Below, one piece after another: positions 1 to 64,000 of a DNA stretch of 64,000 nt. The notes beneath the pieces are model-generated. The model worked only from the letters and a program-made list of their open reading frames with translations. It was not told where the DNA came from and did not search any database. The stretch comes from a virus, in the IMG/VR virus record IMGVR_UViG_3300009158_000046, positions 1 to 64,000 of that record, one strand, 5' to 3'. Position numbers and translations under genes: made by a program. How positions within the stretch are numbered: position 1 is the stretch's first letter; each line of letters begins with the position of its first letter.

Positions 1-352
1 CATTGTGCGCCACCCACATCGCGCCATCCTTGCGGGCGTCGAGCAGCCACCTCAGGTCGCTGGGCTTGAGGGCGTTCTGCCAGTCGGCGTGACCGAAGTT
101 CAGGTAGACGCCTTTGTGAGGCATGTTCTCGGTGTAGAAGCTGGCCCCACACAGGGTCGTGCGGCGGAAATCGAAAATCAGCTTTGAGTTGGACGGCTTC
201 GACCCGTCCTCCCGGTACTTGCAGCGCCGGTTCAGACCCTCGTGCCGGTCAGCGTCGTGGGTCTCAACGTCAAACCCGATGATGTCGGCAGCGGCGATCT
301 AATCGCGCAGGATCGGGCCTTGCTCGGCCCAGTTGCGTTGGTCGATCAGCAT
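1..352 (-). CDS. DNA polymerase, family A, N-terminal part (partial, with in-frame amber codon)
   Basis: The start of a replicative family A (Pol I-like) DNA polymerase; the rest lies beyond the left edge. The ATG at 350-352 has a GAGG ribosome binding site and follows the exonuclease stop by 7 nt. The frame reads MLIDQRNWAEQGPILRD, then TAG (299-301), then continues in the same frame with IIGFDVETHD, the DEDD exonuclease motif I, and a stretch (KLIFDFRRTT, then a conserved HAD) seen in phage polymerases of this type. No alternative start lies between the TAG and motif I. TAG ends other genes here, so the codon is either a real nonsense mutation, a readthrough site or a sequence error. Confidence 0.75.
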
Positions 353-359
353 GTGGACC

Positions 360-1106
360 TCAGTGCAGGAATTGGGAAAGAAGCTCGTCGGCCGCGTAGG
401 GGTTCAAAACCCCGACGACAGTCCCGGCTGAGATCTGAGCGTCGGGCACGTCGTAGAACCCGACGATCTGGTAGAAGGTCCGAACCAGAGCGGTGTTGGC
501 CGGTTCGGAGAGCCAACTCAGGCAGGCGGTCGACATCTCCGGTGGACTACCGTGACCGAAGGCCACGAAGTCCTCCAACCGCCGCTTGTCCACGGCATCG
601 AAAGACTTGGGACCAAATCCCTTGATGCCGGGAATGTTGTCTGAGGGGTCACCGACCGTCGCCTTGTAGAGACGGGTCCAACGCGGATCGCCCTTCATCT
701 CGAACGAGACGGTGACGTTCCGATTGACCAGGAGCTGTCCAAGGTCGCGATCGATGGTCTCGATCCGGATCGGCATCGTCGGGTAGCGCTTCACCAACGT
801 GGCGATGATGTCGTCGGCTTCGTAGTTCGGCACTTCGATCTGCAGCGCAGGGGTGTGCTTCAACCCGTCACGAATGAGCTGCACCATCGGAAAGAAATCC
901 TCCGATGGCTTGGATCGGCCCATCTTGTATTCGGGGTAGAGTTTGCGCCTCAGCGTGCGACAGGTTGGGTGATCGAAAGCCCAGACCACTGTCTTGGGTG
1001 GCCGGATCGCCAACATGTCGTTGATGATCCGGCGAGGTGCCCGCTGGCCGAAGTCCTTCTCGAAGGCCCGGCGGATGTAGGCAAGACCGTCGATGAGGGT
1101 GAGCAT
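360..1106 (-). CDS. 5'-3' exonuclease (flap endonuclease family)
   Basis: A 248-residue phage 5'-3' exonuclease of the kind that removes RNA primers and flaps. It shows an early metal site (LTLIDGLAYIRRAF), AFDHPTCRTLRRKLYPEYK in the arch region, the acidic motif PNYEADDIIATL, DRDLGQLL, and the helix-hairpin-helix clamp GDPSDNIPGIKGFGPKSF near residue 140. Length fits the stand-alone phage enzymes. GGAGG sits upstream of the ATG. It abuts the polymerase gene, so the two halves of a bacterial Pol I are supplied by neighbouring genes, as in T7-type replication modules. Confidence 0.88.
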   Translation of the reverse strand: MLTLIDGLAYIRRAFEKDFGQRAPRRIINDMLAIRPPKTVVWAFDHPTCRTLRRKLYPEYKMGRSKPSEDFFPMVQLIRDGLKHTPALQIEVPNYEADDIIATLVKRYPTMPIRIETIDRDLGQLLVNRNVTVSFEMKGDPRWTRLYKATVGDPSDNIPGIKGFGPKSFDAVDKRRLEDFVAFGHGSPPEMSTACLSWLSEPANTALVRTFYQIVGFYDVPDAQISAGTVVGVLNPYAADELLSQFLH

Positions 1107-1115
1107 GGTGCCTCC

Positions 1116-1162
1116 AAAAAGAAGAGGGTGCCGACCGCAGCGGCACTACGGTCGACACCCTC
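1116..1162 (-). terminator. Rho-independent terminator upstream of exonuclease
   Basis: On the minus strand a 14-bp stem (GAGGGTGYCGACCG paired with CGGTCGGCACCCTC, one wobble) is followed by TTCTTTTT. It lies between the Ala-rich gene and the exonuclease, whose ribosome binding site begins right after the T run. It probably lowers rather than blocks expression of exonuclease and polymerase. Confidence 0.8.
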
Positions 1163-1181
1163 GACTACCCACGGAAGTGGA

Positions 1182-1862
1182 TTAGGAACGCAGCGTCTCG
1201 AAGCCGATGACGCCCCAGTTGTTGGAGCCCTTCTGCTTCGGGATGTGCGAGAGACGAACCGGCACGATCCCCGCCGGGCCGAACTCCTTGAACGCCGCCT
1301 TCAGCCAGTCCATGCACAGCGCATAGCCGGTGTAGGGGGTCGTGTAGCCAAGCTTCGAGCCAGCCTCGACAACGCGCTTGGACTTCTTCAGATCGACATC
1401 TGAAATCAGCTCCATGACCAGCTCGACGCTGTCGTAGGAGCCCTTGCACATCGGATCGATGGACTGTGCGCGAGCGATGCACTCGTGCCAGGACTGACCG
1501 GAACGAGCCTCGCGAACGCCGTCGATCGACTTCAGGTAGATCGTCTGCCCCGCCGAGGTGTAGCGGAGTGAGTAGGGAAATTTCAGATCAGCCAACGCGA
1601 TGCGGACGTCGATCGTCTCGATCACGTCCGGGGTCTTGTCGATGTGCATTCCCGAGTAGTCGACCTGGAGGTAGAGGTCGACCGACTGCGGAGCCGCCTC
1701 GACGGCATCAGCAAGCGTGCGAGCCCGACCGGGGGCGGCAACGGTGGGAAGAGAACCCGACGCAGTCCCGGACAGTGCCGGAGCGGGGGCAGCAGCGGCA
1801 GCAGCAGCGGCAGCCTGAGCAGCGGCAATGGCGGCGTCGATGGCAGAATTGGATGCAGACAT
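1182..1862 (-). CDS. Hypothetical protein with Ala/Pro-rich N-terminus in replication module
   Basis: A 226-residue protein of unrecognised family. The first 45 residues are an almost pure Ala tract with Ala-Pro repeats, probably a flexible linker. The remaining part is a compact mixed fold (VDLYLQVDYSGMHIDKTPDV near residue 61). Its place between exonuclease and helicase suggests a replication accessory role, for instance ssDNA binding, but no OB-fold signature or acidic tail is evident. GGAG precedes the ATG by 8 nt, and a terminator follows the gene. Confidence 0.75.
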   Translation of the reverse strand: MSASNSAIDAAIAAAQAAAAAAAAAPAPALSGTASGSLPTVAAPGRARTLADAVEAAPQSVDLYLQVDYSGMHIDKTPDVIETIDVRIALADLKFPYSLRYTSAGQTIYLKSIDGVREARSGQSWHECIARAQSIDPMCKGSYDSVELVMELISDVDLKKSKRVVEAGSKLGYTTPYTGYALCMDWLKAAFKEFGPAGIVPVRLSHIPKQKGSNNWGVIGFETLRS

Positions 1863-1907
1863 TTTTAGACTCCAAATGAGGATTGTGGATTGCCATGTAA
1901 GATTAAT

Positions 1908-1931
1908 CCCCTATCCGTCTAAGGATAGAGG
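1908..1931 (-). terminator. Hairpin between helicase and Ala-rich gene
   Basis: CCTCTATCC and GGATAGGGG can pair on the minus strand with a 6-nt loop (one wobble). There is no good T tract, so termination is doubtful. It lies in the 96-nt gap between the two genes. Confidence 0.3.
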
Positions 1932-1958
1932 TTGAGAGACAAACTATTTAGGAGTTTG

Positions 1959-3338
1959 TCAGAAGCTGAATTCTACCCTGTCCGGATCGACCTTCTTGGC
2001 CTCTCGGGACTTCTTGGCGACGATGCGAGAGATGTGCTCATCGATCGTCTTGCGGTAGAGCATCGTGGTGATGCGAAGAGCAGTCGAACGCTTCTGGCGC
2101 ATGAAGCGCCGGTAGGCCTGAAGGAGGACCGTGTCGACGTAGTGCAGTGTCACAAAGACGACGTGCCCTACTTCCTGGTGCCCACAGAATTGCCAGTTGA
2201 AACCGGTGTCGGCGACTTCTGGTGAGCAGACGAGGATCTTGATGCGACCGGCTCGGAAGTCGGCGTCAATCCCGGCGCGCTCTTCCGGGTTCTCGCCGTT
2301 CATCAGCTTGGCCCTGCCCCCAAGGCTGGCGACCAGTGCCAGGATTTCGTGCTGCTGGGGCCGCATCGAGGAGAAGATGACCAGAGGTGTGTCGTTCTCG
2401 ATCGCATCGGTGATGTGGAATTCGAGACGCTCGATTTTTCCCGCCCGCTGGCCGGGGGACAGGATGTTGATTGGCGGGGCCTTCGGGTCGGTCAAATCGG
2501 GGAAGCAGTTGGGATGCTCCATGATCTGGCGAGCGCGGGTGAAAGCCACGCCGGGGTTCTTGCCCTCGATGAAGAAGCGCTCCAGCTCAAGCACCCCCTC
2601 CTCGTGGAACTTGTGATAGACGACCGCCTGTTCCGGCAGCAGGTCGATCCACTCGGTCTGCATGACCTTGGCCTCGGGGCCATGGATGTCAGTGAACCGT
2701 CGACGTCGACCGTGGCGGATGAAAATCTCCCCCAGGATCTGGTGATCTCGGTAGCCGGTGGTCTTCAGGGTGAAGGTGTCGACGACGTGATGGCACTGCT
2801 TGAAGCCCTCGTAGCTGCCGTAGTAGAGAGGTTCGATGACCTGGATGACCGGGAAGGCGGTATCCAGCTTGCCGTTGATGAGTGTGCCCGTCATCGGCAC
2901 AAACCACTCACCGCGCTTCTTCATGAAGTCCCACATCGCGATCGTTCGCTGGCTCTCATGTCCACCGAACGCCTTGTGGCTCTCGTCGATGTGCAGGGCC
3001 TTGACGGTGTCCGGCAGGTCCTTCCAGACCTTCACGAACCGGGTGAAGCCCATGATGTAGACCCGTGCTCCGGGCCGCACCTCGTTCTCATCGACGATGA
3101 TCACGTCGCCTTCAGACCACCCGCCGAAGCGCATGGCCTCTTCCAGGTTCTTCTGGCGTAGCGAGTTCGGCATCACCCAGACTGTCGCCACGCCGTGCGT
3201 GTCCCAGAGCCACCGCTGTAGGACGCAGACAACCGGGGTCTTGCCGGTTCCTGGATCTGAAAGGAACAGTCCTTTCTTGTTGACCATGAACCAGCCGAGA
3301 TCCTCGATCTGGTCAGGCCGGAGGGTGAATGCCTCCAT
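1959..3338 (-). CDS. SNF2-like superfamily 2 DNA helicase/ATPase
   Basis: A 459-residue SF2 helicase of the compact phage SNF2-like type. Walker A is at residues 28-34 (DPGTGKT), the Walker B variant DESH at 118-121, motif III is MTGTLING, and the C-terminal motif VI region reads LLQAYRRFMRQKR. It probably remodels or unwinds DNA in replication or recombination. Its ATG overlaps the stop of the upstream secreted-protein gene (TGATG), and GGAG-type bases precede it. Length equals that of similar phage helicases, with no extra domains. Confidence 0.88.
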   Translation of the reverse strand: MEAFTLRPDQIEDLGWFMVNKKGLFLSDPGTGKTPVVCVLQRWLWDTHGVATVWVMPNSLRQKNLEEAMRFGGWSEGDVIIVDENEVRPGARVYIMGFTRFVKVWKDLPDTVKALHIDESHKAFGGHESQRTIAMWDFMKKRGEWFVPMTGTLINGKLDTAFPVIQVIEPLYYGSYEGFKQCHHVVDTFTLKTTGYRDHQILGEIFIRHGRRRRFTDIHGPEAKVMQTEWIDLLPEQAVVYHKFHEEGVLELERFFIEGKNPGVAFTRARQIMEHPNCFPDLTDPKAPPINILSPGQRAGKIERLEFHITDAIENDTPLVIFSSMRPQQHEILALVASLGGRAKLMNGENPEERAGIDADFRAGRIKILVCSPEVADTGFNWQFCGHQEVGHVVFVTLHYVDTVLLQAYRRFMRQKRSTALRITTMLYRKTIDEHISRIVAKKSREAKKVDPDRVEFSF

Positions 3339-3673
3339 CAGAAAGGTCCCACCACGGGGTACTTGCAGACGTGTCGAGATCCACCGACAAAATAGACCAG
3401 CCGGGTGTTCTGAAAGACGGCGTCGTAGCTGTTCAACATCAGTCCACCCATCGGGGTCCTTGCACGCAGGGACACGCAGACCGAAGTGGCTGGACGATCA
3501 TTCGCCCGGTCGGCAAAAGGCGCAGTGACACGCATGTCCTGCACCGACCGGGGGTCATGGAAATTCTCGTTGATGTAGGCCCGGATCTGGGACTTCCAGT
3601 TGGACGGAAGCTGCTGAGCCTGAACTGCTGTCGGAGTCAGCAGAAGGGTAGCCATAGCGACGACGAGCTTCAT
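3338..3673 (-). CDS. Small exported protein with signal peptide
   Basis: A 111-residue protein beginning with a clear type I signal peptide (MKLVVAMATLLLTPTAVQA, cleavage before QQ). The mature part contains two Cys residues that could form a disulphide (VCVSLRARTP and HVCKYPVVG), which suits a periplasmic location. The start was chosen because AAGGA precedes ATG 3671-3673; longer in-frame starts lack a ribosome site and would bury the signal peptide. Function unknown. An exported protein inside a replication module is unusual and could act on the host envelope. Confidence 0.75.
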   Translation of the reverse strand: MKLVVAMATLLLTPTAVQAQQLPSNWKSQIRAYINENFHDPRSVQDMRVTAPFADRANDRPATSVCVSLRARTPMGGLMLNSYDAVFQNTRLVYFVGGSRHVCKYPVVGPF

Positions 3674-3824
3674 CTTGGAGTTCCTTCCACGTTGTGGCCC
3701 CGGCTGGGGTCCAGTTAGAACACCGACGCCCCAACCACCCCATGTGGCTGGGGTGGCGGGGATCGTTGCAGATGCAATGATCGAGGCGGCAGTCGCCGTA
3801 GTGATCGAGCAGGTAATCACTCAA
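3555..3824 (-). CDS. Possible small Cys-rich protein (TTG start)
   Basis: An 89-codon frame whose TTG start overlaps the upstream stop (TTGA), as at two other coupled starts here. Residues 1-40 hold a Cys/His set (CRLDHCIC and RRCSNW) that could bind a metal. The second half overlaps the exported-protein gene in another frame by 119 nt and is compositionally odd. Only the N-terminal part looks convincingly coding. Confidence 0.35.
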   Translation of the reverse strand: MSDYLLDHYGDCRLDHCICNDPRHPSHMGWLGRRCSNWTPAGATTWKELQDEARRRYGYPSADSDSSSGSAASVQLEVPDPGLHQREFP

Positions 3825-4129
3825 GGCGACCTGAACCCCATCTGGGTCATCCGAACCCGCGTAGCTTCGATCTGATGGACCAGTAGGTGGTGCTGACGCT
3901 CCTTGCGGATCCGGTATGAAAACAGGGCTTTCTGCTCATCCGCATAGGCAAACCGCCTACCGCGAGGGTCACTGAAGACGAACTTCTCTGCAAACCCAAC
4001 CCTGATCCAGACTCCGCACCGGGTGTGTCTGAGAACCGGATAGGAGATCAGCGTCACAATCGGGTTGGATCTATCGTAGCCAGTCCAGTCATCCACGTAG
4101 CGATAGTAGACCTCTTGGTTAGCTGACAT
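3821..4129 (-). CDS. Hypothetical protein
   Basis: A 102-residue protein starting MSANQEVYYRYVDDW. It is aromatic-rich at the N-terminus and ends in a basic helical stretch (ALFSYRIRKERQHHLL, then RVRMTQMGF). No family recognised. The ATG overlaps the end of the HTH gene by 11 nt, so the pair is probably translated together. A longer frame upstream exists but looks non-coding. Confidence 0.65.
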   Translation of the reverse strand: MSANQEVYYRYVDDWTGYDRSNPIVTLISYPVLRHTRCGVWIRVGFAEKFVFSDPRGRRFAYADEQKALFSYRIRKERQHHLLVHQIEATRVRMTQMGFRSP

Positions 4130-4307
4130 CGTAGATCCCGGCCTCGACGCCCGTGACGTAGTTCTTGGCGGTCTCGGGAGCAACGCCGAAACGCTGGCCG
4201 ATCTCCTTGTAGGTGCGACCCTCTCGGCGCAGCTTCAGCAGTCGACGGATCTGGATCTTGTCCAGCTTGAGCTTGTGACCCGGCTTTCCGGGGTGGGAGT
4301 CGGACAT
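4119..4307 (-). CDS. Small helix-turn-helix DNA-binding protein
   Basis: A 62-residue basic protein. Residues 30-52 (GRTYKEIGQRFGVAPETAKN) are a textbook helix-turn-helix of the sigma-70 region 4 / resolvase type. There is no effector domain, so it is either a tiny repressor/activator or a DNA-structuring protein. It lies 1 nt after the small membrane protein gene. It is one of several phage-coded candidates for binding the repeated palindrome described elsewhere in this window. Confidence 0.75.
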   Translation of the reverse strand: MSDSHPGKPGHKLKLDKIQIRRLLKLRREGRTYKEIGQRFGVAPETAKNYVTGVEAGIYDVS

Positions 4308-4308
4308 G

Positions 4309-4500
4309 TCAACGTTCCTGCCAAAGCACGTAGGCGGTCATCACGACAACGACCAAAAGAAACATCACGTAGGCGATGTTCATCGAATAGCCGAAGAACC
4401 AGGAGGCAGCCGCCACTGGCAGGCTAACCACCAAACCTGCAAAGCATCCCATGCCGAGAGCGAGAGGATATTTGAGGCCGGAGAAATCAGGCACTCCCAT
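4309..4500 (-). CDS. Small two-helix membrane protein
   Basis: A 63-residue protein with two predicted membrane helices (about residues 13-35 and 40-59) and very short termini ending in WQER. The ATG overlaps the stop of the pyrophosphohydrolase gene and is preceded by GAGGGGGG. Function unknown. Early expression makes a holin role unlikely; superinfection exclusion is one possibility, not supported by specific motifs. Confidence 0.65.
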   Translation of the reverse strand: MGVPDFSGLKYPLALGMGCFAGLVVSLPVAAASWFFGYSMNIAYVMFLLVVVVMTAYVLWQER

Positions 4501-5036
4501 CACTCACCCCCCTCTCGAACATGCTCGATCGCCTTGTTCGGATCGACCGTGCGCCAGTCCGGCCAATTCCGCTTCTCGTTGATCTCCTGCTTGGCGACCC
4601 AGGCGGTGATGATCTCCTCGGGAGAAAATCCCTCCTTCATCGCGCTCAGCAGGGCGATGGAGACGATGCTGGTCCACGGCTGCAGCTCAGTGCCGTCGCA
4701 CACGACGACATCGTCCAGGTTGGCCTCGATGTCGTGAACGAGGTCAATGTCCTGCGTGTCGGCAACCGAACCGGACAGGACGTTGAGAAAGCCGAGAGGC
4801 ACAAGCCCATGAGTCAGATCGCTGGAGATCTCCTCAGGCGTGAAACCGGCGCGCATTGCGCCGTCGCAGCCCAGGATCACGACGTCGATCCACTCCATGA
4901 GATCCTTGCCCTCGACGGCGCGGATCTCGGCCAGCTCCTTGCGGATGTGGTCGACGACGCCGGTCGTGCGCGGTCCTGGTCCGAAGGCAGAAAGCGAGAA
5001 GCACTTCTGACGATGAAGGTGTTCTGTGAGGTTCAA
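4500..5036 (-). CDS. DUF550-type dATP/dGTP pyrophosphohydrolase with internal duplication
   Basis: A 178-residue MazG-like protein. Conserved landmarks of the DUF550 family are present: FSLSAFGPGPRTTGVVDHIR, KELAEIR, LMEWIDVVILGCDGA, and the C-terminal RNWPDWRTVDPNKAIEHVR. These enzymes cleave (d)NTPs to (d)NMPs. The middle is longer than usual by about 65 residues. The segment EWIDVVILGCDGAMRAGFTP has a second, degenerate copy (PWTSIVSIALLSAMKEGFSP) without the acidic residues. Start is TTG at 5034-5036, which overlaps the previous stop and has AGGAG eight bases upstream. Confidence 0.82.
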   Translation of the reverse strand: MNLTEHLHRQKCFSLSAFGPGPRTTGVVDHIRKELAEIRAVEGKDLMEWIDVVILGCDGAMRAGFTPEEISSDLTHGLVPLGFLNVLSGSVADTQDIDLVHDIEANLDDVVVCDGTELQPWTSIVSIALLSAMKEGFSPEEIITAWVAKQEINEKRNWPDWRTVDPNKAIEHVREGGE

Positions 5037-5605
5037 AGCAGGCTCCTGACGTAGGCGTCGAGCAAGGAAAGTCCGACGTTCGGCCATGGGATGGCGTCAG
5101 CGTCGAAGGGGGTGAAGGGCAACTCCTGAGCACCGGGGACGCGAAACCTCGAACAGAGGATCACCGTCCTGACTCTTGGAATGCTGAGCAGGCGCACGAT
5201 GTCGTCCACGTCCTTGAGGGCGTAGTCGACGATGATGAGAGGGGCGGCGTTGGTGCAGTTCAGGTCGCGGGTCAGACTCCTGATCGGGTCAGCCCATGGA
5301 ATGAAGAACACCGGCCGGTTTGGTGAGCAGATCTGGTGAGCGTACCGGAGAACCGAACTGGCCTCCGGTGGCACCCAGTAGGCACCGCCATCGAGGGCGG
5401 GACCTAGCTTGTGGACGATGGGATGATCGGGGATCTCTGCCCGATCTCCACCGCGAGCATAGTCGTGCGGACAGAACCGCGTGGTGACGACTTCGAACGG
5501 GCTCGCCAGCCGTTCCAGACCGGGGGTGAGGCAAACCCCACCCCCGGCCTCGTGAAGGAAGATCAGGTCATCCTGGCGATGGATGCCGTAGTGGTGGACG
5601 ATCAC
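5033..5605 (-). CDS. Hypothetical protein
   Basis: A 190-residue protein of unrecognised family. It contains a His/Asp-rich N-terminus (MIVHHYGIHRQDD), Cys residues spread without a metal-site pattern, and hydrophobic beta segments (PVFFIPWADP, PLIIVDYALK, TVILCSRFRV) that suggest an alpha/beta Rossmann-like fold. It overlaps both neighbours by 4 nt and so belongs to the nucleotide pyrophosphohydrolase operon. Confidence 0.7.
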   Translation of the reverse strand: MIVHHYGIHRQDDLIFLHEAGGGVCLTPGLERLASPFEVVTTRFCPHDYARGGDRAEIPDHPIVHKLGPALDGGAYWVPPEASSVLRYAHQICSPNRPVFFIPWADPIRSLTRDLNCTNAAPLIIVDYALKDVDDIVRLLSIPRVRTVILCSRFRVPGAQELPFTPFDADAIPWPNVGLSLLDAYVRSLL

Positions 5606-5781
5606 TGCCGGTCCCCCTCGAAGAAATCGTCCTTTAAGGCTTCTTCCTCAGCACGAACTCGCAGCTCAGCAAGTGCATCCAGACCTCTGACCAACAGTCT
5701 AAAGTTCGGTATTGTGAGTTCTGCCTGTCGGACAAAGTGCTTCAGCTCATTGTCCGACAGTGTGTGCATTTGCTCAGTCAT
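5602..5781 (-). CDS. Small acidic helical protein
   Basis: A 59-residue protein (MTEQMHTLSDNELKHFVRQ...) predicted almost wholly alpha-helical, with an acidic C-terminus. The ATG overlaps the TAA of the upstream gene (TAATG), which decides the start over longer frames. No family recognised. Confidence 0.65.
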   Translation of the reverse strand: MTEQMHTLSDNELKHFVRQAELTIPNFRLLVRGLDALAELRVRAEEEALKDDFFEGDRQ

Positions 5782-6140
5782 TATGCCGCCGCCTGTTTCT
5801 CTGTGACAGGCTTCACCGTAATGGCTGGCTTGGAGTTCTTCGACCAAACCTCCTTGAGAGATACGACGCCGATCTCGACCAACATCGTCTTGGTCTCCTC
5901 GGGCAGCGTGGCAAAGACCCCGGTGTTGAGAACCGGCTCCTCGCCCTTCAGCTCGGCGACCGAGCCGCGCTTGGTCTCGACCATGCCCTTGGCGGATGAG
6001 AAGCGAAGAGCCTTGTCGGCCTTGGTCGTGGCATCCCGCAGGACGTCCTTGAGGTGCTCGATGCGCTCAAGGGTCGGCGTGACCTCGACCTGGAGGTCAA
6101 TGATGGTGTCAGCTACGGTCTGAAGGTCGTTGATGCTCAT
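5781..6140 (-). CDS. Hypothetical protein with N-terminal coiled coil
   Basis: A 119-residue protein. Residues 1-50 form a probable coiled coil (MSINDLQTVADTIIDLQVEV...) followed by a Lys-rich segment and a short globular part ending KPAITVKPVTEKQAAA. AAGGAG lies 8 nt upstream of the ATG. First gene after a strong terminator, so it probably begins its own transcript. No family recognised. Confidence 0.7.
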   Translation of the reverse strand: MSINDLQTVADTIIDLQVEVTPTLERIEHLKDVLRDATTKADKALRFSSAKGMVETKRGSVAELKGEEPVLNTGVFATLPEETKTMLVEIGVVSLKEVWSKNSKPAITVKPVTEKQAAA

Positions 6141-6212
6141 TGTCGATCTCCTTGTTGTAGAAGCGCTGCAGTAGCGTTGTTGAGGCGGAAGGCTCTTTCT
6201 CAAAGGCGCATG

Positions 6213-6243
6213 AAAAAAGCCGACCTGTGAGGTCGGCTTTTTT
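6213..6243. terminator. Bidirectional Rho-independent terminator
   Basis: AAAAAAGCCGACC and GGTCGGCTTTTTT form a 13-bp perfect stem with loop TGTGA, giving a T run on either strand. It ends the regulator transcript (gene 6294-6758) before the next leftward operon. Confidence 0.9.
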
Positions 6244-6293
6244 GATATTCTGGGGCATCTGGTTATAGATGCGAATGTTCATGAAGTATTCGA

Positions 6294-6758
6294 CTAGGTC
6301 GACGACTGTACCTGTACTTTGCATGTGAGCGGCTTCGTCAGCTCCTCAAGCTTCATGTTGGTGATTTCTGCGATTTTCAGGAGTTGCGAGAGTGAGAAGT
6401 CGAACAAGCCATCCTCCATCTCGCCAACCCAGACGCGGTTGGCGAAGTCATGCTTGTCGGCAAACTCTCCGCGCTCCATCCCGAGAGTCACTCGGTGACG
6501 GAGAAGATGAACGCCCACCGCTCGGTGGACGGGAGACAGGGCCTTGCGGGCGGTGCGGGGGGTGTAACCACCAATGCGCTTTCCAGACCGTGGGATTTCA
6601 ATCCCACTCTCATTGGCGTACTGGATAGCCTCCTTGATGTACTCGGTGACGGAGGCTTGCGAGAGGCGGTGCGACAGCCGCTCGTAGATTTCGGGTCGGG
6701 TCAGGCGCTCTTCCAGGAAGAGCGCTCTCACCTGCAGCTTGAGAGTGTTCGTGGTCAT
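6294..6758 (-). CDS. XRE-family transcriptional regulator (candidate repressor)
   Basis: A 154-residue protein. The C-terminal half (about residues 80-145) resembles a Cro/CI-type HTH: VHLLRHRVTLGMERGEFADK, then DFANRVWVGEMEDGLFDFSL and QLLKIAEITNMKLEEL, matching the helix pattern of XRE domains. The N-terminal half (RPEIYERLSHRLSQASVTEY) may be a second HTH-like unit. No S24 self-cleavage domain is present, so induction would not follow the RecA route. GGGGG precedes the ATG. A perfect 16-bp palindrome lies 87 bp upstream of the start, consistent with autoregulation, and the candidate attP and integrase follow on the upstream side. Confidence 0.78.
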   Translation of the reverse strand: MTTNTLKLQVRALFLEERLTRPEIYERLSHRLSQASVTEYIKEAIQYANESGIEIPRSGKRIGGYTPRTARKALSPVHRAVGVHLLRHRVTLGMERGEFADKHDFANRVWVGEMEDGLFDFSLSQLLKIAEITNMKLEELTKPLTCKVQVQSST

Positions 6759-6844
6759 TGAACCCCCGAGAAAAGTGGGGGGGCGTATGGGAGGAACAAA
6801 ACAGCACCCAGTGCCCCAAGGATGCACAGTGGGCTCTGGGAAAA

Positions 6845-6860
6845 GTTGAAAGCTTTCAAC
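6845..6860. promoter_or_regulatory. Palindrome GTTGAAAGCTTTCAAC, copy 1
   Basis: A perfect 16-bp palindrome between the XRE gene and the candidate attP. It is identical to copies at 15075, 19291 and 49360. The site is well placed to act as an operator for the XRE gene or as an integrase arm/accessory site. Confidence 0.7.
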
Positions 6861-6879
6861 GACTTGGGGGGAGCTGGGG

Positions 6880-6924
6880 TGGTAATCCCAAAACTTCCGC
6901 GCTACCAGACTGCGCTATACCCCG
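6880..6924 (-). other. Candidate attP: 5' half of a tRNA-Pro gene
   Basis: Minus-strand sequence from 6924 downward reads CGGGGTATAGCGCAGTCTGG then TAGCGC and on to TTTTGGGA. This matches positions 1-38 of bacterial tRNA-Pro(UGG): acceptor strand, complete D arm and anticodon loop. After the anticodon loop the match ends, and neither the anticodon stem nor the T arm can form, so this is not a working tRNA. It lies 60 bp downstream of the integrase, the usual place for attP. Carrying the 5' rather than the 3' half is uncommon. Confidence 0.6.
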
Positions 6925-6984
6925 TTTATACCCAAGCCGTTGAATTTGCAACCTATTCCCAAAGCCTTTGATTGAAGTCAGACT

Positions 6985-8046
6985 CTACAACTTACGCGAC
7001 TGGGGGAGAAGTGAGTGGGGACTGTGTTTCCCCAACAACTCCCTGAGAGTTTGCACGGATCCGGCGGCGTACAGCTCGTGGGCCTCGACCGTGGTGTGAC
7101 CCATGATCGACATCCGGTCCTCTCGGGACATCCCGAGCTGCCGGACCCACGACGCAAACGTATGACGCAGATCGTGAATTCTCGCTTTCGGCAACCCGGC
7201 TCTCTTCCGCAATACGGTCCAGCCTCGATAGATGGATACGTACCTTGTCCGTGTGCCGGGGTTGGTGAAGACGTACTCTGATAGTGGGTCACGGGCAATA
7301 CCTGCCAGTGTGTTCAGACTGTGTGTGGTGAGTGGGATCAGGCGGTCTCTTTTTGCCTTGTCCCGCTCCCGTGACAGCCTGATCGTACCCTTCTCCAAAT
7401 CGACCTCCGACCACATCAGGCCGAGGGCCTCTTCATGACGCATTCCGGTCTCCAAGATCAGCCGGATGTAGGCTGACCAGAAGCGACGGCCTTGCGCTGC
7501 GTCCAGCAGTCTCTGAACCTCATGAGGCTGTAGGAACCGGGCGTGATCCGAAGCTTTTCCTAGGCGCTTCTTGCTCACGAGCCGAACCGGGTTGTGGGTC
7601 GGGGCTCCCGGAAGTTCGTTCTCGACGGCAAATTCCAGCACGGCTGACAGGGCTGTCAGTTCATGGCGCACCTGGATGTCTGACGTCTGTGCCCTTCGGT
7701 CCTTCATATAGGTGCGGACCAGCTCCGGCGTGACAGCACTCAGCGGAATGTTGCCGAGGGTGTTCACGACGATCGCCATTTTGCGGGCGTACAATTTGGC
7801 CGTGCTGTCCTTGATGGTCAGCGACGGGTCTTGGAAGTAGTCATGGAGAGCCTGAATGAGGGTAAGGCTGTCGCGTCTGGTGGCTTCTCTTTCGAGTTCC
7901 TCTCGTCTGTGGTCTGCAACTTCGCGAGCGCGCTTGCGAAATGCTGGACTGGCGGGCACTCGTGTCGAGAAGCGATGAGTTTCTCCACCGACATCGAGTT
8001 CTGCATACCAGTACGGGCTTTCCGACCTTGTGAAGAGTTTGACCAT
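6985..8046 (-). CDS. int: Tyrosine site-specific recombinase (phage integrase)
   Basis: A 353-residue integrase. The N-terminal arm-binding part is followed by a SAM-like core-binding domain (about 60-155) and the catalytic domain. Catalytic residues are visible: Arg203 in ETGMRHEEALGL, Lys near 230, His291 and Arg294 in HDLRHTFASW, His317 in MGHTT and the Tyr326 nucleophile in ELYAAG. Length is typical. AGAAGG precedes the ATG. Together with the adjacent tRNA-like segment this argues for a temperate element integrating at a tRNA-Pro gene. Confidence 0.93.
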   Translation of the reverse strand: MVKLFTRSESPYWYAELDVGGETHRFSTRVPASPAFRKRAREVADHRREELEREATRRDSLTLIQALHDYFQDPSLTIKDSTAKLYARKMAIVVNTLGNIPLSAVTPELVRTYMKDRRAQTSDIQVRHELTALSAVLEFAVENELPGAPTHNPVRLVSKKRLGKASDHARFLQPHEVQRLLDAAQGRRFWSAYIRLILETGMRHEEALGLMWSEVDLEKGTIRLSRERDKAKRDRLIPLTTHSLNTLAGIARDPLSEYVFTNPGTRTRYVSIYRGWTVLRKRAGLPKARIHDLRHTFASWVRQLGMSREDRMSIMGHTTVEAHELYAAGSVQTLRELLGKHSPHSLLPQSRKL

Positions 8047-8222
8047 CCCTTCTCTCTTTTTTGAGCAAGCCAGAGGCGAAAGGCCTCCTCCTCCCAGAGC
8101 CAGACGCCGTTAAGCTGAAAGGCTCCGGGAAGAAGACCGTGGCGAGCCCAGTAGTAGGCAACCCGCCTGGATACCCCTAGCCGTGGTATGATTTTCGAAA
8201 ACCTAACGTAGGTCTCCTGCAC
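7818..8222 (-). CDS. Excisionase-like HTH protein overlapping int
   Basis: Residues 1-60 form an AlpA/Xis-like winged HTH (RFSKIIPRLGVSRRVAYYWA, then LNGVWLWEEEAFRLWL). The GTG start at 8220-8222 is chosen because GGGGGAG lies 5 nt upstream; an ATG at 8286 lacks such a site. The frame does not stop at the domain end but runs 229 nt into int in another frame, giving 134 residues, longer than usual excisionases. The tail (SSQGRKARTGMQ onward) is low in structure and may be a by-product of the overlap. Confidence 0.6.
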   Translation of the reverse strand: MQETYVRFSKIIPRLGVSRRVAYYWARHGLLPGAFQLNGVWLWEEEAFRLWLAQKREKGWSNSSQGRKARTGMQNSMSVEKLIASRHECPPVQHFASALAKLQTTDERNSKEKPPDATALPSFRLSMTTSKTRR

Positions 8223-8268
8223 GTTTCTCCCCCGTGAAATTCTGAACAGTCTCGTACAATATCGTTCG

Positions 8269-8496
8269 TTAATCTGATTGCGACTCATTATTGAGTCTAA
8301 TTAGTTCTGATACAGAATATGGGATTTGATATTTATTTATTAATAGCAAGTTAACAGCAGTCTCTAGTCTTTTGATTGATTTTCCAAGCTCATGAAATTC
8401 GTCGGTTCTAAACCCCGCCAATAATTCAATGGCGAGGTCCTCACTCACGTCAGATAGGGCTTCAAGCAGCGGTTTGATGTCGGTACTCTCTGTCAT
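8269..8496 (-). CDS. Small acidic hypothetical protein
   Basis: A 75-residue, mostly helical acidic protein (MTESTDIKPLLEALSDVSED...). AGGGAG precedes the ATG. Base composition is clearly more AT-rich than the flanking genes, suggesting later acquisition. It overlaps the end of the Cys-motif gene by 35 nt. No family recognised. Confidence 0.6.
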   Translation of the reverse strand: MTESTDIKPLLEALSDVSEDLAIELLAGFRTDEFHELGKSIKRLETAVNLLLINKYQIPYSVSELIRLNNESQSD

Positions 8497-9187
8497 GCGA
8501 AACTCCCTGAAGGCGTTTGTCTACGACCCCTTTTTGAGTCCCATGAGCCGGAAAAGCTATAATAGCGTCTCTGGTCCTGGGTTTGGTGCAAAGCTGGCAA
8601 TCAAGACACGTCAATCTAGGCACGTAAGTCTCAGGACAAATTGCAACCGGACGACCTGATGGAGTTCTCAACTTGAGAGATCCACCGAGACGCTGTCGAT
8701 ATTCAGACAGACTCTCCATTTTTAGTCTCTTGTATCGAGACTCAATGACCACCACTGTTGGCAAGCCAGTAGCGGCTAACTCGTCGGCCTCCTCCAGAGA
8801 GTCGGCCGACAAATTCACGTTGAACCCCAACTGCGACATCTCCCGAAGGGTGTCGAAGTCGCGATCATGGCTAAAGCAGATAACCGGCCTACCAGCGTTG
8901 GCCTTGGCCAGTTCCAGCTTGTCATTTCGGTTTGGGGGCAAGTCTCCGGCCTGTCCGTAGCGCCAGACGGTGCCACGGCGGAGAAGACGGATCTGGCGGA
9001 GCAGGGCTTTGAAATCGATACCGATTGTCCCCAAGCTCTGCCAGAGAATCCACAGGGGACCCGTCAAGGCATAACAACCTGCATCATACAGAGAACACTT
9101 GAGTGAGCAAGTGTCCCTGGAGGCTGTGACAACGGGCATTGGACCCAGCTTTTTGTTGCGAGTCATAGCTGTGAAATAGAAGCGCAT
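8462..9187 (-). CDS. Conserved phage protein with two Cys clusters
   Basis: A 241-residue protein with an N-terminal cluster (ASRDTCSLKCSLYDAGCYA) and a C-terminal cluster (CPETYVPRLTCLDCQLCTK), followed by AFPAHGTQ. Between them lies a TIM-barrel-like pattern (TVWRYGQAGDLP, VICFSHDRDF, VNLSADSLEE, PTVVVIES). This layout recurs in phage and plasmid proteins of unknown function and resembles radical-SAM-like or zinc enzymes, but no CxxxCxxC radical-SAM motif in canonical form is seen. Start at 9187 is favoured by GGAG eight bases upstream. Confidence 0.7.
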   Translation of the reverse strand: MRFYFTAMTRNKKLGPMPVVTASRDTCSLKCSLYDAGCYALTGPLWILWQSLGTIGIDFKALLRQIRLLRRGTVWRYGQAGDLPPNRNDKLELAKANAGRPVICFSHDRDFDTLREMSQLGFNVNLSADSLEEADELAATGLPTVVVIESRYKRLKMESLSEYRQRLGGSLKLRTPSGRPVAICPETYVPRLTCLDCQLCTKPRTRDAIIAFPAHGTQKGVVDKRLQGVSHDREYRHQTAA

Positions 9188-9205
9188 TCGCAGGACTCCA
9201 GAATC

Positions 9206-9234
9206 AAAAAGGCCCGCCGTGAGGCGAGCCTTTT
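9206..9234 (-). terminator. Rho-independent terminator
   Basis: Minus strand AAGGCTCGCC, loop TCAC, GGCGGGCCTT followed by TTT. It ends the operon that starts upstream of 9291. Confidence 0.8.
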
Positions 9235-9290
9235 GGGATTGATGTCGGGGGATTTAGGGTTAGCTAATCAGTAAAACTGACTGCTAGGGG

Positions 9291-9545
9291 TCAGTGGCAA
9301 TCGTCAATTTTCTTTCGAAGTTCCGATTTATCAGTCACGTTGAAATAGAACCAGTACGGTCGACTATTGCCTTGTTTGACTCTCTGCTTTGCATAATCGA
9401 GAGAGTTGAACGTGCTGCCGCCATCAGATCGCGCACCAATCTTGGAGATTGCGATAATTTCTGATGGGGTGAGGTAGCCGCCAAATTGGCGACCTTCCAT
9501 GTGGACGATTTTCTTGATCGTGGAAGGAGAGATCTGATTTGCCAT
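9291..9545 (-). CDS. Hypothetical protein
   Basis: An 84-residue basic protein, MANQISPSTIKKIVHMEG..., with a possible N-terminal helical DNA-binding segment and an aromatic SRPYWFYFNV strand. More AT-rich than neighbours. The ATG shares a base with the upstream stop. No family recognised. Confidence 0.6.
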   Translation of the reverse strand: MANQISPSTIKKIVHMEGRQFGGYLTPSEIIAISKIGARSDGGSTFNSLDYAKQRVKQGNSRPYWFYFNVTDKSELRKKIDDCH

Positions 9546-9745
9546 CAGCCGTCTTCCGTCGCGGCGCTCTCACGGCAGTCCGGGCAGGTTTCCCAATCCC
9601 GTACTCCATGCTCGCAAGGTGCCATGCTGCGAAGCCATGACTGGCGCTGTGCTTCCCACATGGCCTGCTGCTGTTCCGGCGTCATGGCGTCGTAACGAGC
9701 TTGCGCGTCAGCAAAGGCGCGCTGCAGTTCATCGCGGTCTTTCAT
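9545..9745 (-). CDS. Small putative zinc-binding protein
   Basis: A 66-residue protein with a helical Gln-rich N-terminus and a compact CEHGVRDWETCPDC element (Cys, His, Cys, Cys) that probably binds one zinc. Such small treble-clef-like proteins are frequent in phage early regions. It follows the C2H2 gene with a short overlap. Confidence 0.65.
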   Translation of the reverse strand: MKDRDELQRAFADAQARYDAMTPEQQQAMWEAQRQSWLRSMAPCEHGVRDWETCPDCRESAATEDG

Positions 9746-9899
9746 CTGTGGGATGCTCCTGTGCGTGTACGGCCTTGACGTGCTGCTTCACGGCGATGCG
9801 ATCAGCGAACACCTTGTCGCAGTGCGGACAGCGGTGGGTTCTGAGAACGCGCCACCGCCAGCCGCCGTCAAACCAGACGGTTCTGGGCTTGGTGGTCAT
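9729..9899 (-). CDS. C2H2 zinc-finger miniprotein
   Basis: A 56-residue protein. Residues 24-45 form a canonical C-x2-C-x12-H-x4-H finger (CPHCDKVFADRIAVKQH, then VKAVH) with the expected Phe and hydrophobic core position. It is preceded by a basic, Trp-rich segment (WRWRVLRTHR). Classical C2H2 spacing is rare in bacteria and phages; the alphaproteobacterial Ros/MucR finger has a shorter x9 spacing. GGAG is 9 nt upstream, and the ATG overlaps the previous stop (ATGA). Confidence 0.75.
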   Translation of the reverse strand: MTTKPRTVWFDGGWRWRVLRTHRCPHCDKVFADRIAVKQHVKAVHAQEHPTDERPR

Positions 9900-10249
9900 G
9901 ATCGCGGCTCCGGCGGGTTGAGTGCGCGGATCATCTGCGGGTAAGGAACCGTTGGCGTTGCCACAAGCACTTCCCAGCCGGGTCCTTTCTGCGCTTGAAC
10001 GTTAACGGTCGGGGCTCTTTCTACGGCTTCCGCCGCCGCGTCCCGGCCTTCAATCCAGCCGTCACGACGGCCACGCCAATAAGCCTTCACACGCTGTTGC
10101 TCGCACAGCCCCCATTCCCGTTCGGCGGCGTCTGCACGGGCCTCCAGTTTAGCAATCCGAACGGCCTGCTGGTCGAGCAGGTCGGCGGCGGCGTCCATGC
10201 TGGGCGTCTGAAACGACCGCAACCACGTTGTCAGTTCCTCGCGCGTCAT
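9896..10249 (-). CDS. Hypothetical coiled-coil protein
   Basis: A 117-residue protein. Residues 20-55 are a coiled coil (LLDQQAVRIAKLEARADAAE), followed by a Trp/Arg motif (YWRGRRDGWIEGRDAA) seen in many small phage early proteins. It overlaps genes on both sides by 3-4 nt. Function unknown. Confidence 0.65.
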   Translation of the reverse strand: MTREELTTWLRSFQTPSMDAAADLLDQQAVRIAKLEARADAAEREWGLCEQQRVKAYWRGRRDGWIEGRDAAAEAVERAPTVNVQAQKGPGWEVLVATPTVPYPQMIRALNPPEPRS

Positions 10250-10533
10250 GGCGTCGGCTCCTTGTCGATCAGGTTTTTGATCGGCCGAACGACCGCGTCC
10301 AAGATGAAAGAGATGTTCCAGGCTGCGCCGCTCGGGCCGTGGAAGTCGGCATGATACCGGATCGCCACTTCGGCTAACTTTGCCGCCTCCGTCAGGGCGG
10401 CGATGCGGGCGGCGTCCCGCTCGGCCTGGATGGTCTCGGCGATGAGAGCGCGCAGCTTATCGTAGCCCATGTCGATGGACGGGATCCCGACCGGCGGCAG
10501 GATCGTCAGTGCGACTTCCTCCGGCGTCTTCAT
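10246..10533 (-). CDS. Hypothetical helical protein
   Basis: A 95-residue protein with central amphipathic helices (LRALIAETIQAERDAARIAA). A ribosome site GGAGGATGGAGC precedes the ATG, partly inside the tiny upstream frame. Similar in style to the neighbouring small proteins; no family recognised. Confidence 0.62.
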   Translation of the reverse strand: MKTPEEVALTILPPVGIPSIDMGYDKLRALIAETIQAERDAARIAALTEAAKLAEVAIRYHADFHGPSGAAWNISFILDAVVRPIKNLIDKEPTP

Positions 10534-10589
10534 GCTCCATCCTCCTGTGGCTCATCCATGTGAAGGATCTCGTCTGCGGCCCGGTCCAT
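10530..10589 (-). CDS. Possible 19-residue peptide filling the gap
   Basis: ATG at 10587-10589 overlaps the previous stop (TGATG) and the peptide stop overlaps the next ATG (ATGA). GGAGGGCGAG lies just upstream. The acidic peptide MDRAADEILHMDEPQEDGA fits perfectly between two genes; it may be a coupling leader rather than a functional product. Confidence 0.4.
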   Translation of the reverse strand: MDRAADEILHMDEPQEDGA

Positions 10590-10867
10590 CACTCGCCCTC
10601 CACTCGCAACCACGGGAATGCTTCGCGAACACGGGACTCTGTAGACTCGTCCCAGAACCCAGAGACAAAAATGGATCGGGCCTTTGCCCATTCCTCCCGC
10701 GTCAGCACGACCGTGGGAGGTGGGCGGTGGCGCTCATAGGCCTTGATGGCGGCGTCGGCGGCGCGAAGGACAGTCGGAACGTCGCGCAACACGTCAGCGT
10801 CTAGGCCCCACCCTTCGCAAATAGCCTGCGCCATGACCTGCCGGAGATCGTCTGTCGGTTCGGTCAT
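10589..10867 (-). CDS. Hypothetical protein
   Basis: A 92-residue protein starting MTEPTDDLRQVMAQAICEGW, an N-terminal pattern shared with several phage early proteins that begin with a helix followed by DAAIKAYERHR. GGAGGGG precedes the ATG, which overlaps the previous stop. Possibly related in design to the next gene (FADSAIAAYRNH). Function unknown. Confidence 0.65.
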   Translation of the reverse strand: MTEPTDDLRQVMAQAICEGWGLDADVLRDVPTVLRAADAAIKAYERHRPPPTVVLTREEWAKARSIFVSGFWDESTESRVREAFPWLRVEGE

Positions 10868-11172
10868 GGTGACGGCTCCCCTCCAAACCCCAACTGCTTT
10901 TCGGCTTCCCACGCTCGACGCAAAGCCGATCCGTTCACGCCTTTGAAAACGGGACCTTCCATCGTCACGTCGATGGCCACGGCTTCTCGGTACAAGCAGA
11001 GCAGTCGAAACAAGCTGGCGACACGAATGTCGCCAGCGAGGGTCTCGGGGTGATTGCGGTAGGCCGCGATGGCGGAGTCAGCAAAGTCGATCCAGTTGCG
11101 CCCCGGAGAAGTCATGATCGCATTGGCGACAAAGCGTCGAAGGTCTTCAGACTCGGGAGCATCAGCCCTCAT
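10864..11172 (-). CDS. Hypothetical protein
   Basis: A 102-residue protein (MRADAPESEDLRRFVANAIM...). It shares the pattern of an N-terminal helix followed by IDFADSAIAAYRNH with the downstream neighbour, so the two may be distant paralogues. ATG 11170-11172 has GGAGG upstream and overlaps the preceding gene by 11 nt. Confidence 0.62.
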   Translation of the reverse strand: MRADAPESEDLRRFVANAIMTSPGRNWIDFADSAIAAYRNHPETLAGDIRVASLFRLLCLYREAVAIDVTMEGPVFKGVNGSALRRAWEAEKQLGFGGEPSP

Positions 11173-11581
11173 CAAAGCCTCCAACCTTCTTGGTGATCAG
11201 CGTCACCCGGTCGAACTGGACGTCGACAGCGATAATGGCCACCTCATCGACGCAGCCGTAGCTTGAGACCCACAAGGGAGTTCCCTCATCCATGAGGAAA
11301 TCTCCGCCTTTGTAGCCCTCCAAAGTGGAGTTCAGGATTGTCCGGAGGCAGTCCAGGAACGGGGCCACGGTAGTCGCGAACCCGCGCTCGAAAGCCAGAT
11401 CAGAGTAGTAGCCACGATAGCTGTGAGGCCGAAATGGTGCCGTTCCGTCATCGAAAACCACATCGGCATTCGGAAATGCGATTTCCAGTTTGGCGATGAG
11501 CTGTCCAAGCGTCACATGATAGTTCTGACGGGTGACGCGAGACGTAGCGCTCATCGCATCAAGTAATTTCTGCATGTCCAT
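11162..11581 (-). CDS. Conserved phage hypothetical protein
   Basis: A 139-residue protein of a type often seen near phage early genes: TLGQLIAKLEIAFPNADVVF, then DDGTAPFRPHSYRGYYSDLA and a C-terminal beta-rich part. No catalytic motif. AAAGGGGG precedes the ATG; a terminator separates it from the gene downstream on the plus coordinate side. Confidence 0.7.
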   Translation of the reverse strand: MDMQKLLDAMSATSRVTRQNYHVTLGQLIAKLEIAFPNADVVFDDGTAPFRPHSYRGYYSDLAFERGFATTVAPFLDCLRTILNSTLEGYKGGDFLMDEGTPLWVSSYGCVDEVAIIAVDVQFDRVTLITKKVGGFDEG

Positions 11582-11596
11582 GATGATCCCCCTTTG

Positions 11597-11627
11597 AAAA
11601 AGAAAGGGCCGGTCTTTCGACCGGCCC
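11597..11627 (-). terminator. Rho-independent terminator
   Basis: Minus strand GGGCCGGTC, loop GAAA, GACCGGCCC, then TTTCTTTTT. It ends the rIIA-rIIB-11633 transcript. Confidence 0.9.
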
Positions 11628-11632
11628 TGGCT

Positions 11633-11998
11633 TCAGGCCAGCTTGACGAGAAGGGTACTTCCTTCGATCCGGGCTTCCGGGGTCCAGGTCTTCATCGGGT
11701 CGGTGACACCGGGAGGAACGAGGACGCTGGAGGTGTACTTGCCGACGCCGTTGGACTGGACACGCAGGCGAGCCCGGTGCTTTTCGTCCACAGGCGACAG
11801 GGCGTACCAACCCTGGTCGTCGCCGTCTCCGCGAGCCACTGAAAGGCGGTCATCCGCCTTCCAGCCGAGAGCCTGGACGAGGCTGGGCGGCATCTTCAGC
11901 CGCCCGGCAATGCCGTCCGGGACGCGAACCACGGCGAACCGCAGCTCGGTCACAAACGTCCACTGCTTGACCTCACGTTCAATCAACTGAAAGCCCAT
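11633..11998 (-). CDS. Hypothetical protein, possible AbrB-like fold
   Basis: A 121-residue protein. Residues 33-58 (RLKMPPSLVQALGWKADDRL) resemble the swapped-hairpin AbrB/SpoVT DNA-binding pattern; this is a weak similarity. AGGAG precedes the ATG at 11996-11998; a longer frame upstream is a shadow of rIIB. It lies 16 nt after rIIB and before a terminator. Confidence 0.65.
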   Translation of the reverse strand: MGFQLIEREVKQWTFVTELRFAVVRVPDGIAGRLKMPPSLVQALGWKADDRLSVARGDGDDQGWYALSPVDEKHRARLRVQSNGVGKYTSSVLVPPGVTDPMKTWTPEARIEGSTLLVKLA

Positions 11999-12014
11999 CT
12001 TGTATTCTCCTGTG

Positions 12015-12851
12015 TCATTCGAAGTCGTCGTAGTCGTCCGACCCAACATCAACCGTGCCGGTGTCAATGACATCGGCATCGGGGCTGTCGTAAGTCGCCA
12101 CAGTATTCTGATGCTTGCGGACGAACTCATCAATGTACGACTTGGAAATCTCCTCCAGGACTTCGTACTTGCAGACCCGCATCTTTGAGCCGTCGTAGTC
12201 GGTCGGAACCGAAACGACGTCCTCGGGCCAGAAAGCGCAGAGAACGACACGGCGATCGTCCTGCCACAGCCCGAAATTCGGGATGTAGCGATAGGCCCCG
12301 AGATGGAGACCGTGGCTGCAGGTGTTGTCGGGATTGTCGTCCACGTCGCCGCGATCGATCTCGACAACCTTGCCGATCGAGTTGTCGAACTTGCCGCTAT
12401 AGACGTCGGTGAAGTCGTCCCGCACGACCTTGAGAGCGGTCATGCGCCCGTCTGCCAGCCACGGCAGGTCATTGACCTGAGCGAAGATGGGGAAACGGGT
12501 CCGAGCCGAATTGGTCGGATTGCGGTAGAGGCTCTCCAGCACGTTGAGCAGCGGCTGGAACGGCACATTCTCGGCCTGCAGCTTGAGCAGCTTCTCGGTG
12601 AAGTAGTTGTCGATCCGGTTGCCCTTGTAGAGCACCGAGTCGTAGGTCACCTCGAACCGGCCCTGGCTGACAGTCCGCAGAGCCTCGCCGCTGTCGCACC
12701 AGCCGATGAGCTGGTCGACGTCGGCGGTGGAGGTGAGGAGGCGCTCACGCGCCGCCTCGAAGTTGGAGTTGTCCCTGCCGATGTGGTGGGGCTGGCCCTT
12801 GGCGAAGAACGTGATGGAATGGTCAGCGATCGTGAACGGGATGTTCGTCAT
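12015..12851 (-). CDS. rIIB: RIIB-like protein
   Basis: A 278-residue homologue of T4 RIIB. Family landmarks are present: PFTIADHSITFFAKGQPHHI, DNSNFEAARERLL, YKGNRIDNYFTEKLLKLQ, PLLNVLESLYRNPTNSARTR, LPWLADGRMTALKVVRDDF, and TCSHGLHLGAYRYIPNFG. T4 RII proteins control lysis inhibition and exclusion by lambda Rex; the exact function here is unknown. Encoded directly downstream of rIIA. AGGAG precedes the ATG, and a copy of the repeated palindrome lies in the intergenic gap. Confidence 0.88.
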   Translation of the reverse strand: MTNIPFTIADHSITFFAKGQPHHIGRDNSNFEAARERLLTSTADVDQLIGWCDSGEALRTVSQGRFEVTYDSVLYKGNRIDNYFTEKLLKLQAENVPFQPLLNVLESLYRNPTNSARTRFPIFAQVNDLPWLADGRMTALKVVRDDFTDVYSGKFDNSIGKVVEIDRGDVDDNPDNTCSHGLHLGAYRYIPNFGLWQDDRRVVLCAFWPEDVVSVPTDYDGSKMRVCKYEVLEEISKSYIDEFVRKHQNTVATYDSPDADVIDTGTVDVGSDDYDDFE

Positions 12852-12878
12852 GGTAGGTCTCCTGTTTTGACGGAAGGA

Positions 12879-12892
12879 TGAAAGGTTTCAAC
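12879..12892. promoter_or_regulatory. Palindrome copy 2 (TGAAAGGTTTCA core)
   Basis: GATGAAAGGTTTCAACC overlaps the rIIA stop codon and lies 28 bp upstream of rIIB. One half-site base differs from consensus. Confidence 0.55.
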
Positions 12893-15005
12893 CGTGCTCA
12901 GCGGCACGAGCTTCAAGATCGAGATAGTAATCAAGATCCTGGACGTTCGAGTTATAGTACCCCAACTCCTGAACGAAGCGATGCAGGAGCTTGTACTTCT
13001 CCCTGAGGAGTTCGTACTCACCACCCAACTCCTGTGCGGGGCTGGGCGTCTCCACCAACTGACGAGCGTCGGCAGTGAATTTGTAGTAGTAGTTGTAGAG
13101 ATTGCGCTCGTCAGACTTGTCTTCGCCAGACTTGTGGAGCATCACCTTGGTGAGAAAGGCTGCGAAGTCGATAGGCTTCCTGCGAACCAACAGGTTAGCC
13201 TTCATCTTGAGGTTCTCGACACTACGGTCGAGAGCGTCGGCCTGCCGCTTACCCCTTGCGACAGCATCGAAGTCCATCTTGCTTTCGACGATCTGCTTGA
13301 GCCAGGGGCCAAACATCGTCCACTTTTGGAACTTCGGGGTCTCATCGAAAATGATGACGTTCGGGACTTCGTCGACGTACCCTGTCAGCTTGAGCAGCCG
13401 CAGGATCTCGCCGACGTGGCCCCGCATCATGTTGGTGTTGTAGGTGTGGTTAGGATCGGTGAGGTAGTTCCGGTTCCGCATCTGGGTGCGGCTGCCGACC
13501 TCCCGGTCGACGACGTAGATGCCGCCTTCCTTGAGAGAGATGGAGACGTCATTGATCTCGCCGTTGGCGAAGATCGACTTCTTCTTGACGGTCAGGCGAG
13601 AACGACCCTCACGGGCGATCTTGGGCAGCTTGACCTTGCCGAGATCGAACACCGCCGGGTCGGTGCGGGTCAGTCCAAAGCGACCGAGGACCGCGTCGAC
13701 GTGGTCGTTGTCCTTGCCGATGCAGCGCAGCCAAAGCACCCGGCCGGTCAGACGGGGCTTGAGGGCCGTGATACGTTCGAACGAGCGACTGGTTGTGGTC
13801 TGAATGATGACGCTGCGAATGCCAGCGCCATAGGAGCCGATGCTCCAGCTCCAATTTGCCTTGCCACGACCCTCTGAGAAGCGGTCGAAGACGGGGCTGT
13901 CCTGATCGCTGTTGAAGACGCAGGCGCTGACCTCGTCATGGTTGGACTTGAAGGTGCTGACGATCGGCGTCTTGCCCCTGTAGAGCACCTTGCTCTCCAG
14001 GTGCTTCGCAGCGCCACTCGGCATCGTGTTGGTTCGGTCGTGGAAGAGGACGCAGGCCTCGAAGAAGTTCTCGGCCGTGTCGATGTGGTCCTGCAGCTCG
14101 ACGACGTAGGCCAGCTCGAAGGCCTTGATCGTCTCCATCAGCGTCTGCTTGGTGGTGGCGTCGTAGCCAAGCTCCTCGTTCGACGTGGTGGGCGTGAGGC
14201 TGCCCAGAGGCACGTCGAACAGGATCGGCACGCGCCGCCATGGCCAGTCGGGCATGTCGAGAGCCGCCATGTCGACCGGGAACAGGATGCAGCCCATCCG
14301 AACCCTGGGACCGCTGAACGGCACAGTGTCCTTCTGGTACTGGACCCAGCCGTCGCCGGAAGCGGCGATGACCTCGCTACCGAAGTCGATCTCCGGATAA
14401 ATCTTCGGCCGGGGGCGAAAGCCCCAATAGGCAGACTGGGCTTCCCACCGGACCTTGTCGATGTCCTCGCGCCGGATCGGGAACGACACCTCCAAGCCGG
14501 TCGGCTCGTCGGTCGGGCTCTCGTCGATCAGGTCCCAGCCGGGCTTGCCGTCTGGCTGGATCGCCATGGTGTAGGTCCGCACCATGCCGTCGAAGAACGA
14601 GCGCACGGTGAAGGAGCCAGCGCCCTGGCCGAGCTGGGTGCCGTTGATCAGGTAGCCGTAGGGGCTCTTGGAGCCGAGGCCACGGTGACCCTGGCTGTCG
14701 GCGTCGTTGTCCTTGGTCGAGTTGCCGAACTCGCAGAAGACGTTGACGACGTCGTCGTGGCTGAGGCCGGGGCCGCAGTCACGGATCCGGAACACCGGCT
14801 TGAAGATGGTGGGCAGGAAGACCTCGAAGCTGGTCTTGGTGTCCCAGGCGTTGGACCCCAGCTCCTGAAGGAAGTATTTGATCTTGTTCTTCGCAATGCC
14901 GGACATGAGAGTGTAGTACATGACCGGAGTTGCACGAATGCCAGCCGTGCCGTGGCTGATCGTCTCAGACGTGATCTTGGTGTAGGTTCCGTAATTCGGT
15001 ATCAT
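12888..15005 (-). CDS. rIIA: RIIA-like GHKL ATPase
   Basis: A 705-residue homologue of T4 RIIA. The GHKL ATP-binding fold is visible: Glu/Asn of the N box in QELGSNAWDT (about 47-56), the G1 box DCGPGLS (76-82) and the G2-like GLGSKSPYGY (109-118). The long C-terminal part has no recognised domain. Start ATG 15003-15005 follows GGAG by 7 nt; a TTG four codons upstream is less likely. A terminator and a perfect palindrome lie upstream, so the rIIA-rIIB unit may have its own promoter. Confidence 0.87.
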   Translation of the reverse strand: MIPNYGTYTKITSETISHGTAGIRATPVMYYTLMSGIAKNKIKYFLQELGSNAWDTKTSFEVFLPTIFKPVFRIRDCGPGLSHDDVVNVFCEFGNSTKDNDADSQGHRGLGSKSPYGYLINGTQLGQGAGSFTVRSFFDGMVRTYTMAIQPDGKPGWDLIDESPTDEPTGLEVSFPIRREDIDKVRWEAQSAYWGFRPRPKIYPEIDFGSEVIAASGDGWVQYQKDTVPFSGPRVRMGCILFPVDMAALDMPDWPWRRVPILFDVPLGSLTPTTSNEELGYDATTKQTLMETIKAFELAYVVELQDHIDTAENFFEACVLFHDRTNTMPSGAAKHLESKVLYRGKTPIVSTFKSNHDEVSACVFNSDQDSPVFDRFSEGRGKANWSWSIGSYGAGIRSVIIQTTTSRSFERITALKPRLTGRVLWLRCIGKDNDHVDAVLGRFGLTRTDPAVFDLGKVKLPKIAREGRSRLTVKKKSIFANGEINDVSISLKEGGIYVVDREVGSRTQMRNRNYLTDPNHTYNTNMMRGHVGEILRLLKLTGYVDEVPNVIIFDETPKFQKWTMFGPWLKQIVESKMDFDAVARGKRQADALDRSVENLKMKANLLVRRKPIDFAAFLTKVMLHKSGEDKSDERNLYNYYYKFTADARQLVETPSPAQELGGEYELLREKYKLLHRFVQELGYYNSNVQDLDYYLDLEARAAEHG

Positions 15006-15022
15006 TTGTTGCTCCAAAAATG

Positions 15023-15050
15023 AAAAGGCCCGCCAATGGCGAGCCTTTTT
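15023..15050 (-). terminator. Rho-independent terminator upstream of rIIA
   Basis: Minus strand AAAAAGGCTCGCC, loop ATT, GGCGGGCCTTTT. It closes the operon ending at 15091. Confidence 0.82.
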
Positions 15051-15074
15051 CGATAAAGACGAGGATGGTTAGTG

Positions 15075-15090
15075 GTTGAAAGCTTTCAAC
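15075..15090. promoter_or_regulatory. Palindrome GTTGAAAGCTTTCAAC, copy 3
   Basis: A perfect 16-bp palindrome (18 bp with flanking G/C) directly after the stop of the gene at 15091 and upstream of the terminator and rIIA. Confidence 0.7.
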
Positions 15091-15435
15091 CTACTCGGAG
15101 TTGCTGATCGCGTTCGAAGCCTCCTGGAAGATCACGAAGTGCTTGGAGCGGACGTAGTGGACGAACCGCGTTTCCCAGTCCTTGGAGGCAGTCCTACGCA
15201 ACTCTCCACGCTTGGCCTGCACGAGCTGCAGTGCGAGCTTCTTCATCCGCATCGCCATGCGGGCCTTGCGGAGCCAGACAGCGTCGTCCTGACGTTCGGG
15301 GTCGATGAGGTGGCCCTCGATGACGCCGAGTGCCTGCGTGAGCACGAGCTGGGCGTTGTGGCAGTCGTCGAGAGTCTTGAGATCGTCGATGACCCAATCG
15401 GGGCCGTCGATCTCGATGACAGGTACGGGCTTCAT
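15091..15435 (-). CDS. Hypothetical helical protein
   Basis: A 114-residue protein, mostly alpha-helical (VIDDLKTLDDCHNAQLVLTQ, then RKARMAMRMKKLALQLVQAK). It contains a conserved-looking DDC near residue 23. Overlaps the phosphoesterase gene by 4 nt. Last gene of the small-gene operon. Function unknown. Confidence 0.68.
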   Translation of the reverse strand: MKPVPVIEIDGPDWVIDDLKTLDDCHNAQLVLTQALGVIEGHLIDPERQDDAVWLRKARMAMRMKKLALQLVQAKRGELRRTASKDWETRFVHYVRSKHFVIFQEASNAISNSE

Positions 15436-15932
15436 TTCAGGATCTCCTTCAGTTCCTTGAGGGTTCGGGGCCGGTAGCCGATGGCATCGACGCCGACATC
15501 GAGCGAGTTGCCCTCCCCGGTCATCGCGCCGTGGACGTGACCGAAGAGGTGGATGGAGCCATGCCGGTCACGGTTCCAGCTCCGGAGGGGGTAGTGGCAG
15601 AGAACGACCGGCAGTCCGGTGTCCGGGTCGGTCAGCTCTGCCATTGGGAAGTTGGGCTGGATTATCGCGCGGGTGTCGTAGTGATCGTGGTTGCCCTGGA
15701 TGAGGATGATCGTCCCGTTCAGGGTTGAGACGAGATCCCGGATCTGGGACTTCTTCTTGTGAAAGGCGAAGTCGCCCAGGTGGTAGACGACGTCCCTTGG
15801 CTTCACGACCGAGTTCCACGTCTCAATCATGTGCCGGTCCATCTCATCGACAGAGGAGAAGGGCCGCTTGCAGTATTTGATGATGTTGACGTGGCCGAAG
15901 TGGGTGTCAGAGATGAAGAAGGTCTCGCTCAT
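15432..15932 (-). CDS. Calcineurin-like metallophosphoesterase
   Basis: A 166-residue metallophosphoesterase with all dinuclear-metal motifs: Asp9/His11 (SDTHFGH), Asp54 (HLGDFAF), Asn81/His82 (QGNHDHYD), His113 (LCHYPLRSW) and His132/His134 (GHVHG). Similar enzymes occur in phages and may act on cyclic or linear nucleotides or on protein phosphates; the substrate cannot be told from sequence. The ATG overlaps the preceding stop. Confidence 0.9.
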   Translation of the reverse strand: MSETFFISDTHFGHVNIIKYCKRPFSSVDEMDRHMIETWNSVVKPRDVVYHLGDFAFHKKKSQIRDLVSTLNGTIILIQGNHDHYDTRAIIQPNFPMAELTDPDTGLPVVLCHYPLRSWNRDRHGSIHLFGHVHGAMTGEGNSLDVGVDAIGYRPRTLKELKEILK

Positions 15933-16474
15933 TCTGTCGCCAGTCCTCTGTCGGGAGAAAGCCAGTTCGGGTTCTTGGTGATGCGATAGGCAACTTCGCG
16001 AGTGGCACGCTCGGTCTTGAAGTCGCCGATGGCGAGAGCGAGACCGTCACTGCCTCGGCCGTAGAGGGTCCAGAACGCGGTAGGTCGGCTGTCTCCAACC
16101 CCCACGTAGCCGAAATACAAGTCCTCGATTGCCTGGGTTGCGAGTTCGTAGGTCTGGTATGACCTGATCTCACCCTCCCAGAGCACGCACGGCCTCATCT
16201 CGTAGCTGACAAAGACGGGCGGTGTTGGCTGGGGAGGTTCTGGCCGGTCGAGAACCACGCCAAAAGCTTCCAGCGCCAGCTTGCGCTTTTCGATCTCGGC
16301 CGTCAGGTGATCGAAGGTGAGTTTGCGTAGGTCAGCGGAGAAGTCCTTGGACGGATAGGCGTTGAGAGCCACGGATATGGTAGTAGAGAGCGCCTGTCCG
16401 TCTAACCGGAGATCCTCCAGGCTTTGGATCTCGTCGTTGAGCCGGGTTACGATATTGATGTTCTTGATATTCAA
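15929..16474 (-). CDS. Hypothetical protein
   Basis: A 181-residue protein with an N-terminal coiled coil (about 1-70) and a C-terminal beta-rich part (FWTLYGRGSDGLALAIGDFK). TTG start at 16472-16474, overlapping the preceding stop (TTGA), with GAGGGTAG just upstream. Unrecognised. Confidence 0.65.
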   Translation of the reverse strand: MNIKNINIVTRLNDEIQSLEDLRLDGQALSTTISVALNAYPSKDFSADLRKLTFDHLTAEIEKRKLALEAFGVVLDRPEPPQPTPPVFVSYEMRPCVLWEGEIRSYQTYELATQAIEDLYFGYVGVGDSRPTAFWTLYGRGSDGLALAIGDFKTERATREVAYRITKNPNWLSPDRGLATE

Positions 16475-16686
16475 GAGACTACCCTCGCTTCTGTTGCCTC
16501 GATCCAGACTTTTGCCCCGCAGTCCAGGGGTTTGTCTGGACGGTGGATGACGCGGACGGGGCCGGTGAGTTCGACCTCGTGTGCGTAGATACGTTTCCGC
16601 CCCTGCCGGATGGTCAGGGGCGGATCATTTCGGCCGTGCTTGCGGTTGGCAGCCACGACGCTGCGGTTGACGTGGACTCTAATCAT
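16471..16686 (-). CDS. Small basic hypothetical protein
   Basis: A 71-residue basic beta-rich protein (MIRVHVNRSVVAANRKHGRN...) with the pattern NDPPLTIRQGRKRIYAHEVE common in small phage early proteins. Overlaps neighbours by 4 nt. Function unknown. Confidence 0.65.
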   Translation of the reverse strand: MIRVHVNRSVVAANRKHGRNDPPLTIRQGRKRIYAHEVELTGPVRVIHRPDKPLDCGAKVWIEATEARVVS

Positions 16687-16880
16687 CCAGGCACCACCAC
16701 AACCGGAACTTCGGGGTAGTCGGTCGACTTGATGACGACGGCGATGCTGGCTGTGTGGGGATCGTGCCTGTCCAGCAGCTCGTCATAGTGAGCCTGAGCG
16801 TCTGACAGGCTTTCGTGGGCGTGGTAGTGGTCGTTCAACTTGCTATCCACCCACACGACCAGGAACATGGGCTGCATCAT
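16683..16880 (-). CDS. Small hypothetical protein
   Basis: A 65-residue protein with a beta-alpha-beta pattern (FLVVWVDSKLNDHYHAHESL). ATG 16878-16880 overlaps the preceding stop (TGATG) and is preferred to a GTG two codons upstream. Unrecognised. Confidence 0.62.
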   Translation of the reverse strand: MMQPMFLVVWVDSKLNDHYHAHESLSDAQAHYDELLDRHDPHTASIAVVIKSTDYPEVPVVVVPG

Positions 16881-17353
16881 CAGCACTCACCTGAGTTGTC
16901 GGCATCAGTCCCAGCGAGGACTTCTTCCCACTCGGGACGCCCGTTGGTCAGGTAATTGCGGAGAGCCTGGGCAGCCTGCTCGGCCGAGATGTTCTCGTAC
17001 TCCCAGCGATAGGTTCGGCCAGACTCTTGGCCTGGATAGAACAACTCCTTCAGATCTTCGGTTGGGGCGTTGGAAACGAATTTGTCGGCATCGTCCCTGT
17101 CGAAAATCCAAATGCCGTCGATTTTCTTGCCGTTCATGAGGGCGTAGGCCCATCCGCCGATACAGCCGACAGTTCCGCAATGATCAGACTGGGGCTGGGC
17201 CACGACAGACATGTTGAAAAGGCTTGGACTGATGAAGTCTGGATCGTTTGTATCGGGGACGTGACGGAGCTTCCCGCTCTCAAGTCCCTTGAGGACACGG
17301 ATGAGGGAGGCGTGCAGTTCGGTGTCGATGTTGAGCTGTTCGGCGGTCATCAT
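16880..17353 (-). CDS. Conserved hypothetical protein with CGTVGCIGGWA motif
   Basis: A 157-residue protein. The motif HCGTVGCIGGWAYAL (near residue 58) and the C-terminal pattern are shared by small proteins found in phages and bacteria, of unknown function; the two Cys may bind metal or a disulphide. Overlaps both neighbours. Confidence 0.7.
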   Translation of the reverse strand: MMTAEQLNIDTELHASLIRVLKGLESGKLRHVPDTNDPDFISPSLFNMSVVAQPQSDHCGTVGCIGGWAYALMNGKKIDGIWIFDRDDADKFVSNAPTEDLKELFYPGQESGRTYRWEYENISAEQAAQALRNYLTNGRPEWEEVLAGTDADNSGEC

Positions 17354-17553
17354 TTGCTGAGGTTCCCTTTGTTGACGGAGAGGACGGTGAGAAGCTGGCC
17401 GTAGACGAGGTCGGTCTTGGGCTGCTCACGGAAGTCTTCGACGGTGTGCTCGGTGAGCCAGTCACCGGTCACATCGACGATGGTCTGGACCTGTTCGGTC
17501 GCCCATCGGGCGGCTTCCGCGTCGGTCTGGATGGAGAGAAGGGGGTGGGTCAC
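17350..17553 (-). CDS. Small hypothetical protein
   Basis: A 67-residue helical protein (MTHPLLSIQTDAEAARWATE...). Four-base overlaps with genes on either side. Unrecognised. Confidence 0.6.
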   Translation of the reverse strand: MTHPLLSIQTDAEAARWATEQVQTIVDVTGDWLTEHTVEDFREQPKTDLVYGQLLTVLSVNKGNLSK

Positions 17554-17828
17554 AACTCCCTCCCGTAGTGGCAGAGCAAGATCTCGCCCCTGTAGTCTTC
17601 GATTGCCGGATCGAGGCGACCCGTCACGGTGATCAGGTCGAAGTCGAGGATGTCCCCGTCCGGTTGGGGAAAGCCGATGTCGACACCGTGGCGCAGGTAG
17701 AAGTCGCGCCGCTCGTTCAGGTCGACCGAGTGAATGTCGGCGTAATCGGCCCCCTCATGTGAAACGACCCGGCCAGTGACCGGGTCGATTTCGAGGCTTC
17801 CGTAGGTTCCGAATGCGTGGATTGTCAT
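17550..17828 (-). CDS. Small acidic hypothetical protein
   Basis: A 92-residue acidic protein with several beta-strand-like segments (GSLEIDPVTGRVVSHEGADY, DFDLITVTGRLDP). Similar short proteins with a D-P-x-T-G-x-V pattern occur in phage early operons. Coupled to both neighbours. Confidence 0.62.
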   Translation of the reverse strand: MTIHAFGTYGSLEIDPVTGRVVSHEGADYADIHSVDLNERRDFYLRHGVDIGFPQPDGDILDFDLITVTGRLDPAIEDYRGEILLCHYGREL

Positions 17829-18070
17829 TTGATGTCCTCCTGCACGAGATCGACCAAGTTGGCTGTAAAAGGGCCATGAATAGTCATGGCTGGGGACAGG
17901 CTGAGGTCGGGAAGATCCTCGCTGTCGAATGACAAGTCAGAGATGATGTCTCCTTTCAGCTCCAGACATGTCGAATTCAACTCACAAACGAGGCTGTAGG
18001 CCTCGTCCTTGCTGTTGGCCTTGACGTAGGCGGTGGCGGCGATCTTGATGTCGATTGCGTAGAGGTTCAC
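17825..18070 (-). CDS. Small hypothetical protein
   Basis: An 81-residue protein beginning with a beta strand followed by a helix (YAIDIKIAATAYVKANSKDE), the pattern of small phage proteins that handle ferredoxin-like folds. Function unknown; overlaps neighbours by 4 nt. Confidence 0.62.
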   Translation of the reverse strand: MNLYAIDIKIAATAYVKANSKDEAYSLVCELNSTCLELKGDIISDLSFDSEDLPDLSLSPAMTIHGPFTANLVDLVQEDIK

Positions 18071-18261
18071 TGGAGCAACTCCCCCTCTGGAGTTCCGCTG
18101 TGTCGGTTGAGCGTGATCTTGACCTCGACTAGGTAGTTCCAGTCGGGACCAGCCTCGATGAGGTCATGGACCTCCTCGATCTCCTCGACCTGCTCCATTG
18201 CCGTGACGCCGACGCCATTGACGACGTAGGTCCTCAGCACGTTCCAGCGCTTCTCACCCAT
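18067..18261 (-). CDS. Small acidic hypothetical protein
   Basis: A 64-residue protein with an acidic centre (MEQVEEIEEVHDLIEAGPDW). Overlaps neighbours by 4-8 nt. Unrecognised. Confidence 0.6.
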   Translation of the reverse strand: MGEKRWNVLRTYVVNGVGVTAMEQVEEIEEVHDLIEAGPDWNYLVEVKITLNRHSGTPEGELLQ

Positions 18262-18469
18262 CCCTGGACCTCATGACGGCCACGACGTTGCGGAGCGGGA
18301 CGTAGACGGGTCGATCGGTCTTCGGCAGGAGGACGACGATGTCCACCTGGGGGACGCGGGGCATGGGTTCCCACAAGCAGTTCACGAGCCAGATGCCGGT
18401 GCTCAAGAGCACGTCGATGTTGGGGCTGTTGATGTCGACAGTGACTGCCTTGAATTCAGCGAGGGTCAT
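18254..18469 (-). CDS. Small hypothetical protein
   Basis: A 71-residue beta-rich protein (VDIVVLLPKTDRPVYVPLRN). AAAGGA lies upstream inside the previous gene, which it overlaps by 14 nt. Unrecognised. Confidence 0.6.
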   Translation of the reverse strand: MTLAEFKAVTVDINSPNIDVLLSTGIWLVNCLWEPMPRVPQVDIVVLLPKTDRPVYVPLRNVVAVMRSRDG

Positions 18470-18611
18470 TGTTCGATCGTCCTTTCAAAAGATCGTGGAT
18501 CAACTTGGCCTCTCGCTTTGAGATGCGACGGCCAGATCGGTTTGATGCGGCGATAGCCTTGTTGACGGCCACCGGGGAGTAGCGGACAGGCGGGGGGCGA
18601 TAGGGCTTCAT
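18456..18611 (-). CDS. Small basic hypothetical protein
   Basis: A 51-residue basic, Pro/Tyr-rich protein, MKPYRPPPVRYSPVAVNKAI then a Lys/Arg helix ending HDLLKGRSNNDPR. GGGAGC precedes the ATG, which overlaps the stop of the zinc-motif gene. Possible nucleic-acid-binding peptide. Confidence 0.6.
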   Translation of the reverse strand: MKPYRPPPVRYSPVAVNKAIAASNRSGRRISKREAKLIHDLLKGRSNNDPR

Positions 18612-18949
18612 GCTCCCATCCTCCGCTCGGCTTCGACCATGCGGTGGTACTCGGCCTCGTCACGCTGGATGTCGTCCCAACGGGCGAGGAGGTCGGGGGG
18701 AGTGCGGTCGCGGTCCACGACCATGACCTTGCCGGTGCCGCCGCAAGGGTCGCACTCGCGGTCGTAGCGTCCGGCGAAGTAGTCCTCCTCGAACTCTGGT
18801 CCGGCCTCGTCCATCTCGTCGGCCGTGTAGGCACCGAGGTGGAGTGAGTTCTTGCCGTGGCCGTTGCAGGTCGAGCAGATCTCGAACTTGTAGGGGAGAC
18901 GGATGGGCTCTTCGCCCTCGCCGTCGTCGATGATGGGGGGATTAGCCAT
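18608..18949 (-). CDS. DnaJ-type zinc-motif protein
   Basis: A 113-residue protein with two CxxCxGxG elements (CSTCNGHGKN near residue 25 and CDPCGGTGKV near 70), the pairing that forms one zinc centre in DnaJ-like modules. No J domain. Such short proteins are widespread in phages. ATG 18947-18949 follows GGAG; longer in-frame starts are unlikely. Confidence 0.75.
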   Translation of the reverse strand: MANPPIIDDGEGEEPIRLPYKFEICSTCNGHGKNSLHLGAYTADEMDEAGPEFEEDYFAGRYDRECDPCGGTGKVMVVDRDRTPPDLLARWDDIQRDEAEYHRMVEAERRMGA

Positions 18950-19163
18950 GATCGGGCAGCTCCGGGATGAGGTTGCGGGTGACGTCAAGCCAGACGCGGT
19001 CCTTGCACAGGACGCTCTGGAACACGGGACCATCGAAGGTCCCCTCCCCGATCGTGCATTTGCGCTTGGTCGGGTAGCGCTCGAAGAAGGCCTTGGCGGC
19101 TTGTCGCGGGGTCTTTCCCCGGACGAAGGGCACGCCAGAACGGGTGGCGATGAATTCCTTCAC
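18942..19163 (-). CDS. Small hypothetical protein
   Basis: A 73-residue protein (KEFIATRSGVPFVRGKTPRQ, then AAKAFFERYPTKRKCTIGEG). GTG start 19161-19163 with AGGAGAG upstream, overlapping the previous stop (GTGA). Unrecognised. Confidence 0.62.
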   Translation of the reverse strand: MKEFIATRSGVPFVRGKTPRQAAKAFFERYPTKRKCTIGEGTFDGPVFQSVLCKDRVWLDVTRNLIPELPDHG

Positions 19164-19579
19164 GACAGTCTCTCCTGCATGGCCTCGATGACCCTGCGCT
19201 GCAGGGCGACGATGTCGGCCAGGGTCTGGGGTTCTTCGATGTCGGCGAGTTCGAGCTGCCGGGCCAACGAGACCGGCAGACGGCACTTTTGTTGAAAGCT
19301 TTCAACAGGTTGGCGAGGTGGGGGCGGAGCCGGAGCCGGGATTTCGACCGGCAGTCCAGGGGTCTGGAGACCGGGGAGACCGAACTCCGCCCGCAGCGTG
19401 TCGACGGCTGACTGGAGCTGGTCGACGATCTCCTGGGCCTGCTCGGGCGTGTACTCGTAGGAGTACCGGTTGGTGAGGTGGCCTAGAATGCGAAACGCCT
19501 CCAAAGTGGTTTGGAGGCGTTTCGAGGATAGGCGCTGAAAGTTCTGGGCTTTAGGGCTGTCGTTCAATGGGCACCCCAT
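19160..19579 (-). CDS. Hypothetical protein containing a palindrome and a hairpin in its coding sequence
   Basis: About 139 residues, start uncertain (ATG 19579 lacks a ribosome site; TTG 19567 has GGGG upstream). It contains a helical region (YTPEQAQEIVDQLQSAVDTL), a Pro-rich linker (PAPAPPPPRQP) and a C-terminal helix. The codons for ESFQQ coincide with a perfect copy of the repeated palindrome, and the codons for KRLQTTLEAFR with a 15-bp perfect hairpin. Both could be functional DNA elements forced into a coding region. Confidence 0.55.
   Translation of the reverse strand: MGCPLNDSPKAQNFQRLSSKRLQTTLEAFRILGHLTNRYSYEYTPEQAQEIVDQLQSAVDTLRAEFGLPGLQTPGLPVEIPAPAPPPPRQPVESFQQKCRLPVSLARQLELADIEEPQTLADIVALQRRVIEAMQERLS
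19291..19306. promoter_or_regulatory. Palindrome GTTGAAAGCTTTCAAC, copy 4 (intragenic)
   Basis: A perfect 16-bp copy lying inside the gene at 19160-19579, about 130 bp upstream of the next start. Its conservation inside a coding frame argues for DNA-level function. Confidence 0.6.
19491..19524. repeat. 15-bp perfect inverted repeat
   Basis: CGAAACGCCTCCAAA and its exact complement around a 4-nt loop (GTGG on the plus strand). On the minus strand the 3' arm contains GGAGG, but no normal start codon follows at the right distance. No T tract, so a terminator is doubtful. Confidence 0.7.
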
Positions 19580-19736
19580 AAGCGATAGGGACAAGCCGAT
19601 AGTCGTGGTAGCGCAGGTTCTTGACGATCTCGGCCCACACCTTGTGGGCGAGTTCACGGTTGCTCTCGATCACGCCGGAGAAATGCCAGGGTGACGACGG
19701 AGAAGCCTTGAGTTCGACCCTGTAGTTGTAGGTCAT
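19551..19736 (-). CDS. Small hypothetical protein
   Basis: A 61-residue protein (MTYNYRVELKASPSSPWHFS...). GGAG precedes the ATG, which overlaps the upstream stop. Beta-rich N-terminus, helical middle. Unrecognised. Confidence 0.6.
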   Translation of the reverse strand: MTYNYRVELKASPSSPWHFSGVIESNRELAHKVWAEIVKNLRYHDYRLVPIAYGVPIERQP

Positions 19737-20200
19737 GCTGCCAGCTCCGTGGTGAGTTCGAATGTCCGTATGCAGAAAGCAGCCTCGGACATCCAGCGTG
19801 GCTTCTGGGCTTCGACAAACTCGGCGACCGAGGAGTTGGGCTCGACACTCCAAGTGTCCACGAGTGCCCGGACCTCGTCGAAGGTGAGGTGGAACAAGCG
19901 CAGATGGGACCTCAAATTCTCGACGTGCAAGGACTGGAACTGGGGGTAGAACCCGGCCCAATACTTGGCGTTCTCGACAGCGTGCATCGGTACGCCATCG
20001 AAGCTGGAGAGGTGGATCTGGGCCAGCGGTTCAAGGTCAGGCCACTGGGCCACCAGTAGGTGGTGGAGGGTTCCGGCCTGTTCGAGGCGTCCATCCTTGA
20101 ACAGCCGTCCAACCAAGGAGAAGTAGGGAGGCTTGCCCGTGATCTTGGCGTCAGCCACGAGCTTGAGGGTGCCGTCCGGGGACTGGCAGGATCGGATCAC
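19733..20200 (-). CDS. Hypothetical protein
   Basis: About 155 residues, no recognised family. Beta-rich N-terminal part (GTLKLVADAKITGKPPYFSL) and a helical C-terminus. GTG 20198-20200 overlaps the preceding stop (GTGA); a GTG two codons upstream is an alternative. Confidence 0.6.
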   Translation of the reverse strand: MIRSCQSPDGTLKLVADAKITGKPPYFSLVGRLFKDGRLEQAGTLHHLLVAQWPDLEPLAQIHLSSFDGVPMHAVENAKYWAGFYPQFQSLHVENLRSHLRLFHLTFDEVRALVDTWSVEPNSSVAEFVEAQKPRWMSEAAFCIRTFELTTELAA

Positions 20201-20481
20201 AGACACTGTAATGCTCGCGATTTGAGGGTTTCGGGGTCCCTGATGCCGTCGAGAAACCAGAGACGGAGGAAAATGGGGACCACGTCGTAGTCCCAGACGT
20301 GGTCGGAGAAGGCGGGCGAGAGCGGATCGACGACCATGGAGAACTTGGTCACGAGGTCGCGGGTCTCTGGCGGGCCGTGCTGCTCAATCAGCGGGCCGTA
20401 GCTCGCGTACTCGATCTCGTGCATGTGCAGCCACGCCGCCTGGGCGGTGTTGCAGATGTCCAGCCAGCGCTGTTCAGCCAT
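20197..20481 (-). CDS. Hypothetical protein
   Basis: A 94-residue, Trp/His-rich helical protein (MAEQRWLDICNTAQAAWLHM...). Overlaps neighbours at both ends. Unrecognised. Confidence 0.6.
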   Translation of the reverse strand: MAEQRWLDICNTAQAAWLHMHEIEYASYGPLIEQHGPPETRDLVTKFSMVVDPLSPAFSDHVWDYDVVPIFLRLWFLDGIRDPETLKSRALQCL

Positions 20482-20821
20482 AGACCACCTCCCCGAACAC
20501 CCAACCCTGGAAGAACACGTCGGCGTCCTCGGCGTCGTAGTAGTCCATGGTGAAGTCGGGGCGCTGGGCGAGGAGGAGGTTCAGGCCACGCTGGATGTGC
20601 TCGAAGGGCACGCTGGTGGGTTCGTCATCGTCGGGGGTGACGACCAGGATCGTGCTCGCAGGGAGCGTGTAGGTCTCCGGGTTGGAGTAATCGACGGAGG
20701 CCTGATACTTGATCCGGATCTTTTGGCACCAGTAGGACGATCCGCCCTCGACTGCCGTTGTCATGAGTTCGGCAATGTCCTGGGGGCTGAAGGTCCGGGG
20801 GGTGGGGACAATCCAAGTCAT
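20474..20821 (-). CDS. Conserved phage hypothetical protein
   Basis: A 115-residue protein with the pattern FSPQDIAELMTTAVEGGSSY followed by W, typical of a family of small phage proteins of unknown function with a conserved EGGS-YW element. AAGGA precedes ATG 20819-20821. Confidence 0.68.
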   Translation of the reverse strand: MTWIVPTPRTFSPQDIAELMTTAVEGGSSYWCQKIRIKYQASVDYSNPETYTLPASTILVVTPDDDEPTSVPFEHIQRGLNLLLAQRPDFTMDYYDAEDADVFFQGWVFGEVVYG

Positions 20822-20835
20822 TGGGAGATCCTTTC

Positions 20836-21237
20836 TCAAGAGACGCGGAACCGGCCGGAGGCCGCGAGGCGGATGCTCTGGATTTCCGAGTTGTGGCGCG
20901 AGTAGTTGGCCTGCAAGACACGCACGTCATTGCGGAGATCCGTGACCTCCTTGGTGAGGTTGAGCAGGAGCTGCTGGATCTCGGAGGGGAGCGGAGCCGG
21001 AGGCTGTGCCGGTTTCAGGTTCCCGAACTCGGCCTTTCGCAGATAGGCGACGGTGTTGCTCGACACCGGCACGTTCATGAAGTCAGCCACGAACTTGGCG
21101 ACGTTCTCGTCGTCCCAGCCGGGGTTGAACTCGATGAACTCTGTGTCGGGAACCTTGGACGTGACCTCGGTCAGCTTGTTGTAGATCGAGAGCCGGGTCT
21201 TGAAGTCAGCGTTGGTACGCTTGGAAGTCTGTGCCAT
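20836..21237 (-). CDS. Hypothetical protein with coiled coil, preceded by palindrome
   Basis: A 133-residue protein. The N-terminal half (NADFKTRLSIYNKLTEV, then FVADFMNVPVSSNTVAYLRK) resembles a winged or simple HTH; the C-terminal half is a coiled coil (EIQQLLLNLTKEVTDLRNDV). A palindrome copy ends one base before the ATG and supplies the only ribosome site, AAAGGG. Possible DNA-binding role. Confidence 0.68.
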   Translation of the reverse strand: MAQTSKRTNADFKTRLSIYNKLTEVTSKVPDTEFIEFNPGWDDENVAKFVADFMNVPVSSNTVAYLRKAEFGNLKPAQPPAPLPSEIQQLLLNLTKEVTDLRNDVRVLQANYSRHNSEIQSIRLAASGRFRVS

Positions 21238-21238
21238 G

Positions 21239-21255
21239 GTTGAAACCCTTTCAGT
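21239..21255. promoter_or_regulatory. Palindrome copy 5, abutting a start codon
   Basis: Minus strand TGAAAGGGTTTCAAC then C and ATG of the gene at 21237. Three-base spacer; one outer base deviates. AAAGGG doubles as the ribosome binding site. Confidence 0.6.
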
Positions 21256-21436
21256 CGTCACCAAAGTGATTGGTCGCGAAATCTTCGACGATCCGGATAG
21301 CCTCATCGTGTTCGGAAAAGGCTTCTGGCTCTTCGTCTCGATCAGCCATCGCTGAACGAGCGAGATTGACGACGATTTGCAGTGCATCAGCCAGATCGAG
21401 CCGCACACCGTCGTCTTTGTTTTCATTAACGTTCAT
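21251..21436 (-). CDS. Small acidic hypothetical protein, preceded by palindrome
   Basis: A 61-residue acidic helical protein (MNVNENKDDGVRLDLADALQ...). The start is fixed by a perfect palindrome copy ending one base upstream of ATG, containing AAAGGG. Its 3' end overlaps the palindrome of the next gene. Confidence 0.62.
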   Translation of the reverse strand: MNVNENKDDGVRLDLADALQIVVNLARSAMADRDEEPEAFSEHDEAIRIVEDFATNHFGDD

Positions 21437-21437
21437 G

Positions 21438-21454
21438 GTTGAAACCCTTTCAAC
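21438..21454. promoter_or_regulatory. Palindrome copy 6, abutting a start codon
   Basis: Minus strand GTTGAAAGGGTTTCAAC (7-bp arms, GGG centre), one base before ATG. Also lies right after the stop of the upstream gene. Confidence 0.65.
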
Positions 21455-21456
21455 GG

Positions 21457-22029
21457 TTAGTAGTCCTGGAATGCTTTCAGAAGCTGGGTGATGATCTTGT
21501 CACCCAGACCAGCGCGGAGCTTGAGAGCTGTCGCCATACATGCGTGGTACATGGCGAGTGCTTTGCGGGAGTCCGGGTCGTACCCGAAGTCGGATGCCCA
21601 GTCCTCGAAGGACGAGTGGTTGATGACACTGGCGTCGAGGAGGATGCAGTAGATGACGTCGAGGTCGTTCGGCTTGATTGGCCGGGATCGGTCCAGGGGG
21701 TAGAGGTGCCAGTCCTCGGGATTGGCGGCACCGGAGAGCCACTGCGGTTTCGAGGGAAACCCGGTCTCACACTCCGCCTTGATCCGGCCACGGAGGATGC
21801 GACGGTCCCAGGGTGTCTTCTGGGGCAAGGGCTTGAGCAGTCTGGAAACCGGGCACTGCCCGGATCTTGCGCTGTAGTCCACGTCCACGATGGGGTGCTT
21901 GTCCCTGTGCAGGGTCACGCGCCAGTTGAGGCAGGGGTCCTTGTCCGCGTTGCGAGACTTGGAGTGCGGGACGAAAGCCGAGCTGAGCCACAGGCCCAGC
22001 TCGACCTGCAAAACGGCTGGGTCTGCCAT
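21457..22029 (-). CDS. Conserved phage hypothetical protein
   Basis: A 190-residue protein. The C-terminal segment (DASVINHSSFEDWASDFGYD, then PDSRKALAMYHACMATALKL) matches a pattern found in many phage early proteins of unknown function. The N-terminal half is beta-rich. ATG overlaps the preceding stop (TGATG); longer frames upstream are shadows. Confidence 0.7.
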   Translation of the reverse strand: MADPAVLQVELGLWLSSAFVPHSKSRNADKDPCLNWRVTLHRDKHPIVDVDYSARSGQCPVSRLLKPLPQKTPWDRRILRGRIKAECETGFPSKPQWLSGAANPEDWHLYPLDRSRPIKPNDLDVIYCILLDASVINHSSFEDWASDFGYDPDSRKALAMYHACMATALKLRAGLGDKIITQLLKAFQDY

Positions 22030-22400
22030 CAGACCAACTCGACGATCCGCTTGGTCTCGACGCGGGCGATCAGGACCACCCTTGAGACACGGACGAGTTC
22101 GACGTGCTTCTCTGAGGCCTTCTGCTCGGCGGTTTCGAGTGCGTCCGGGTATTCGTCGTCGTCGAAGTGGACGTGGTGCGAACTCCGGATGCCACCGAAT
22201 GTCTCGTCCCATGTCACCATCCAGCCGTGCTTGGTGTCGGAGGTGTTTCGCTTCACCAAAGCGGCAAAGTTCGATGCCAGTTGGTCGTACAAATCCTTCG
22301 CTTCCTTGAGCGGAAGGTCCGTATGAGCGCGGATCGCCTTGATCGTCTCGATAGGTCCGTTCTTCGACGCACGGATCAGTTCGTTGATTAAGCCAAGCAT
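22029..22400 (-). CDS. Hypothetical protein with L7/L12-like C-terminal motif
   Basis: A 123-residue protein. Residues 13-40 (NGPIETIKAIRAHTDLPLKE, then AKDLYD) resemble the helix-turn of the ribosomal protein L7/L12 C-terminal domain, which recruits translation factors. Short proteins with this motif occur in bacteria and phages. Whether it touches translation is unknown. Confidence 0.65.
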   Translation of the reverse strand: MLGLINELIRASKNGPIETIKAIRAHTDLPLKEAKDLYDQLASNFAALVKRNTSDTKHGWMVTWDETFGGIRSSHHVHFDDDEYPDALETAEQKASEKHVELVRVSRVVLIARVETKRIVELV

Positions 22401-22414
22401 GGAAGTTCTCCAGG

Positions 22415-22795
22415 TTAGTAGGTGACGTAGTGGGGGTGACCGTTCTCGAAGGCTTCGAGAGCGAGATCGCGGGACTCGTAGGGTGTCTCGGCAGCCTCCT
22501 CAGGGGTGATGAGACACCACGACTGGGGGCCTTCAGCGCCGGACTCGAAGTCGTTGCTCCACTTGATCACTGCCATGACGTTGGCTTTGACCGTGGTTGC
22601 CCTGCTGAAGGATGCGCAGTCGCAGTCCATGCCCCAGTAGGAGATGCCGACGACACCGTCGTCACTGAGGGCGGCGATCCTGCGGGAAAGCGACAGACGC
22701 TCGTTGAGCCAGTCCGGGTTGCGGCCGATCCATGTGAGCAACTGACGCCGCAAGGCGGGCTTGGTTTTGTAGATCTCACGAAAGGTCGTGGTCAT
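22415..22795 (-). CDS. Hypothetical protein
   Basis: A 126-residue protein with three Cys in the middle (MDCDCASF) and a helical N-terminus. Overlaps the next gene by 4 nt. Unrecognised. Confidence 0.62.
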   Translation of the reverse strand: MTTTFREIYKTKPALRRQLLTWIGRNPDWLNERLSLSRRIAALSDDGVVGISYWGMDCDCASFSRATTVKANVMAVIKWSNDFESGAEGPQSWCLITPEEAAETPYESRDLALEAFENGHPHYVTY

Positions 22796-22989
22796 GGCAT
22801 CACCTTGTAGATGCTGTTGCGGGTCTCGAAGACGTTGCGGACGAAGTCAGCCTTCAGCAGACGGCTGGTGACGAGCCGTTCTGCCGATGGAGCCATTGGA
22901 TGGGGGTCGATCGGCGTGACCACGAGGTGCGGGGCGGGGTGGAGCCGGATCTCATGAAGGCGGGCTCGATAGAGTGGTTTACTTGGCAT
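22792..22989 (-). CDS. Small basic hypothetical protein, preceded by palindrome
   Basis: A 65-residue basic protein (MPSKPLYRARLHEIRLHPAP...). The ATG at 22987-22989 touches a palindrome copy with no spacer. First gene of the long small-gene operon running down to 15091. Confidence 0.6.
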   Translation of the reverse strand: MPSKPLYRARLHEIRLHPAPHLVVTPIDPHPMAPSAERLVTSRLLKADFVRNVFETRNSIYKVMP

Positions 22990-23005
22990 GTTGAAAGCTT
23001 TCAAA
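22990..23005. promoter_or_regulatory. Palindrome copy 7, touching a start codon
   Basis: Minus strand TTTGAAAGCTTTCAAC followed immediately by ATG. It sits at the head of the small-gene operon. Confidence 0.62.
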
Positions 23006-23042
23006 GGTTAGAATTGCGGATTTTAGTCCTAGCTTTTGGCCA

Positions 23043-23077
23043 GAAAAGTGCCCGCAGGATCGGGCGAACCTGCGGGC
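23043..23077 (-). terminator. Rho-independent terminator
   Basis: Minus strand GCCCGCAGG, 10-nt loop, CCTGCGGGC, A, CTTTTC. It ends the HNH transcript before the small-gene operon. Confidence 0.72.
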
Positions 23078-23146
23078 TAGTGGGGGAGGAACGCCCTGAA
23101 TGGACGACCTGAGAGGATCATATCGCGGGTGCTTGGTGTGCGCTGA

Positions 23147-23653
23147 CTAACTCCTTAGGAGATATTGAGGGAGGTACTCCTCGATGATGGAGTGCTTGAG
23201 GCCCGTCATGCGGGCGATCTCGTCGATCGACTGCCCTGCGTAGGCACCGATGTCCCGGAATTCCCGGAAGTAGTCCTCGGCGGGGTCGTAGGAGCCGTCC
23301 ACGAGGTCCTCCAGCCGGTAGGAGGGGCCAGGGGAGAGCGAGATCACCTGCGAGGGCCTGCCGGTCTCTGTGTGGGCGTGCAGGGGGTTCACACAGGCCG
23401 CGCAGAGGCAGGTTCTCCTGACCAGGGGGGTGTGGTCGTAGAGGTGGTGGTGGAAGGCGTACAGGAGCCTCCTGACGGCCACTCTGCGGCCGAGGAAACT
23501 GACCATGGGGGTTGGCGAGGGGTCAGAACTGCCGACACCCGTCCAGATCCAGTGGATGTGGTTCTCGGGCTCGTCGGGGAAGCCGAGAGGCTCCTCGATG
23601 AACTCGGACATTTTGCGGATGCGGCCACGGAGGAGGTCACGGAGCGATTTCAT
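23147..23653 (-). CDS. HNH-like protein with degenerate active site
   Basis: A 168-residue protein built like phage HNH homing endonucleases: IHWIWTGVG, a basic GRRVAVRRLLYAF segment, and TCLCAACVNPLHAHTETG. In active members the segment reads HxCxxxxCVNPxHL; here the first His is replaced by Arg (RRTCLC), so catalysis may be lost. The C-terminal segment SIDEIARMTGLKHSIIEEYL is a likely HTH. No ribosome site stronger than GGAGG-like bases before the ATG. Confidence 0.62.
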   Translation of the reverse strand: MKSLRDLLRGRIRKMSEFIEEPLGFPDEPENHIHWIWTGVGSSDPSPTPMVSFLGRRVAVRRLLYAFHHHLYDHTPLVRRTCLCAACVNPLHAHTETGRPSQVISLSPGPSYRLEDLVDGSYDPAEDYFREFRDIGAYAGQSIDEIARMTGLKHSIIEEYLPQYLLRS

Positions 23654-23829
23654 GGGGCCTCCTGGTAGGGTGGTAGCTTGAGGTGCCGTGAGGGGCGTCT
23701 GCGGGGCTGCTAGGTGCCATGAAGGTGGCCGTAGCCGTGGGCGTGGGCGTGGGCCTTGTGGCCGTGGCCGTGGGCGGGGGGCTGAGCGTTTTCACACAGT
23801 GTGCGTAAATTCGCGCAGTGTGGAGTCAA

Positions 23830-24010
23830 ACTCCCATAGAGATCTCACGGATTTTTCGCGCTCAAATTACTGATAGAAAACGGTTAGGAAATAAAAATGG
23901 ATTTGGGCTTATGATAATACAGCTTTATATCTAGGAGTATTACTTATATATCCTATATATTATTATTTTTCTTTAGTGGGTGATATAAAAAAATTTACTC
24001 CCCCTAAAAA
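23830..24010. other. AT-rich block
   Basis: The most AT-rich stretch of the window (TATATATCCTATATATTATT and similar), set in GC-rich DNA. It could be a DNA-unwinding element or host for several promoters. Confidence 0.6.
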
Positions 24011-24030
24011 CTATCAGGAAACAAAATAGC

Positions 24031-24061
24031 AGCGAAGGCGCTTTCTGCGCCTCCGTTGCCA
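24031..24061. repeat. Imperfect hairpin
   Basis: GCAGCGAAGGCGC and GCGCCTCCGTTGC pair with two mismatches around TTTCT. No T tract. Confidence 0.5.
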
Positions 24062-24101
24062 ATCACCCGGTCAAAACGCGCTGAAATTGCTGCGTTTTTT
24101 C

Positions 24102-24284
24102 TTATACTCCCAGGGGGGTTCCAAGATTTGGGAGGATGCGGGGACCCCCCGGCCGGCCAGAATTTTGACCGCCAGTCCATGTCTGCTTGGATCTCTGTAG
24201 GAGATACTGCCGTACCTCCCTACGAGTCTGCCGCTGGCACTCACGGCGCTCTTCCCGCATCTTGTCCTTCCACGGATTGCACAT
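24102..24284 (-). CDS. Doubtful small basic protein
   Basis: A 60-codon frame, MCNPWKDKMREERRECQRQT..., with AAGGA 8 nt upstream. The first 35 residues are Arg-rich and helical; the tail is Gly/Pro-rich and looks non-coding. Listed because nothing else occupies the region. Confidence 0.3.
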   Translation of the reverse strand: MCNPWKDKMREERRECQRQTRREVRQYLLQRSKQTWTGGQNSGRPGGPRILPNLGTPLGV

Positions 24285-24419
24285 GTTCGACGTCCTTGTC
24301 GTCACCCCTCCCCGGCCACCACCACGGCAACCTCCATGGGAGTATTTGAAACAGCCCAACCCCCGACTCCTTCATAGGAACGAGAAAATAGGACTATTTC
24401 CCTAGATAGCAGGCGCAAC

Positions 24420-24471
24420 TGCTACCTCCTCGCCCACGCACTAGACTGCGCTCGTGGGCGAGGAGGTAGCA
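24420..24471. repeat. 19-bp perfect inverted repeat
   Basis: TGCTACCTCCTCGCCCACG and its exact complement, separated by 14 bp. Intergenic, with no T tract. It is the longest perfect inverted repeat noticed in the window. Confidence 0.85.
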
Positions 24472-24513
24472 ACGAACTACGTTGTGGGCGTATATCCGAA
24501 GCTATACTTCGAT

Positions 24514-24591
24514 GTTGAAAGGTTTCAACGCTTCCCTATTGGTTGAAAACTTTCAACCAAGACGAGGCCGGTTGAAAGTTTTCAACCGGCC
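24514..24591. promoter_or_regulatory. Triplet of palindromes (copies 8-10)
   Basis: GTTGAAAGGTTTCAAC (24514-24529), GGTTGAAAACTTTCAACC (24541-24558) and a 26-bp palindrome with the core GTTGAAAGTTTTCAAC (24566-24591). Centres are 28 and 29 bp apart, so successive sites lie on nearly opposite helix faces. This is the only cluster of the motif seen in the window. Confidence 0.78.
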
Positions 24592-24601
24592 CACGCCCGT
24601 G

Positions 24602-25084
24602 TCAGCACCCACGCTCGCGCCGGGGACGGGGGCGGATGAAACGGAACTTGGGTGGCGTGGAGATGGTTGGCTCGCGTAGCGGAACCGACTTCGGCACCTC
24701 GGGCGGGAGGTTGCGACAGAAGTCGTTGCGAAGCGCGACCTTGGTGTCGTGCTCGATCTGGCGCTTCTGTTCGGCCATCATGGCCTGATAGTAGCGAGCG
24801 ACCTCGGCATCCTCCTCCGCCTCCTCGATGTCGGCGAGACTCCGCAACACCCTGGCCCCGGCTTTGACCGTGGGCTTGGGCTTGGGCTCGGACTCGGGCT
24901 CGGGGGTGGGCTTGGGGCTGACGATGACACCATGCTCGGTCACATGCACACGGGGCGCACGGGGCGAGCGGATGGGTGCGAGCGTGGGCTCGGGTGTGGC
25001 GCGGGTGATGGTCAGCCCGGAGCGCTCTGCGGCCATCTGTGCGGCCGAAAGCTCCCGGTAATTTCTCTTGCCAACTAAGAACAT
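24602..25084 (-). CDS. Hypothetical protein with Pro/Glu/Lys repeat linker
   Basis: A 160-residue protein: an N-terminal segment MFLVGKRNYRELSAAQMAAE, a low-complexity PEPESEPKPKP linker, a helical acidic part (ADIEEAEEDAEVARYYQAMM) and a basic C-terminus. ATG 25082-25084 has AAAGGG upstream; a palindrome copy lies 17 bp further up. Unrecognised; may bind DNA or a partner through the basic tail. Confidence 0.62.
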   Translation of the reverse strand: MFLVGKRNYRELSAAQMAAERSGLTITRATPEPTLAPIRSPRAPRVHVTEHGVIVSPKPTPEPESEPKPKPTVKAGARVLRSLADIEEAEEDAEVARYYQAMMAEQKRQIEHDTKVALRNDFCRNLPPEVPKSVPLREPTISTPPKFRFIRPRPRRERGC

Positions 25085-25100
25085 TTGGTTTTCCCTTTTG

Positions 25101-25117
25101 GTTGAAAGGCTTTCAAC
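25101..25117. promoter_or_regulatory. Palindrome copy 11
   Basis: GTTGAAAGGCTTTCAAC, perfect 7-bp arms, three-base spacer, 17 bp upstream of the gene at 25084. Confidence 0.68.
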
Positions 25118-25243
25118 GTCATGCACACGCACGCTCGGGCGCGCGGGTGCGGGTGGGCGGGTGGGCGGGTGCGCGCGTGGGTGCGCGCCTGCGTGGGCGG
25201 GCGGGTGCGCGCGTAGGCGCGCGAGGGCAGGTTACGCTACCGT

Positions 25244-25294
25244 CCGGTATCCTACTTGCCGGTATCGCTACCCTACCGGCAGGTAGGATACCGG
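25244..25294. repeat. 20-bp inverted repeat with one mismatch
   Basis: CCGGTATCCTACTTGCCGGT pairs with 25275-25294 around an 11-nt loop, one mismatch. A further CCGGTA follows directly, giving three CCGGTA-type units. Confidence 0.75.
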
Positions 25295-25320
25295 CCGGTA
25301 TGGACGACACCGCGCGGCAA

Positions 25321-25366
25321 TGTCCGCTTGCGGACACAAGTGTGGCGTGGCGCACCCTTGTGTCCG
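25321..25366. repeat. Mutually exclusive hairpins
   Basis: TGTCCG (25321) can pair with CGGACA (25331-25336), while CGGACACAAG (25331-25340) can instead pair with CTTGTGTCCG (25357-25366). Such competing stems are typical of attenuators. Confidence 0.6.
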
Positions 25367-25393
25367 AAACCGTACAAAAGCCCGACAAAATGA

Positions 25394-25425
25394 AACCGGC
25401 CGGAGCGATTGCGCTCCGGCCGGTT
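25394..25425 (-). terminator. Strong hairpin, probable leftward terminator
   Basis: AACCGGCCGGAGCG and CGCTCCGGCCGGTT form a 14-bp perfect stem with a 4-nt loop. On the minus strand it is followed by TCATTTTGTC, moderately T-rich. Confidence 0.6.
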
Positions 25426-25455
25426 GCGCCTTGCGTCACAAGCGACGCAAGGCGC
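25426..25455. repeat. 12-bp perfect hairpin overlapping a stop codon
   Basis: GCGCCTTGCGTC and GACGCAAGGCGC around ACAAGC. It covers the last codons and the stop of the small membrane protein gene. Confidence 0.7.
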
Positions 25456-25597
25456 GGCGACGATGGCGGCGGCGGATCATGGCGCGGCGTTCCTGTAGCG
25501 TCACGATGACAAGCCAGATGCCGGTTGCGAGGGTGGCGCATAGAAGCGCCACCACGATGCAAAGCCCTAAGGCGTGCAATTCATCAGGGGAAAGCAT
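25436..25597 (-). CDS. Small single-pass membrane protein with Arg-rich tail
   Basis: A 53-residue protein: short acidic N-terminus, one membrane helix (LGLCIVVALLCATLATGIWL), then a tail with twelve Arg residues. By the positive-inside rule the tail is cytoplasmic. The ATG overlaps the stop of the gene at 25597 (TGATG). The last codons are built into a hairpin. Could tether DNA or RNA to the membrane; speculative. Confidence 0.6.
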   Translation of the reverse strand: MLSPDELHALGLCIVVALLCATLATGIWLVIVTLQERRAMIRRRHRRRALRRL

Positions 25598-26553
25598 CAG
25601 GCGGCTTTCCGGTTCTGGACCTTCGCCACAGCCTTGCGCCTCGCCTTCGCCTTGGCGACGTCGCGCACGGTTTCCGCTTCCGCGAATTCCGCCATGCTCG
25701 GCCCGTCCGCTTGCGCCGCCTTGACCGCTTCCGCTTCCGTGCGGATCCGCTCCGCTTCCGCCGTCAGTTCGCGGATTCGGTTCGCCAATGCGTCAATCGC
25801 GGTCTGGCAATCGGCGACGGTTTCCAGCTTGGCAATCGCGGTCAAGGCATTGCCCAATTGCGAAATAGGCGCGGACTTGACCGGAGCGGAAGCCTCCGGA
25901 GCGGGGGCGATTGCATCGGCAAGGCTAGTTTCCGCCTTGGCCAAGGCTTCCGCCGGAGCGGGGACGGGAGCGGGGACGGGAGCGGGGACGTCGTCCGCGT
26001 CGTCCGCGTCGTCCGCGTCGTCCGCGTCGTCTTCCCGCGCTTCCGCTTCCGCCTTGGCGCGCAATTCGGCCGCGTCCTTCGCGTTCTGCTTTTCCGCCTT
26101 ATCGGCCGCTTTGATCTGTGCCGCAGTGCGATAAAGCGGCGAACCGGCGTGACGTTGCAGGGACACGGCCGATGTCATGCCATGGTCCGCAAGCCATGCC
26201 TTCAGCGTGGTTGCGGCGGCGTCCGGTTCGGCATGCGAGATGACGGACGCCACGACGTCCGGGTGACGGGCTTCCATCCCGTCCGCGATCTGGCGCGCCG
26301 CCTTGCGATAGCGGCTCGCGCTCGCCTTATCAATCGTCGGAGCGGCTTCGAGAACCTTGTTTAGTGCGTCGTCGACTTCAGCGTTAACCCGGTTCCGCTT
26401 GTGGGCAATGGCCACAAGCGCCATGGCCAGCGACAAGCCGAACGCTGCGGATTCGTATGCAAGTGCGCTAGCTTTGGCGAAGCCGCATGCTTTGGCGAAG
26501 GACAGGGCCGGAGCGGCCGGAGCGGCGGAAGCGGTGTTTGACTTGCGAGGCAT
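25597..26553 (-). CDS. Hypothetical Ala-rich protein with low-complexity linkers
   Basis: A 318-residue protein. Ala-rich N-terminus, helical body (DDALNKVLEAAPTIDKASAS...), a coiled coil rich in Ala/Lys/Glu, a DDADDADDADDADD tract encoded by 9-bp tandem repeats, a PAPVPAPVPAPA linker, and a C-terminal coiled coil. No catalytic motif. A palindrome copy supplies AAAGG and ends one base before the ATG. A structural or DNA-organising role is possible. Confidence 0.68.
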   Translation of the reverse strand: MPRKSNTASAAPAAPALSFAKACGFAKASALAYESAAFGLSLAMALVAIAHKRNRVNAEVDDALNKVLEAAPTIDKASASRYRKAARQIADGMEARHPDVVASVISHAEPDAAATTLKAWLADHGMTSAVSLQRHAGSPLYRTAAQIKAADKAEKQNAKDAAELRAKAEAEAREDDADDADDADDADDVPAPVPAPVPAPAEALAKAETSLADAIAPAPEASAPVKSAPISQLGNALTAIAKLETVADCQTAIDALANRIRELTAEAERIRTEAEAVKAAQADGPSMAEFAEAETVRDVAKAKARRKAVAKVQNRKAA

Positions 26554-26554
26554 G

Positions 26555-26571
26555 GTTGAAAGCCTTTCAAC
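26555..26571. promoter_or_regulatory. Palindrome copy 12, abutting a start codon
   Basis: Minus strand GTTGAAAGGCTTTCAAC, then C and ATG of the gene at 26553. Perfect 7-bp arms. Confidence 0.68.
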
Positions 26572-26941
26572 TTAGGAAATTATTCCGATACAGCACCATT
26601 GCTATATCGAACACATAGCCTGCGCCTATACTTTGATGACTCCAACTAGACTTAACAAAAAAGTTTTTTTACTTCGCCCAGGACAAGCCGAAGGGGCTAA
26701 GTGCTTGAAATTGCTAGGTTTTTACCCATGGGTAGATGCTTTTACCGCCCGAAATTTTTTTTCCGCGTCCTGCAGTCCGACTTTCACTTCCGCCGAAATT
26801 TTCGGTTTCCAAGTGCTAGCACTAGCAAAAAGGCCGGGGAACGGGTCCCCGGCCAAGCTCCCTAGGAGTTACGATTCCGCTTCTGAACTTCGTCCCAGAA
26901 CATCGACCTTCGAACAAGATCCCAGAACTCACCGTCTACTT
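26572..26941. other. AT-richer intergenic region
   Basis: No gene recognised. It holds AAAAAAGTTTTTTT (about 26658), small palindromes TACCCATGGGTA and GTGCTAGCAC, and the primase terminator. Promoters for the leftward gene at 26553 are likely here, but no convincing -35/-10 pair stands out. Confidence 0.5.
26827..26854 (-). terminator. Rho-independent terminator after primase-helicase
   Basis: Minus strand GGCCGGGGA, loop, TTCCCCGGCC followed by TTTTTG. About 90 bp downstream of the primase-helicase stop. Confidence 0.85.
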
Positions 26942-29395
26942 CTACGCCACCTTCTTGACCGCAAGTGTGATCGACGTGAACCCGACTATCTCTCCGGTCT
27001 CGCCCACGACCTTCTCGCGAATTCCCTCCTGGGAACCCCTCCACCGAAAGCGTTCGGTGAATTCGCGCAAGTTCACAGGCGACACAAAGGCCCGATTTCT
27101 GCAGAAGTGCCGGTAATCGGAATAGAGGGTGTCGACCAAAGTGAAGGTATTCGTACCGACCGCTGCCCCCACCAACAGGTGTCCCTCTTCGAGGCAGCGG
27201 TCGAAGTAAAAACGGACTGAGTCCGCGCTCCGGGCCATCTCGTTGACGGCCCTCTGAGAGGACGGGGGCATCACGTAGCCCTTCATCGCCCTCAACCCGC
27301 GAATGCCCTGAACTGCCCAGGCGATGATGGCCGGGGCCTCAAGTTCGACAATCAGTTCGGCATAGCGGGGGATGCGAACCCCCTCCTCGATCTTCTTGTG
27401 GAACTCGAAGATGACCCACCGCCGGTCATACCCCCCGTCAGGACTGTCGACCTTGGGGAGCTTGTTGGTCCCGAACCAGTGAGCGCACTTCGGCTCAAGG
27501 GTGAACTTGTCCTTGCCCTTGAACTCGACCCCGATCGGGGCACCCTCGACGACCTGCTTGAACAATGCGCCGTCGATGCGCTTGGTGTCCTTCATCTCGG
27601 CAACGTGGTTCATGAGCTTTCCGGCCATGGCGACCAGCTCGAACCTCTCGCCAAAGACCTCCGGCCTAACCTCGCAACACGTCCCCGGTGGCATCAGGCC
27701 CCGAACAACGTCCATGATGGTCGACTTTCCGGATCCGGGCTCGCCATAGAACAGGAAGGCGCGGTGGTAGGTCGCCGCGACCCCGAACAGCGTGGCAGCC
27801 ATGGCTTGCTGGAGACATTCGACCCGCTGCTCATAGTCGGACTCCTGGCCCCAATATGACTGCAGCATCTCAAGCCACTTCACGCAGTGGCCATTTTCTT
27901 CCGGGTTGTAGATGTACGGGTGGACGTAGACGCACCCAAAGTTCTTGTCGTGAGGAAGAAGCTCAAGGTCCTGGGTCAAATACCCATTGGCAAAGTTGAT
28001 GCCGGGCACCTTGGTCAGGCAAAGAGCCTTCTCACACTTGCCCTGGAGCACCTTGACGATGCCCACATGGTCGGACTTGCGCTTGGCCGCTGGCAACCGG
28101 CCGTAGTTCTCGGAAACGAAGTTCTCAAGCCACTCTCTCCCGACCTTCTGCCAGTGGGTGCCGTGCCACTCCCAGAAGTTCCCGATGTCGAACCGGAACT
28201 CGCCACGCTGTTCCAGGTCCTCAAGAGCCATGGCGGCAATTTCTTCGTGACTGTTCCCCTCCCGGTCACCGCCTTGCAGGCTTTTCAGCCTCTTGCGGAC
28301 GTCAGAGAGAGTGACACGCCGACCAGACCCCTCCACCAGCAGCCGAAGGAGCCTTGTCTGCTCCATCTCGACCATGTCGTCGTTCATGGCGATGCGGGCC
28401 AGAGCTGTCTCAAGAGCCCGCATCACGATGGGGGAGTTGTTGTCGACGGCGATTTCACGCAGAAATTCGGCCTCGATCTCGTTCGGCGGCAGCTTGCGGT
28501 GCTGTCTGCCGATCTCGTCGAGACCAAGATCCTTCTTCAACTCTTCGGAAAGACCCTCGTCCCACCCATCAGGAAGGGCCTTGTTCTTCGCCAAAACGTC
28601 CCGGCGAAGCATTTCGGCGAGCTTTTCGACCGCTTTGTGGGTCGTCACGTCGTCGCCAGCGACCTTTTCGGTGCGCTCTTCGACCCAGGTGACCAGATGC
28701 CCCATGGCCTCGAAGAAGGTGCAGCTCCCGCGCAGAATTTCCCACGCTGCCGTGCCCGCAAGGCGAACGAGCATGTTGTCGCGACCGCCAGACGCCACAT
28801 AGCGCAGAGCGGACGCCTTCTGGGTGACGGCAGACGTCCTGACACCGACGTCAGCCAGCGTCTCCCGCAGCAAACTTTCCCATCCGCGTGGCAGGACAGG
28901 GATCCCTCCCCTCCTGACCCACGCCTCCAGGTCGCACGACGACCGGTACGCCGCCCCGGTGTCGGGATGGATCGATGGTGGAATGACGAACTGCCGCCCG
29001 GAGGACAGAAAGTCCATGATCTGGTTGCCGTCAGCGTCCTTCAGCGTGAAAGACAACTCTCCCGAATAGGCAAAGACCAGCAGCTTGCCCTTGCGGCCCC
29101 ACCTCTCGTAGCCCGAGACCGGCAGGATGCGCTCGATAGCGCCAATGACACGGGGATCATCCGTGTCAATGTCGACACCCACCAACCCGGACTGGCGACC
29201 GCATGCCACCCCGACGTTGTTGCGGCTGTATTGTGACAGCCACGCAGCTCTGGTGTCCTCGTCTGGAAGCTCATTCGCCCATGTCGTCCACGCGCTGACG
29301 ACAGGGCGCTTGCCGATCAGTGGGAGAACCGACACTCCGGCATCCCACAATCCCGGCGCAACTGCCCCGAAAATATCGCCCATTCCGTCCCCCAT
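26942..29395 (-). CDS. Prim-pol / SF3 (D5-like) helicase-primase
   Basis: An 817-residue fusion. The N-terminal archaeo-eukaryotic-type prim-pol domain has VGVDIDTDD (Asp75, Asp77), a GKLLVFAY strand and FVIPPSIHPDTG with the conserved His. A D5_N-like middle (about 420-520) leads to the SF3 helicase with Walker A YGEPGSGKS near residue 548 and the sensor-like FGTNKLPKVDSPDGGYDRRW near 645. It should prime and unwind phage DNA. ATG overlaps the upstream stop (TAATG), with CGGAG before it. Confidence 0.9.
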   Translation of the reverse strand: MGDGMGDIFGAVAPGLWDAGVSVLPLIGKRPVVSAWTTWANELPDEDTRAAWLSQYSRNNVGVACGRQSGLVGVDIDTDDPRVIGAIERILPVSGYERWGRKGKLLVFAYSGELSFTLKDADGNQIMDFLSSGRQFVIPPSIHPDTGAAYRSSCDLEAWVRRGGIPVLPRGWESLLRETLADVGVRTSAVTQKASALRYVASGGRDNMLVRLAGTAAWEILRGSCTFFEAMGHLVTWVEERTEKVAGDDVTTHKAVEKLAEMLRRDVLAKNKALPDGWDEGLSEELKKDLGLDEIGRQHRKLPPNEIEAEFLREIAVDNNSPIVMRALETALARIAMNDDMVEMEQTRLLRLLVEGSGRRVTLSDVRKRLKSLQGGDREGNSHEEIAAMALEDLEQRGEFRFDIGNFWEWHGTHWQKVGREWLENFVSENYGRLPAAKRKSDHVGIVKVLQGKCEKALCLTKVPGINFANGYLTQDLELLPHDKNFGCVYVHPYIYNPEENGHCVKWLEMLQSYWGQESDYEQRVECLQQAMAATLFGVAATYHRAFLFYGEPGSGKSTIMDVVRGLMPPGTCCEVRPEVFGERFELVAMAGKLMNHVAEMKDTKRIDGALFKQVVEGAPIGVEFKGKDKFTLEPKCAHWFGTNKLPKVDSPDGGYDRRWVIFEFHKKIEEGVRIPRYAELIVELEAPAIIAWAVQGIRGLRAMKGYVMPPSSQRAVNEMARSADSVRFYFDRCLEEGHLLVGAAVGTNTFTLVDTLYSDYRHFCRNRAFVSPVNLREFTERFRWRGSQEGIREKVVGETGEIVGFTSITLAVKKVA

Positions 29396-29889
29396 TACAC
29401 TCCGGTGGTTTCAGCAACCGACCGCAAGTGCTGCAATCTCTTCATGAACTCATTGCGCTGATCCTTGTTGCAGACGTTGTCTAACGTCTCCAAGATCACG
29501 CTCTGGAATTCGGAAACTTCTTTCAGCGTATAAATACGTTCTTTCAGAGAGGTCCACTTCTCCAAAAGTGCTGTTTTCGCCTTCAAAACGGCCACTCGAT
29601 CGCTGGTTTCAGCACCTACAAGGTCGTTTTCCAGGGCTTTCATCTCTGAGATGGTCTTCTCCACCTCTCGAAGCATGACGTCGAACCGGTCGCCAGCCTC
29701 GTCAATCCAGTCCGTAGAGGCCTCAATCTTGGCCTCCTGGAACAGTAATTTCCTCAGATATTCCTTCTCTTTTGCGGTATAGGGGCACTCTGGAGCCTCT
29801 AAATACTCCTTTCCGATGCCATTTGACGCCAAAAAGACTGCCTGAAGCCGGATTTCAAAGCCATCCGGTAGCTTCGGGTAGGTAGCCAT
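29395..29889 (-). CDS. Hypothetical coiled-coil protein
   Basis: A 164-residue protein, largely coiled coil after residue 60 (MLREVEKTISEMKALENDLV). The N-terminal part (FEIRLQAVFLASNGIGKEYL) may be a small helical domain. It is translationally coupled to the prim-pol gene and could be a helicase loader or small terminase-like protein; neither is supported by motif. First gene of the leftward unit. Confidence 0.62.
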   Translation of the reverse strand: MATYPKLPDGFEIRLQAVFLASNGIGKEYLEAPECPYTAKEKEYLRKLLFQEAKIEASTDWIDEAGDRFDVMLREVEKTISEMKALENDLVGAETSDRVAVLKAKTALLEKWTSLKERIYTLKEVSEFQSVILETLDNVCNKDQRNEFMKRLQHLRSVAETTGV

Positions 29890-30008
29890 GCTTGGATCTC
29901 AAGGATGTGGGGACTCAACCTGACTGATCCCCTACTCGGGCGCAATCAAAGCTCCCAAGGAGTCTGCTCTCCTTTACTTGGTGATGACCTGACCCCACTT
30001 TCAACGCC
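29890..30008. promoter_or_regulatory. Divergent intergenic region between early and late transcripts
   Basis: A 119-bp gap between the leftward coiled-coil gene and the rightward terminase gene, so it should hold promoters for one or both. A half-palindrome CTTTCAACGCC immediately precedes the terminase ATG. I see no clear sigma-70 boxes. Confidence 0.45.
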
Positions 30009-31754
30009 ATGAACAGTTACCTCCGAGAATTCCTCATCACGGCAGAGTCGCGGTTTGATAGCGACAGCTCGACTACGTCGATGTCGGAGTGGATCATCAA
30101 GAATACTCGACATCGGAAGAAGCCATTCTCGTTTGAAGGTTTCGAATTCCAGCGTCGAATTGTCGACGACATGCACCCGGACTTGTGCGTGATCAAGATC
30201 TCGCAGGTCGGCCTGACCGAAGTGCAGCTTCGCAAGAACCTGGGCTTTCTTCGTCGCAATACAGCAGTGACATCGATCTTCACGATGCCCACTGACACGA
30301 TGCGAGACCGCGTCTCGCAGACTCGTGCGAAGCCGCTGATCGACTCCGAACCGGTCTTCAACCCGCCCAACACCGACAAGCCGATCCGGCAGAAGGGCCT
30401 CTACCAGATCGGAGACAGCTTCGGATACTTCACCGGTTCGACGGAGGGTGATGCCACCTCGATCCCGGCAGACATGCTGCTCCACGACGAGATCGACCTG
30501 ACCGACCAGCAGATGATTGGCCTTTTCCAGAGCCGTCTCCAGGCATCGAGGTTCAAGATCAGGCAGGCGTTCTCGACGCCAACCTTCCACGGCTACGGCA
30601 TCGACAGTCTCTACTCGGTGTCGGACCAGCACGAGTATCTCTACCGCTGCCCAGGTTGCCGACAGCACCAGATCCCCGAGTTTGCCCCACGCTTCCTGGC
30701 TCTTCCTGGTCTCAACTCGGACCAGAGCGACCTCTCGCTGCTGAGCCCGGATGAGATCGCGATGATCGACTTCGACAAGGCACACTGGCGGTGCGGAAAC
30801 TGCTCGAAGCCGCTCGATCTCACCGACGCCAGCCTGCGCGAGTGGGTGGCCACCTATCCGGGACGACGTTCACGAGGCTACCGGGTCCGACCAACCTCCG
30901 TCGCCACCATCACGCCGTCCTACATCTTTCAGCAGCTCATCCGCTACCAAGCGGCCGGAAACCTGAAGGGCTTCCACAACACGGTGCTGGGCGAGCCATT
31001 CAACGACAGCAACGCCCGGCTGTCGGAAACCGAGATCCGGGCCGTGATGACAGGACCGGCGGTGCCGGAGATCCCATTCTACGTCCCCTGCTTCCTGGGC
31101 ATCGACGTCGGCATCGTCTGCAGCCTGATCCTGGCTACGGCAGACACAACCGTGCTGTTCGAGCAGGTGCCACAGAACAAGATCCTCGACCGCGTGGCCG
31201 AGCTTCACTCCCGATACACGATCGTGTCGGGCTGCATCGACCGTTACCCCTACACCCCGCTCTCCGAGCAGCTTCGCGATGCCCACCCCGGCATCGTCAT
31301 GCCGATCCACTACGCCACCGCCCCGAACTCGGCCCCCCTCAAGGAGGTGAAGGACGAGTTCGATGTCGTCACGCACTGGTCAGCACATCGAACCAAGACG
31401 CTCGACACGGTTGTCGCAAGGGTCCGCTCCGGAAAGTTCAAGCTGGCTGGCTACGGCAGCCTCCAGAACGTCGTGATCAACCACCTCAGGGACATGGTCC
31501 GTATCGAGCAACCGGACGTTCCACCGGTATGGAACAAGATCAAAGGAGAAGATCACTTTTTCCATGCCATGGGTTACATGTTTCTCTCAAATCGTCTTCG
31601 TGATGCACAGCTTTACAGTTCAGAATCTGAACGTCGTAGCAACATCATACTGTTCGGCGTCAATGCTTTACAGGGAGCTGATCTATCGCCAAATGGTCTG
31701 AACAAGCGCTTAGGCGGTGAGCTGGGCTCGTGGCATTCTTCGACGGTCTTCTGA
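30009..31754 (+). CDS. terL: Terminase large subunit (GpA-like)
   Basis: A 581-residue packaging ATPase/nuclease of the lambda GpA group. The Walker A variant SQVGLTE is at 65-71, Walker B LLHDEID around 158-163, two CxxC pairs (CPGC at 214-217, CGNC at 262-265) typical of GpA, and the nuclease-domain start FLGIDVG near 363-369. No small subunit was identified beside it. No Shine-Dalgarno is obvious; CTTTCAACGCC, half of the repeated palindrome, precedes the ATG. First gene of the late region. Confidence 0.88.
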   Translation: MNSYLREFLITAESRFDSDSSTTSMSEWIIKNTRHRKKPFSFEGFEFQRRIVDDMHPDLCVIKISQVGLTEVQLRKNLGFLRRNTAVTSIFTMPTDTMRDRVSQTRAKPLIDSEPVFNPPNTDKPIRQKGLYQIGDSFGYFTGSTEGDATSIPADMLLHDEIDLTDQQMIGLFQSRLQASRFKIRQAFSTPTFHGYGIDSLYSVSDQHEYLYRCPGCRQHQIPEFAPRFLALPGLNSDQSDLSLLSPDEIAMIDFDKAHWRCGNCSKPLDLTDASLREWVATYPGRRSRGYRVRPTSVATITPSYIFQQLIRYQAAGNLKGFHNTVLGEPFNDSNARLSETEIRAVMTGPAVPEIPFYVPCFLGIDVGIVCSLILATADTTVLFEQVPQNKILDRVAELHSRYTIVSGCIDRYPYTPLSEQLRDAHPGIVMPIHYATAPNSAPLKEVKDEFDVVTHWSAHRTKTLDTVVARVRSGKFKLAGYGSLQNVVINHLRDMVRIEQPDVPPVWNKIKGEDHFFHAMGYMFLSNRLRDAQLYSSESERRSNIILFGVNALQGADLSPNGLNKRLGGELGSWHSSTVF

Positions 31755-33214
31755 ATATCATCCAGCCGAAGAAGAAGTCGAAGGTCGGCGGCAGCACGAT
31801 CACGACCACCTATCAGCCGACGAACGCCGCCCAGAAGCTGGCCATTCCGGCGTATCGCGACCACCTCTCCGACGTCTTCACCACCCGGACATCCAGCGAC
31901 AGCAGGGCACTCCTCAAGAGCCTTTTTCGCAACGACCCGGACATTTCGTCTGCGGTGAATGGCTACCTCACGATGGCGAACACCGAGATGTTCGCCTACG
32001 CCGAGACGGTTGAGGGGACGATCGATCCAGAGGTCTCGAAGTCGCTTCAGGCGATCATCAAGCGCCTCACCCGGCAGGTGGATTACACCCAGGGTTTTCA
32101 GTTTAAGCAGTCGATCTACCAGCTCAACGAGAACCTTCGATACATGCTGCTCCTGCGAGGCGGCATCGGCGGTGAGCTGGTTGTCGACAAGAACGGAAAT
32201 CCTGACGGCGTTCGCAACGTGGACCTCTCCACGATTGAGTGGTTCGAGGCGAAGCCCGGCGAATACAAGCCATCGCAGATCGTCTCGGGCCAGCAGACCA
32301 ACACCAGCCTCGACGTCCCGACCTTCTTCGTCAGCTTCTACCGGCGGGATCCGACAACGATCTACACGGACAGCACGTTCGTCGCGGCCATCAACACGAT
32401 CGCAGCCCGGCAGCAGGTCATCAACGACCTCTACCGGATCATGCAGAAGACCGGATTTCCCCGGATCAACGTCACGCTGCTCGAAAGCGTCGTCATCGAG
32501 AACGCGCCAGCCTCGGTGAAGCTCGACCCGGACAAGTTGAAGACCTGGGTCAACGAGCGTCTCGCAGAGTTGCAGGCGACTTTCGCCAGCATCCAGACGA
32601 ACCAGGACCTCATCCACACCGACGCGATCGAGGTGAAGATCCTGAACGATCGCAACCCCGGCATGGCGATCGACATCTCCAGCGTGATGGAAACGCTGAA
32701 CGCCCAGAACCAAGCGGCCCTCAAGACAATGGCGACGATCCTTGGTCGCGGCACCGCTGGCGTGAACACGGGTTCGGTCGAGGCTCGGATGGCAGCGATG
32801 TTCGCCGACGAGCTGAATGAGCCGTTGGCCGAGTTCTGGGAGAAGCTGCTCAGCTTCTGCCTACACCAGCAGGGCTTCCAGGGTTTCGCTGTGGTCAAGT
32901 TCCGACTTGCGGAGCTGCGTCCCGATCTTGAGTTGGAACCACAGAAGCAGCTTAGAGCTGCTCGTCTACGTCAGGACCTGTCTGACGGCATCATTTCTGA
33001 CACCGAGTACAGCCTGGAAATGTACGGACGTCTGCCAAACGCAGACGCCCCTCCCCTATCGGGAACCAACTTCCTCACTCCGAAACCGACCGTTTCAGAC
33101 GTCAGCCCCAACTCTGATCCGCTTGGACGATCTGTGTCACCGGATGCAAATCCAAAAGCCGCTAATGCCAATCCGAAGAAGAGTTTCGGTGCTCCTTCTG
33201 CACCGAAGAAGTAA
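31730..33214 (+). CDS. Portal protein
   Basis: A 494-residue portal. It overlaps terminase by 25 nt and uses GTG 31730-31732. Evidence is position after terL, length, and the helical crown pattern (YTQGFQFKQSIYQLNENLRY, then LLLRGGIGGELVV and GSVEARMAAMFADELNEP). It forms the dodecameric DNA channel at the head vertex. The C-terminal 60 residues are Pro/Asn/Ser-rich. The reading frame beyond the TAA stop stays open for 32 more codons and resembles a downstream peptide. Confidence 0.85.
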   Translation: MAFFDGLLNIIQPKKKSKVGGSTITTTYQPTNAAQKLAIPAYRDHLSDVFTTRTSSDSRALLKSLFRNDPDISSAVNGYLTMANTEMFAYAETVEGTIDPEVSKSLQAIIKRLTRQVDYTQGFQFKQSIYQLNENLRYMLLLRGGIGGELVVDKNGNPDGVRNVDLSTIEWFEAKPGEYKPSQIVSGQQTNTSLDVPTFFVSFYRRDPTTIYTDSTFVAAINTIAARQQVINDLYRIMQKTGFPRINVTLLESVVIENAPASVKLDPDKLKTWVNERLAELQATFASIQTNQDLIHTDAIEVKILNDRNPGMAIDISSVMETLNAQNQAALKTMATILGRGTAGVNTGSVEARMAAMFADELNEPLAEFWEKLLSFCLHQQGFQGFAVVKFRLAELRPDLELEPQKQLRAARLRQDLSDGIISDTEYSLEMYGRLPNADAPPLSGTNFLTPKPTVSDVSPNSDPLGRSVSPDANPKAANANPKKSFGAPSAPKK

Positions 33215-33319
33215 CAACTTAGATCTACTACCTTCAATTCACGGGACACCACAGCGGTTTTCTTGAAACAGAAACCTGTTCTCATTATCTCAGCCAGAGC
33301 TAAACCGGAGTAGCTACTG
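33215..33319 (+). promoter_or_regulatory. Gap after portal: promoter-like repeat and in-frame peptide extension
   Basis: TTGAAA (33263-33268), 17 bp, TATCTC (33286-33291) resembles a sigma-70 promoter 29 bp before the next gene. The same block recurs at 35182-35210. The portal frame reads through this gap to a TAG at 33311, encoding FNSRDTTAVFLKQKPVLIIS, which is similar to the small protein at 35122. Promoter and coding readings are both possible. Confidence 0.4.
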
Positions 33320-34984
33320 ATGCCCAGCCAGCTTGTTACCAAGGTGATCGACGGCATCCCCTACCGCATGGTGGATCTCTCGGGCACGAACGACGGTCCC
33401 TACATCCCGGCCGATGCAGCTTTTGACGCAGCCTTTGAAAAGAGCGTCGTCGGCACTTCGCGTGATAAGTTTCGAGACGAGTTTTTCAGCTTCAACAACA
33501 CCACGATTTGGGAGGTGGTTCAGCAGGGTGCAGGCGCTGCTATCACCGTTGCAGGCACTACCGCCGGTTCTCGTTACCTGAATATCGCCACTGGCGTCGG
33601 CATCAACGAAGAGACCATCATTCAGTCCAGGCAGTCTTTCAAGATGCCTGTGAAACTGGCTTTCGGACTGTCGATGTCGCAGCGCATCGTCAACCAGGAA
33701 GTGTTTGTCGAACTCGTCAGCGTCAACTCGTCTGGTGTCATTGAGACTGACGCCACGTTTCCATCTCCAAACGCGAACAATGCGCTCAACGTTGTTTCCT
33801 ACAAGTTCGACTCGACTGTCCCAACGTCTGCCATCTACATCACACGCGGCTTTGGCACACCGGAACTGGTTTCGACCTCGACGGCTCTTGTGTCGACGAC
33901 CGTCGCCACTGGCACAGGCCCCAATTTCCTTCCGGCCGGTGTGTGGGAAATCAACTCTGACATGGAAGAGGCGGTCTTCCAGACCCGCGCCATCGACTCC
34001 GTCGCGGCTGTCAACGCTGCTTTCAAGCGGACCCAGAACCTGCCTGACCCGCTCAAGGAGTACAAGATCCGCATCCGTGTCAAGAATCTGAGCACGGCTC
34101 CTGCATCGACCACCGACGTTCGCTTTCACTTCTTCCGGCTGCTCGACACGACCCGCTTTACGGTCGACTTCGCGCGTCACATGGGGCGCGCGAACGACAT
34201 CTCGGACAGCCTTCCGGTCGCTATTTCGAACACTCCTGCGGTCACGGTCGCTTCGGGCACGCTGACGACACTGACGACCTGCACCACGCTCGCCTCCATG
34301 ACGGCGGGCTGGCTTGGCATTCCCAACACCATTGCGGACGTCGTCTCTGCCGCCCTCACCACGACCACAACCACGGCGGCTATCATTCCGACCGCTGGCA
34401 CCGAGTATGAGGTGAACATTCCGGTCACCGCTGTGTCGGGAACGACGCCGACACTCGATGTGATCATCCAGGAAAGTGATGATACGGCCACCAACTGGTT
34501 TGACGTCTACCATTTCCCCCGCATCACTGCGGTGGGGATTTACCGCTCGCCCAAGCTGGTCCTCAAGGGCAACCGCATTCGCTACGTCCAGACGGTTGCC
34601 GGTACGACCCCGTCTTTCACCCGTGCCGTCAACCGCCTTCAGGGCAACGCAACCGGCATTCTGCCGATGCGGCGCATTCTTGATCGCGCCGTGTCTCTCA
34701 CGACTTTGAATGCCGCTACGGCCAACGTTCAGGCTCAGGAATGCCGAAACGTCCAGCTTGCGATCAACATTGGTGCAGTTACCACCACGGCTCCGGCTCT
34801 TCAGCTCCAAGGGTCTGATGACAACGGAGCAACTTGGTACAGCATCGGAACTGCTCTGACCGCAGTGGCTTCGTCAACGGTTCAGCTTACAGTCAACAAC
34901 GTCAACTCTGAATTAGTTCGAGCCGTAGTCAGCACTGCTGGTGTCGGTGTCACCGCTGGTTATGTATCACTCAAAGTGTTTTGA
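33320..34984 (+). CDS. Putative virion structural protein
   Basis: A 554-residue Thr/Ser/Val-rich protein, beta-structured throughout, located between portal and protease. Composition, position and the ESDDTATNWFDVYHF and QGSDDNGATWYSIGT segments (two similar Ig/jelly-roll-like units near residues 390 and 495) suggest a head-attached fibre or decoration protein. CGGAG precedes the ATG. No named family recognised. Confidence 0.7.
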   Translation: MPSQLVTKVIDGIPYRMVDLSGTNDGPYIPADAAFDAAFEKSVVGTSRDKFRDEFFSFNNTTIWEVVQQGAGAAITVAGTTAGSRYLNIATGVGINEETIIQSRQSFKMPVKLAFGLSMSQRIVNQEVFVELVSVNSSGVIETDATFPSPNANNALNVVSYKFDSTVPTSAIYITRGFGTPELVSTSTALVSTTVATGTGPNFLPAGVWEINSDMEEAVFQTRAIDSVAAVNAAFKRTQNLPDPLKEYKIRIRVKNLSTAPASTTDVRFHFFRLLDTTRFTVDFARHMGRANDISDSLPVAISNTPAVTVASGTLTTLTTCTTLASMTAGWLGIPNTIADVVSAALTTTTTTAAIIPTAGTEYEVNIPVTAVSGTTPTLDVIIQESDDTATNWFDVYHFPRITAVGIYRSPKLVLKGNRIRYVQTVAGTTPSFTRAVNRLQGNATGILPMRRILDRAVSLTTLNAATANVQAQECRNVQLAINIGAVTTTAPALQLQGSDDNGATWYSIGTALTAVASSTVQLTVNNVNSELVRAVVSTAGVGVTAGYVSLKVF

Positions 34985-34986
34985 CC

Positions 34987-35121
34987 ATGTCGAAAACCGG
35001 AGAGTGTTACTGGATAGACCAGTACGAAACTCTCTGGCTTGCAGAGAGCTTCGTCGATAACGACGGAGTCGTGTCTACTACACAGACGATGATCGAAGCT
35101 GCTCCTGAAGTCTATTCTTAA
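34987..35121 (+). CDS. Small acidic protein
   Basis: A 44-residue protein (MSKTGECYWIDQYETLWLAE...). ATG lies 2 nt after the previous stop and the TAA touches the next ATG, so three genes are chained. No family recognised. Amino-acid composition looks coding. Confidence 0.55.
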   Translation: MSKTGECYWIDQYETLWLAESFVDNDGVVSTTQTMIEAAPEVYS

Positions 35122-35223
35122 ATGCACCTTCATTTTACTGTAGTTAATAACTACAACTCACAAGATATAACAGAACTTTACTTGAAACAGGAACCTCGTC
35201 CCATTATTTCCGCAAGGCCATAG
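35122..35223 (+). CDS. 33-residue protein, paralogous to the post-portal frame
   Basis: MHLHFTVVNNYNSQDITELY then LKQEPRPIISARP. The last 23 residues align with the frame after the portal stop (FNSRDTTAVFLKQKPVLIIS then AR). Several of the codon differences are synonymous (ATC/ATT, TCA/TCC, GCC/GCA, AGA/AGG), as expected for a conserved peptide. The ATG follows the previous TAA directly. Confidence 0.5.
   Translation: MHLHFTVVNNYNSQDITELYLKQEPRPIISARP
35182..35210 (+). promoter_or_regulatory. Promoter-like element upstream of protease/scaffold
   Basis: TTGAAA, 17 bp, TATTTC, repeating the element at 33263-33291 and placed 31 bp before ATG 35241. It lies inside the 33-residue frame. Confidence 0.35.
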
Positions 35224-35240
35224 CCTTGGGTCATTGCGCG

Positions 35241-36311
35241 ATGAAGCAGGTAGCCATTACGTCAGATATTCAGAGCCGACTGCAAGTTGCAGTCGGGTCG
35301 GAAATCGACGTCAGCAACCTCGCAATCTACGAGGCGATCGCCCTCAACACCCGCCCGGTGCGTAAGCAGCACCCGATGTACGTCGGTGGGACGCACACCA
35401 AGCACTTCCTGGAGCAGATGGCGGCTGCGGTCGGCAAGGAAAGCCTGCCTCTCCAGATCCAGCACGACGCAGGACCCCTCCCGGTCGGCCGTATCTTCTA
35501 CGGCGAGGTGATCGACTCCCCGAACGGCATCAGCGAGCTTCGCGTGCTGTTCTGGGTCGACCGGACCAATTCCGACATCGTCAATCTCGTCGACAACGGC
35601 ACCGTCGATCAGGTGTCCGTGTCAGTGCTGCCAGCCAAGGTCACCTGCAACATGTGCGGGTTCAACTTCCTTGGCGATACCGCCACCATCGACAACGTTT
35701 GGACGGGTACGTGCGATCAGGGGCACGTCATGGGCACCGATGGTGCCCACGTCATCATGAACGATCTGAACCGCTGGTTCGAAATGAGCCTCGTCGGCCA
35801 GGGAGGAATCCCCGGTGCTCGGATCGTCCCACGCACCGGGGCTCTGCTCGCGGCAAGTGGGAGTGACCTTCCCTTCCTGACCCTCACGCTCTCGTCCAAT
35901 GAACTGGAGAAGCTGTCCATGGACCTCACCAAGCTCATCTCCGAGCTGACCGACAGCAAGGCCGAAGTGGTCGCCCTCAAGGCGTCTCAGGCCACGCTGA
36001 CCGAGCAGCTCGCCACTGCGGCCTCGTCCATCGCCACGAAGGATGCCGAGATCGAGGCCCTGAAGGCCCAGATCAAGGATCCCGCTGTCGACACCACGGC
36101 TGTCAACGCGCTTTCCGACATCGCCAAGCATGTCCTGGCGCTGACCGGGGATGCCACCGGCACTCCTCCGGCCGAGGCCGACAAGATCGTCGAACTTGTC
36201 AAGACGACGAAGCTTTCGATCGCTCCTGCCTCCTCGAAGGCCGCTGACGGCAGCGAAGACGGCAAGGAAGCTCCCCTGATGCTTGCCGCCTCGGCGTTCA
36301 AGCGGCGCTAA
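35241..36311 (+). CDS. Prohead protease with fused scaffolding domain
   Basis: A 356-residue protein. The N-terminal part (about 1-220) looks like a prohead protease: YVGGTHTKHFLEQMAAAVG, IQHDAGPLPVGRIFYGEVID, VDQVSVSVLP with the likely Ser, and MSLVGQGGIPGARI. It also has a CNMCGF and a later Cys. The C-terminal part (220-356) is a coiled coil (SKAEVVALKASQATLTEQLA), as in a scaffold. Catalytic residues are suggested, not proven. A TTG at 35226 is an alternative start. Confidence 0.72.
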   Translation: MKQVAITSDIQSRLQVAVGSEIDVSNLAIYEAIALNTRPVRKQHPMYVGGTHTKHFLEQMAAAVGKESLPLQIQHDAGPLPVGRIFYGEVIDSPNGISELRVLFWVDRTNSDIVNLVDNGTVDQVSVSVLPAKVTCNMCGFNFLGDTATIDNVWTGTCDQGHVMGTDGAHVIMNDLNRWFEMSLVGQGGIPGARIVPRTGALLAASGSDLPFLTLTLSSNELEKLSMDLTKLISELTDSKAEVVALKASQATLTEQLATAASSIATKDAEIEALKAQIKDPAVDTTAVNALSDIAKHVLALTGDATGTPPAEADKIVELVKTTKLSIAPASSKAADGSEDGKEAPLMLAASAFKRR

Positions 36312-36328
36312 CCTGAGAGGTCTGACCC

Positions 36329-36730
36329 ATGCCCACTCTTCCCTTCCACAACATCGTCACCCTCAAGGGTATTCACTTCGATGACTTCGAGGTGACGATG
36401 AACCTTGCCACGACCATCACCAAGTCCGACGAGGGCAAGGCCGTGTCGTTCGACACGGGCGCGGCAAACAAGGCCAAGCTCGCGGCTGACGGCGACGTTC
36501 TACTCGGTCGCCTTGAGCTGGTCGAAGTCCGTTCCAGCTCGCAGGTGCTCGGGACGGTCGCCCTGATGTTCATCAACACCCTCCCGGTCAAGTCGGGCTC
36601 GACGGTCAACATCGGTGACACCGTCGTCGGCGCTGGCTCTGGCGAGGTCAAGGCCGGGACGGCGAACCCTACCGACAACATCGTTGTCGAGAAGATCAGC
36701 TCCACCCAGGTCGTCGTCTTCAAGCGCTAA
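36329..36730 (+). CDS. Capsid decoration/cement protein
   Basis: A 133-residue beta-rich protein directly upstream of the major capsid gene, with the pattern of head-stabilising cement proteins: KGIHFDDFEVTMNLATTITK and VKSGSTVNIGDTVVGAGSGE. GAGAGG precedes the ATG. Confidence 0.7.
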   Translation: MPTLPFHNIVTLKGIHFDDFEVTMNLATTITKSDEGKAVSFDTGAANKAKLAADGDVLLGRLELVEVRSSSQVLGTVALMFINTLPVKSGSTVNIGDTVVGAGSGEVKAGTANPTDNIVVEKISSTQVVVFKR

Positions 36731-36742
36731 GGAGCCCCACAC

Positions 36743-37945
36743 ATGACCGCGCCCCTCAAGTCCCTGACCGCGATCCAGCGTGTTGCGCCCGAGGCGCTTC
36801 TCGCCGGGATCAAGAACGAGTCCCGCAGCGCCTCGGCAGAAGCCGGGCAGAACCTGCTCAGCAATGCCGCTGACTACGGCCTGGAGCTGCGTGACTACCT
36901 GCGCCTCGCCATCGACCCCCGCAAGTCGGAGCGCCGTGGCGACTTTGGCGACCTGAACGGCTACGAGGCAGCTTTGCTGTATCTCGGCCTGCCTTTCAAG
37001 GACGACTTCGACAGTGGCGTCACGCTCGACCTCGCTTCGGACACCTTCCAGACCTTCCCCGGCACCCGCGCGATGTTCCCCGAGGTCATCGACGATCTGG
37101 TGCAGTGGAAGTACCGGCAGGACCAGTTCGAGGTCGTTGCTCCGATGGTCGCCCAGACCCGCACGATCGCCGGGAATGAGCTGCTGACGACGATCGTCAA
37201 CGACAGCCAGGATGACTACACCCTGATGCGTCCGATCGCCGAGCTGGCGACCATCCCTGTCTGGTCGATCCGCACCACCCAGCAGTCCGTCAAGATGTGG
37301 AAGATCGGCGGCGGCTACAAGACCTCCTACGAGTTCTCACGCCGTGCCCGTCTCGACATCCTGACCCCCTACGCCAACCGCATCAACCGCGAGCTGGAGC
37401 GCTCCAAGGTTGCTGTCGGCACCAGCGTGCTGGTCAACGGCGACGGTGTCGTCGGAGCCGCCCCGGTGGTCACCCAGTCGTCGTTCAACAGCACGGCGAT
37501 CGGCACCGCGACCAACAACGTCCTCTCCTACAAGCACCTTCTGGCGTGGCTCGTTGCCCGCGCCCAGGCCGGTACTCCGGTGGACACGGTGGTCGGCAAC
37601 TGGGACGCCTACATCCAGTGGCTGCTCCTGTTCGCGGTTCCGCTGGCGAACGGCGGCGGTGACATGACGGCTGCTGCCAACATGGCCCGCGCTGGCTTCC
37701 AGATGGGCGGCGTGCCGATCCTCCAGGGTCAGGTGAACTTCGCCATCTCCTCGACGGCGACGGCCAACCAGCTCCTGGGCTACTCCAAGGCCGACACCAT
37801 GGAGGAGCTGCAGGAGGCCGGTTCGCTGATCAGCGAGGCGGAGCGCGCGGTCATGAACCAGTCGGTGACCTACACGAAGTCCGAGGTCTCGGGCTTCCGC
37901 CTTGTGTTCCCGGACACCCGCTCGATCTTCAACTTCGGCGCGTGA
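36743..37945 (+). CDS. Major capsid protein
   Basis: A 400-residue protein with major-capsid hallmarks: position after protease and cement genes, a strong AAGGAG site, and strand/helix content of the HK97 fold (ARLDILTPYANRINRELERS in the long spine helix region, VPILQGQVNFAIS in the P domain). A strong terminator follows, consistent with a highly expressed unit. Confidence 0.82.
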   Translation: MTAPLKSLTAIQRVAPEALLAGIKNESRSASAEAGQNLLSNAADYGLELRDYLRLAIDPRKSERRGDFGDLNGYEAALLYLGLPFKDDFDSGVTLDLASDTFQTFPGTRAMFPEVIDDLVQWKYRQDQFEVVAPMVAQTRTIAGNELLTTIVNDSQDDYTLMRPIAELATIPVWSIRTTQQSVKMWKIGGGYKTSYEFSRRARLDILTPYANRINRELERSKVAVGTSVLVNGDGVVGAAPVVTQSSFNSTAIGTATNNVLSYKHLLAWLVARAQAGTPVDTVVGNWDAYIQWLLLFAVPLANGGGDMTAAANMARAGFQMGGVPILQGQVNFAISSTATANQLLGYSKADTMEELQEAGSLISEAERAVMNQSVTYTKSEVSGFRLVFPDTRSIFNFGA

Positions 37946-37952
37946 TCCACAT

Positions 37953-37986
37953 TGGCTCCAGGGCTTTTGCCCTGGAGCCATTTTCA
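37953..37986 (+). terminator. Rho-independent terminator after major capsid gene
   Basis: TGGCTCCAGGGC, loop TTTT, GCCCTGGAGCCA, then TTTTC. It should limit readthrough into connector genes. Confidence 0.9.
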
Positions 37987-37998
37987 TGAGGGATCTCC

Positions 37999-38319
37999 AT
38001 GGCCAAGCTGCTTGTTGAAACTCGTGGCGACTATCAGCTCGTCGATTTCGAGAGCAACACACTCGCCCAAGCCCACCGTCCGTCTGTCGTACCGGCAGGC
38101 GGTTTTTTTGATGCCGAAATCCAGAACCGCAGGTTGACTCTTCTGGCCGAGCTTGCCGATACCGCGACTGACGAGGACTGGGTGGAAACCCTGGAAGCGT
38201 CTGGCGAAGTGACATTGGCAATCGAGGCTTTCAAGTCGATGCACGCCCTCGTCATCGTCAAGAAGACCGAGCCGGTGAAGACTGCGCCTGCCTCAAGGCG
38301 TGGCTCGAAGGTTAGCTGA
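37999..38319 (+). CDS. Hypothetical head protein
   Basis: A 106-residue protein between capsid and connector genes (MAKLLVETRGDYQLVDFESN...). GAGGGAT precedes the ATG. Genes in this position often code head-completion or linker proteins; no motif supports one choice. Confidence 0.62.
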   Translation: MAKLLVETRGDYQLVDFESNTLAQAHRPSVVPAGGFFDAEIQNRRLTLLAELADTATDEDWVETLEASGEVTLAIEAFKSMHALVIVKKTEPVKTAPASRRGSKVS

Positions 38320-38321
38320 TC

Positions 38322-39038
38322 ATGGACGTTCTTGTCGGGACCGCCGCCACCCTGCGTGTGGACTTCAACGGCCCGGTAGGGACGCTTTCTGCCGACGCGA
38401 GTTCAATATCGTGGCGGCTGTTCAATACTGCCGGGGTGCAGATTGGAAGCACGACCTCCGTCGCCAACGCGGCGGGGGTCGGTTCCGTCAGCATCGAGGT
38501 GCTGGCCACCAATCACACGATCGATGCTGCCCGCCGCTTCGAGAAGCGCACTCTCGTCACGACATGGAAGTGCGGCGGCAAGAGCTACGCTGACCGCACG
38601 ACCTACCGCGTCATCCCGCTCCTGAACCACTCGGTCACGGCCGACGATGTGCGGACCCTGCTGGGCCTCAACGAGGACGAGCTTCAAGACACCGAGATCG
38701 ACATCACTGCCGCCTACTTCCGCTTCGAGGAGGACGCCACTCAGGCGGCTCTGGAGACGGCGCTGGCCAGCGGCACCATGAGCGAGGTCCGGGCCAACAG
38801 GGGCATTGCCGCTGATGCTGCCCTTGCGATCATCCCGTCGATGCCTATCCGCACGACGCAGACCCAGGCCAATGGGGAACTCCGCAGCGAACGGTTCCGC
38901 ACACCTCCGGACTTTTCCGCGCTGGAAGCCACTATCCGCAATCAGCGGTCTGAGGCTCTCACCGCAGTGGCGTCGACCGAAACCATTGTTCCCAGTCTGC
39001 TGGTTCTCACATCGCCCACAGACGTCATCACGGGGTAA
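38322..39038 (+). CDS. Putative head-tail connector/adaptor
   Basis: A 238-residue two-part protein. The N-terminal 100 residues are an Ig-like beta domain; the remainder is helical (VTADDVRTLLGLNEDELQDT, then EIDITAAYFRFEE), like gp6/gp15-type adaptors that bind beneath the portal. Starts 2 nt after the previous stop. Confidence 0.62.
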   Translation: MDVLVGTAATLRVDFNGPVGTLSADASSISWRLFNTAGVQIGSTTSVANAAGVGSVSIEVLATNHTIDAARRFEKRTLVTTWKCGGKSYADRTTYRVIPLLNHSVTADDVRTLLGLNEDELQDTEIDITAAYFRFEEDATQAALETALASGTMSEVRANRGIAADAALAIIPSMPIRTTQTQANGELRSERFRTPPDFSALEATIRNQRSEALTAVASTETIVPSLLVLTSPTDVITG

Positions 39039-39041
39039 GCC

Positions 39042-39572
39042 GTGTTCACGCTTCAGCGGACCAGCAAGCGGTTTTCCGATTGGCTCAAGACTCAGGACGG
39101 TCGCGAGTTTCGAGGCACCATTCAGCCGCTCAAAGAGGGCAGCGTATCGGCATCGACCTTTGCCGAGGGGCGCTACATGCTCCACGTCGCCGTCAACGAG
39201 CCGGTCACCGCCGGTACGGTCATCTTTGATCGCTGGAACAGGCCGTTCCTGGTCGGCAGCCATGACATTCGCAGGGACGCCCGGTCGCACAAGCTGTTCG
39301 TGATGACCGACTACGTCTCGTGGACACGCTCCGTTCCGCAGACCGACCTCGTCACCGGCTTGAAGAAGAGCGAGCAGGAAGTTGAACTGGGTCCGATCTG
39401 GTGCGCGATCGAAATCTTCGGCCGCGAGGAGGTTGATCGCGCTGTCCACGTCGGCTTTGACCGATCCAAGGTTCTGACCGGTTCCCCGATCTTGCTCAAT
39501 GACAAGATCGACGGTCGCATGGTGCGTCGTCTCTTCAACGTGTTCGGGGTGTGGAGTGGCGAAATCCAGTAG
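39042..39572 (+). CDS. Putative head closure protein
   Basis: A 176-residue beta-rich protein (YMLHVAVNEPVTAGTVIFDR), with GTG start. Position after the adaptor suggests a stopper/head-closure role; assignment rests on gene order. Confidence 0.55.
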   Translation: MFTLQRTSKRFSDWLKTQDGREFRGTIQPLKEGSVSASTFAEGRYMLHVAVNEPVTAGTVIFDRWNRPFLVGSHDIRRDARSHKLFVMTDYVSWTRSVPQTDLVTGLKKSEQEVELGPIWCAIEIFGREEVDRAVHVGFDRSKVLTGSPILLNDKIDGRMVRRLFNVFGVWSGEIQ

Positions 39573-40467
39573 GCCGGGTCCACCCGTCCGAGGGTCAAGC
39601 ACCCTCCCCGACATTGTCCGTGTCAAATTCCGCATCGGTGATACGCGAGCCGGTGGGCGGCAGTCGGACGTCCAGGGCGGGCTGCTGAATGAGCCTCAGG
39701 TCCAGGCGTTTCAGAAAACCATGCTGGACGTCATCAAGGTGCGCGCCTCTGGCCGCATCCAGGCGGCGTTTCGCAGATCGCTTGACAAGATCGAAGACGA
39801 CATCCGTCAAGATCTTGATGACTTTGCCCAGATCGCCCTGAGGTTCGCGACCAGTCAGGAAAGTCCCGAGCGTGGAACCCTGAAAATCGCCCCTCCCCCG
39901 GTTGCGCGCACATCGGGAACGGCCACTTTCAAGTCGTTCATTCGAACATCGAATGCTGACTTGCGGGCTGCGGCTTTGGACTGGCCATCCCTGACCAAGC
40001 GCTGGATGGATCAGAAGAAGAACAGAACCTTCTTCGTCGGCAAGGGTGCGGCTCTAGGCCGAAGAGGAGGTCTCAAGGGCTTTCTTGGTCGAGAGCTGGG
40101 AAACGCCTACCAAGAGCTTTTTGATCCTCGCATCGTGCTTCGAACAGAGAACGAGAGAACTGACAAGGGCACCGTGCGGGAACGGGTTGCTCGCATCACC
40201 GTGTCATTTTCGCAGAAGAACCCGGCTCTCGCGAGAGAGATCCAGGGTCTTGGCAAGACCGGCGTGGATGACTCCGGCATTCTGGAGTCGCTGTTCGCCG
40301 GTCGCGATGACGTCATCCGCAAGCTGGAAAACCGAGGCAAGGGACGTCGCCCAAAGCGTCCATGGGTCGGGGCCTTTGCCCGCTTTTGGCTGGTGAACCG
40401 CATGCCGGAAGTGGCAAACAGCTCTCTCAGCCAAAACATCGCCCGCCTCAAGAGAAGCGAGTTCTGA
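39556..40467 (+). CDS. Putative neck/tail completion protein
   Basis: A 303-residue basic protein. A helical N-terminal part (FQKTMLDVIKVRASGRIQAA) precedes a basic middle (KKNRTFFVGKGAALGRRGGL). GTG 39556-39558, overlapping the previous gene by 17 nt. Resembles gp10-like tail completion proteins in position and basic charge. Confidence 0.55.
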   Translation: MAKSSRPGPPVRGSSTLPDIVRVKFRIGDTRAGGRQSDVQGGLLNEPQVQAFQKTMLDVIKVRASGRIQAAFRRSLDKIEDDIRQDLDDFAQIALRFATSQESPERGTLKIAPPPVARTSGTATFKSFIRTSNADLRAAALDWPSLTKRWMDQKKNRTFFVGKGAALGRRGGLKGFLGRELGNAYQELFDPRIVLRTENERTDKGTVRERVARITVSFSQKNPALAREIQGLGKTGVDDSGILESLFAGRDDVIRKLENRGKGRRPKRPWVGAFARFWLVNRMPEVANSSLSQNIARLKRSEF

Positions 40468-40470
40468 CCC

Positions 40471-40905
40471 ATGTTCAACGTTTCGCGGATCGCGGTCATC
40501 AAGTTGATCAACGACACTATGCAGAGTCTGACGCCACCCACCGGCATCGGACTTCAGTACATTGACTGGGATGATGCTTCGGACATCCAGGATGTGCCGC
40601 CCACTGACCTGATCGGTCTGAACGGCTTCGCCATGACGGACCTGGACAGGGTCCATGACGTGATGTTTGGCGTCTCGGTGGCCAGCTACAACGACCCGAA
40701 CCTGTTTCGCGTCAGTCGCTACGCTGACCTCTTTTACCGGACTTTGAAGACCGGCTCTTACTTCTCTGTTTGGAATGCTGACACGGCGCAGAAGATCGGC
40801 AACATCACGCTCTATGCCGGAACTTCTGTCTCTCCGATCACGCGAGCTGAAAATCGCGCGATGCAGAACATTGTTGCTAAGGGACGTCTGGTTCTGACGA
40901 CTTGA
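40471..40905 (+). CDS. Putative tail terminator protein
   Basis: A 144-residue protein between the neck gene and the tail tube. The alpha/beta pattern (IAVIKLINDTMQSLTPPTGI, then VMFGVSVASYNDPNLFRVSR) fits the tail terminator (gpU-like) fold; assignment mostly from order. Confidence 0.55.
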   Translation: MFNVSRIAVIKLINDTMQSLTPPTGIGLQYIDWDDASDIQDVPPTDLIGLNGFAMTDLDRVHDVMFGVSVASYNDPNLFRVSRYADLFYRTLKTGSYFSVWNADTAQKIGNITLYAGTSVSPITRAENRAMQNIVAKGRLVLTT

Positions 40906-41101
40906 GGTCCAGCGTCGGCCCTCCTCCTGCTCGATAGAGGAAGTGTAGGAGATCTCGGGTCCCTTGGTTTTGTTCGGACAGCCCAACTTCAACCAAGTAT
41001 GTGACTTCGGCTGAAAGACTGCGGTGATTGAATTCGGCTCTCTTTTTCAGAATGTCGTACATCGCATCTGAAACTGAGATCGAAAAAGTCCTCTTCTGCA
41101 T
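40877..41101 (-). CDS. Ribbon-helix-helix regulator on the opposite strand
   Basis: A 74-residue Arc/CopG-like protein: FSISVSDAMYDILKKRAEFN forms strand and helix 1, HRSLSAEVTYLVEVGLSEQ helix 2. It is a lone leftward gene inside the rightward tail module, overlapping the tail terminator end by 29 nt: the layout of a moron. A 15-bp palindrome lies 29 bp upstream of its start and is the likely operator. It may be expressed from a prophage or repress late genes. Confidence 0.75.
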   Translation of the reverse strand: MQKRTFSISVSDAMYDILKKRAEFNHRSLSAEVTYLVEVGLSEQNQGTRDLLHFLYRAGGGPTLDLKSSEPDVP

Positions 41102-41126
41102 CACGACATCCCACTAATGCTAACAG

Positions 41127-41147
41127 CCTACTTGTTGAACAAGTGGG
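41127..41147. promoter_or_regulatory. Palindromic operator upstream of the RHH gene
   Basis: ACTTGTTGAACAAGT (41130-41144) is a perfect 7+1+7 palindrome, extended by CC/GG at the ends. It is unrelated in sequence to the TTGAAA palindromes. It probably binds the adjacent RHH protein and could also affect the downstream tail tube gene. Confidence 0.62.
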
Positions 41148-41201
41148 ATTTGATGCCGATATTGCAAGCGCACAAGTTTCATTCCTGCCTTGGAGATCCC
41201 T

Positions 41202-41999
41202 ATGCCCGGCAGCGCAAAGACTTCCCAGTTTTTCTTCTCCACCGCCACGGTTCTGGTGGGAACCCAGTCCGAGCAGCTCACGCTGAACACGGCAGCCAAC
41301 AGCATCGGCCTCGTGAAGAACGTGGCGGTCGAGGCCGATCCCGGCACCGTCGACCTGACCCAGGGCATCATGAACGATCTCGTGATGACCATGGTCAACT
41401 CGATGAACATCAAGGTGAGCATGGAAGTGTACGAGTACACCGCCAAGAACCTCGCCTACGGCCTCTCGCTCGACGGCACGGGCTCCAACTACGCGGCCAA
41501 CGCCAGCTCCTACACTCTGGCTGCTGCCGTCGCAGCAGCAGCGACCACCCTGACTGTCGCCACGGACTTGACGACCACGTTCACCGCCGGTTCGTGGATC
41601 TTCATCCAGGAAGGCACGGACGACGTCATTCATCTTGCCCGCGTGGTTTCCTCGGCTTTCTCCTCGCCGAACACCACGATCACCTTCACCGGTATGCCCG
41701 TTCCGACCGGCATGTCGTTCACGACCGCTGGCCGCGTCGGCAAGCTGAACAAGATCGACTTCGACCCGAACGCCGCCATGGTCTCGCTGTCGGTTCGCAT
41801 CCTCGGCACGCTCGCCACCGACAAGCGCCCGATTGGTCTGCACTTCCCGAAGGTGAAGGTGACCAAGGGCTTCTCGATGCGCTTTGCTGCCGACAACTTC
41901 GGCAATCTGCCCTTCGAGTTCATGCCCTACTCGCCCATCTCCACCGACCCCGGCTACAACGCGCAGTACAATCAGCGCATGCACGTCTTCGTGCCGTGA
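41202..41999 (+). CDS. Major tail tube protein
   Basis: A 265-residue protein preceding the chaperone pair and tape measure, with GGAG before ATG. Beta-rich (SNYAANASSYTLAAAVAAAA, then VHVFVP-like ends) and of the usual length. A strong terminator follows, as expected for an abundant structural protein. Confidence 0.78.
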   Translation: MPGSAKTSQFFFSTATVLVGTQSEQLTLNTAANSIGLVKNVAVEADPGTVDLTQGIMNDLVMTMVNSMNIKVSMEVYEYTAKNLAYGLSLDGTGSNYAANASSYTLAAAVAAAATTLTVATDLTTTFTAGSWIFIQEGTDDVIHLARVVSSAFSSPNTTITFTGMPVPTGMSFTTAGRVGKLNKIDFDPNAAMVSLSVRILGTLATDKRPIGLHFPKVKVTKGFSMRFAADNFGNLPFEFMPYSPISTDPGYNAQYNQRMHVFVP

Positions 42000-42045
42000 T
42001 GATCTTCAAGTAGCGGCTCTGCCCTCGGTCGTTACTTGTGATAGA

Positions 42046-42085
42046 CTGCCCTCGCGATTATATCGCGAGGGCAGTTTTATTTTGA
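42046..42085 (+). terminator. Rho-independent terminator after tail tube gene
   Basis: CTGCCCTCGCGA, loop TTATA, TCGCGAGGGCAG, then TTTTATTTT. Confidence 0.92.
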
Positions 42086-42092
42086 GGGCACC

Positions 42093-42500
42093 ATGGAAGA
42101 CAAACTCGAAATACAGGTTCTTACTTCAGACAGTACCTCAGAGACACGAACCGTGTTCATGAGCTACGGGCTTCTGAACAGCCTTACGGGGCTCATTGGA
42201 GATCCTGACAGAGCAGTGATGTTGGAGACGGATCCGGAACTCTGCAGCACCATCGTGACGGCTGTGTTTGTTCCTCGGACTCCATCCGGAAAGATCAACG
42301 TCAAGCTCGAAGATTACGACCCCCCTGGTCTCACCACCACGGAAGCAGAGAAGCTGTTCGACTGGGTGAAAGGGCATGTGGTCGATTTTTTTACGCGAAG
42401 GCTCCGCAGCTCCCTAAAGCTGATGGAGGACCGAAAGGACGAGCTGAAAGCAATCGGGTCCTCACTGGTTGGCTTGAGTCCCGCACCTTCGAAGACATGA
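42093..42500 (+). CDS. Tail assembly chaperone (gpG-like)
   Basis: A 135-residue protein between tail tube and tape measure, the place of lambda G. Codons 98-100 lie in a run of seven T (42386-42392) that forms the heptamer T TTT TTT in the correct phase for a -1 shift. The -1 frame stays open through the next gene, so a minor fused product of about 220 residues is expected. Confidence 0.8.
   Translation: MEDKLEIQVLTSDSTSETRTVFMSYGLLNSLTGLIGDPDRAVMLETDPELCSTIVTAVFVPRTPSGKINVKLEDYDPPGLTTTEAEKLFDWVKGHVVDFFTRRLRSSLKLMEDRKDELKAIGSSLVGLSPAPSKT
42386..42392 (+). promoter_or_regulatory. Programmed -1 frameshift site T TTT TTT
   Basis: Zero-frame codons are GAT TTT TTT ACG; after the -1 slip reading continues TAC GCG AAG without a stop into the frame of the gene at 42497. 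This is the classical lambda G/GT arrangement. Confidence 0.8.
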
Positions 42501-42754
42501 TCGTGTTCACGCTTGGAGTAAGGCCCAGTGCTCTTATCGACATTTACTGGTCCCACTCCCTGCGTGATCTACAGACTATCACTCGGTTGCGTATGGAATA
42601 CGAGATGGTGAAGGCCTCATCCTTCACCGAAAGTCTCGCTGAGATCGCAAAGGCATTATTCCCGAGCGATGAGAGCAAGCGAGCTAGTGGGAACGTCATC
42701 AGCAGCGTCGATGACGCTATGGCTCTAGCAGCGGAGATCAACGCCAGTGGCTGA
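42497..42754 (+). CDS. Tail assembly chaperone extension (T part of gpGT)
   Basis: The frame of this 85-codon gene (MIVFTLGVRPSALIDIYWSH...) is entered from the upstream chaperone by -1 frameshift; the linker reads SRTFED before the internal ATG. Independent initiation at the ATGA overlap is possible but the fused product is the likely functional form, with the tape measure as partner. Confidence 0.78.
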   Translation: MIVFTLGVRPSALIDIYWSHSLRDLQTITRLRMEYEMVKASSFTESLAEIAKALFPSDESKRASGNVISSVDDAMALAAEINASG

Positions 42755-45700
42755 CGACATCGAAATTGGCATTGGCGCAGATGCCACTTCCGCAGTCTCT
42801 GGCATCAACAAGATGGTGCAGGGCCTCAACGACGCCGTCAGGGCGGCGGGGAGGCTGGAGCAGGTCTATCGAAGCATCAGTGCTCAGGCAGCGCGGGGCA
42901 ACGAGGACGCCATTGCTCGTCTGAAAGACCTTCGCGACCAGATCAAGCTGGAAAGCGAAGCTCTGCAGGTCCGCAAGTCAAAGGTCATGCAGACGGAGAG
43001 TGTTCGCGGACGCGGCCGGACACTTGCCGATGACAGTCTCGCAGACTTCACCGTCCAGGCCTACACCAAGGGCTTCAACGTCAACAACAAGCAGATCGAG
43101 GCCCGCATCCGGCAGGCCGCGAGCAAGGCTGCAGAGCGCCTCGTAACCGCCACCGCCGAGGCGCTGGAGGCGCAGCTCAACTCGACGAAGATCGCCACCT
43201 ACGCCAAGCAGCTCCGCAACAGCACTCCGGAAGCGCGCAACGCCTCGATCATCCAGATCCAGGACCGAGAGTCCCGGCGCGTGCAGCAGTACGGCGGCTA
43301 TTCCTCGCTCGCCGAATATCAGGCTGCCAAGGATGCCGAGCGGAATGCAAGGTATCTTGAGCGCGTTCGGACTGCCACACTGGCGAAGCAGGATGCTGAG
43401 TACAACCGGGCGGCAGCCGCCCGGATGCGTGAAGAGGCGCGTGTTAATCAGCAGGAAGAGAAAGGCAGCTTTTCCAACCAGAGCCTGAGGAAGGGAGAGC
43501 TGCTTCGCGATCGTGCGGACCGCTTCTTCGACTATGGTGGTCTTGGCGCTGCGGTCCTGGCCGTGACTAGCATGACTAAGAACTTGCTTGATCTTGACGA
43601 CGCAATGCTGCGGTTCCAGGCGATCACCCAGACTTCCAACCTGGAGATGGTGACCTTCAAAAAGAACATTCTGGAGATGGGGCAATCTAGCCGCTACTCT
43701 ATCAAGGATCTGACGGAAGCCGCCATCACGCTGGGCCAGACCGGTCTGTCCGGCAGTGCCGTCACCACGGCACTTGCTCCGATTGTTCAGCTCGCCACGG
43801 CGTCGGGGTCGAACATCGGTCAGTCGGTGGAAGTCGTCACTGCCGCCATGGGTGCCTACAACATGGAGGCGTCTCGCGCAGGCGAGGTCGCCAATACCAT
43901 GACGGCAGCCCTGAACCTGACCAAGCTGACGATGCAGCAGCTCTCGCTGGGCATCCAGTACGCCGCCAACGTGGCGCGCGAGAGCGACATCTCCTTCACC
44001 GAACTGACGGCGGTCATTGGCGGTCTCGCACAGGCCGGTATCCGCAGCGGTTCGACACTCGGCACCGGCACCCGGCAGCTCATCCAGGAGCTGTCCGCAC
44101 CCGGCGACAAGTTGAAGAACATCCTGAAAGAGCTGAACATTCAGCTCGGCGACATCGACATTCGGGGCAACACTTTCACCGGGGTTCTGGAGAACCTGCG
44201 GAGCAAGGGCTTCGGCACTGCAGAGGCTCTTCGTGCCCTTGACCTGCGTGCTGCTTCTGCCTTCTCCGCACTGGCTGGCCAGACCGACACGGTCAAGCGC
44301 CTTCAGGAAAGTCTGCTGTTGACCAATGCGGCTGCTGAAGGGTCAGCGACAGCCAACCAGAGCCTTTCGGCGTCCTTCACCCGGCTCAACAACACGATGG
44401 TCGGATTGGCTGACAAGGCGTTTGGCCCCGTCATGACGGCCATGAAGGGCGCTACGGACGGTGCAAATGCCCTGTTCTCGGCTCTTGGATCAAGCGAGTC
44501 TGTGAACAAGATCGTGGCGTTCGGCGCGTCGGCTGCAGTGGGTGCCATCGCTATCTCGCAGTTGGCTCGTGGCATGAGCGTTCTCAGTGCTGCGATCTTT
44601 GGTCTTGGGACTGCCGGAACTGCCCTAGCCTTTGTGAATACGGGTCTCGCCGCTATCGCCACCAACCCCCTGGTCGTCGGTGGTGGTCTTGCCGCCGTTG
44701 GTCTTGCCGCCGTGTTGCTGAGCGGATCCAGCGCGGCCGAGAAGCTGGCAGAACGCCTCGACCGTGTGAAGAAGAGCCTCAACGATCTGCAGTCCAGCCA
44801 GATCCAGACACAGGCCTCGCTGCAGACCCTTGAGACCATGCTCGACAGCATCATCCGCCGCCGGGACAAACTCAATGAGGACCCTCTGCTGCGCCGCACG
44901 GCCATCATCGAGGCCCAGAAGGCATTCGAACAGTGGGGCCTCACTGTTGATGCCACCTCAACCAGCGTCGACAGCCTGATCAAGGCTCTTCAGAGCCTGC
45001 GCGGCGTCATGCAAGAGGACATGACCCGAAACCTCAGTCAGCAGCTCATTGACCTTGAGATCAAGTTCAAGTTGCTCAAGCAACAAATGGCTGAAGACAA
45101 GGTTGGAACGGTCAAGAACCTGTTTTCTGCTGCTGGCGGAAACATGTTCAGCGGAGACCGTAGGACTTTCCTCAGCTCGCAGTTCGGTAGGCTTGGTGTC
45201 ACGAACGGCGAAGACATCATGAATTTCATGATGCAGAACCCTGACAACATGAACATCGGAGACGTCAGGGGAACGTCGAACAAATACTTCACGTCTCTGC
45301 GCGATGAGCTGGACAGGGTTAAGGGAAACATCCGCAACATCGAGCGCAAGGATGTCATCGACGCACCCACCCAGGCCGAGCTGGACCGCCTTCGTCAGGC
45401 CGAAGTCCTGATCACTGCCCTCATCAAGGAGCTGGGAGATTTCGTCAGCCGGGCCACGAACCTGCAGGGCAACATTCGCCAGCGGGAAGAGGCCAGCCTT
45501 GCCGGACGCGCTTCTACCATCCAGGACGGTGCGACCTACAAGGGTCTGATTGCTCGTCGTGACGAGTTGTTTGGACAGGTCACCTCCGGAGAGCGCGTCA
45601 TTCTCTCCAACGAGAACCTTTCGGCTGGTCAAAAGGCGAATGCAATCCGTGACCTTCGCGCGAGCGTGGCACAGGAAGTTGAAGCAGTAACAAAAGAACT

Positions 45701-48461
45701 GAACACCTACACCGACGAGTTGAAGAAGTCTGGAGTTAACGAAGAGGTCATTCGACGTGCATTCGATGCCTTGACTGCACAGCTCAAGGCCCTTGCCGAT
45801 GGCGTTACTGGAGCTATCGACCTCAAGAAGACGGAAATCAGTGAAGGTTTGCTTGCCAATCGTCAGCAGAAGTCCAGGCTGGACCGTGAGCTGCAGCAGA
45901 ATATGCGGATTCTGCAGACCACGACAGACAAGGCAATTTTCGATGCCGTCGATCAGCGAATTCAGCAGATCCTGAAAGAGATGGCTGCCAACTCCGCATC
46001 GACCCTCAGGTTCGAGATGGGGCTTCCCCGCAAGCTCAGCGCTGAGCAAGAGCTGGCGGTGCAGGAAAACGCGGATGCCTCGATCCGCCGTGAACTAGAC
46101 TATCTGGAAAAGCGCAACGAGATCGAGAAGCGCCGCATCGATCAGTCCCTCGCTGCTGAAGACCGGATGCTGGCCGCTCAGCGTGCCGAGATCGATAAGC
46201 AGATAGCGTCGATGCAGAAGGAGCTGAACGACCCGCGCACGACCGAGGAAAAGGCCAAGAAGCTCAAGAGCGCGATCGAGGCGTTGATCGAGAAGGGCAT
46301 CCAGATCCTGGAGCGCCAAGGTGAGATCGACGTTCGCCGAAGCGTGTCGAAAACCCCCGAAGGCTACAACCTCGTGCCCGGCGTGATCGACAAAGGCACG
46401 GTTGCCGGACAGATCGTCGATGCGCTTCGTGGCCTGCGCCGTGAAGACCTAGCCGGAGTTGCGCTGGGCTTTGGAGCTGCCGAAAGCGGCTTTGACCCCA
46501 GCGCACGCAACAAAAGCGGAGCGACGGGTCTTTTCCAGTTCATGCCCCAGACATGGGATCGGTTCGGACGTGGTGGAAACATCAACAAGGTCGAGGATCA
46601 GGTCCGGGCCTTTGTCGAGTACGTCGACATTCTCGGCAAGGTCTTTACCGACAAGACCGGAAGGATAGCCACGCCTCGTGAGCTTTACGCCCTGTGGCAG
46701 CAGGGGGAAGGCGGAGCTGGTCGCCTCTTTTCTGCGAACCCGAATGCCAGTGCGTTCGAGACCCTCGCTCCAGCCTATCGGGATCGCAACACTGCGGCCA
46801 AGGCCATCACCGGCAACGGTGGCACTCTCGACATGACGGTCTCTCAGTTCCTCGAAGTGGTCATGGGTCACTTCGACAAGTCGGTTGCGAAAAACGGCGG
46901 CAAGATCGTCAAGACGACAAACGATGTCGCCACTGAAGAGGCTCGTGCTCGTACCGAAGCTGGTCGAACCGGCTACGGCCAGAAGGCGGCAGACGCTGAG
47001 AAAGGTGTGTCTGACAAGATCTGGGAAAATCTGAAGAAAAAAGCTTCTGAGGAAGACAAGGTCGACATGCGAAACATCGAGAGCAAGCGCAAGCTGCTCT
47101 CCCAGTCGTTCGACCCTGGCGAGGCTCAGAAGACTCTCAAGGAGATCCTTGATCTCTATAAGCAGATGGCTGAACGCGCCGTCGAGACCCTGAAAAAGAG
47201 CCCCGAGTTTCAGGGTCTTTCTGCAGACCAGCAGAAGGAACGCATCAGTGAGATCCGCTCCAAGTACCGCGAGATGGCGGAGAGAGAAGCCCTTGGTGGA
47301 GCGGCAACGGCGGGAAAGACTGTCTCAACCAAGGACAAGCAGGAACTCGATCGGCTGAAGAAGCAGAAAGAGCTGATGGATGAAAATCGCTCCGGCTATT
47401 CGGCCGAGGAGTACCGGTCTGTCGAGAAGGCTTTGGAAGCACAGCAAAAGAAGGTCGATTTCGCTGATCGTGAGTTGAAGCTCACCCAGGAGTTGGCGAC
47501 CGTCAACCAGACGATCAAGCAGATCACGGAAAGCGGTCTCGGCACGGAAAGGGAGCTGACTGATTTGACAGCTCGAAAGGCCGCGCTGGAACGTGAAGTC
47601 GGAGAGGCCAAAAAGACGTCTGCAATCGTCTCTGACTCTGAGGCCCGGAAGGCAAGCGGCGGCAACATCGGCAATGCCCTTTCCGCAGGAGCGGACAAGT
47701 TCTTCAAGGGCAACGGCATGAAGACTGCCACTGGCGAATGGAAGTCCATGACCGAGCAGATGTCCGACATGTGGGGACAGGCCCTGGGTTCGATGGACAG
47801 CTCTTTGTCCACGCTGTTCGTGAACCTCGCCAGCGGCACCATGAAGGCCAAGGACGCCTTCAAGCAGTTCGCCATGTCGGTCATCCAGGACATGATGAAG
47901 ATCGTGTCCCAGGCCCTCTCCAAGCAGATCCTGGCGGCACTCTTCGGTGGAGCTGACAGCAAGGGCAATTCGATCTTCGGTAGCCTTGGAAACCTTTTTG
48001 GTGGTGGCGGTGGTGAAGCTGCGGCTGAAGGCGGTGGCGGGTTCTTCAGCGGGATTGGGAGCTGGTTCTCTGGCCTCTTTTCCTACAACGGCGGAGCAAT
48101 GCGCTTTGCCGGAGGCGGCATGATTCCCCACTACGCCGGAGGGGGAGCAGCGTCGAACCGGGATAGCCAAATGATCATGGCTCAGCCGGGTGAGTACATG
48201 GTCCGCAAGACCGCTGTCGACGCCGTGGGTCGCGACACGTTGGATCAGATCAACAACCTCGGCCCCAACAAGGTGTCGAAACCCGGCCCGATGCCGCAGC
48301 CGAAGCAGCCAAAGCCGAGCAACGTCAACGTCTGGGTGGTGTCGCCTGAGCAGGTTCCGCCGCCCAGTCCCCGCGACATCATCGCCACCGTCGCCCAGGA
48401 CATTCAGAACCGGGGCACCATTCGCCAGCTCGTCAAGCAGGTTTCAGTGGGTCACGTTTGA
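42747..48461 (+). CDS. Tape measure protein with lytic transglycosylase domain
   Basis: A 1904-residue protein that sets tail length. N-terminal coiled coils, a hydrophobic multi-helix region around 575-650 (VGAIAISQLARGMSVLSAAI), more coiled coil, and an SLT-type lysozyme domain near 1230-1340 with the catalytic Glu in GFGAAESGFDPSARN and GATGLFQFMPQTWDRFG. The domain should open peptidoglycan during DNA entry. A Gly-rich hydrophobic segment (about 1740-1800) precedes the C-terminus. GTG start overlapping the previous gene by 8 nt. Confidence 0.92.
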   Translation: MADDIEIGIGADATSAVSGINKMVQGLNDAVRAAGRLEQVYRSISAQAARGNEDAIARLKDLRDQIKLESEALQVRKSKVMQTESVRGRGRTLADDSLADFTVQAYTKGFNVNNKQIEARIRQAASKAAERLVTATAEALEAQLNSTKIATYAKQLRNSTPEARNASIIQIQDRESRRVQQYGGYSSLAEYQAAKDAERNARYLERVRTATLAKQDAEYNRAAAARMREEARVNQQEEKGSFSNQSLRKGELLRDRADRFFDYGGLGAAVLAVTSMTKNLLDLDDAMLRFQAITQTSNLEMVTFKKNILEMGQSSRYSIKDLTEAAITLGQTGLSGSAVTTALAPIVQLATASGSNIGQSVEVVTAAMGAYNMEASRAGEVANTMTAALNLTKLTMQQLSLGIQYAANVARESDISFTELTAVIGGLAQAGIRSGSTLGTGTRQLIQELSAPGDKLKNILKELNIQLGDIDIRGNTFTGVLENLRSKGFGTAEALRALDLRAASAFSALAGQTDTVKRLQESLLLTNAAAEGSATANQSLSASFTRLNNTMVGLADKAFGPVMTAMKGATDGANALFSALGSSESVNKIVAFGASAAVGAIAISQLARGMSVLSAAIFGLGTAGTALAFVNTGLAAIATNPLVVGGGLAAVGLAAVLLSGSSAAEKLAERLDRVKKSLNDLQSSQIQTQASLQTLETMLDSIIRRRDKLNEDPLLRRTAIIEAQKAFEQWGLTVDATSTSVDSLIKALQSLRGVMQEDMTRNLSQQLIDLEIKFKLLKQQMAEDKVGTVKNLFSAAGGNMFSGDRRTFLSSQFGRLGVTNGEDIMNFMMQNPDNMNIGDVRGTSNKYFTSLRDELDRVKGNIRNIERKDVIDAPTQAELDRLRQAEVLITALIKELGDFVSRATNLQGNIRQREEASLAGRASTIQDGATYKGLIARRDELFGQVTSGERVILSNENLSAGQKANAIRDLRASVAQEVEAVTKELNTYTDELKKSGVNEEVIRRAFDALTAQLKALADGVTGAIDLKKTEISEGLLANRQQKSRLDRELQQNMRILQTTTDKAIFDAVDQRIQQILKEMAANSASTLRFEMGLPRKLSAEQELAVQENADASIRRELDYLEKRNEIEKRRIDQSLAAEDRMLAAQRAEIDKQIASMQKELNDPRTTEEKAKKLKSAIEALIEKGIQILERQGEIDVRRSVSKTPEGYNLVPGVIDKGTVAGQIVDALRGLRREDLAGVALGFGAAESGFDPSARNKSGATGLFQFMPQTWDRFGRGGNINKVEDQVRAFVEYVDILGKVFTDKTGRIATPRELYALWQQGEGGAGRLFSANPNASAFETLAPAYRDRNTAAKAITGNGGTLDMTVSQFLEVVMGHFDKSVAKNGGKIVKTTNDVATEEARARTEAGRTGYGQKAADAEKGVSDKIWENLKKKASEEDKVDMRNIESKRKLLSQSFDPGEAQKTLKEILDLYKQMAERAVETLKKSPEFQGLSADQQKERISEIRSKYREMAEREALGGAATAGKTVSTKDKQELDRLKKQKELMDENRSGYSAEEYRSVEKALEAQQKKVDFADRELKLTQELATVNQTIKQITESGLGTERELTDLTARKAALEREVGEAKKTSAIVSDSEARKASGGNIGNALSAGADKFFKGNGMKTATGEWKSMTEQMSDMWGQALGSMDSSLSTLFVNLASGTMKAKDAFKQFAMSVIQDMMKIVSQALSKQILAALFGGADSKGNSIFGSLGNLFGGGGGEAAAEGGGGFFSGIGSWFSGLFSYNGGAMRFAGGGMIPHYAGGGAASNRDSQMIMAQPGEYMVRKTAVDAVGRDTLDQINNLGPNKVSKPGPMPQPKQPKPSNVNVWVVSPEQVPPPSPRDIIATVAQDIQNRGTIRQLVKQVSVGHV

Positions 48462-48871
48462 TGCCGAATTTTGATTTTCCCTACCACAAGGTCACGGATG
48501 AATACCCGGAGAGCAGCATCATTCTGCGCTTCGGTCGTGGCTACCAGTTTGCATCGAAGCCGCGTGGGCCTGACCAGCTCATTTTCCATCTCGAATTCCC
48601 GGTGATGTACTGGTACTTCAACGGCACAACAATAGATCGCACTGTCAAACCTCAATTCAACTTTGCATTCTTGCAGGACTTTTATGAGTCAGTGAGGATG
48701 TACGACACGTTCACCTACACCCACCCATCCCGTGGGGTGCAGACCGTGCGGTTCCAGAAACCACTTCCGCCGGTCAAAGGGATCAGCAACGCGGTGATCT
48801 ACGAGCCAACGATCTCCCGCACCCGGCACGCCATTGACGCCTTCAACATCGATCTGATCCAGCAGCCATGA
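48461..48871 (+). CDS. Minor tail protein (M-like)
   Basis: A 136-residue protein in the position of lambda M, starting at an ATG overlapping the tape measure stop (TGATG). Aromatic-rich, with RFGRGYQFASKPRGPDQL and a beta-rich body. Assignment by order and size. Confidence 0.68.
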   Translation: MPNFDFPYHKVTDEYPESSIILRFGRGYQFASKPRGPDQLIFHLEFPVMYWYFNGTTIDRTVKPQFNFAFLQDFYESVRMYDTFTYTHPSRGVQTVRFQKPLPPVKGISNAVIYEPTISRTRHAIDAFNIDLIQQP

Positions 48872-49359
48872 CAGCTCCCAACGCACAGCTTGTTGAAGCC
48901 CAGAAGCTCACCTCAGACGCTCTTGTCGACCTGTTCGAGGTGTTCCTGGTGGGCGCTCCGAATGGGACCTACGTGCGGTTCACGAACGGCAAGAGCGTGA
49001 CGTGGCAGAGCAAGACCTACGAGGCGCTGGGTTGCAAGTTCTCGACCGTCAGCCGCACTGCGGAGCCAGAGCGCAGCCGCCCGACACTCACCGTGATCAA
49101 CCCCTTGGGCATCTTCAACAGCTATGCCTTCAAGGGGTATTTCGAGCAGGCGACGGTGATCCGAAAGCGCGTGCTGTTGCAGCACATCACCAGCAACACA
49201 GCTTTGAGTGACGACACCTATTTCTACATTTCCAAAGTCAAGGAAATGATCGCCGACCAGTCGGTCTCGTTCGAGCTTAGAGCCCTCAGCGACGGTCCGG
49301 ACCTGATGATCCCGGCTCGTGTTTTCATTCCGCCAGACTTTCCGTTTGTCACTCTCTAG
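48868..49359 (+). CDS. Minor tail protein (L-like)
   Basis: A 163-residue protein. The pattern LFEVFLVGAPNGTYVRFTNG followed by WQSKTYEALGCKF matches phage minor tail proteins of the DUF1833/L-like class that sit in the tail tip. The start overlaps the previous stop. Confidence 0.72.
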   Translation: MTAPNAQLVEAQKLTSDALVDLFEVFLVGAPNGTYVRFTNGKSVTWQSKTYEALGCKFSTVSRTAEPERSRPTLTVINPLGIFNSYAFKGYFEQATVIRKRVLLQHITSNTALSDDTYFYISKVKEMIADQSVSFELRALSDGPDLMIPARVFIPPDFPFVTL

Positions 49360-49375
49360 GTTGAAAGCTTTCAAC
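49360..49375. promoter_or_regulatory. Palindrome GTTGAAAGCTTTCAAC, copy 13 (late region)
   Basis: The only full copy found on the late side, directly after the stop of the L-like gene and 1 nt before the ATG of the NlpC/P60 gene. Confidence 0.66.
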
Positions 49376-49376
49376 G

Positions 49377-49862
49377 ATGCTGAAGTACGATCACCTTCTT
49401 GGACGTCCTTTCAAGCATGGAAGCAAGGACTGCTACGGATTGATACGCGACTTCTATCTCGACAATTTCGGGATCCCGCTTCGCAACTATGCCCGACCCG
49501 ACGACCACTGGGACAATGGTCTGAACCTCTACATGGAGTTGTTTCATGCCGAGGGGTTCCGCCCTCTCGACTGCCTTCCCATGTTCTGGAGGCCGGGAGA
49601 CGCGCTGCTGATGGCCATCCGGTCGTCTGTTGCAAATCATGCGGCAGTCATTGTCGAGGACGGCCTGATCCTGCACCACCTCTACGGTGGACTGTCGCGG
49701 GCCGAGCCCTACAGGGGCTTCTTTCGCGACACGACAGTGGCGGTGCTTCGGCACAAGGACGTGACCTACGAACCCGAAGAAAAGACCCTCGACCTGCTGG
49801 AGAGCCTGCCAGATGCTTTGCGACGTAAACTTGCTGACTTCCTTCCTGACCGGGGAGAATGA
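49377..49862 (+). CDS. NlpC/P60 peptidase (tail tip, K-like C-terminal part)
   Basis: A 161-residue cysteine peptidase: catalytic Cys19 in SKDCYGLIRDFY, His88 in NHAAVIVEDG, and a third polar residue around His100 (ILHHLYGG). Corresponds to the NlpC half of lambda K, which trims peptidoglycan at entry or assists tip assembly. The palindrome replaces a normal ribosome site upstream. Confidence 0.85.
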   Translation: MLKYDHLLGRPFKHGSKDCYGLIRDFYLDNFGIPLRNYARPDDHWDNGLNLYMELFHAEGFRPLDCLPMFWRPGDALLMAIRSSVANHAAVIVEDGLILHHLYGGLSRAEPYRGFFRDTTVAVLRHKDVTYEPEEKTLDLLESLPDALRRKLADFLPDRGE

Positions 49863-50196
49863 GCGCGTTGGCCTCGTGCTCAAGGACGGCACGGTCGTCG
49901 AGCTGGAGAACATCTGCCACGACCCAAAGAATGGTTTCGAGGTCGATGCCGCCGAACTCGTCAAATACTACAGTGACGCTGTGGCAACATGGCATACACA
50001 TCCTGATGCCACATCCAATCTCTCTGTGGGGGATTTGCAAAGCTATCTGAACTATCCGGAGTTGACGCACTACTTAGTTGGAACAGACGGCGTTGCGACG
50101 TATTTCGTCGAGAATGGCCGCGTTCTGAGGGCCGAGGATGCTGCGTCGGATCCACCTGCACGGATCGCTCAAGAAGATCCATCCCGAAGTCATTGA
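49813..50196 (+). CDS. JAB/MPN-domain metallopeptidase (K-like N-terminal part)
   Basis: A 127-residue protein with the full JAMM signature: Glu in GENERVGLV and HTHPDATSNLSVGD (His61, His63, Ser71, Asp74). In lambda K this domain precedes NlpC in one chain; here it is a separate gene placed after NlpC and overlapping it by 50 nt. It may process tail-tip proteins. Confidence 0.85.
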   Translation: MLCDVNLLTSFLTGENERVGLVLKDGTVVELENICHDPKNGFEVDAAELVKYYSDAVATWHTHPDATSNLSVGDLQSYLNYPELTHYLVGTDGVATYFVENGRVLRAEDAASDPPARIAQEDPSRSH

Positions 50197-50692
50197 GGTT
50201 GAGGCTGACAACGTCGGAGAGGCTCTCCGCGTCGTCACCACACAGCTCCCCGGCTTCAAGCCCAACGCCATCGAGGGCTACAAACGCATCCAGGTTGCCG
50301 GTTGCCGCACCGTCGAGGACTTGTTCTCCGAGACGGACATGGTGGACATCCACGTCTTCCCGCAGCTCAACGGCGGCAAGAGCGGCGGCTTTATCCAGAT
50401 CCTGCTTGGTGTCGTCCTGATCGCCGCCGCTTTCGCCATCGGCGCTGCTGGCTTCCTGGGTGGGCTGCTGCTCAAGGTCGGGGCGATGATGCTGCTGGGC
50501 GGCATCCTACAGCTCATCTCTGCACCGAAGCGGGACAAGGACGACAAGCAGCAGCAGAAGAGCCACTACCTCGGACCGCCGCAGAACACGGTCGAAATCG
50601 GAACCCGCATTCCGATCCTCTACGGCCGGAGGAAGGTCGGTGGCCACTACCTGTCCTTCAACGTGTCGGCTGTTGAGGGGAGCGTCGGCTAA
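50138..50692 (+). CDS. Tail tip assembly protein (I-like)
   Basis: A 184-residue protein with lambda I features: N-terminal ubiquitin-like RIHLHGSLKK, a hydrophobic Gly-rich segment (VVLIAAAFAIGAAGFLGGLL), and C-terminal GTRIPILYGRRKVGG. It overlaps the JAB gene by 59 nt and J by one base. Assists assembly of the J tip. Confidence 0.82.
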   Translation: MLRRIHLHGSLKKIHPEVIEVEADNVGEALRVVTTQLPGFKPNAIEGYKRIQVAGCRTVEDLFSETDMVDIHVFPQLNGGKSGGFIQILLGVVLIAAAFAIGAAGFLGGLLLKVGAMMLLGGILQLISAPKRDKDDKQQQKSHYLGPPQNTVEIGTRIPILYGRRKVGGHYLSFNVSAVEGSVG

Positions 50693-53600
50693 TGGGTCTC
50701 TTCGGCAGCTCCACCAAGCAGCAGCACACCCAGCCGGATACGCTGTTTTCCGACGACATCATGGAGGTCGTGCTGGCGGTCTCGGAGGGGCCGATCGTCG
50801 GTCTCGACACGCCAAGGGACTTCTTCATCAACGACACGCCGTTGGTGAATTCGAGCTACACGCCGAACATCGGCAATTTCGATCTGCGAATTCACAAGGG
50901 CAACAACCCCGGCGAGGTTTTCAAGACGAACCTCGGCGGCGCTGGATCCACGGTCAACCTGAACGTCAACCTGGAGACCAACCTTCCTGTCGTCGGTAGC
51001 GGAACCAAAAGGAACATCGATTTTCTGGAAGTCCGCATCGTCATTCAGCGGCTCTACGCAACCAACTCGCGTGGCGAGTGGCCGTGGTGGGCTGACTTCA
51101 AGGTTGAAGTCAAACCGCACTCCTCTGGGACGTGGGCGGCGGGAATTGACTTTTCGACCCCTCCCCCGGCGGTCACCACGACGACCAACTACGTTCAATA
51201 CACAGGCCAGAACCAGAACCCCGGAGAAGACTACAACGCCTATTATCGGCTGACGAAGATCGACTCGGCTGCCCCATCAGCGCCGACCGACTTCTCGTTG
51301 ATTTGGTTCAACAGCGCATCCAACTACACACCCAAGATCTGGAACGGGACGGCATGGGTCGCCCCTCCGGGCCTCGTGTACACCTACGTGGCCCTTCCAG
51401 ATTACAGCTATTACACATGGAACGACGGCAATTACGTTCCCAATGGCAGTGGGGGCTATAACTTCGCCGCCACGGGTTCAACCGTCAAAGCCATCATCGG
51501 CTGGAATGGCGCTCCTCCGGTCTTCGGAAACCCCCAGGATCTGTGGGTCACTCCGTCGAATGTCTTGGATCAGACGTCCCCCACTGTCTATTCGTGGAAC
51601 GGCTCGACCTGGGTCGACTACATGGATTGGGCAGAGATCCCATCCGCAAGCCCAGGCACGTTCTCGGTCTACGGAAAGACAACCTCAAACTATGTAAAAG
51701 AGTATCGGATCCCAGTTCCTCGGATCAACGATACCTTTGATGTACGAGTCACGAAGCTCAGCGCTCCCAACACGGGAAGCGAGTTTTCGGACATCATGTT
51801 TGAGAGCTTTCAGGAAGTCACCACTGATCCCCTGCAGTTTAACGATATTGCCATTGCTCATCTGACCGTTAGGGCTTCTGAGCAGTTCAGCTCCATTCCG
51901 ACCTTCACGGGTATCTACAAGGGCCGCATGGTGCGGGTCCCTTCCAACTACAATCCTGTCACCAAGGTCTATACCGGCCTATGGGACGGCGTGACGTTCA
52001 ACATCGCCTGGACCGACAACCCGGCCTGGATTGTCTACGACCTCGTCACGAACACCCGCTACGGCATGGCGGCGTATTACACGGTCAACCTTGACCGGAT
52101 GTCGATCTATGAGTTCGGCAAGCACTGCGACCTTCACGGCTTCACCTACAATGAGCTGATCCAGGAGCCCCGCAATCTCGTCGAAGCGATCGACTATGTC
52201 TGCGGCATCGCGGGCGGTCGCTTCATCGACCTTGGCAATGGCTACGCGACGATCCTGTTCGACGCTGACGATCAGGCTGCCGTGGCGCTCTTCACGCCGG
52301 AGAACGTCGTCGACGGTGTCTTCACCTACGGCTTCACGGACATCACCAGCCGCAAGAACGACATCACTGTCTCGTTCATCAATCCTGATCTGAACTGGCG
52401 CGAAGATCGCCGTCGCATCTACGACCAAACGGTCATCAACACCTATGGTCGCAACCCCGAAGAGTTCATCGCTGTCGGATGCATCAGCGAGACTGAGGCC
52501 ATCAAGCGTGGTCGCCTACGCCTCATCATGGCCCAGACGGAACGCGCGGTGGTCACCTTCAAGACCAACCGCCTGGGCCTTTACCTGAGGCCTTTCGACG
52601 TCATCCTGATTGCGGACGACGCCAGCGGGTTCGGCATTCATGGCCGAGTGAAGACGGTCAACTCGACGACGAGCCTGACGCTGCGAGACTCCGTCTATTT
52701 CGAGGCGGGGTTTACTTACAAGATTTCATTCCAGGTGCCGGACGGAAACGGCAACAACCAGCTCGTCAAACACAATCTGGTCACCAGCTCGGGGTCGACA
52801 ACCAGTCTCACACTGGCGACCCCTCTGACCGTCACGCTACCGACCAGCGCTGCGTTCTCGATTGAGTGCTCCACAACGACGACAGGGACGCCGAAAGCGT
52901 TCCGTGTGACCTCCATTGAAGAGTCGGACGGTGATGCCGACGTGGTCACCGTTTCGGCCATGGAGGTCAACAGGACCAAGTGGGCCTACGTCGATGGCAC
53001 CATCACAGTCATCAGTGTCGGAGATGGTGGACGCCCGACGCGCTTTGTCGACCCGCCCGCAAACCCGATTGCAGTGGGTCGATCGGTCTCTGCGACCCGC
53101 CAGGAAATTCACATCTCTTGGGATACCAGCCCGAACAGGTTCGTTCGCAGCTACAACCTCTATTGGTCGTTCAACACCGGACAGACCGAACTTTTCGGAA
53201 CAAGCCGGACGCCAGCCTACGTCATCGAGGACGCAAAGGAAGGCTTCTACAGCTTTGCCTTGACGGCTGTTTCGATCGACGGTGTGGAGTCCCCTCCTGT
53301 TTATTTTGAGCACCGCGTGCTGGGGATTTCCGGGACGAGCCGAGCTGTCGCTCCTCCCTCTTTCATCCAGCTCACGAACGGCAGCAGCGCCACCGAATTC
53401 AGAGGGCGCGAGCCCTCAATCTCGTGGGGCAACAGCGGAGATCCGTTCTTTCTGAATTTCAACGTCAGGGTCTTGCACCCGTCGACGTCGGTGACGTTGC
53501 GCGAGTTCAACACGCGCGGCAACACCTACACCTACCCCTATCTGGACAACCAGACTGACTTTGGAGGAACGGCTTCAAGGTCGATGATCTTTGAGGTTCG

Positions 53601-56600
53601 AGCGCTCGACTCGACAGGCATGTATTCCATGCCAGTTCGGCTGACCGCGTCGAACCCTTCTCCCGGCCTCGTATCGCCGTCCATTGTCTCCAACACCAAT
53701 GGCATCACGATTTCGTTCAGCGCACCGGCTGATGCCGATGTCTTGGGATCGGTGATTTGGTGCTCTACCACAAACGGTTTCAATCCTCTCACCACTACCC
53801 CTGATTACGAAGGCCCAAACACCTCGGTCTTTTTGGATAAGGCTGCTGGAACCTACTACATCCGTGTCGGATGCTATGACGCATTCGGCCGGACAGGCAT
53901 GAACATCACCTCTCAAGTGACAATCGGAGTGTCCGATGAGGTCGATCTCACGCCTCCAGCCACACCCACTGGCCTGACGCTGACGCCCTCCACGGTTGTG
54001 AAGGCTGATGGCACGCTCGACAGCGTCATCACTCTCACCTGGACGGCAAACAATGAGCCCGATCTTGCTGGCTACCTGATCCAGATCAAGGAAGGGGCAA
54101 GTGGTAATTTCATCGAGTTCGATACCTCTTTGACGAGGTATGAATTCCACAACCTGACGCCTGCAGTTTCCTACACCGCAAAGATCGCGGCATTTGACAA
54201 GGTCAATAACAAATCGTCGTTCACAACCACTGTGTCGGCCACGGCGGGCTTGAACACCACCCCACCGGGGTCGGCCACCGCTTTCAGTGCGACGTCGTCG
54301 CTGCAGACCAACTTCCTCACCTGGACCAATCCGACCAATTCGGATCTGGCATATGTGGAAGTCTGGATGGCCACGACGAACAACCGGGCATCTGCGGCCA
54401 TTGTCGCAAAGGTCAATGGCACGTCGTTCACCCACTCTGGCCTGACGACGAACCAGAGCTATTTCTACTGGCTACGGCCGGTCAACACGTCGGGAACGGT
54501 TGCGGCTGCCTATACCCCAACCTCGGCAACTGGTGGTCTATCGGCAACGCCGGGCACCTTGTCCGGAGTGGAATTCAACACCTCGCTCCGTCCGGTAGAG
54601 TCCGTCAGCGCACTCCCCACAACAGGGAACTTCGATGGTCGCATCGCCTATCTGACCACTGACAAGAAGATCTATCGCTACAACGGCACCACGTGGGTCT
54701 CGACCGTCCCGACGACGGACCTGACAGGCTTTGTCGCCAACACTCAAATCAATGATCGAACCATCAGCGGCACCAAACTTGTCACTGGAGCGATCACCTC
54801 TGCGGAAATGCTGGCTGGTGCGGTCACGGCATCAAAGATTGCCGCATCGACCATTCATAGCCTGCTGCCAAATCCGACATTTGAAGATGGGGTTATGTAC
54901 CCCTGGACCACTGCCTTTGGCACCAACTATGTCGAGGCAGCGACAGACAATGCCTCGGGCCTCTACCGTATGGTTCTGCAAAGAACTTACGACATTGGCG
55001 GTGGACAGCTTGCGGCATATGTCTATGCGAACGCATTTTCAGTAACTGCTGGAGATGTTCTTCAAGCAGAGTTCCGCATCAAAGGAACGTCCAATTCCTC
55101 CGGCGGTGCTTATCTGCGCCTTACTTGGCTTGACAGTGCCAAGTCTAATGTCGGTTACAGCGACGCAGTTTCAAGCGGTGCCTTTACAACCACTTGGACC
55201 GTATATGGTGGGCAGGTAACAGTACCGGCCAACGCTCGATATGCTTCGGTTGAGATCTACCACTACGTCCAGTCCAGCAGCACTTACATGCTTGTGGATC
55301 AGGTGGTTGTTCGACCCACCTTTGGTGCAAATGCCATTGGCAATTCTGCCATTTCAACGGCCAAGATCCAGGACAGCGCCATCACGGCTGCCCAGATTGC
55401 TTCAGCAGCAATCTCCACGGCAAAGATCCAGGACAGCGCCATCACTCCGGCCCAGATTGCGGCTGGAGCCATTACGTCGGTTAAGCTTGTCGACTCGGCA
55501 GTTACAAACGCCAAACTGGCAGATAGCACCGTCAGTACGGCCAAGATCATCGATGCTGCAATCACAAATGCCAAAATTGCAGATAATACAATCAACACCA
55601 AAAAACTTATTATTGCCGATTTTGAAAATCTTGTTGAAAATCCGCATTTTGGAGATGGTGACGTTGGTTGGGTTCGCGGTACTGGCGTCACTATTGTAAA
55701 TGACTCCGCCAATGCTTTTACTGGTAATTGGTTACTCAAAATTGGTATTGGAGCAACAGGCATTGCGGTAAGAAATGAACTTATTTTCCCTGTTGTTTCC
55801 GGCCAGGAATTTTATGTTGAAGCTAGGGCAAAATGTGTCGGTGCGGATGTCGGTATTAATCTTCGTATTCGATTTTTAGCTGCCGACAAATCCTCATTTG
55901 TTGCTGCTTCTGGGGTGGCCTTTTACACAACAGATACGTCTTATATTTTACGGTCTGCCACTATTACAACTCCAGCCGGGGCAATATACGCTTGGGTAGA
56001 TTTTAATCCCATAGGTACTATAACAACTGGACGTTGGGACGTTGGCTATGTTCGCTGTCAAAGGCGCAATGCCAGTGAACTGATAGTTGATGGCGCAATC
56101 ACAGCGTCCAAAATTCAGGCTGCCTCTATCACGGGCGACCGTCTTGTCGCGAACACCATCACTGCTGGTCAGATCGCCACCAACGCCGTCACGGCTGACA
56201 AGATCGCCGCAAACTCGGTGAGTGCCGACAAGATCGCGGCAAACACGATCACCGCTGGTCAGCTTGCTGCCAACGCCGTCACGGCCGACAAGATTGCCGC
56301 AAACTCGATCACTGCCACCAAACTGGTGTTGGTCGACAACACCATTCTCGGGCCTGATCCTGGTTTCTACGATCTGGCTTGGTGGTCTCTTTCTGGAATT
56401 TCCGGCTATAACGCTTATTCCGGCAGTACATCTCCGCAACCTCAGCGATTTTTGGGTGTCACTCGTTTAGGTGACAGCGACTACATCAGTAACACTTTTC
56501 AGATTGAACAGGGAGCTTACTACCGACTTAAACTTCGCATCTGGATTAGCACAGACGCAGCCGGGTGGATTGGACTTGCAGTTCATATTCCGTGGACTGC

Positions 56601-59523
56601 CTGGGCTATTCCCTATCCTTATTCTTTTTTGGCAAGCGTGGACTCAAGCGGCTATCCCCTGATTAATTTGTCGACAACGACAATCACGAAGGGACAGTGG
56701 GTCGAATTTGAGAGTATCTATCAGGCATCTGCCGCCCAAGCGACTTACCTTCAATTCCGGACAAGGCATAACCTTTCGGCTGGAAGCTTCCAATTTAAGT
56801 GGGAAGTGACCCGCGCCGTGTCTGCGGGCTTGGTGGTAGATGGATCTATTATCACCAGCAAGCTGTCAGCCAACGCCGTCACGGCCGACAAAATCGCCGC
56901 TAACACGATCACGGGCGACCGCATTGCGGCCAACACGATCAACGCCGACAGGATTATTGCCAACACGATCACCGCGACACAGATCGCCGCCGCCACCATC
57001 ACGGGCGACCGTCTTGTCGCGAACACGATCACCGCTGGCCAGATCGCCGCGAACACCATCACCGCGACCCAGATCGCCGCAAACACCATCACCGCCAGTC
57101 AGATTGCCGCGAACACCATCACCGCGACCCAGATCGCCGCCGACACCATCACCGCTGGTCAGATTGCAGCAGGCGCAATCACGGCCTCAGAACTTGCAGC
57201 AGGCTCAGTCCTGGCATCAAAGATTGGCGTCGGTATCAGCCAGAATATGGCTCTCAACTCTGACACGGCTGCTGGACTTATCCATTACGAGCTGGGCTGG
57301 CGTTCATGGGCTGGAAGTCCGACCCCACAGTACACTGTAAGCTCGGATCCGTGGCAGCCTTTGGGAATGAAGGCTATTGCTCTGTATGTGCCAGGAACCC
57401 CCAACGGAATTCAAGACATCTACCATAAGCCAAAAACAGTAGGTAATAGCTATCAGCTTTTTCCAGTTGTTGCTGGACAGCGTTACGAGTTTTCTTATTA
57501 CGTTTCAGTTCACCGTTGCGATGCTTATGCGGGACTGCTCTTCTTCGGAGACGATGGATCAACTCAGCTTCTTTACGTTGGTGGCAATGCCGTTCCTTCC
57601 AACGGCGTATCAGGACGGCTTGCAAGCTGGACTAGGGCCAGCGTGTTTGCCACTGCCCCATCCAATGCCGCCTATGTGATGCCGATTATTCGTGCTTCAT
57701 TTTCTGGTACACAATCCGACCCATACATCTTTTTCACTGCTGTTCATTTTGGCGATGCAACTCCAAACCAGACCGAGCTGACGCCTTGGTCACCGGCTGG
57801 TGGCACCATCATCGATGGCACCAGGATTGTCACCGGCACACTCAATGCCGACAAGATCATCGCCGGAACGATCACGGGTGACCGTTTCAATACCGGCACG
57901 TCGCTGCCCGGCACGATCACGGTTGGCTCTACGGGCGTGTCAATTGACACCGTGCAGTCCAGGTCGAGCGACCCGGCGGCGCGCATCAACGCCGTTGGCA
58001 CCACCATCGACCCAGGCAGGATCCTCATCTCGGGCGGAACGACGCTGGCAAGCTGGCGCAATGGCTCCGACGCTACCAAGATTGAAGGTGGTGCGATCTA
58101 CGCCAACACCATCACGGCCAACAAGCTGCGGATTGGCAGCCGCGCAATCAGCACTGTTGCTGTGGAATTTGAAACTGAAAAGTCTACCAACGGTAGTGGC
58201 CGTGTAAAGTGGACCTCTGGCTATGTGTTGTATGAAGCTGATGATGGAACTCAAACCGCAACGTTGATTAGCGCTGGTTATGCTGACTATGCCAACTTCA
58301 ACTCATGGACATACATATACTGGACAAAGGGAGGCTCTTCTTTAGCTGCTACAACTGATTGGGCAACAGCTCAATCTGCAAATAACGTGATATTGGCAAG
58401 CTACACCGCCTATGCCGGACTGGCGGTGAACTACGGCGGAGTGATCATCGACGGAACCCGCATCACTGCCGGGACCATCACCGCCGACCGCATCGCTGCC
58501 AACAGCATCACGGCAGGACAGATCGCTGCTGAGACGATTACCGGCACGCAGCTCGCGCCGCTGACCATCAAAGCGTCCAACCTTCTGGTGACCGGCGAAA
58601 ACAAGGTGCTCGACCCCTTCTTCGATAGCGACGAGTGGGTGATCGACAGCGGCCTCTATTTTGAAAACAACTCCCAGTGGGGCAGCATCGGCACTCGCCG
58701 ATACGCGGTGTGGTGGTCCGGTGCTGGCGGTGGCCCAGGAGGTGCTCGCAAGCACCTTTATTCCCGCAACTACATTCGCGTTTCGCCGGATCAAAAGTAT
58801 CGCATCCGCGCTAAAATGTACAACGGCGGAAGCTGTGGCTTCTACCTTGGAATTAATTTCTACAATTCGGCTGGCGGCTATCTAGGTGGAAATTTCAATA
58901 GTGTATCACCTGGTTTCAGCGGCTATTTCTCATTTGGAAACATTGTCCCTCCAGCCAATACTGCCTACGGTCTGATCTACATCTTCAATGATACCAATAT
59001 GTCCGGCATCATGCTGGCGTCTGACATTTCCTTCGGTCAGATGGTCGGCACGGCATTCATCGAAGATGCGGCAATCAGCAATGCCAAAATCGGCAATCTG
59101 GAAGTCGACAATATCAAACTTGCCAACGGTTCGGTGACCACGGTCGTGGCTGCTGGAACTGCTTCATCTTTAGACGCAGTTGCTACGGTCACGATTACCG
59201 TTCGTGCAAATGCAAAAATACTTCTAATTGCAACTGCTGGAGGCATTTTTGCTGGCTCAACTAATGGTGCAGGATCTGTTACAACAAAATTCTTAGACAT
59301 ATTAGACAGCTCTCTTACAACTCTGTATTCAAGGGTTTCCCAGTATGCACTTCTCAATTCTGTAGGAAACACTGGTGGAGATACTGGTGTTGATATTTAT
59401 TATTACTATCACGCTCCAGTATCTACACAGTACATATATGTAGCATCCACGTCTGGAACCCTCACGTTCAAAGCACGAGGCCAGGGTGTGACAGTCCTTA
59501 CCGCTGTCGAACTGGCAAAGTAG
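50692..59523 (+). CDS. Host-specificity / tail tip protein (J-like), giant mosaic
   Basis: A 2943-residue protein. Residues 1-780 are gpJ-like: VLAVSEGPIVGLDTPRDFFI, tip attachment and hub domains (RKNDITVSFINPDLNWREDR). FNIII-like domains follow (800-1290). From about 1360 the chain is built of 10-residue repeats (ANTITATQIA and variants) alternating with five W-rich jelly-roll-like modules (starting near 1390, 1640, 1875, 2180, 2635). The modules are visibly AT-richer than the repeats. It should recognise the host receptor, with modules probably binding polysaccharide. Confidence 0.88.
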   Translation: MGLFGSSTKQQHTQPDTLFSDDIMEVVLAVSEGPIVGLDTPRDFFINDTPLVNSSYTPNIGNFDLRIHKGNNPGEVFKTNLGGAGSTVNLNVNLETNLPVVGSGTKRNIDFLEVRIVIQRLYATNSRGEWPWWADFKVEVKPHSSGTWAAGIDFSTPPPAVTTTTNYVQYTGQNQNPGEDYNAYYRLTKIDSAAPSAPTDFSLIWFNSASNYTPKIWNGTAWVAPPGLVYTYVALPDYSYYTWNDGNYVPNGSGGYNFAATGSTVKAIIGWNGAPPVFGNPQDLWVTPSNVLDQTSPTVYSWNGSTWVDYMDWAEIPSASPGTFSVYGKTTSNYVKEYRIPVPRINDTFDVRVTKLSAPNTGSEFSDIMFESFQEVTTDPLQFNDIAIAHLTVRASEQFSSIPTFTGIYKGRMVRVPSNYNPVTKVYTGLWDGVTFNIAWTDNPAWIVYDLVTNTRYGMAAYYTVNLDRMSIYEFGKHCDLHGFTYNELIQEPRNLVEAIDYVCGIAGGRFIDLGNGYATILFDADDQAAVALFTPENVVDGVFTYGFTDITSRKNDITVSFINPDLNWREDRRRIYDQTVINTYGRNPEEFIAVGCISETEAIKRGRLRLIMAQTERAVVTFKTNRLGLYLRPFDVILIADDASGFGIHGRVKTVNSTTSLTLRDSVYFEAGFTYKISFQVPDGNGNNQLVKHNLVTSSGSTTSLTLATPLTVTLPTSAAFSIECSTTTTGTPKAFRVTSIEESDGDADVVTVSAMEVNRTKWAYVDGTITVISVGDGGRPTRFVDPPANPIAVGRSVSATRQEIHISWDTSPNRFVRSYNLYWSFNTGQTELFGTSRTPAYVIEDAKEGFYSFALTAVSIDGVESPPVYFEHRVLGISGTSRAVAPPSFIQLTNGSSATEFRGREPSISWGNSGDPFFLNFNVRVLHPSTSVTLREFNTRGNTYTYPYLDNQTDFGGTASRSMIFEVRALDSTGMYSMPVRLTASNPSPGLVSPSIVSNTNGITISFSAPADADVLGSVIWCSTTNGFNPLTTTPDYEGPNTSVFLDKAAGTYYIRVGCYDAFGRTGMNITSQVTIGVSDEVDLTPPATPTGLTLTPSTVVKADGTLDSVITLTWTANNEPDLAGYLIQIKEGASGNFIEFDTSLTRYEFHNLTPAVSYTAKIAAFDKVNNKSSFTTTVSATAGLNTTPPGSATAFSATSSLQTNFLTWTNPTNSDLAYVEVWMATTNNRASAAIVAKVNGTSFTHSGLTTNQSYFYWLRPVNTSGTVAAAYTPTSATGGLSATPGTLSGVEFNTSLRPVESVSALPTTGNFDGRIAYLTTDKKIYRYNGTTWVSTVPTTDLTGFVANTQINDRTISGTKLVTGAITSAEMLAGAVTASKIAASTIHSLLPNPTFEDGVMYPWTTAFGTNYVEAATDNASGLYRMVLQRTYDIGGGQLAAYVYANAFSVTAGDVLQAEFRIKGTSNSSGGAYLRLTWLDSAKSNVGYSDAVSSGAFTTTWTVYGGQVTVPANARYASVEIYHYVQSSSTYMLVDQVVVRPTFGANAIGNSAISTAKIQDSAITAAQIASAAISTAKIQDSAITPAQIAAGAITSVKLVDSAVTNAKLADSTVSTAKIIDAAITNAKIADNTINTKKLIIADFENLVENPHFGDGDVGWVRGTGVTIVNDSANAFTGNWLLKIGIGATGIAVRNELIFPVVSGQEFYVEARAKCVGADVGINLRIRFLAADKSSFVAASGVAFYTTDTSYILRSATITTPAGAIYAWVDFNPIGTITTGRWDVGYVRCQRRNASELIVDGAITASKIQAASITGDRLVANTITAGQIATNAVTADKIAANSVSADKIAANTITAGQLAANAVTADKIAANSITATKLVLVDNTILGPDPGFYDLAWWSLSGISGYNAYSGSTSPQPQRFLGVTRLGDSDYISNTFQIEQGAYYRLKLRIWISTDAAGWIGLAVHIPWTAWAIPYPYSFLASVDSSGYPLINLSTTTITKGQWVEFESIYQASAAQATYLQFRTRHNLSAGSFQFKWEVTRAVSAGLVVDGSIITSKLSANAVTADKIAANTITGDRIAANTINADRIIANTITATQIAAATITGDRLVANTITAGQIAANTITATQIAANTITASQIAANTITATQIAADTITAGQIAAGAITASELAAGSVLASKIGVGISQNMALNSDTAAGLIHYELGWRSWAGSPTPQYTVSSDPWQPLGMKAIALYVPGTPNGIQDIYHKPKTVGNSYQLFPVVAGQRYEFSYYVSVHRCDAYAGLLFFGDDGSTQLLYVGGNAVPSNGVSGRLASWTRASVFATAPSNAAYVMPIIRASFSGTQSDPYIFFTAVHFGDATPNQTELTPWSPAGGTIIDGTRIVTGTLNADKIIAGTITGDRFNTGTSLPGTITVGSTGVSIDTVQSRSSDPAARINAVGTTIDPGRILISGGTTLASWRNGSDATKIEGGAIYANTITANKLRIGSRAISTVAVEFETEKSTNGSGRVKWTSGYVLYEADDGTQTATLISAGYADYANFNSWTYIYWTKGGSSLAATTDWATAQSANNVILASYTAYAGLAVNYGGVIIDGTRITAGTITADRIAANSITAGQIAAETITGTQLAPLTIKASNLLVTGENKVLDPFFDSDEWVIDSGLYFENNSQWGSIGTRRYAVWWSGAGGGPGGARKHLYSRNYIRVSPDQKYRIRAKMYNGGSCGFYLGINFYNSAGGYLGGNFNSVSPGFSGYFSFGNIVPPANTAYGLIYIFNDTNMSGIMLASDISFGQMVGTAFIEDAAISNAKIGNLEVDNIKLANGSVTTVVAAGTASSLDAVATVTITVRANAKILLIATAGGIFAGSTNGAGSVTTKFLDILDSSLTTLYSRVSQYALLNSVGNTGGDTGVDIYYYYHAPVSTQYIYVASTSGTLTFKARGQGVTVLTAVELAK
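55355..55610 (+). repeat. First block of 10-residue repeats in J
   Basis: Units such as AISTAKIQDSAITAAQIASA repeat about nine times at 30-33 bp intervals, with two nearly identical 50-bp direct copies (ACGGCCAAGATCCAGGACAG / ACGGCAAAGATCCAGGACAG). Confidence 0.75.
56858..57232 (+). repeat. 30-bp tandem repeats in J
   Basis: About twelve tandem units of AACACCATCACCGCGACCCA-type sequence encode ANTITATQIA and variants. Adjacent units are nearly identical at DNA level, so recombination could change their number. Confidence 0.85.
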
Positions 59524-59532
59524 GAGACACCA

Positions 59533-60036
59533 ATGTCTGACGTCTTGATCCCGCCATCCGATGCCCAACTGCCACCTGCGGTGATCTTACCCTCGATCTC
59601 AGAACCAATGTCGTCAATCAACGATCCAAGTGCATTACTTCCGTTCGTACAGTACGACCTTGCAGACGGGCGTATTCTGGTACGCGGCCAGATGCAGAAG
59701 ACGGTTGTCGAAAGTCTACTCGATCAGAACTACGCTGTTGGGGTTGGAGATCCAGAACTGAACTACGTAAATCTGGATGACAAGACAATCATGGAACGTG
59801 AATTTGTTCAATTCAACGTTGACAACCCCAGCGTGCCAGCCGGTGAGGTTGTGACAATCACCGACCTCCCGTCCGGAACTGCCGTTTTCTTGAACGGCAA
59901 CAACGTCGGCGCTTCCGAAGGGGAATGTGAATTCACACCCAACGAACCCGGCACCTACCGCTTCGAGTTTGTGCCGCCCCATCCCCGCTGGCGCAAAACC
60001 CTTCTGACCATCACAGCAACGGACACTTCGCCATGA
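59533..60036 (+). CDS. Hypothetical tail-associated protein with Ig-like domain
   Basis: A 167-residue protein. The C-terminal half (VPAGEVVTITDLPSGTAVFL, then EFTPNEPGTYRFEF) is an Ig/PKD-like beta sandwich; the N-terminus is Pro-rich. Directly after J with GGAG before the ATG. Probably a tail fibre accessory or cap. Confidence 0.65.
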   Translation: MSDVLIPPSDAQLPPAVILPSISEPMSSINDPSALLPFVQYDLADGRILVRGQMQKTVVESLLDQNYAVGVGDPELNYVNLDDKTIMEREFVQFNVDNPSVPAGEVVTITDLPSGTAVFLNGNNVGASEGECEFTPNEPGTYRFEFVPPHPRWRKTLLTITATDTSP

Positions 60037-60434
60037 TCATCAGCGCAGGACGATCGTTAGATCGATACAAGACAGAACTGAAGAAGAAGGTCGACGCTGG
60101 CGCTGAAACGACACGGCTTCGTTTCATCACTCCAGGATCTGGTCAGGCCATGGTCTACCAGGAAAAGCTTCGGCAAGCTTACGCCTATCTGGTGGATGAA
60201 ACTTCAGAAGCGTTTAGTCACATTCATCTTGAAGCTGCGGCAGCCGGAGTGACTCCGCAGGTGATGGCACAAATCATCATCCAAAAGGCCGAGATGTGGC
60301 GTGAGGTTTCTGCCGTTATCGAAGCCACTCGATTCAGTGCCAAAGCTGCTGTCGACTCTGCCACCAATTTTGCAGGGGCAGATGCGGCTGCCTCTGTGAA
60401 TTGGGATCAAGTTCTTTCTGCTTTTGGATCCTGA
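60033..60434 (+). CDS. Hypothetical tail-region protein
   Basis: A 133-residue, Ala-rich helical protein. Coupled to the preceding gene by ATGA. Its position after J suggests a tail fibre chaperone, but no motif confirms this. Confidence 0.62.
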   Translation: MIISAGRSLDRYKTELKKKVDAGAETTRLRFITPGSGQAMVYQEKLRQAYAYLVDETSEAFSHIHLEAAAAGVTPQVMAQIIIQKAEMWREVSAVIEATRFSAKAAVDSATNFAGADAAASVNWDQVLSAFGS

Positions 60435-60481
60435 TTCAAAGTTCTCAAGTAATTAGTCATCTCGTTTGCTAGCACGGCGCA

Positions 60482-60496
60482 CCCCCATATTGGGGG
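60482..60496 (+). promoter_or_regulatory. Hairpin in front of the 60498 gene
   Basis: CCCCCA, loop TAT, TGGGGG; one base later comes ATG. The only purine-rich block is inside the stem, so translation of the next gene may be weak or regulated. The 63-bp gap has no other clear signal. Confidence 0.45.
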
Positions 60497-60497
60497 C

Positions 60498-60683
60498 ATG
60501 GACGATATTACGCTCACGCTCTCCGTGGCCGAGGCCAACATGGTTCTCGCAGCCCTTGAAAAACACCAGATCCAGCTCGCTGAGCTGCACACGAAAGTGA
60601 AGGTCAATGCCGAACGACAGCTTGCCCCTTCCCTCGCCGTCCAGTCAGCCGAACCCGAAGGCAAAGTACGCTTGGACCTTTGA
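60498..60683 (+). CDS. Small hypothetical protein
   Basis: A 61-residue protein. MDDITLTLSVAEANMVLAAL begins like many phage proteins with a strand-helix N-terminus (VxEANxVLxAL pattern). It overlaps the next gene by 77 nt. Function unknown. Confidence 0.6.
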   Translation: MDDITLTLSVAEANMVLAALEKHQIQLAELHTKVKVNAERQLAPSLAVQSAEPEGKVRLDL

Positions 60684-60885
60684 GCAGCACCCCGAGGGGG
60701 AGCCCGGAAAGGTCTTCAAGTTTCGTCTGACGGCCACGATGCCCGGCCGGGATCCGATCTCGATCACCGGATCTTTCGCACCCCCGGAAGGTGTCACCGA
60801 AGATCAGCTTCAGGCGTCGGCAGAAAGCACCCTGCCGATGGACCACTTCTACAGCTTCCTCAATAGCGCGTTTCTGCCGGAATGA
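60607..60885 (+). CDS. Hypothetical protein
   Basis: A 92-residue protein with Pro/Ser-rich N-terminus and a beta-rich middle (YAWTFEQHPEGEPGKVFKFR). Overlaps neighbours. Unrecognised; N-terminal part could be partly a shadow of the previous gene, the C-terminal part looks coding. Confidence 0.55.
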   Translation: MPNDSLPLPSPSSQPNPKAKYAWTFEQHPEGEPGKVFKFRLTATMPGRDPISITGSFAPPEGVTEDQLQASAESTLPMDHFYSFLNSAFLPE

Positions 60886-61070
60886 GCCGCTCGGTCGCCA
60901 TCATGGGTTACGGGACCCAGGACGATCGACGCAGGGTCGAGGCCTTGGCTCGTCTCCAGAACATCTCGGTCAGCCAGTGGCTGATCGCCACCATCAGGCG
61001 GGAATACACGGCAGTCTATGGGGACGCCAAGCCCGCCCCTGCCCTCAAGGAGTCCTCCAATGTTCGATAG
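60882..61070 (+). CDS. Small RHH-like protein
   Basis: A 62-residue basic protein. DDRRRVEALARLQNISVSQW, then LIATIRREY, fits helices of a ribbon-helix-helix fold. Located just before the lysis genes and could regulate them. Overlaps the endolysin gene by 11 nt. Confidence 0.55.
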   Translation: MSRSVAIMGYGTQDDRRRVEALARLQNISVSQWLIATIRREYTAVYGDAKPAPALKESSNVR

Positions 61071-61551
61071 CATGCCGCCATGGATGCGCTGGGCTATGGC
61101 CGAGATCGGCGTCAAGGAAACCCCCGGCCGCGACAAGAGCACCCCGCGCATTCTGGCCTATCGAAAGATGGCCAAGATTCCTCTTACCGGGGATGACGGC
61201 GACGTGCCGTGGTGCGCCATTTTCGCGAACGCCAGCCTTGAGATGAATGGCAAGCGTGGAACGCGCAACGGCCTCGCCCGATCCTTCATGGATCGGCCGA
61301 TGCAGCGCATGAAGGGTCCCGCCCTCGGCTGCTTCGTCGTCCTCTCCCGTGGCCGCAACAAGAGCCTTGGCCACGTCGGCATCTATCGGGGTGAGACCGA
61401 CACGCTCGTCTATCTGGTCGATGGCAACGCCAATGACAGCGTCGGCGTCCACGCCTACCCGAAGGACAAGGTGCTCGGCTACTTCTGGCCCGGCGGAGGT
61501 CCTATCCCGCCTGCCGCCCCCGTCAAGATCAAGGCTGGGGCTCGGCTCTGA
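61060..61551 (+). CDS. Endolysin (NlpC/P60-CHAP-type amidase/peptidase)
   Basis: A 163-residue enzyme of the small phage TIGR02594-like group: Cys52 in DGDVPWCAIFAN, RNGLARSFMD, and His105 in SLGHVGIYRG, then LVDGNANDSV. No signal peptide, so it needs a holin for export. AAGGAG precedes ATG 61060-61062. First gene of the lysis cassette. Confidence 0.8.
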   Translation: MFDSMPPWMRWAMAEIGVKETPGRDKSTPRILAYRKMAKIPLTGDDGDVPWCAIFANASLEMNGKRGTRNGLARSFMDRPMQRMKGPALGCFVVLSRGRNKSLGHVGIYRGETDTLVYLVDGNANDSVGVHAYPKDKVLGYFWPGGGPIPPAAPVKIKAGARL

Positions 61552-61688
61552 TGAAATGGGTGCTGATCGCGGTGTCAATCTTCCTGGCTGGGTGTGTTCC
61601 CAGCCCGCCCACTCGTGAGCAGTACAGGATCCTGTTTTCCGACATTGCCAAAGACCTTTCCACCCCTCCGAAGGAGTCACCAAAATGA
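61551..61688 (+). CDS. Small lipoprotein in lysis cassette
   Basis: A 45-residue protein with signal peptide and lipobox LAGC at 12-15, Pro-rich after the Cys. Both ends overlap neighbours (TGATG, ATGA). It looks like an Rz1-type or lysis-associated lipoprotein, yet a nested Rz1-like gene also exists downstream, so the cassette has two lipoproteins. Confidence 0.68.
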   Translation: MKWVLIAVSIFLAGCVPSPPTREQYRILFSDIAKDLSTPPKESPK

Positions 61689-61888
61689 AGAGCCTTTTCA
61701 CCAGTCCCGGCATCATCACCGGCTTTCTGTCGATGATCGGCGCGTTCTCCGTCGCCATGGGCAAGCCTGCCCTCGGCTCATTCTTCCAGGATCCGAACAC
61801 CGCACAGGCAGTCACGGGTCTTGTGAGCGGCTGTATGGCGCTCACCGCCGGTTTCCTGGATGGTTGGAAGAAGTTGCCCACTCAGTGA
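61685..61888 (+). CDS. Candidate holin
   Basis: A 67-residue protein with two hydrophobic segments (about 8-30 and 42-60), short charged C-terminus (DGWKKLPTQ). Location between endolysin and spanins, and size, fit a class II holin. No family motif, so function is inferred from context. Confidence 0.6.
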   Translation: MKSLFTSPGIITGFLSMIGAFSVAMGKPALGSFFQDPNTAQAVTGLVSGCMALTAGFLDGWKKLPTQ

Positions 61889-62127
61889 GCGCGGCCACTT
61901 TGGCGGGAATCATTCTCGCCATCCTGAAGTTCGCCGGGAGTTTGATGGCCTTCGCCCAGGAGAAGAAGCTCCTGAGCGAGGGTCGGAAGCTGGAGATTGC
62001 TGATGAACTATCTCGTCAGATTTCCGCGCTCCGCCGAGCGGATGGCATCCGCAACCGTGCTGTTGATGATGCTCGTCGCGTGCCAGCAGACCAGCCACTT
62101 CCAGACGACGGCTACCGCCGCGATTAG
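61885..62127 (+). CDS. i-spanin (Rz-like)
   Basis: An 80-residue protein: N-terminal membrane anchor (LAGIILAILKFAGSLMAF) and a coiled-coil periplasmic part (EGRKLEIADELSRQISALRR) ending in a Pro-rich tail. GTG start overlapping the previous stop. It should span the periplasm with the nested lipoprotein. Confidence 0.72.
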   Translation: MSAATLAGIILAILKFAGSLMAFAQEKKLLSEGRKLEIADELSRQISALRRADGIRNRAVDDARRVPADQPLPDDGYRRD

Positions 62128-62245
62128 CCCGCTGCTGTTTTGCGATGGCTACAGGCCCGTCCGCTGGTCTGTGAAGGACACGAGGGAAACCCAGAACCAG
62201 ATCGTTCCCAACAACCGCATCTTCAAAGAGGAATGTCAGAAGTGA
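62003..62245 (+). CDS. o-spanin lipoprotein (Rz1-like), nested in another frame
   Basis: An 80-residue protein with a signal sequence and lipobox LVAC (MMLVACQQTS). Its first 125 nt lie inside the Rz-like gene in another frame, the Rz/Rz1 arrangement. GGAG precedes ATG 62003-62005. The C-terminal part (FCDGYRPVRWSVKDTRETQN) resembles a short conserved segment in many phage Rz1-like proteins. Confidence 0.75.
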   Translation: MNYLVRFPRSAERMASATVLLMMLVACQQTSHFQTTATAAISPLLFCDGYRPVRWSVKDTRETQNQIVPNNRIFKEECQK

Positions 62246-62592
62246 GCGACGATGACGCGGATGATGCGGGAAAGAACGACTGGCACCTTGAGAAAAAGGT
62301 GACCATCTCCCTGATCGTGTCCATCCTGCTGCAGACCTGCGCGATCGTGTGGTGGGGCAGCAAGCTCGACAGCCGGGTTGGCTTTCTTGAAGAGAAAGTC
62401 ACCATGGAGCACAGCAGGATCGACAATCAAGAGAAAGAGTTCAAAGACGCAGCATCGCGACTGGCCCGCGTTGAAGAGCGGACTGCCGCGATGCTCGACA
62501 TCCTTCGGCGGATTGAAGTGCGGATAGACGCCATTCCGAGCCGGAGAACCCAGGTCGACATCCCCATCCCCCTCCCCACGACACTGCGCTAG
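62242..62592 (+). CDS. Single-pass membrane protein with coiled coil
   Basis: A 116-residue protein: acidic N-terminus, membrane helix (ISLIVSILLQTCAIVWW), then coiled coil (RVGFLEEKVTMEHSRIDNQE...). GTG 62242-62244 overlaps the previous stop; ATG 62233 is an alternative. Possibly an antiholin or second holin; DUF2730-like in layout. Confidence 0.62.
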   Translation: MSDDDADDAGKNDWHLEKKVTISLIVSILLQTCAIVWWGSKLDSRVGFLEEKVTMEHSRIDNQEKEFKDAASRLARVEERTAAMLDILRRIEVRIDAIPSRRTQVDIPIPLPTTLR

Positions 62593-62601
62593 GAGAAGAA
62601 G

Positions 62602-62718
62602 ATGCTGCTTTTCGCATTCCTGCTGATGGCGTCACTGCTTCCCGCAATCCTGACCTCGGCGTCCACGATCTGGCCCGATATGTTCTTGTTTCACCTTTTT
62701 GATCCTCCGAGTCTTTAA
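62602..62718 (+). CDS. Small hydrophobic peptide
   Basis: A 38-residue peptide with a signal-like hydrophobic N-terminus (MLLFAFLLMASLLPAILTSA) and AGGAG before the ATG. Last rightward gene before the bidirectional terminator. Perhaps a lysis accessory. Confidence 0.5.
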   Translation: MLLFAFLLMASLLPAILTSASTIWPDMFLFHLFDPPSL

Positions 62719-62734
62719 CGCTCCCGGTCTGCCC

Positions 62735-62774
62735 GAATGAGAAAGAGGCCCCGATTGGGGCCTCGATCTCATTC
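62735..62774. terminator. Bidirectional terminator between convergent operons
   Basis: GAATGAGA-AA-GAGGCCCC, loop GATT, GGGGCCTC-GA-TCTCATTC. The two-part stem sits between the rightward lysis genes and the leftward gene ending at 62769. T tracts are weak. Confidence 0.68.
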
Positions 62775-63128
62775 TGACGGCTTTGGCGGAGGATTGAATT
62801 TCAGGACCTTGCCGGGGGGGACCTTGAACCGGTCGTCGGTCCCCAGGTCCTTGTCGAAATGCTCGATGAGGAAGGCCACGTTGCAACCGATCAGACAGAG
62901 GTGCGGCAGTCCACTCTCCTCGTCGATGTCTTCTCCATCCTTCACAGCATCGATATGCCGCTGAAGACTGTCGAGCAAGGAAGACCAATTGAAGCCCTTG
63001 CGCCAGTTGTGGCGGTCGTACTTCAAAGCCCCGTAGGTCATCCCCATTCCGACATACCGGTTGAGAGATGACGGAACCAAAGACAGAAGGGGTTTGTTCG
63101 AGTTGTATCGAAGAGCCTTGTTGGTCAT
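62769..63128 (-). CDS. DUF5664-type dATP/dGTP pyrophosphohydrolase
   Basis: A 119-residue MazG-like protein: ALRYNSNKPLLSLVPSSLNR, YGALKYDRHNWRKGFNWSSL, LLDSLQRHIDAVKDGEDIDE and ESGLPHLCLIGCNVAFLIEH are the conserved segments of the DUF5664 family. It is a second nucleotide pyrophosphohydrolase, unrelated in detail to the one at 4500. ATG 63126-63128; the ATG overlaps the HD gene stop. Confidence 0.82.
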   Translation of the reverse strand: MTNKALRYNSNKPLLSLVPSSLNRYVGMGMTYGALKYDRHNWRKGFNWSSLLDSLQRHIDAVKDGEDIDEESGLPHLCLIGCNVAFLIEHFDKDLGTDDRFKVPPGKVLKFNPPPKPSE

Positions 63129-63634
63129 GGAACGCTCGTGAATAGAAAGTGGAACCTGTCGAGCCATCGGGATGCCGCCTCCTGGTGAGTCCAGGGGTAG
63201 ACCTCGACTCCAAGGAGCTGCTCTTCGGGGTAGGTCGTGTCGAACAGCGCCGACATCTCGTCCTTGCGGATCTGCTTGTCCCAAGGTGTGACCCTCAAGA
63301 AATCCGCGTACTCGATCTTGAGCAGCCGTCCAATCCGGCGCAGGACCTTCTCCTCGTACTCGATGATCTGAGGACACATCGACTTGAGAAGGGCGTTGAT
63401 GTCGCCGATGAAAACCTCGGGACAGTCATGGATCAGGGCAGCTTTGGCCAGCTCCTCCGGCACGATGTCGGAAAGCAGGACTGAGTGCTGAGCCACGCTG
63501 TAGGGGAACTTGCCATTCCCGCAGTAGCGGTTGATGCGCGACAGAGACAGCGCAAAGACCCAAGGCCTGAATTCATTGTAGTCGAGCCGGATGGGGTCGA
63601 CCAACTGGTTGGTTCCCAACCATGACTTGATCAT
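63125..63634 (-). CDS. HD-domain nucleotide phosphohydrolase
   Basis: A 169-residue HD enzyme (YfbR/DatZ-like): His50 in YSVAQHSVLL, His69-Asp70 in AALIHDCPEVFIGDI, and a downstream Asp in RKDEMSALFD. It should dephosphorylate (d)NMPs or dNTPs. Pairing with the pyrophosphohydrolase suggests directed depletion of one nucleotide. ATG 63632-63634 overlaps the previous stop; GGGAAG lies upstream. Confidence 0.83.
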   Translation of the reverse strand: MIKSWLGTNQLVDPIRLDYNEFRPWVFALSLSRINRYCGNGKFPYSVAQHSVLLSDIVPEELAKAALIHDCPEVFIGDINALLKSMCPQIIEYEEKVLRRIGRLLKIEYADFLRVTPWDKQIRKDEMSALFDTTYPEEQLLGVEVYPWTHQEAASRWLDRFHFLFTSVP

Positions 63635-64000
63635 CGGACTTCCCACAGCCAGCGAAAGTACGGCCCGCGCTTCGTGTCGGGAACCTTGCGGGGAATGAGG
63701 TAGAGAACGACCCACCCGTCAGGGCGCTTCTGCTGGCACATCTCATGGGTGCCAGCGTCGTACTTGACCCTCGCCCGGCTGATCTCGTTGAAGAACTCGA
63801 CAGGCCAGTTGGGTTCGATGTTCGACCGAACGGCGACCACCCACTGCTCCATGCCCGGCTTTCCGAGAGAAGAGATGTCCTTGGGACGTGGACCTGACGG
63901 TGCCAGCACCGGACCGGTTGGTTGCGGTCCGTACTCATCCTTCAGGAGCTTGTAGTTAATTCCCAGATCGCGAGACACTTTCGAAATGTTGTTGTGTCGT
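63631..64000 (-). CDS. HTH protein, 5' end beyond the window (partial)
   Basis: About 122 visible residues. The N-terminal RHNNISKVSRDLGINYKLLK looks like an HTH; the coding pattern continues to the window edge, so the gene is truncated there and the GTG at 63976 is not the real start. A Pro-rich linker and a globular C-terminal part (WPVEFFNEISRARVKYDAGT) follow. Function unknown; coupled to the HD gene. Confidence 0.6.
   Translation of the reverse strand, partial: RHNNISKVSRDLGINYKLLKDEYGPQPTGPVLAPSGPRPKDISSLGKPGMEQWVVAVRSNIEPNWPVEFFNEISRARVKYDAGTHEMCQQKRPDGWVVLYLIPRKVPDTKRGPYFRWLWEVR

Follow-up and report, generated by a model that had tools for sequence, protein, structure and literature searches.

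An in-frame amber codon near the start of a DNA polymerase gene raises the question of whether a phage reads TAG as a sense codon, starts the protein at some other codon, or carries an ordinary gene that one base has interrupted. We addressed this question for a polymerase at the beginning of the window, i.e., the whole stretch of DNA that was analyzed, which covers bases 1 to 64,000 of a virus record that is 72,977 bases long and derives from an uncultured temperate phage.

Anatomy and identity of the polymerase gene

The DNA polymerase frame with its in-frame amber was confirmed, and every coordinate that the earlier note had assigned to it proved exact. On the minus strand, the polymerase ATG (352-350) lies 7 nt past the TGA (362-360) that ends the upstream 5'-3' exonuclease gene, and a GAGG (361-358) overlapping this stop stands 5 nt ahead of the ATG. 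The 17 codons from the ATG encode MLIDQRNWAEQGPILRD and are followed by TAG (301-299) as codon 18; directly past it, the same frame reads IAAADIIGFDVET... and includes exonuclease motif I. The frame after the TAG (IAAADIIGFDVETHDADRHEG...) continues across an end repeat and terminates naturally with a TGA near position 70,561 of the record, giving 881 codons in all when the TAG is counted as codon 18, and this TAG is the sole stop within the frame. Bases 1 to 123 are repeated exactly at the end of the record (G000 72,855-72,977), indicating a circular genome with a 123-base end repeat. The contig breaks inside the polymerase gene, and the window alone covers just its first 117 codons.

It had also been claimed that no start codon is available between the TAG and motif I, and indeed no ATG, GTG, or TTG occurs there; the frame has ATC at codons 19, 24, and 25 and later CTG or ATT, and the first of the three standard starts is the ATG at codon 77 (124-122), beyond motif I. 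The GC contents at the three codon positions were 0.71, 0.35, and 0.82 before the TAG versus 0.60, 0.41, and 0.82 in the rest of the polymerase. This matching codon-position GC, together with homology to the N termini of related polymerases, implies that the frame before the TAG is not open merely by chance.

Features at and around the polymerase locus (positions in the window)
Feature	Position	Strand	Evidence or remark
First 17 codons of the polymerase (MLIDQRNWAEQGPILRD)	302..352	-	GAGG and ATG; homology; L2 and D4 invariant; predicted strand 2-3 and helix 8-21
In-frame amber TAG, polymerase codon 18	299..301	-	Relatives without a stop here; column variable, Glu commonest
Polymerase frame after the TAG: motif I (FDVET), start of the 3'-5' exonuclease domain	1..298	-	Continues to G000 ~70,561 (L003 6561); PF00476
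Copy of the end repeat	1..123		Identical to G000 72,855-72,977; contig end ~300 bases from the TAG
First standard in-frame start after the TAG: ATG codon 77	122..124	-	Downstream of exonuclease motif I
Intact 5'-3' exonuclease gene	360..1106	-	PF02739, E = 1.3e-24; near the polymerase in relatives too
Tyrosine integrase	6985..8046	-	PF00589, E = 1.7e-22; TAG stop at the residue where the relative ends

The polymerase part downstream of the TAG matched DNA_pol_A (PF00476; E = 1.7e-32), and the polymerase profile matched Klenow (E = 1.5e-37). Polymerase motifs A and C are present as DWSAIEL and HDELV, and so are the acidic exonuclease motifs FDVET, HNAPFE, and YGADD. Judged by these matches and motifs, the protein is a family A DNA polymerase with a predicted 3'-5' exonuclease domain. 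In the deposited sequence, the frame that opens at the proper start is interrupted at codon 18, and the gene as deposited would not yield a full-length enzyme under the standard code. Besides this gene, the phage carries a second replication enzyme, a prim-pol primase/polymerase (PF09250) with a DUF5906 domain (26942-29395). The gene for a separate Rv2179c-like/RNase T-type exonuclease lies close to that of the polymerase (L003 3138-3764), and this enzyme could in principle be a source of exonuclease activity in trans.

Relatives and predicted fold of the N terminus

We compared the polymerase with relatives from 12 phage records, 80 viral contigs, and 9 bacterial-genome loci; the related polymerases came from about 98 loci, with 80 distinct N termini, and the nearest relative was 57% identical. 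Relatives that start translation after the TAG position, which the earlier note had named as evidence against its reading, were not encountered: in a codon-level comparison, those with a covered N terminus begin upstream of it, and a few (e.g., L047, L061, and L070) have a truncated or poorly aligned N terminus. When the N termini were aligned, as that note had advised, the 17 codons were homologous to the N terminus of the relatives. An LVDARN-like pattern runs throughout the polymerase family, the closest relative (L021) reads MLIDARNWDEQ..., and Leu-2 and Asp-4 within the first 17 codons were invariant in an alignment of 52 sequences. The column aligned to the TAG was variable and mostly polar, with Glu as the commonest residue (33 of the 80 distinct N termini).

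The modelled exonuclease domain of L021 had a mean pLDDT of 96 (96 to 98 in the N-terminal strand and helix region) and matched the structures of the Klenow fragment and the phage G20c polymerase. The model comprises a strand at residues 2 to 3, a helix at residues 8 to 21, and the motif I strand at residues 24 to 32, and the codon-18 position falls inside the first helix of the predicted fold. Taking alignment and model together, the polymerase truly begins with the 17 codons ahead of the TAG, which are predicted to form the strand and helix that open the exonuclease fold; a start after the TAG would cut into a conserved element with a well-ordered structure.

At the codon-18 position, none of the approximately 98 loci compared, among them isolate phages and copies in host genomes, has a stop. 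Furthermore, the polymerase genes of the relatives had no in-frame stop elsewhere before their natural end, the frame-shifted Mystique record excepted; apparent stops in L064 and L072 were natural C-terminal gene ends. A frameshift path around the TAG was rejected because the relatives keep the same frame on both sides. Searches with polymerase peptide patterns, and searches of viral contigs and of phage and plasmid DNA with a degenerate 29-base pattern that represented the first codons, found no conspecific or near-identical record. In four relatives (L091, L092, L101, and L102), the polymerase match is divided into two segments that share a frame but cover a greater length, which suggests that these proteins have additional in-frame sequence in their middle part.

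Stop codon usage across the genome

The whole genome was compared with the genomes of four relatives, which gave 44 conserved genes. Only the polymerase was interrupted, the other 43 genes being uninterrupted; other stops inside the alignments were dismissed, as each preceded a true start, coincided with a gene end, or fell in an overlapping or shadow frame. The 44 genes end in TGA (27 genes), TAA (10 genes), or TAG (7 genes), and the proteins of relatives reach their last residue exactly at the TAG in the integrase (matched through 357 of 357 residues) and in the genes at 39039-39572 and 48838-49359. TAG also terminates the prim-pol gene, where the proteins of relatives end within a few residues of it, and a 2943-aa tail gene (50692-59523), which accords with the earlier description of TAG as a normal stop in prim-pol and J. 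A search of the whole record by ARAGORN for tRNA genes, suppressors included, returned none, and no Rfam RNA matched the genome at gathering thresholds. The RNA fold around the TAG was no better than those of shuffled sequences (z, -0.43), and a readthrough-promoting element was not supported.

In short, we saw neither in-frame TAG in several conserved genes, nor a suppressor tRNA of the phage, nor avoidance of TAG as a terminator, and genome-wide amber recoding was rejected. The phage is not amber-recoded, since it has no tRNA genes, its polymerase alone is interrupted, and TAG ends seven other genes. The anatomy described in the earlier note stands, the suppression or recoding that it implied is not supported, and a one-base error or a defective allele, for which it also left room, is the simplest account.

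Explanations for the amber codon

The best explanation, to which we assign a probability of roughly 0.88, is a lone one-base nonsense change, be it a consensus error or a defective copy, with nothing in the genome built to read TAG as sense. We infer that the TAG originated by a single substitution, through which an ordinary full-length family A polymerase gene would have gained a nonsense codon at position 18. About 3.5% of single substitutions in the polymerase gene create a stop. At codon 18 the residue varies and is mostly polar, so that a nonsense change there requires no accompanying adjustment. Because the polymerase is otherwise intact and is uninterrupted in all but two of the approximately 98 relatives, the most likely cause is a one-base error in sequencing or a broken copy, not a novel mode of decoding.

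Overall, we put the odds at about even that the change exists in the deposited consensus only, as a sequencing or assembly error near the contig end. The TAG lies 300 bases from that end, and about 1% of the record is so close to an end; this nearness, the uniqueness of the codon among the relatives, and the fact that the observation was selected as an anomaly all speak in favor of an error. Somewhat less probable is a nonsense allele that was truly present in the molecules sampled, e.g., a defective temperate-phage or prophage copy whose polymerase would be made truncated or not at all. Such an allele is favored by the integrase, the temperate relative JWF, the relatives in bacterial genomes, and the otherwise clean assembly. 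The tyrosine integrase indicates that the phage is temperate, as JWF has been described to be (PMC9959647), and with an integrase and relatives in bacterial genomes, inert copies can persist. Besides, the lack of any other nonsense codon or frameshift in the conserved genes weakens the argument from careless assembly. The closed-circle genome probably reflects a phage that was replicating or excised, which fits awkwardly with a dead polymerase unless a host or helper supplies the enzyme. This division between error and allele, with the remainder placed on functional readthrough or non-standard initiation, is a matter of judgement and was not computed.

Functional readthrough, by a host suppressor tRNA or by inefficient use of UAG as sense, would produce some full-length polymerase with a residue inserted at codon 18. 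Such a host would also extend the seven genes that still end in TAG, the phage itself has no tRNA, and no relative has a stop at polymerase codon 18, all of which makes this reading improbable even though the residues flanking the TAG belong to one conserved domain, the position accepts many residues, and neither side of the TAG departs from normal codon-position GC. For recoded phages in which no suppressor tRNA is detectable, it has been proposed that the host supplies the suppression (PMC7886860), but an internal TAG in 1 of 44 conserved genes contrasts with the dozens of genes affected in recoded phages (41 ORFs in phAss-1; PMC10607447). We consider it very unlikely that the amber is real and fixed in an otherwise standard code, with full-length polymerase arising only via readthrough or suppression and replication hinging on UAG decoding by the host.

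Slightly less probable still is a shortened polymerase made by non-standard initiation, or by termination and reinitiation, at the ATC of codon 19, at those of codons 24 and 25, or at ATG 77. The ATC of codon 19 follows the TAG immediately, and AUC initiation is known in bacteria but rare; no Shine-Dalgarno-like sequence, however, precedes any of the three ATC codons. Relatives with a covered N terminus start upstream, and codons 1 to 17 hold the two residues that do not vary among 52 relatives. With a start at codon 19, the protein would lose its first strand and the greater part of its first helix, which are modelled with a pLDDT of about 98, and a start at ATG 77, which comes after catalytic motif I, would give a product without that motif. 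The least probable reading, a separate leader peptide or upstream ORF of 17 codons that regulates the polymerase, would suit the GAGG and ATG of its own and the stop just ahead of the remaining frame, but it is largely refuted by the alignment, in which its sequence is the polymerase N terminus of the relatives (L021 and the family-wide LVDARN-like motif), and no later start is able to open a separate gene.

If the TAG is an error or marks a defective copy, the matter is one of annotation only: gene callers would drop the N terminus from a core replication gene and wrongly place its start at ATG 77. A real and functional amber would represent an unusual case, confined to one gene, in which the decoding of a stop codon controls replication, but nothing here supports a functional amber beyond the codon itself.

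Comparison with known systems

Amber-recoded (code 15) phages, e.g., phAss-1 and some crAss-like phages, likewise have in-frame TAG inside core phage genes. In those phages, many genes are affected and suppressor tRNAs are usual (PMC10607447 and PMC7886860), whereas here one gene is affected, no tRNA is present, and TAG is still a terminator. In phAss-1, TAG occurs within 41 ORFs and the genome carries three genes for suppressor tRNAs (PMC10607447); among recoded crAss-like phages, suppressor tRNAs are common but not universal, host suppression being proposed for the exceptions (PMC7886860).

The polymerase shows full-length homology to those of Seuss/JWF-type siphoviruses (Caulobacter phage Seuss, Achromobacter phage JWF, and Xylophilus phage Lumi), with which it shares its N-terminal motif; identity to the phage polymerases that were aligned was 39 to 48%. 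A 5'-3' exonuclease gene neighbors the polymerase gene in JWF, Lumi, Seuss, and KB12-38, as it does in this phage, and in several Seuss/JWF-type phages it lies a short distance upstream. Unlike the polymerase studied here, those of Seuss, JWF, and Lumi have no stop at codon 18.

Two deposited polymerase genes, those of Acinetobacter phage Mystique (L007 2468-5061) and Achromobacter phage 2-1 (L009 2352-5062), likewise look broken while their relatives are intact. Both are split by frameshifts in records of cultured phages, which are probably sequencing errors in those records, whereas the present case is a substitution-type stop in a record from a virus collection. These frame-broken genes show that broken deposits do occur in this group.
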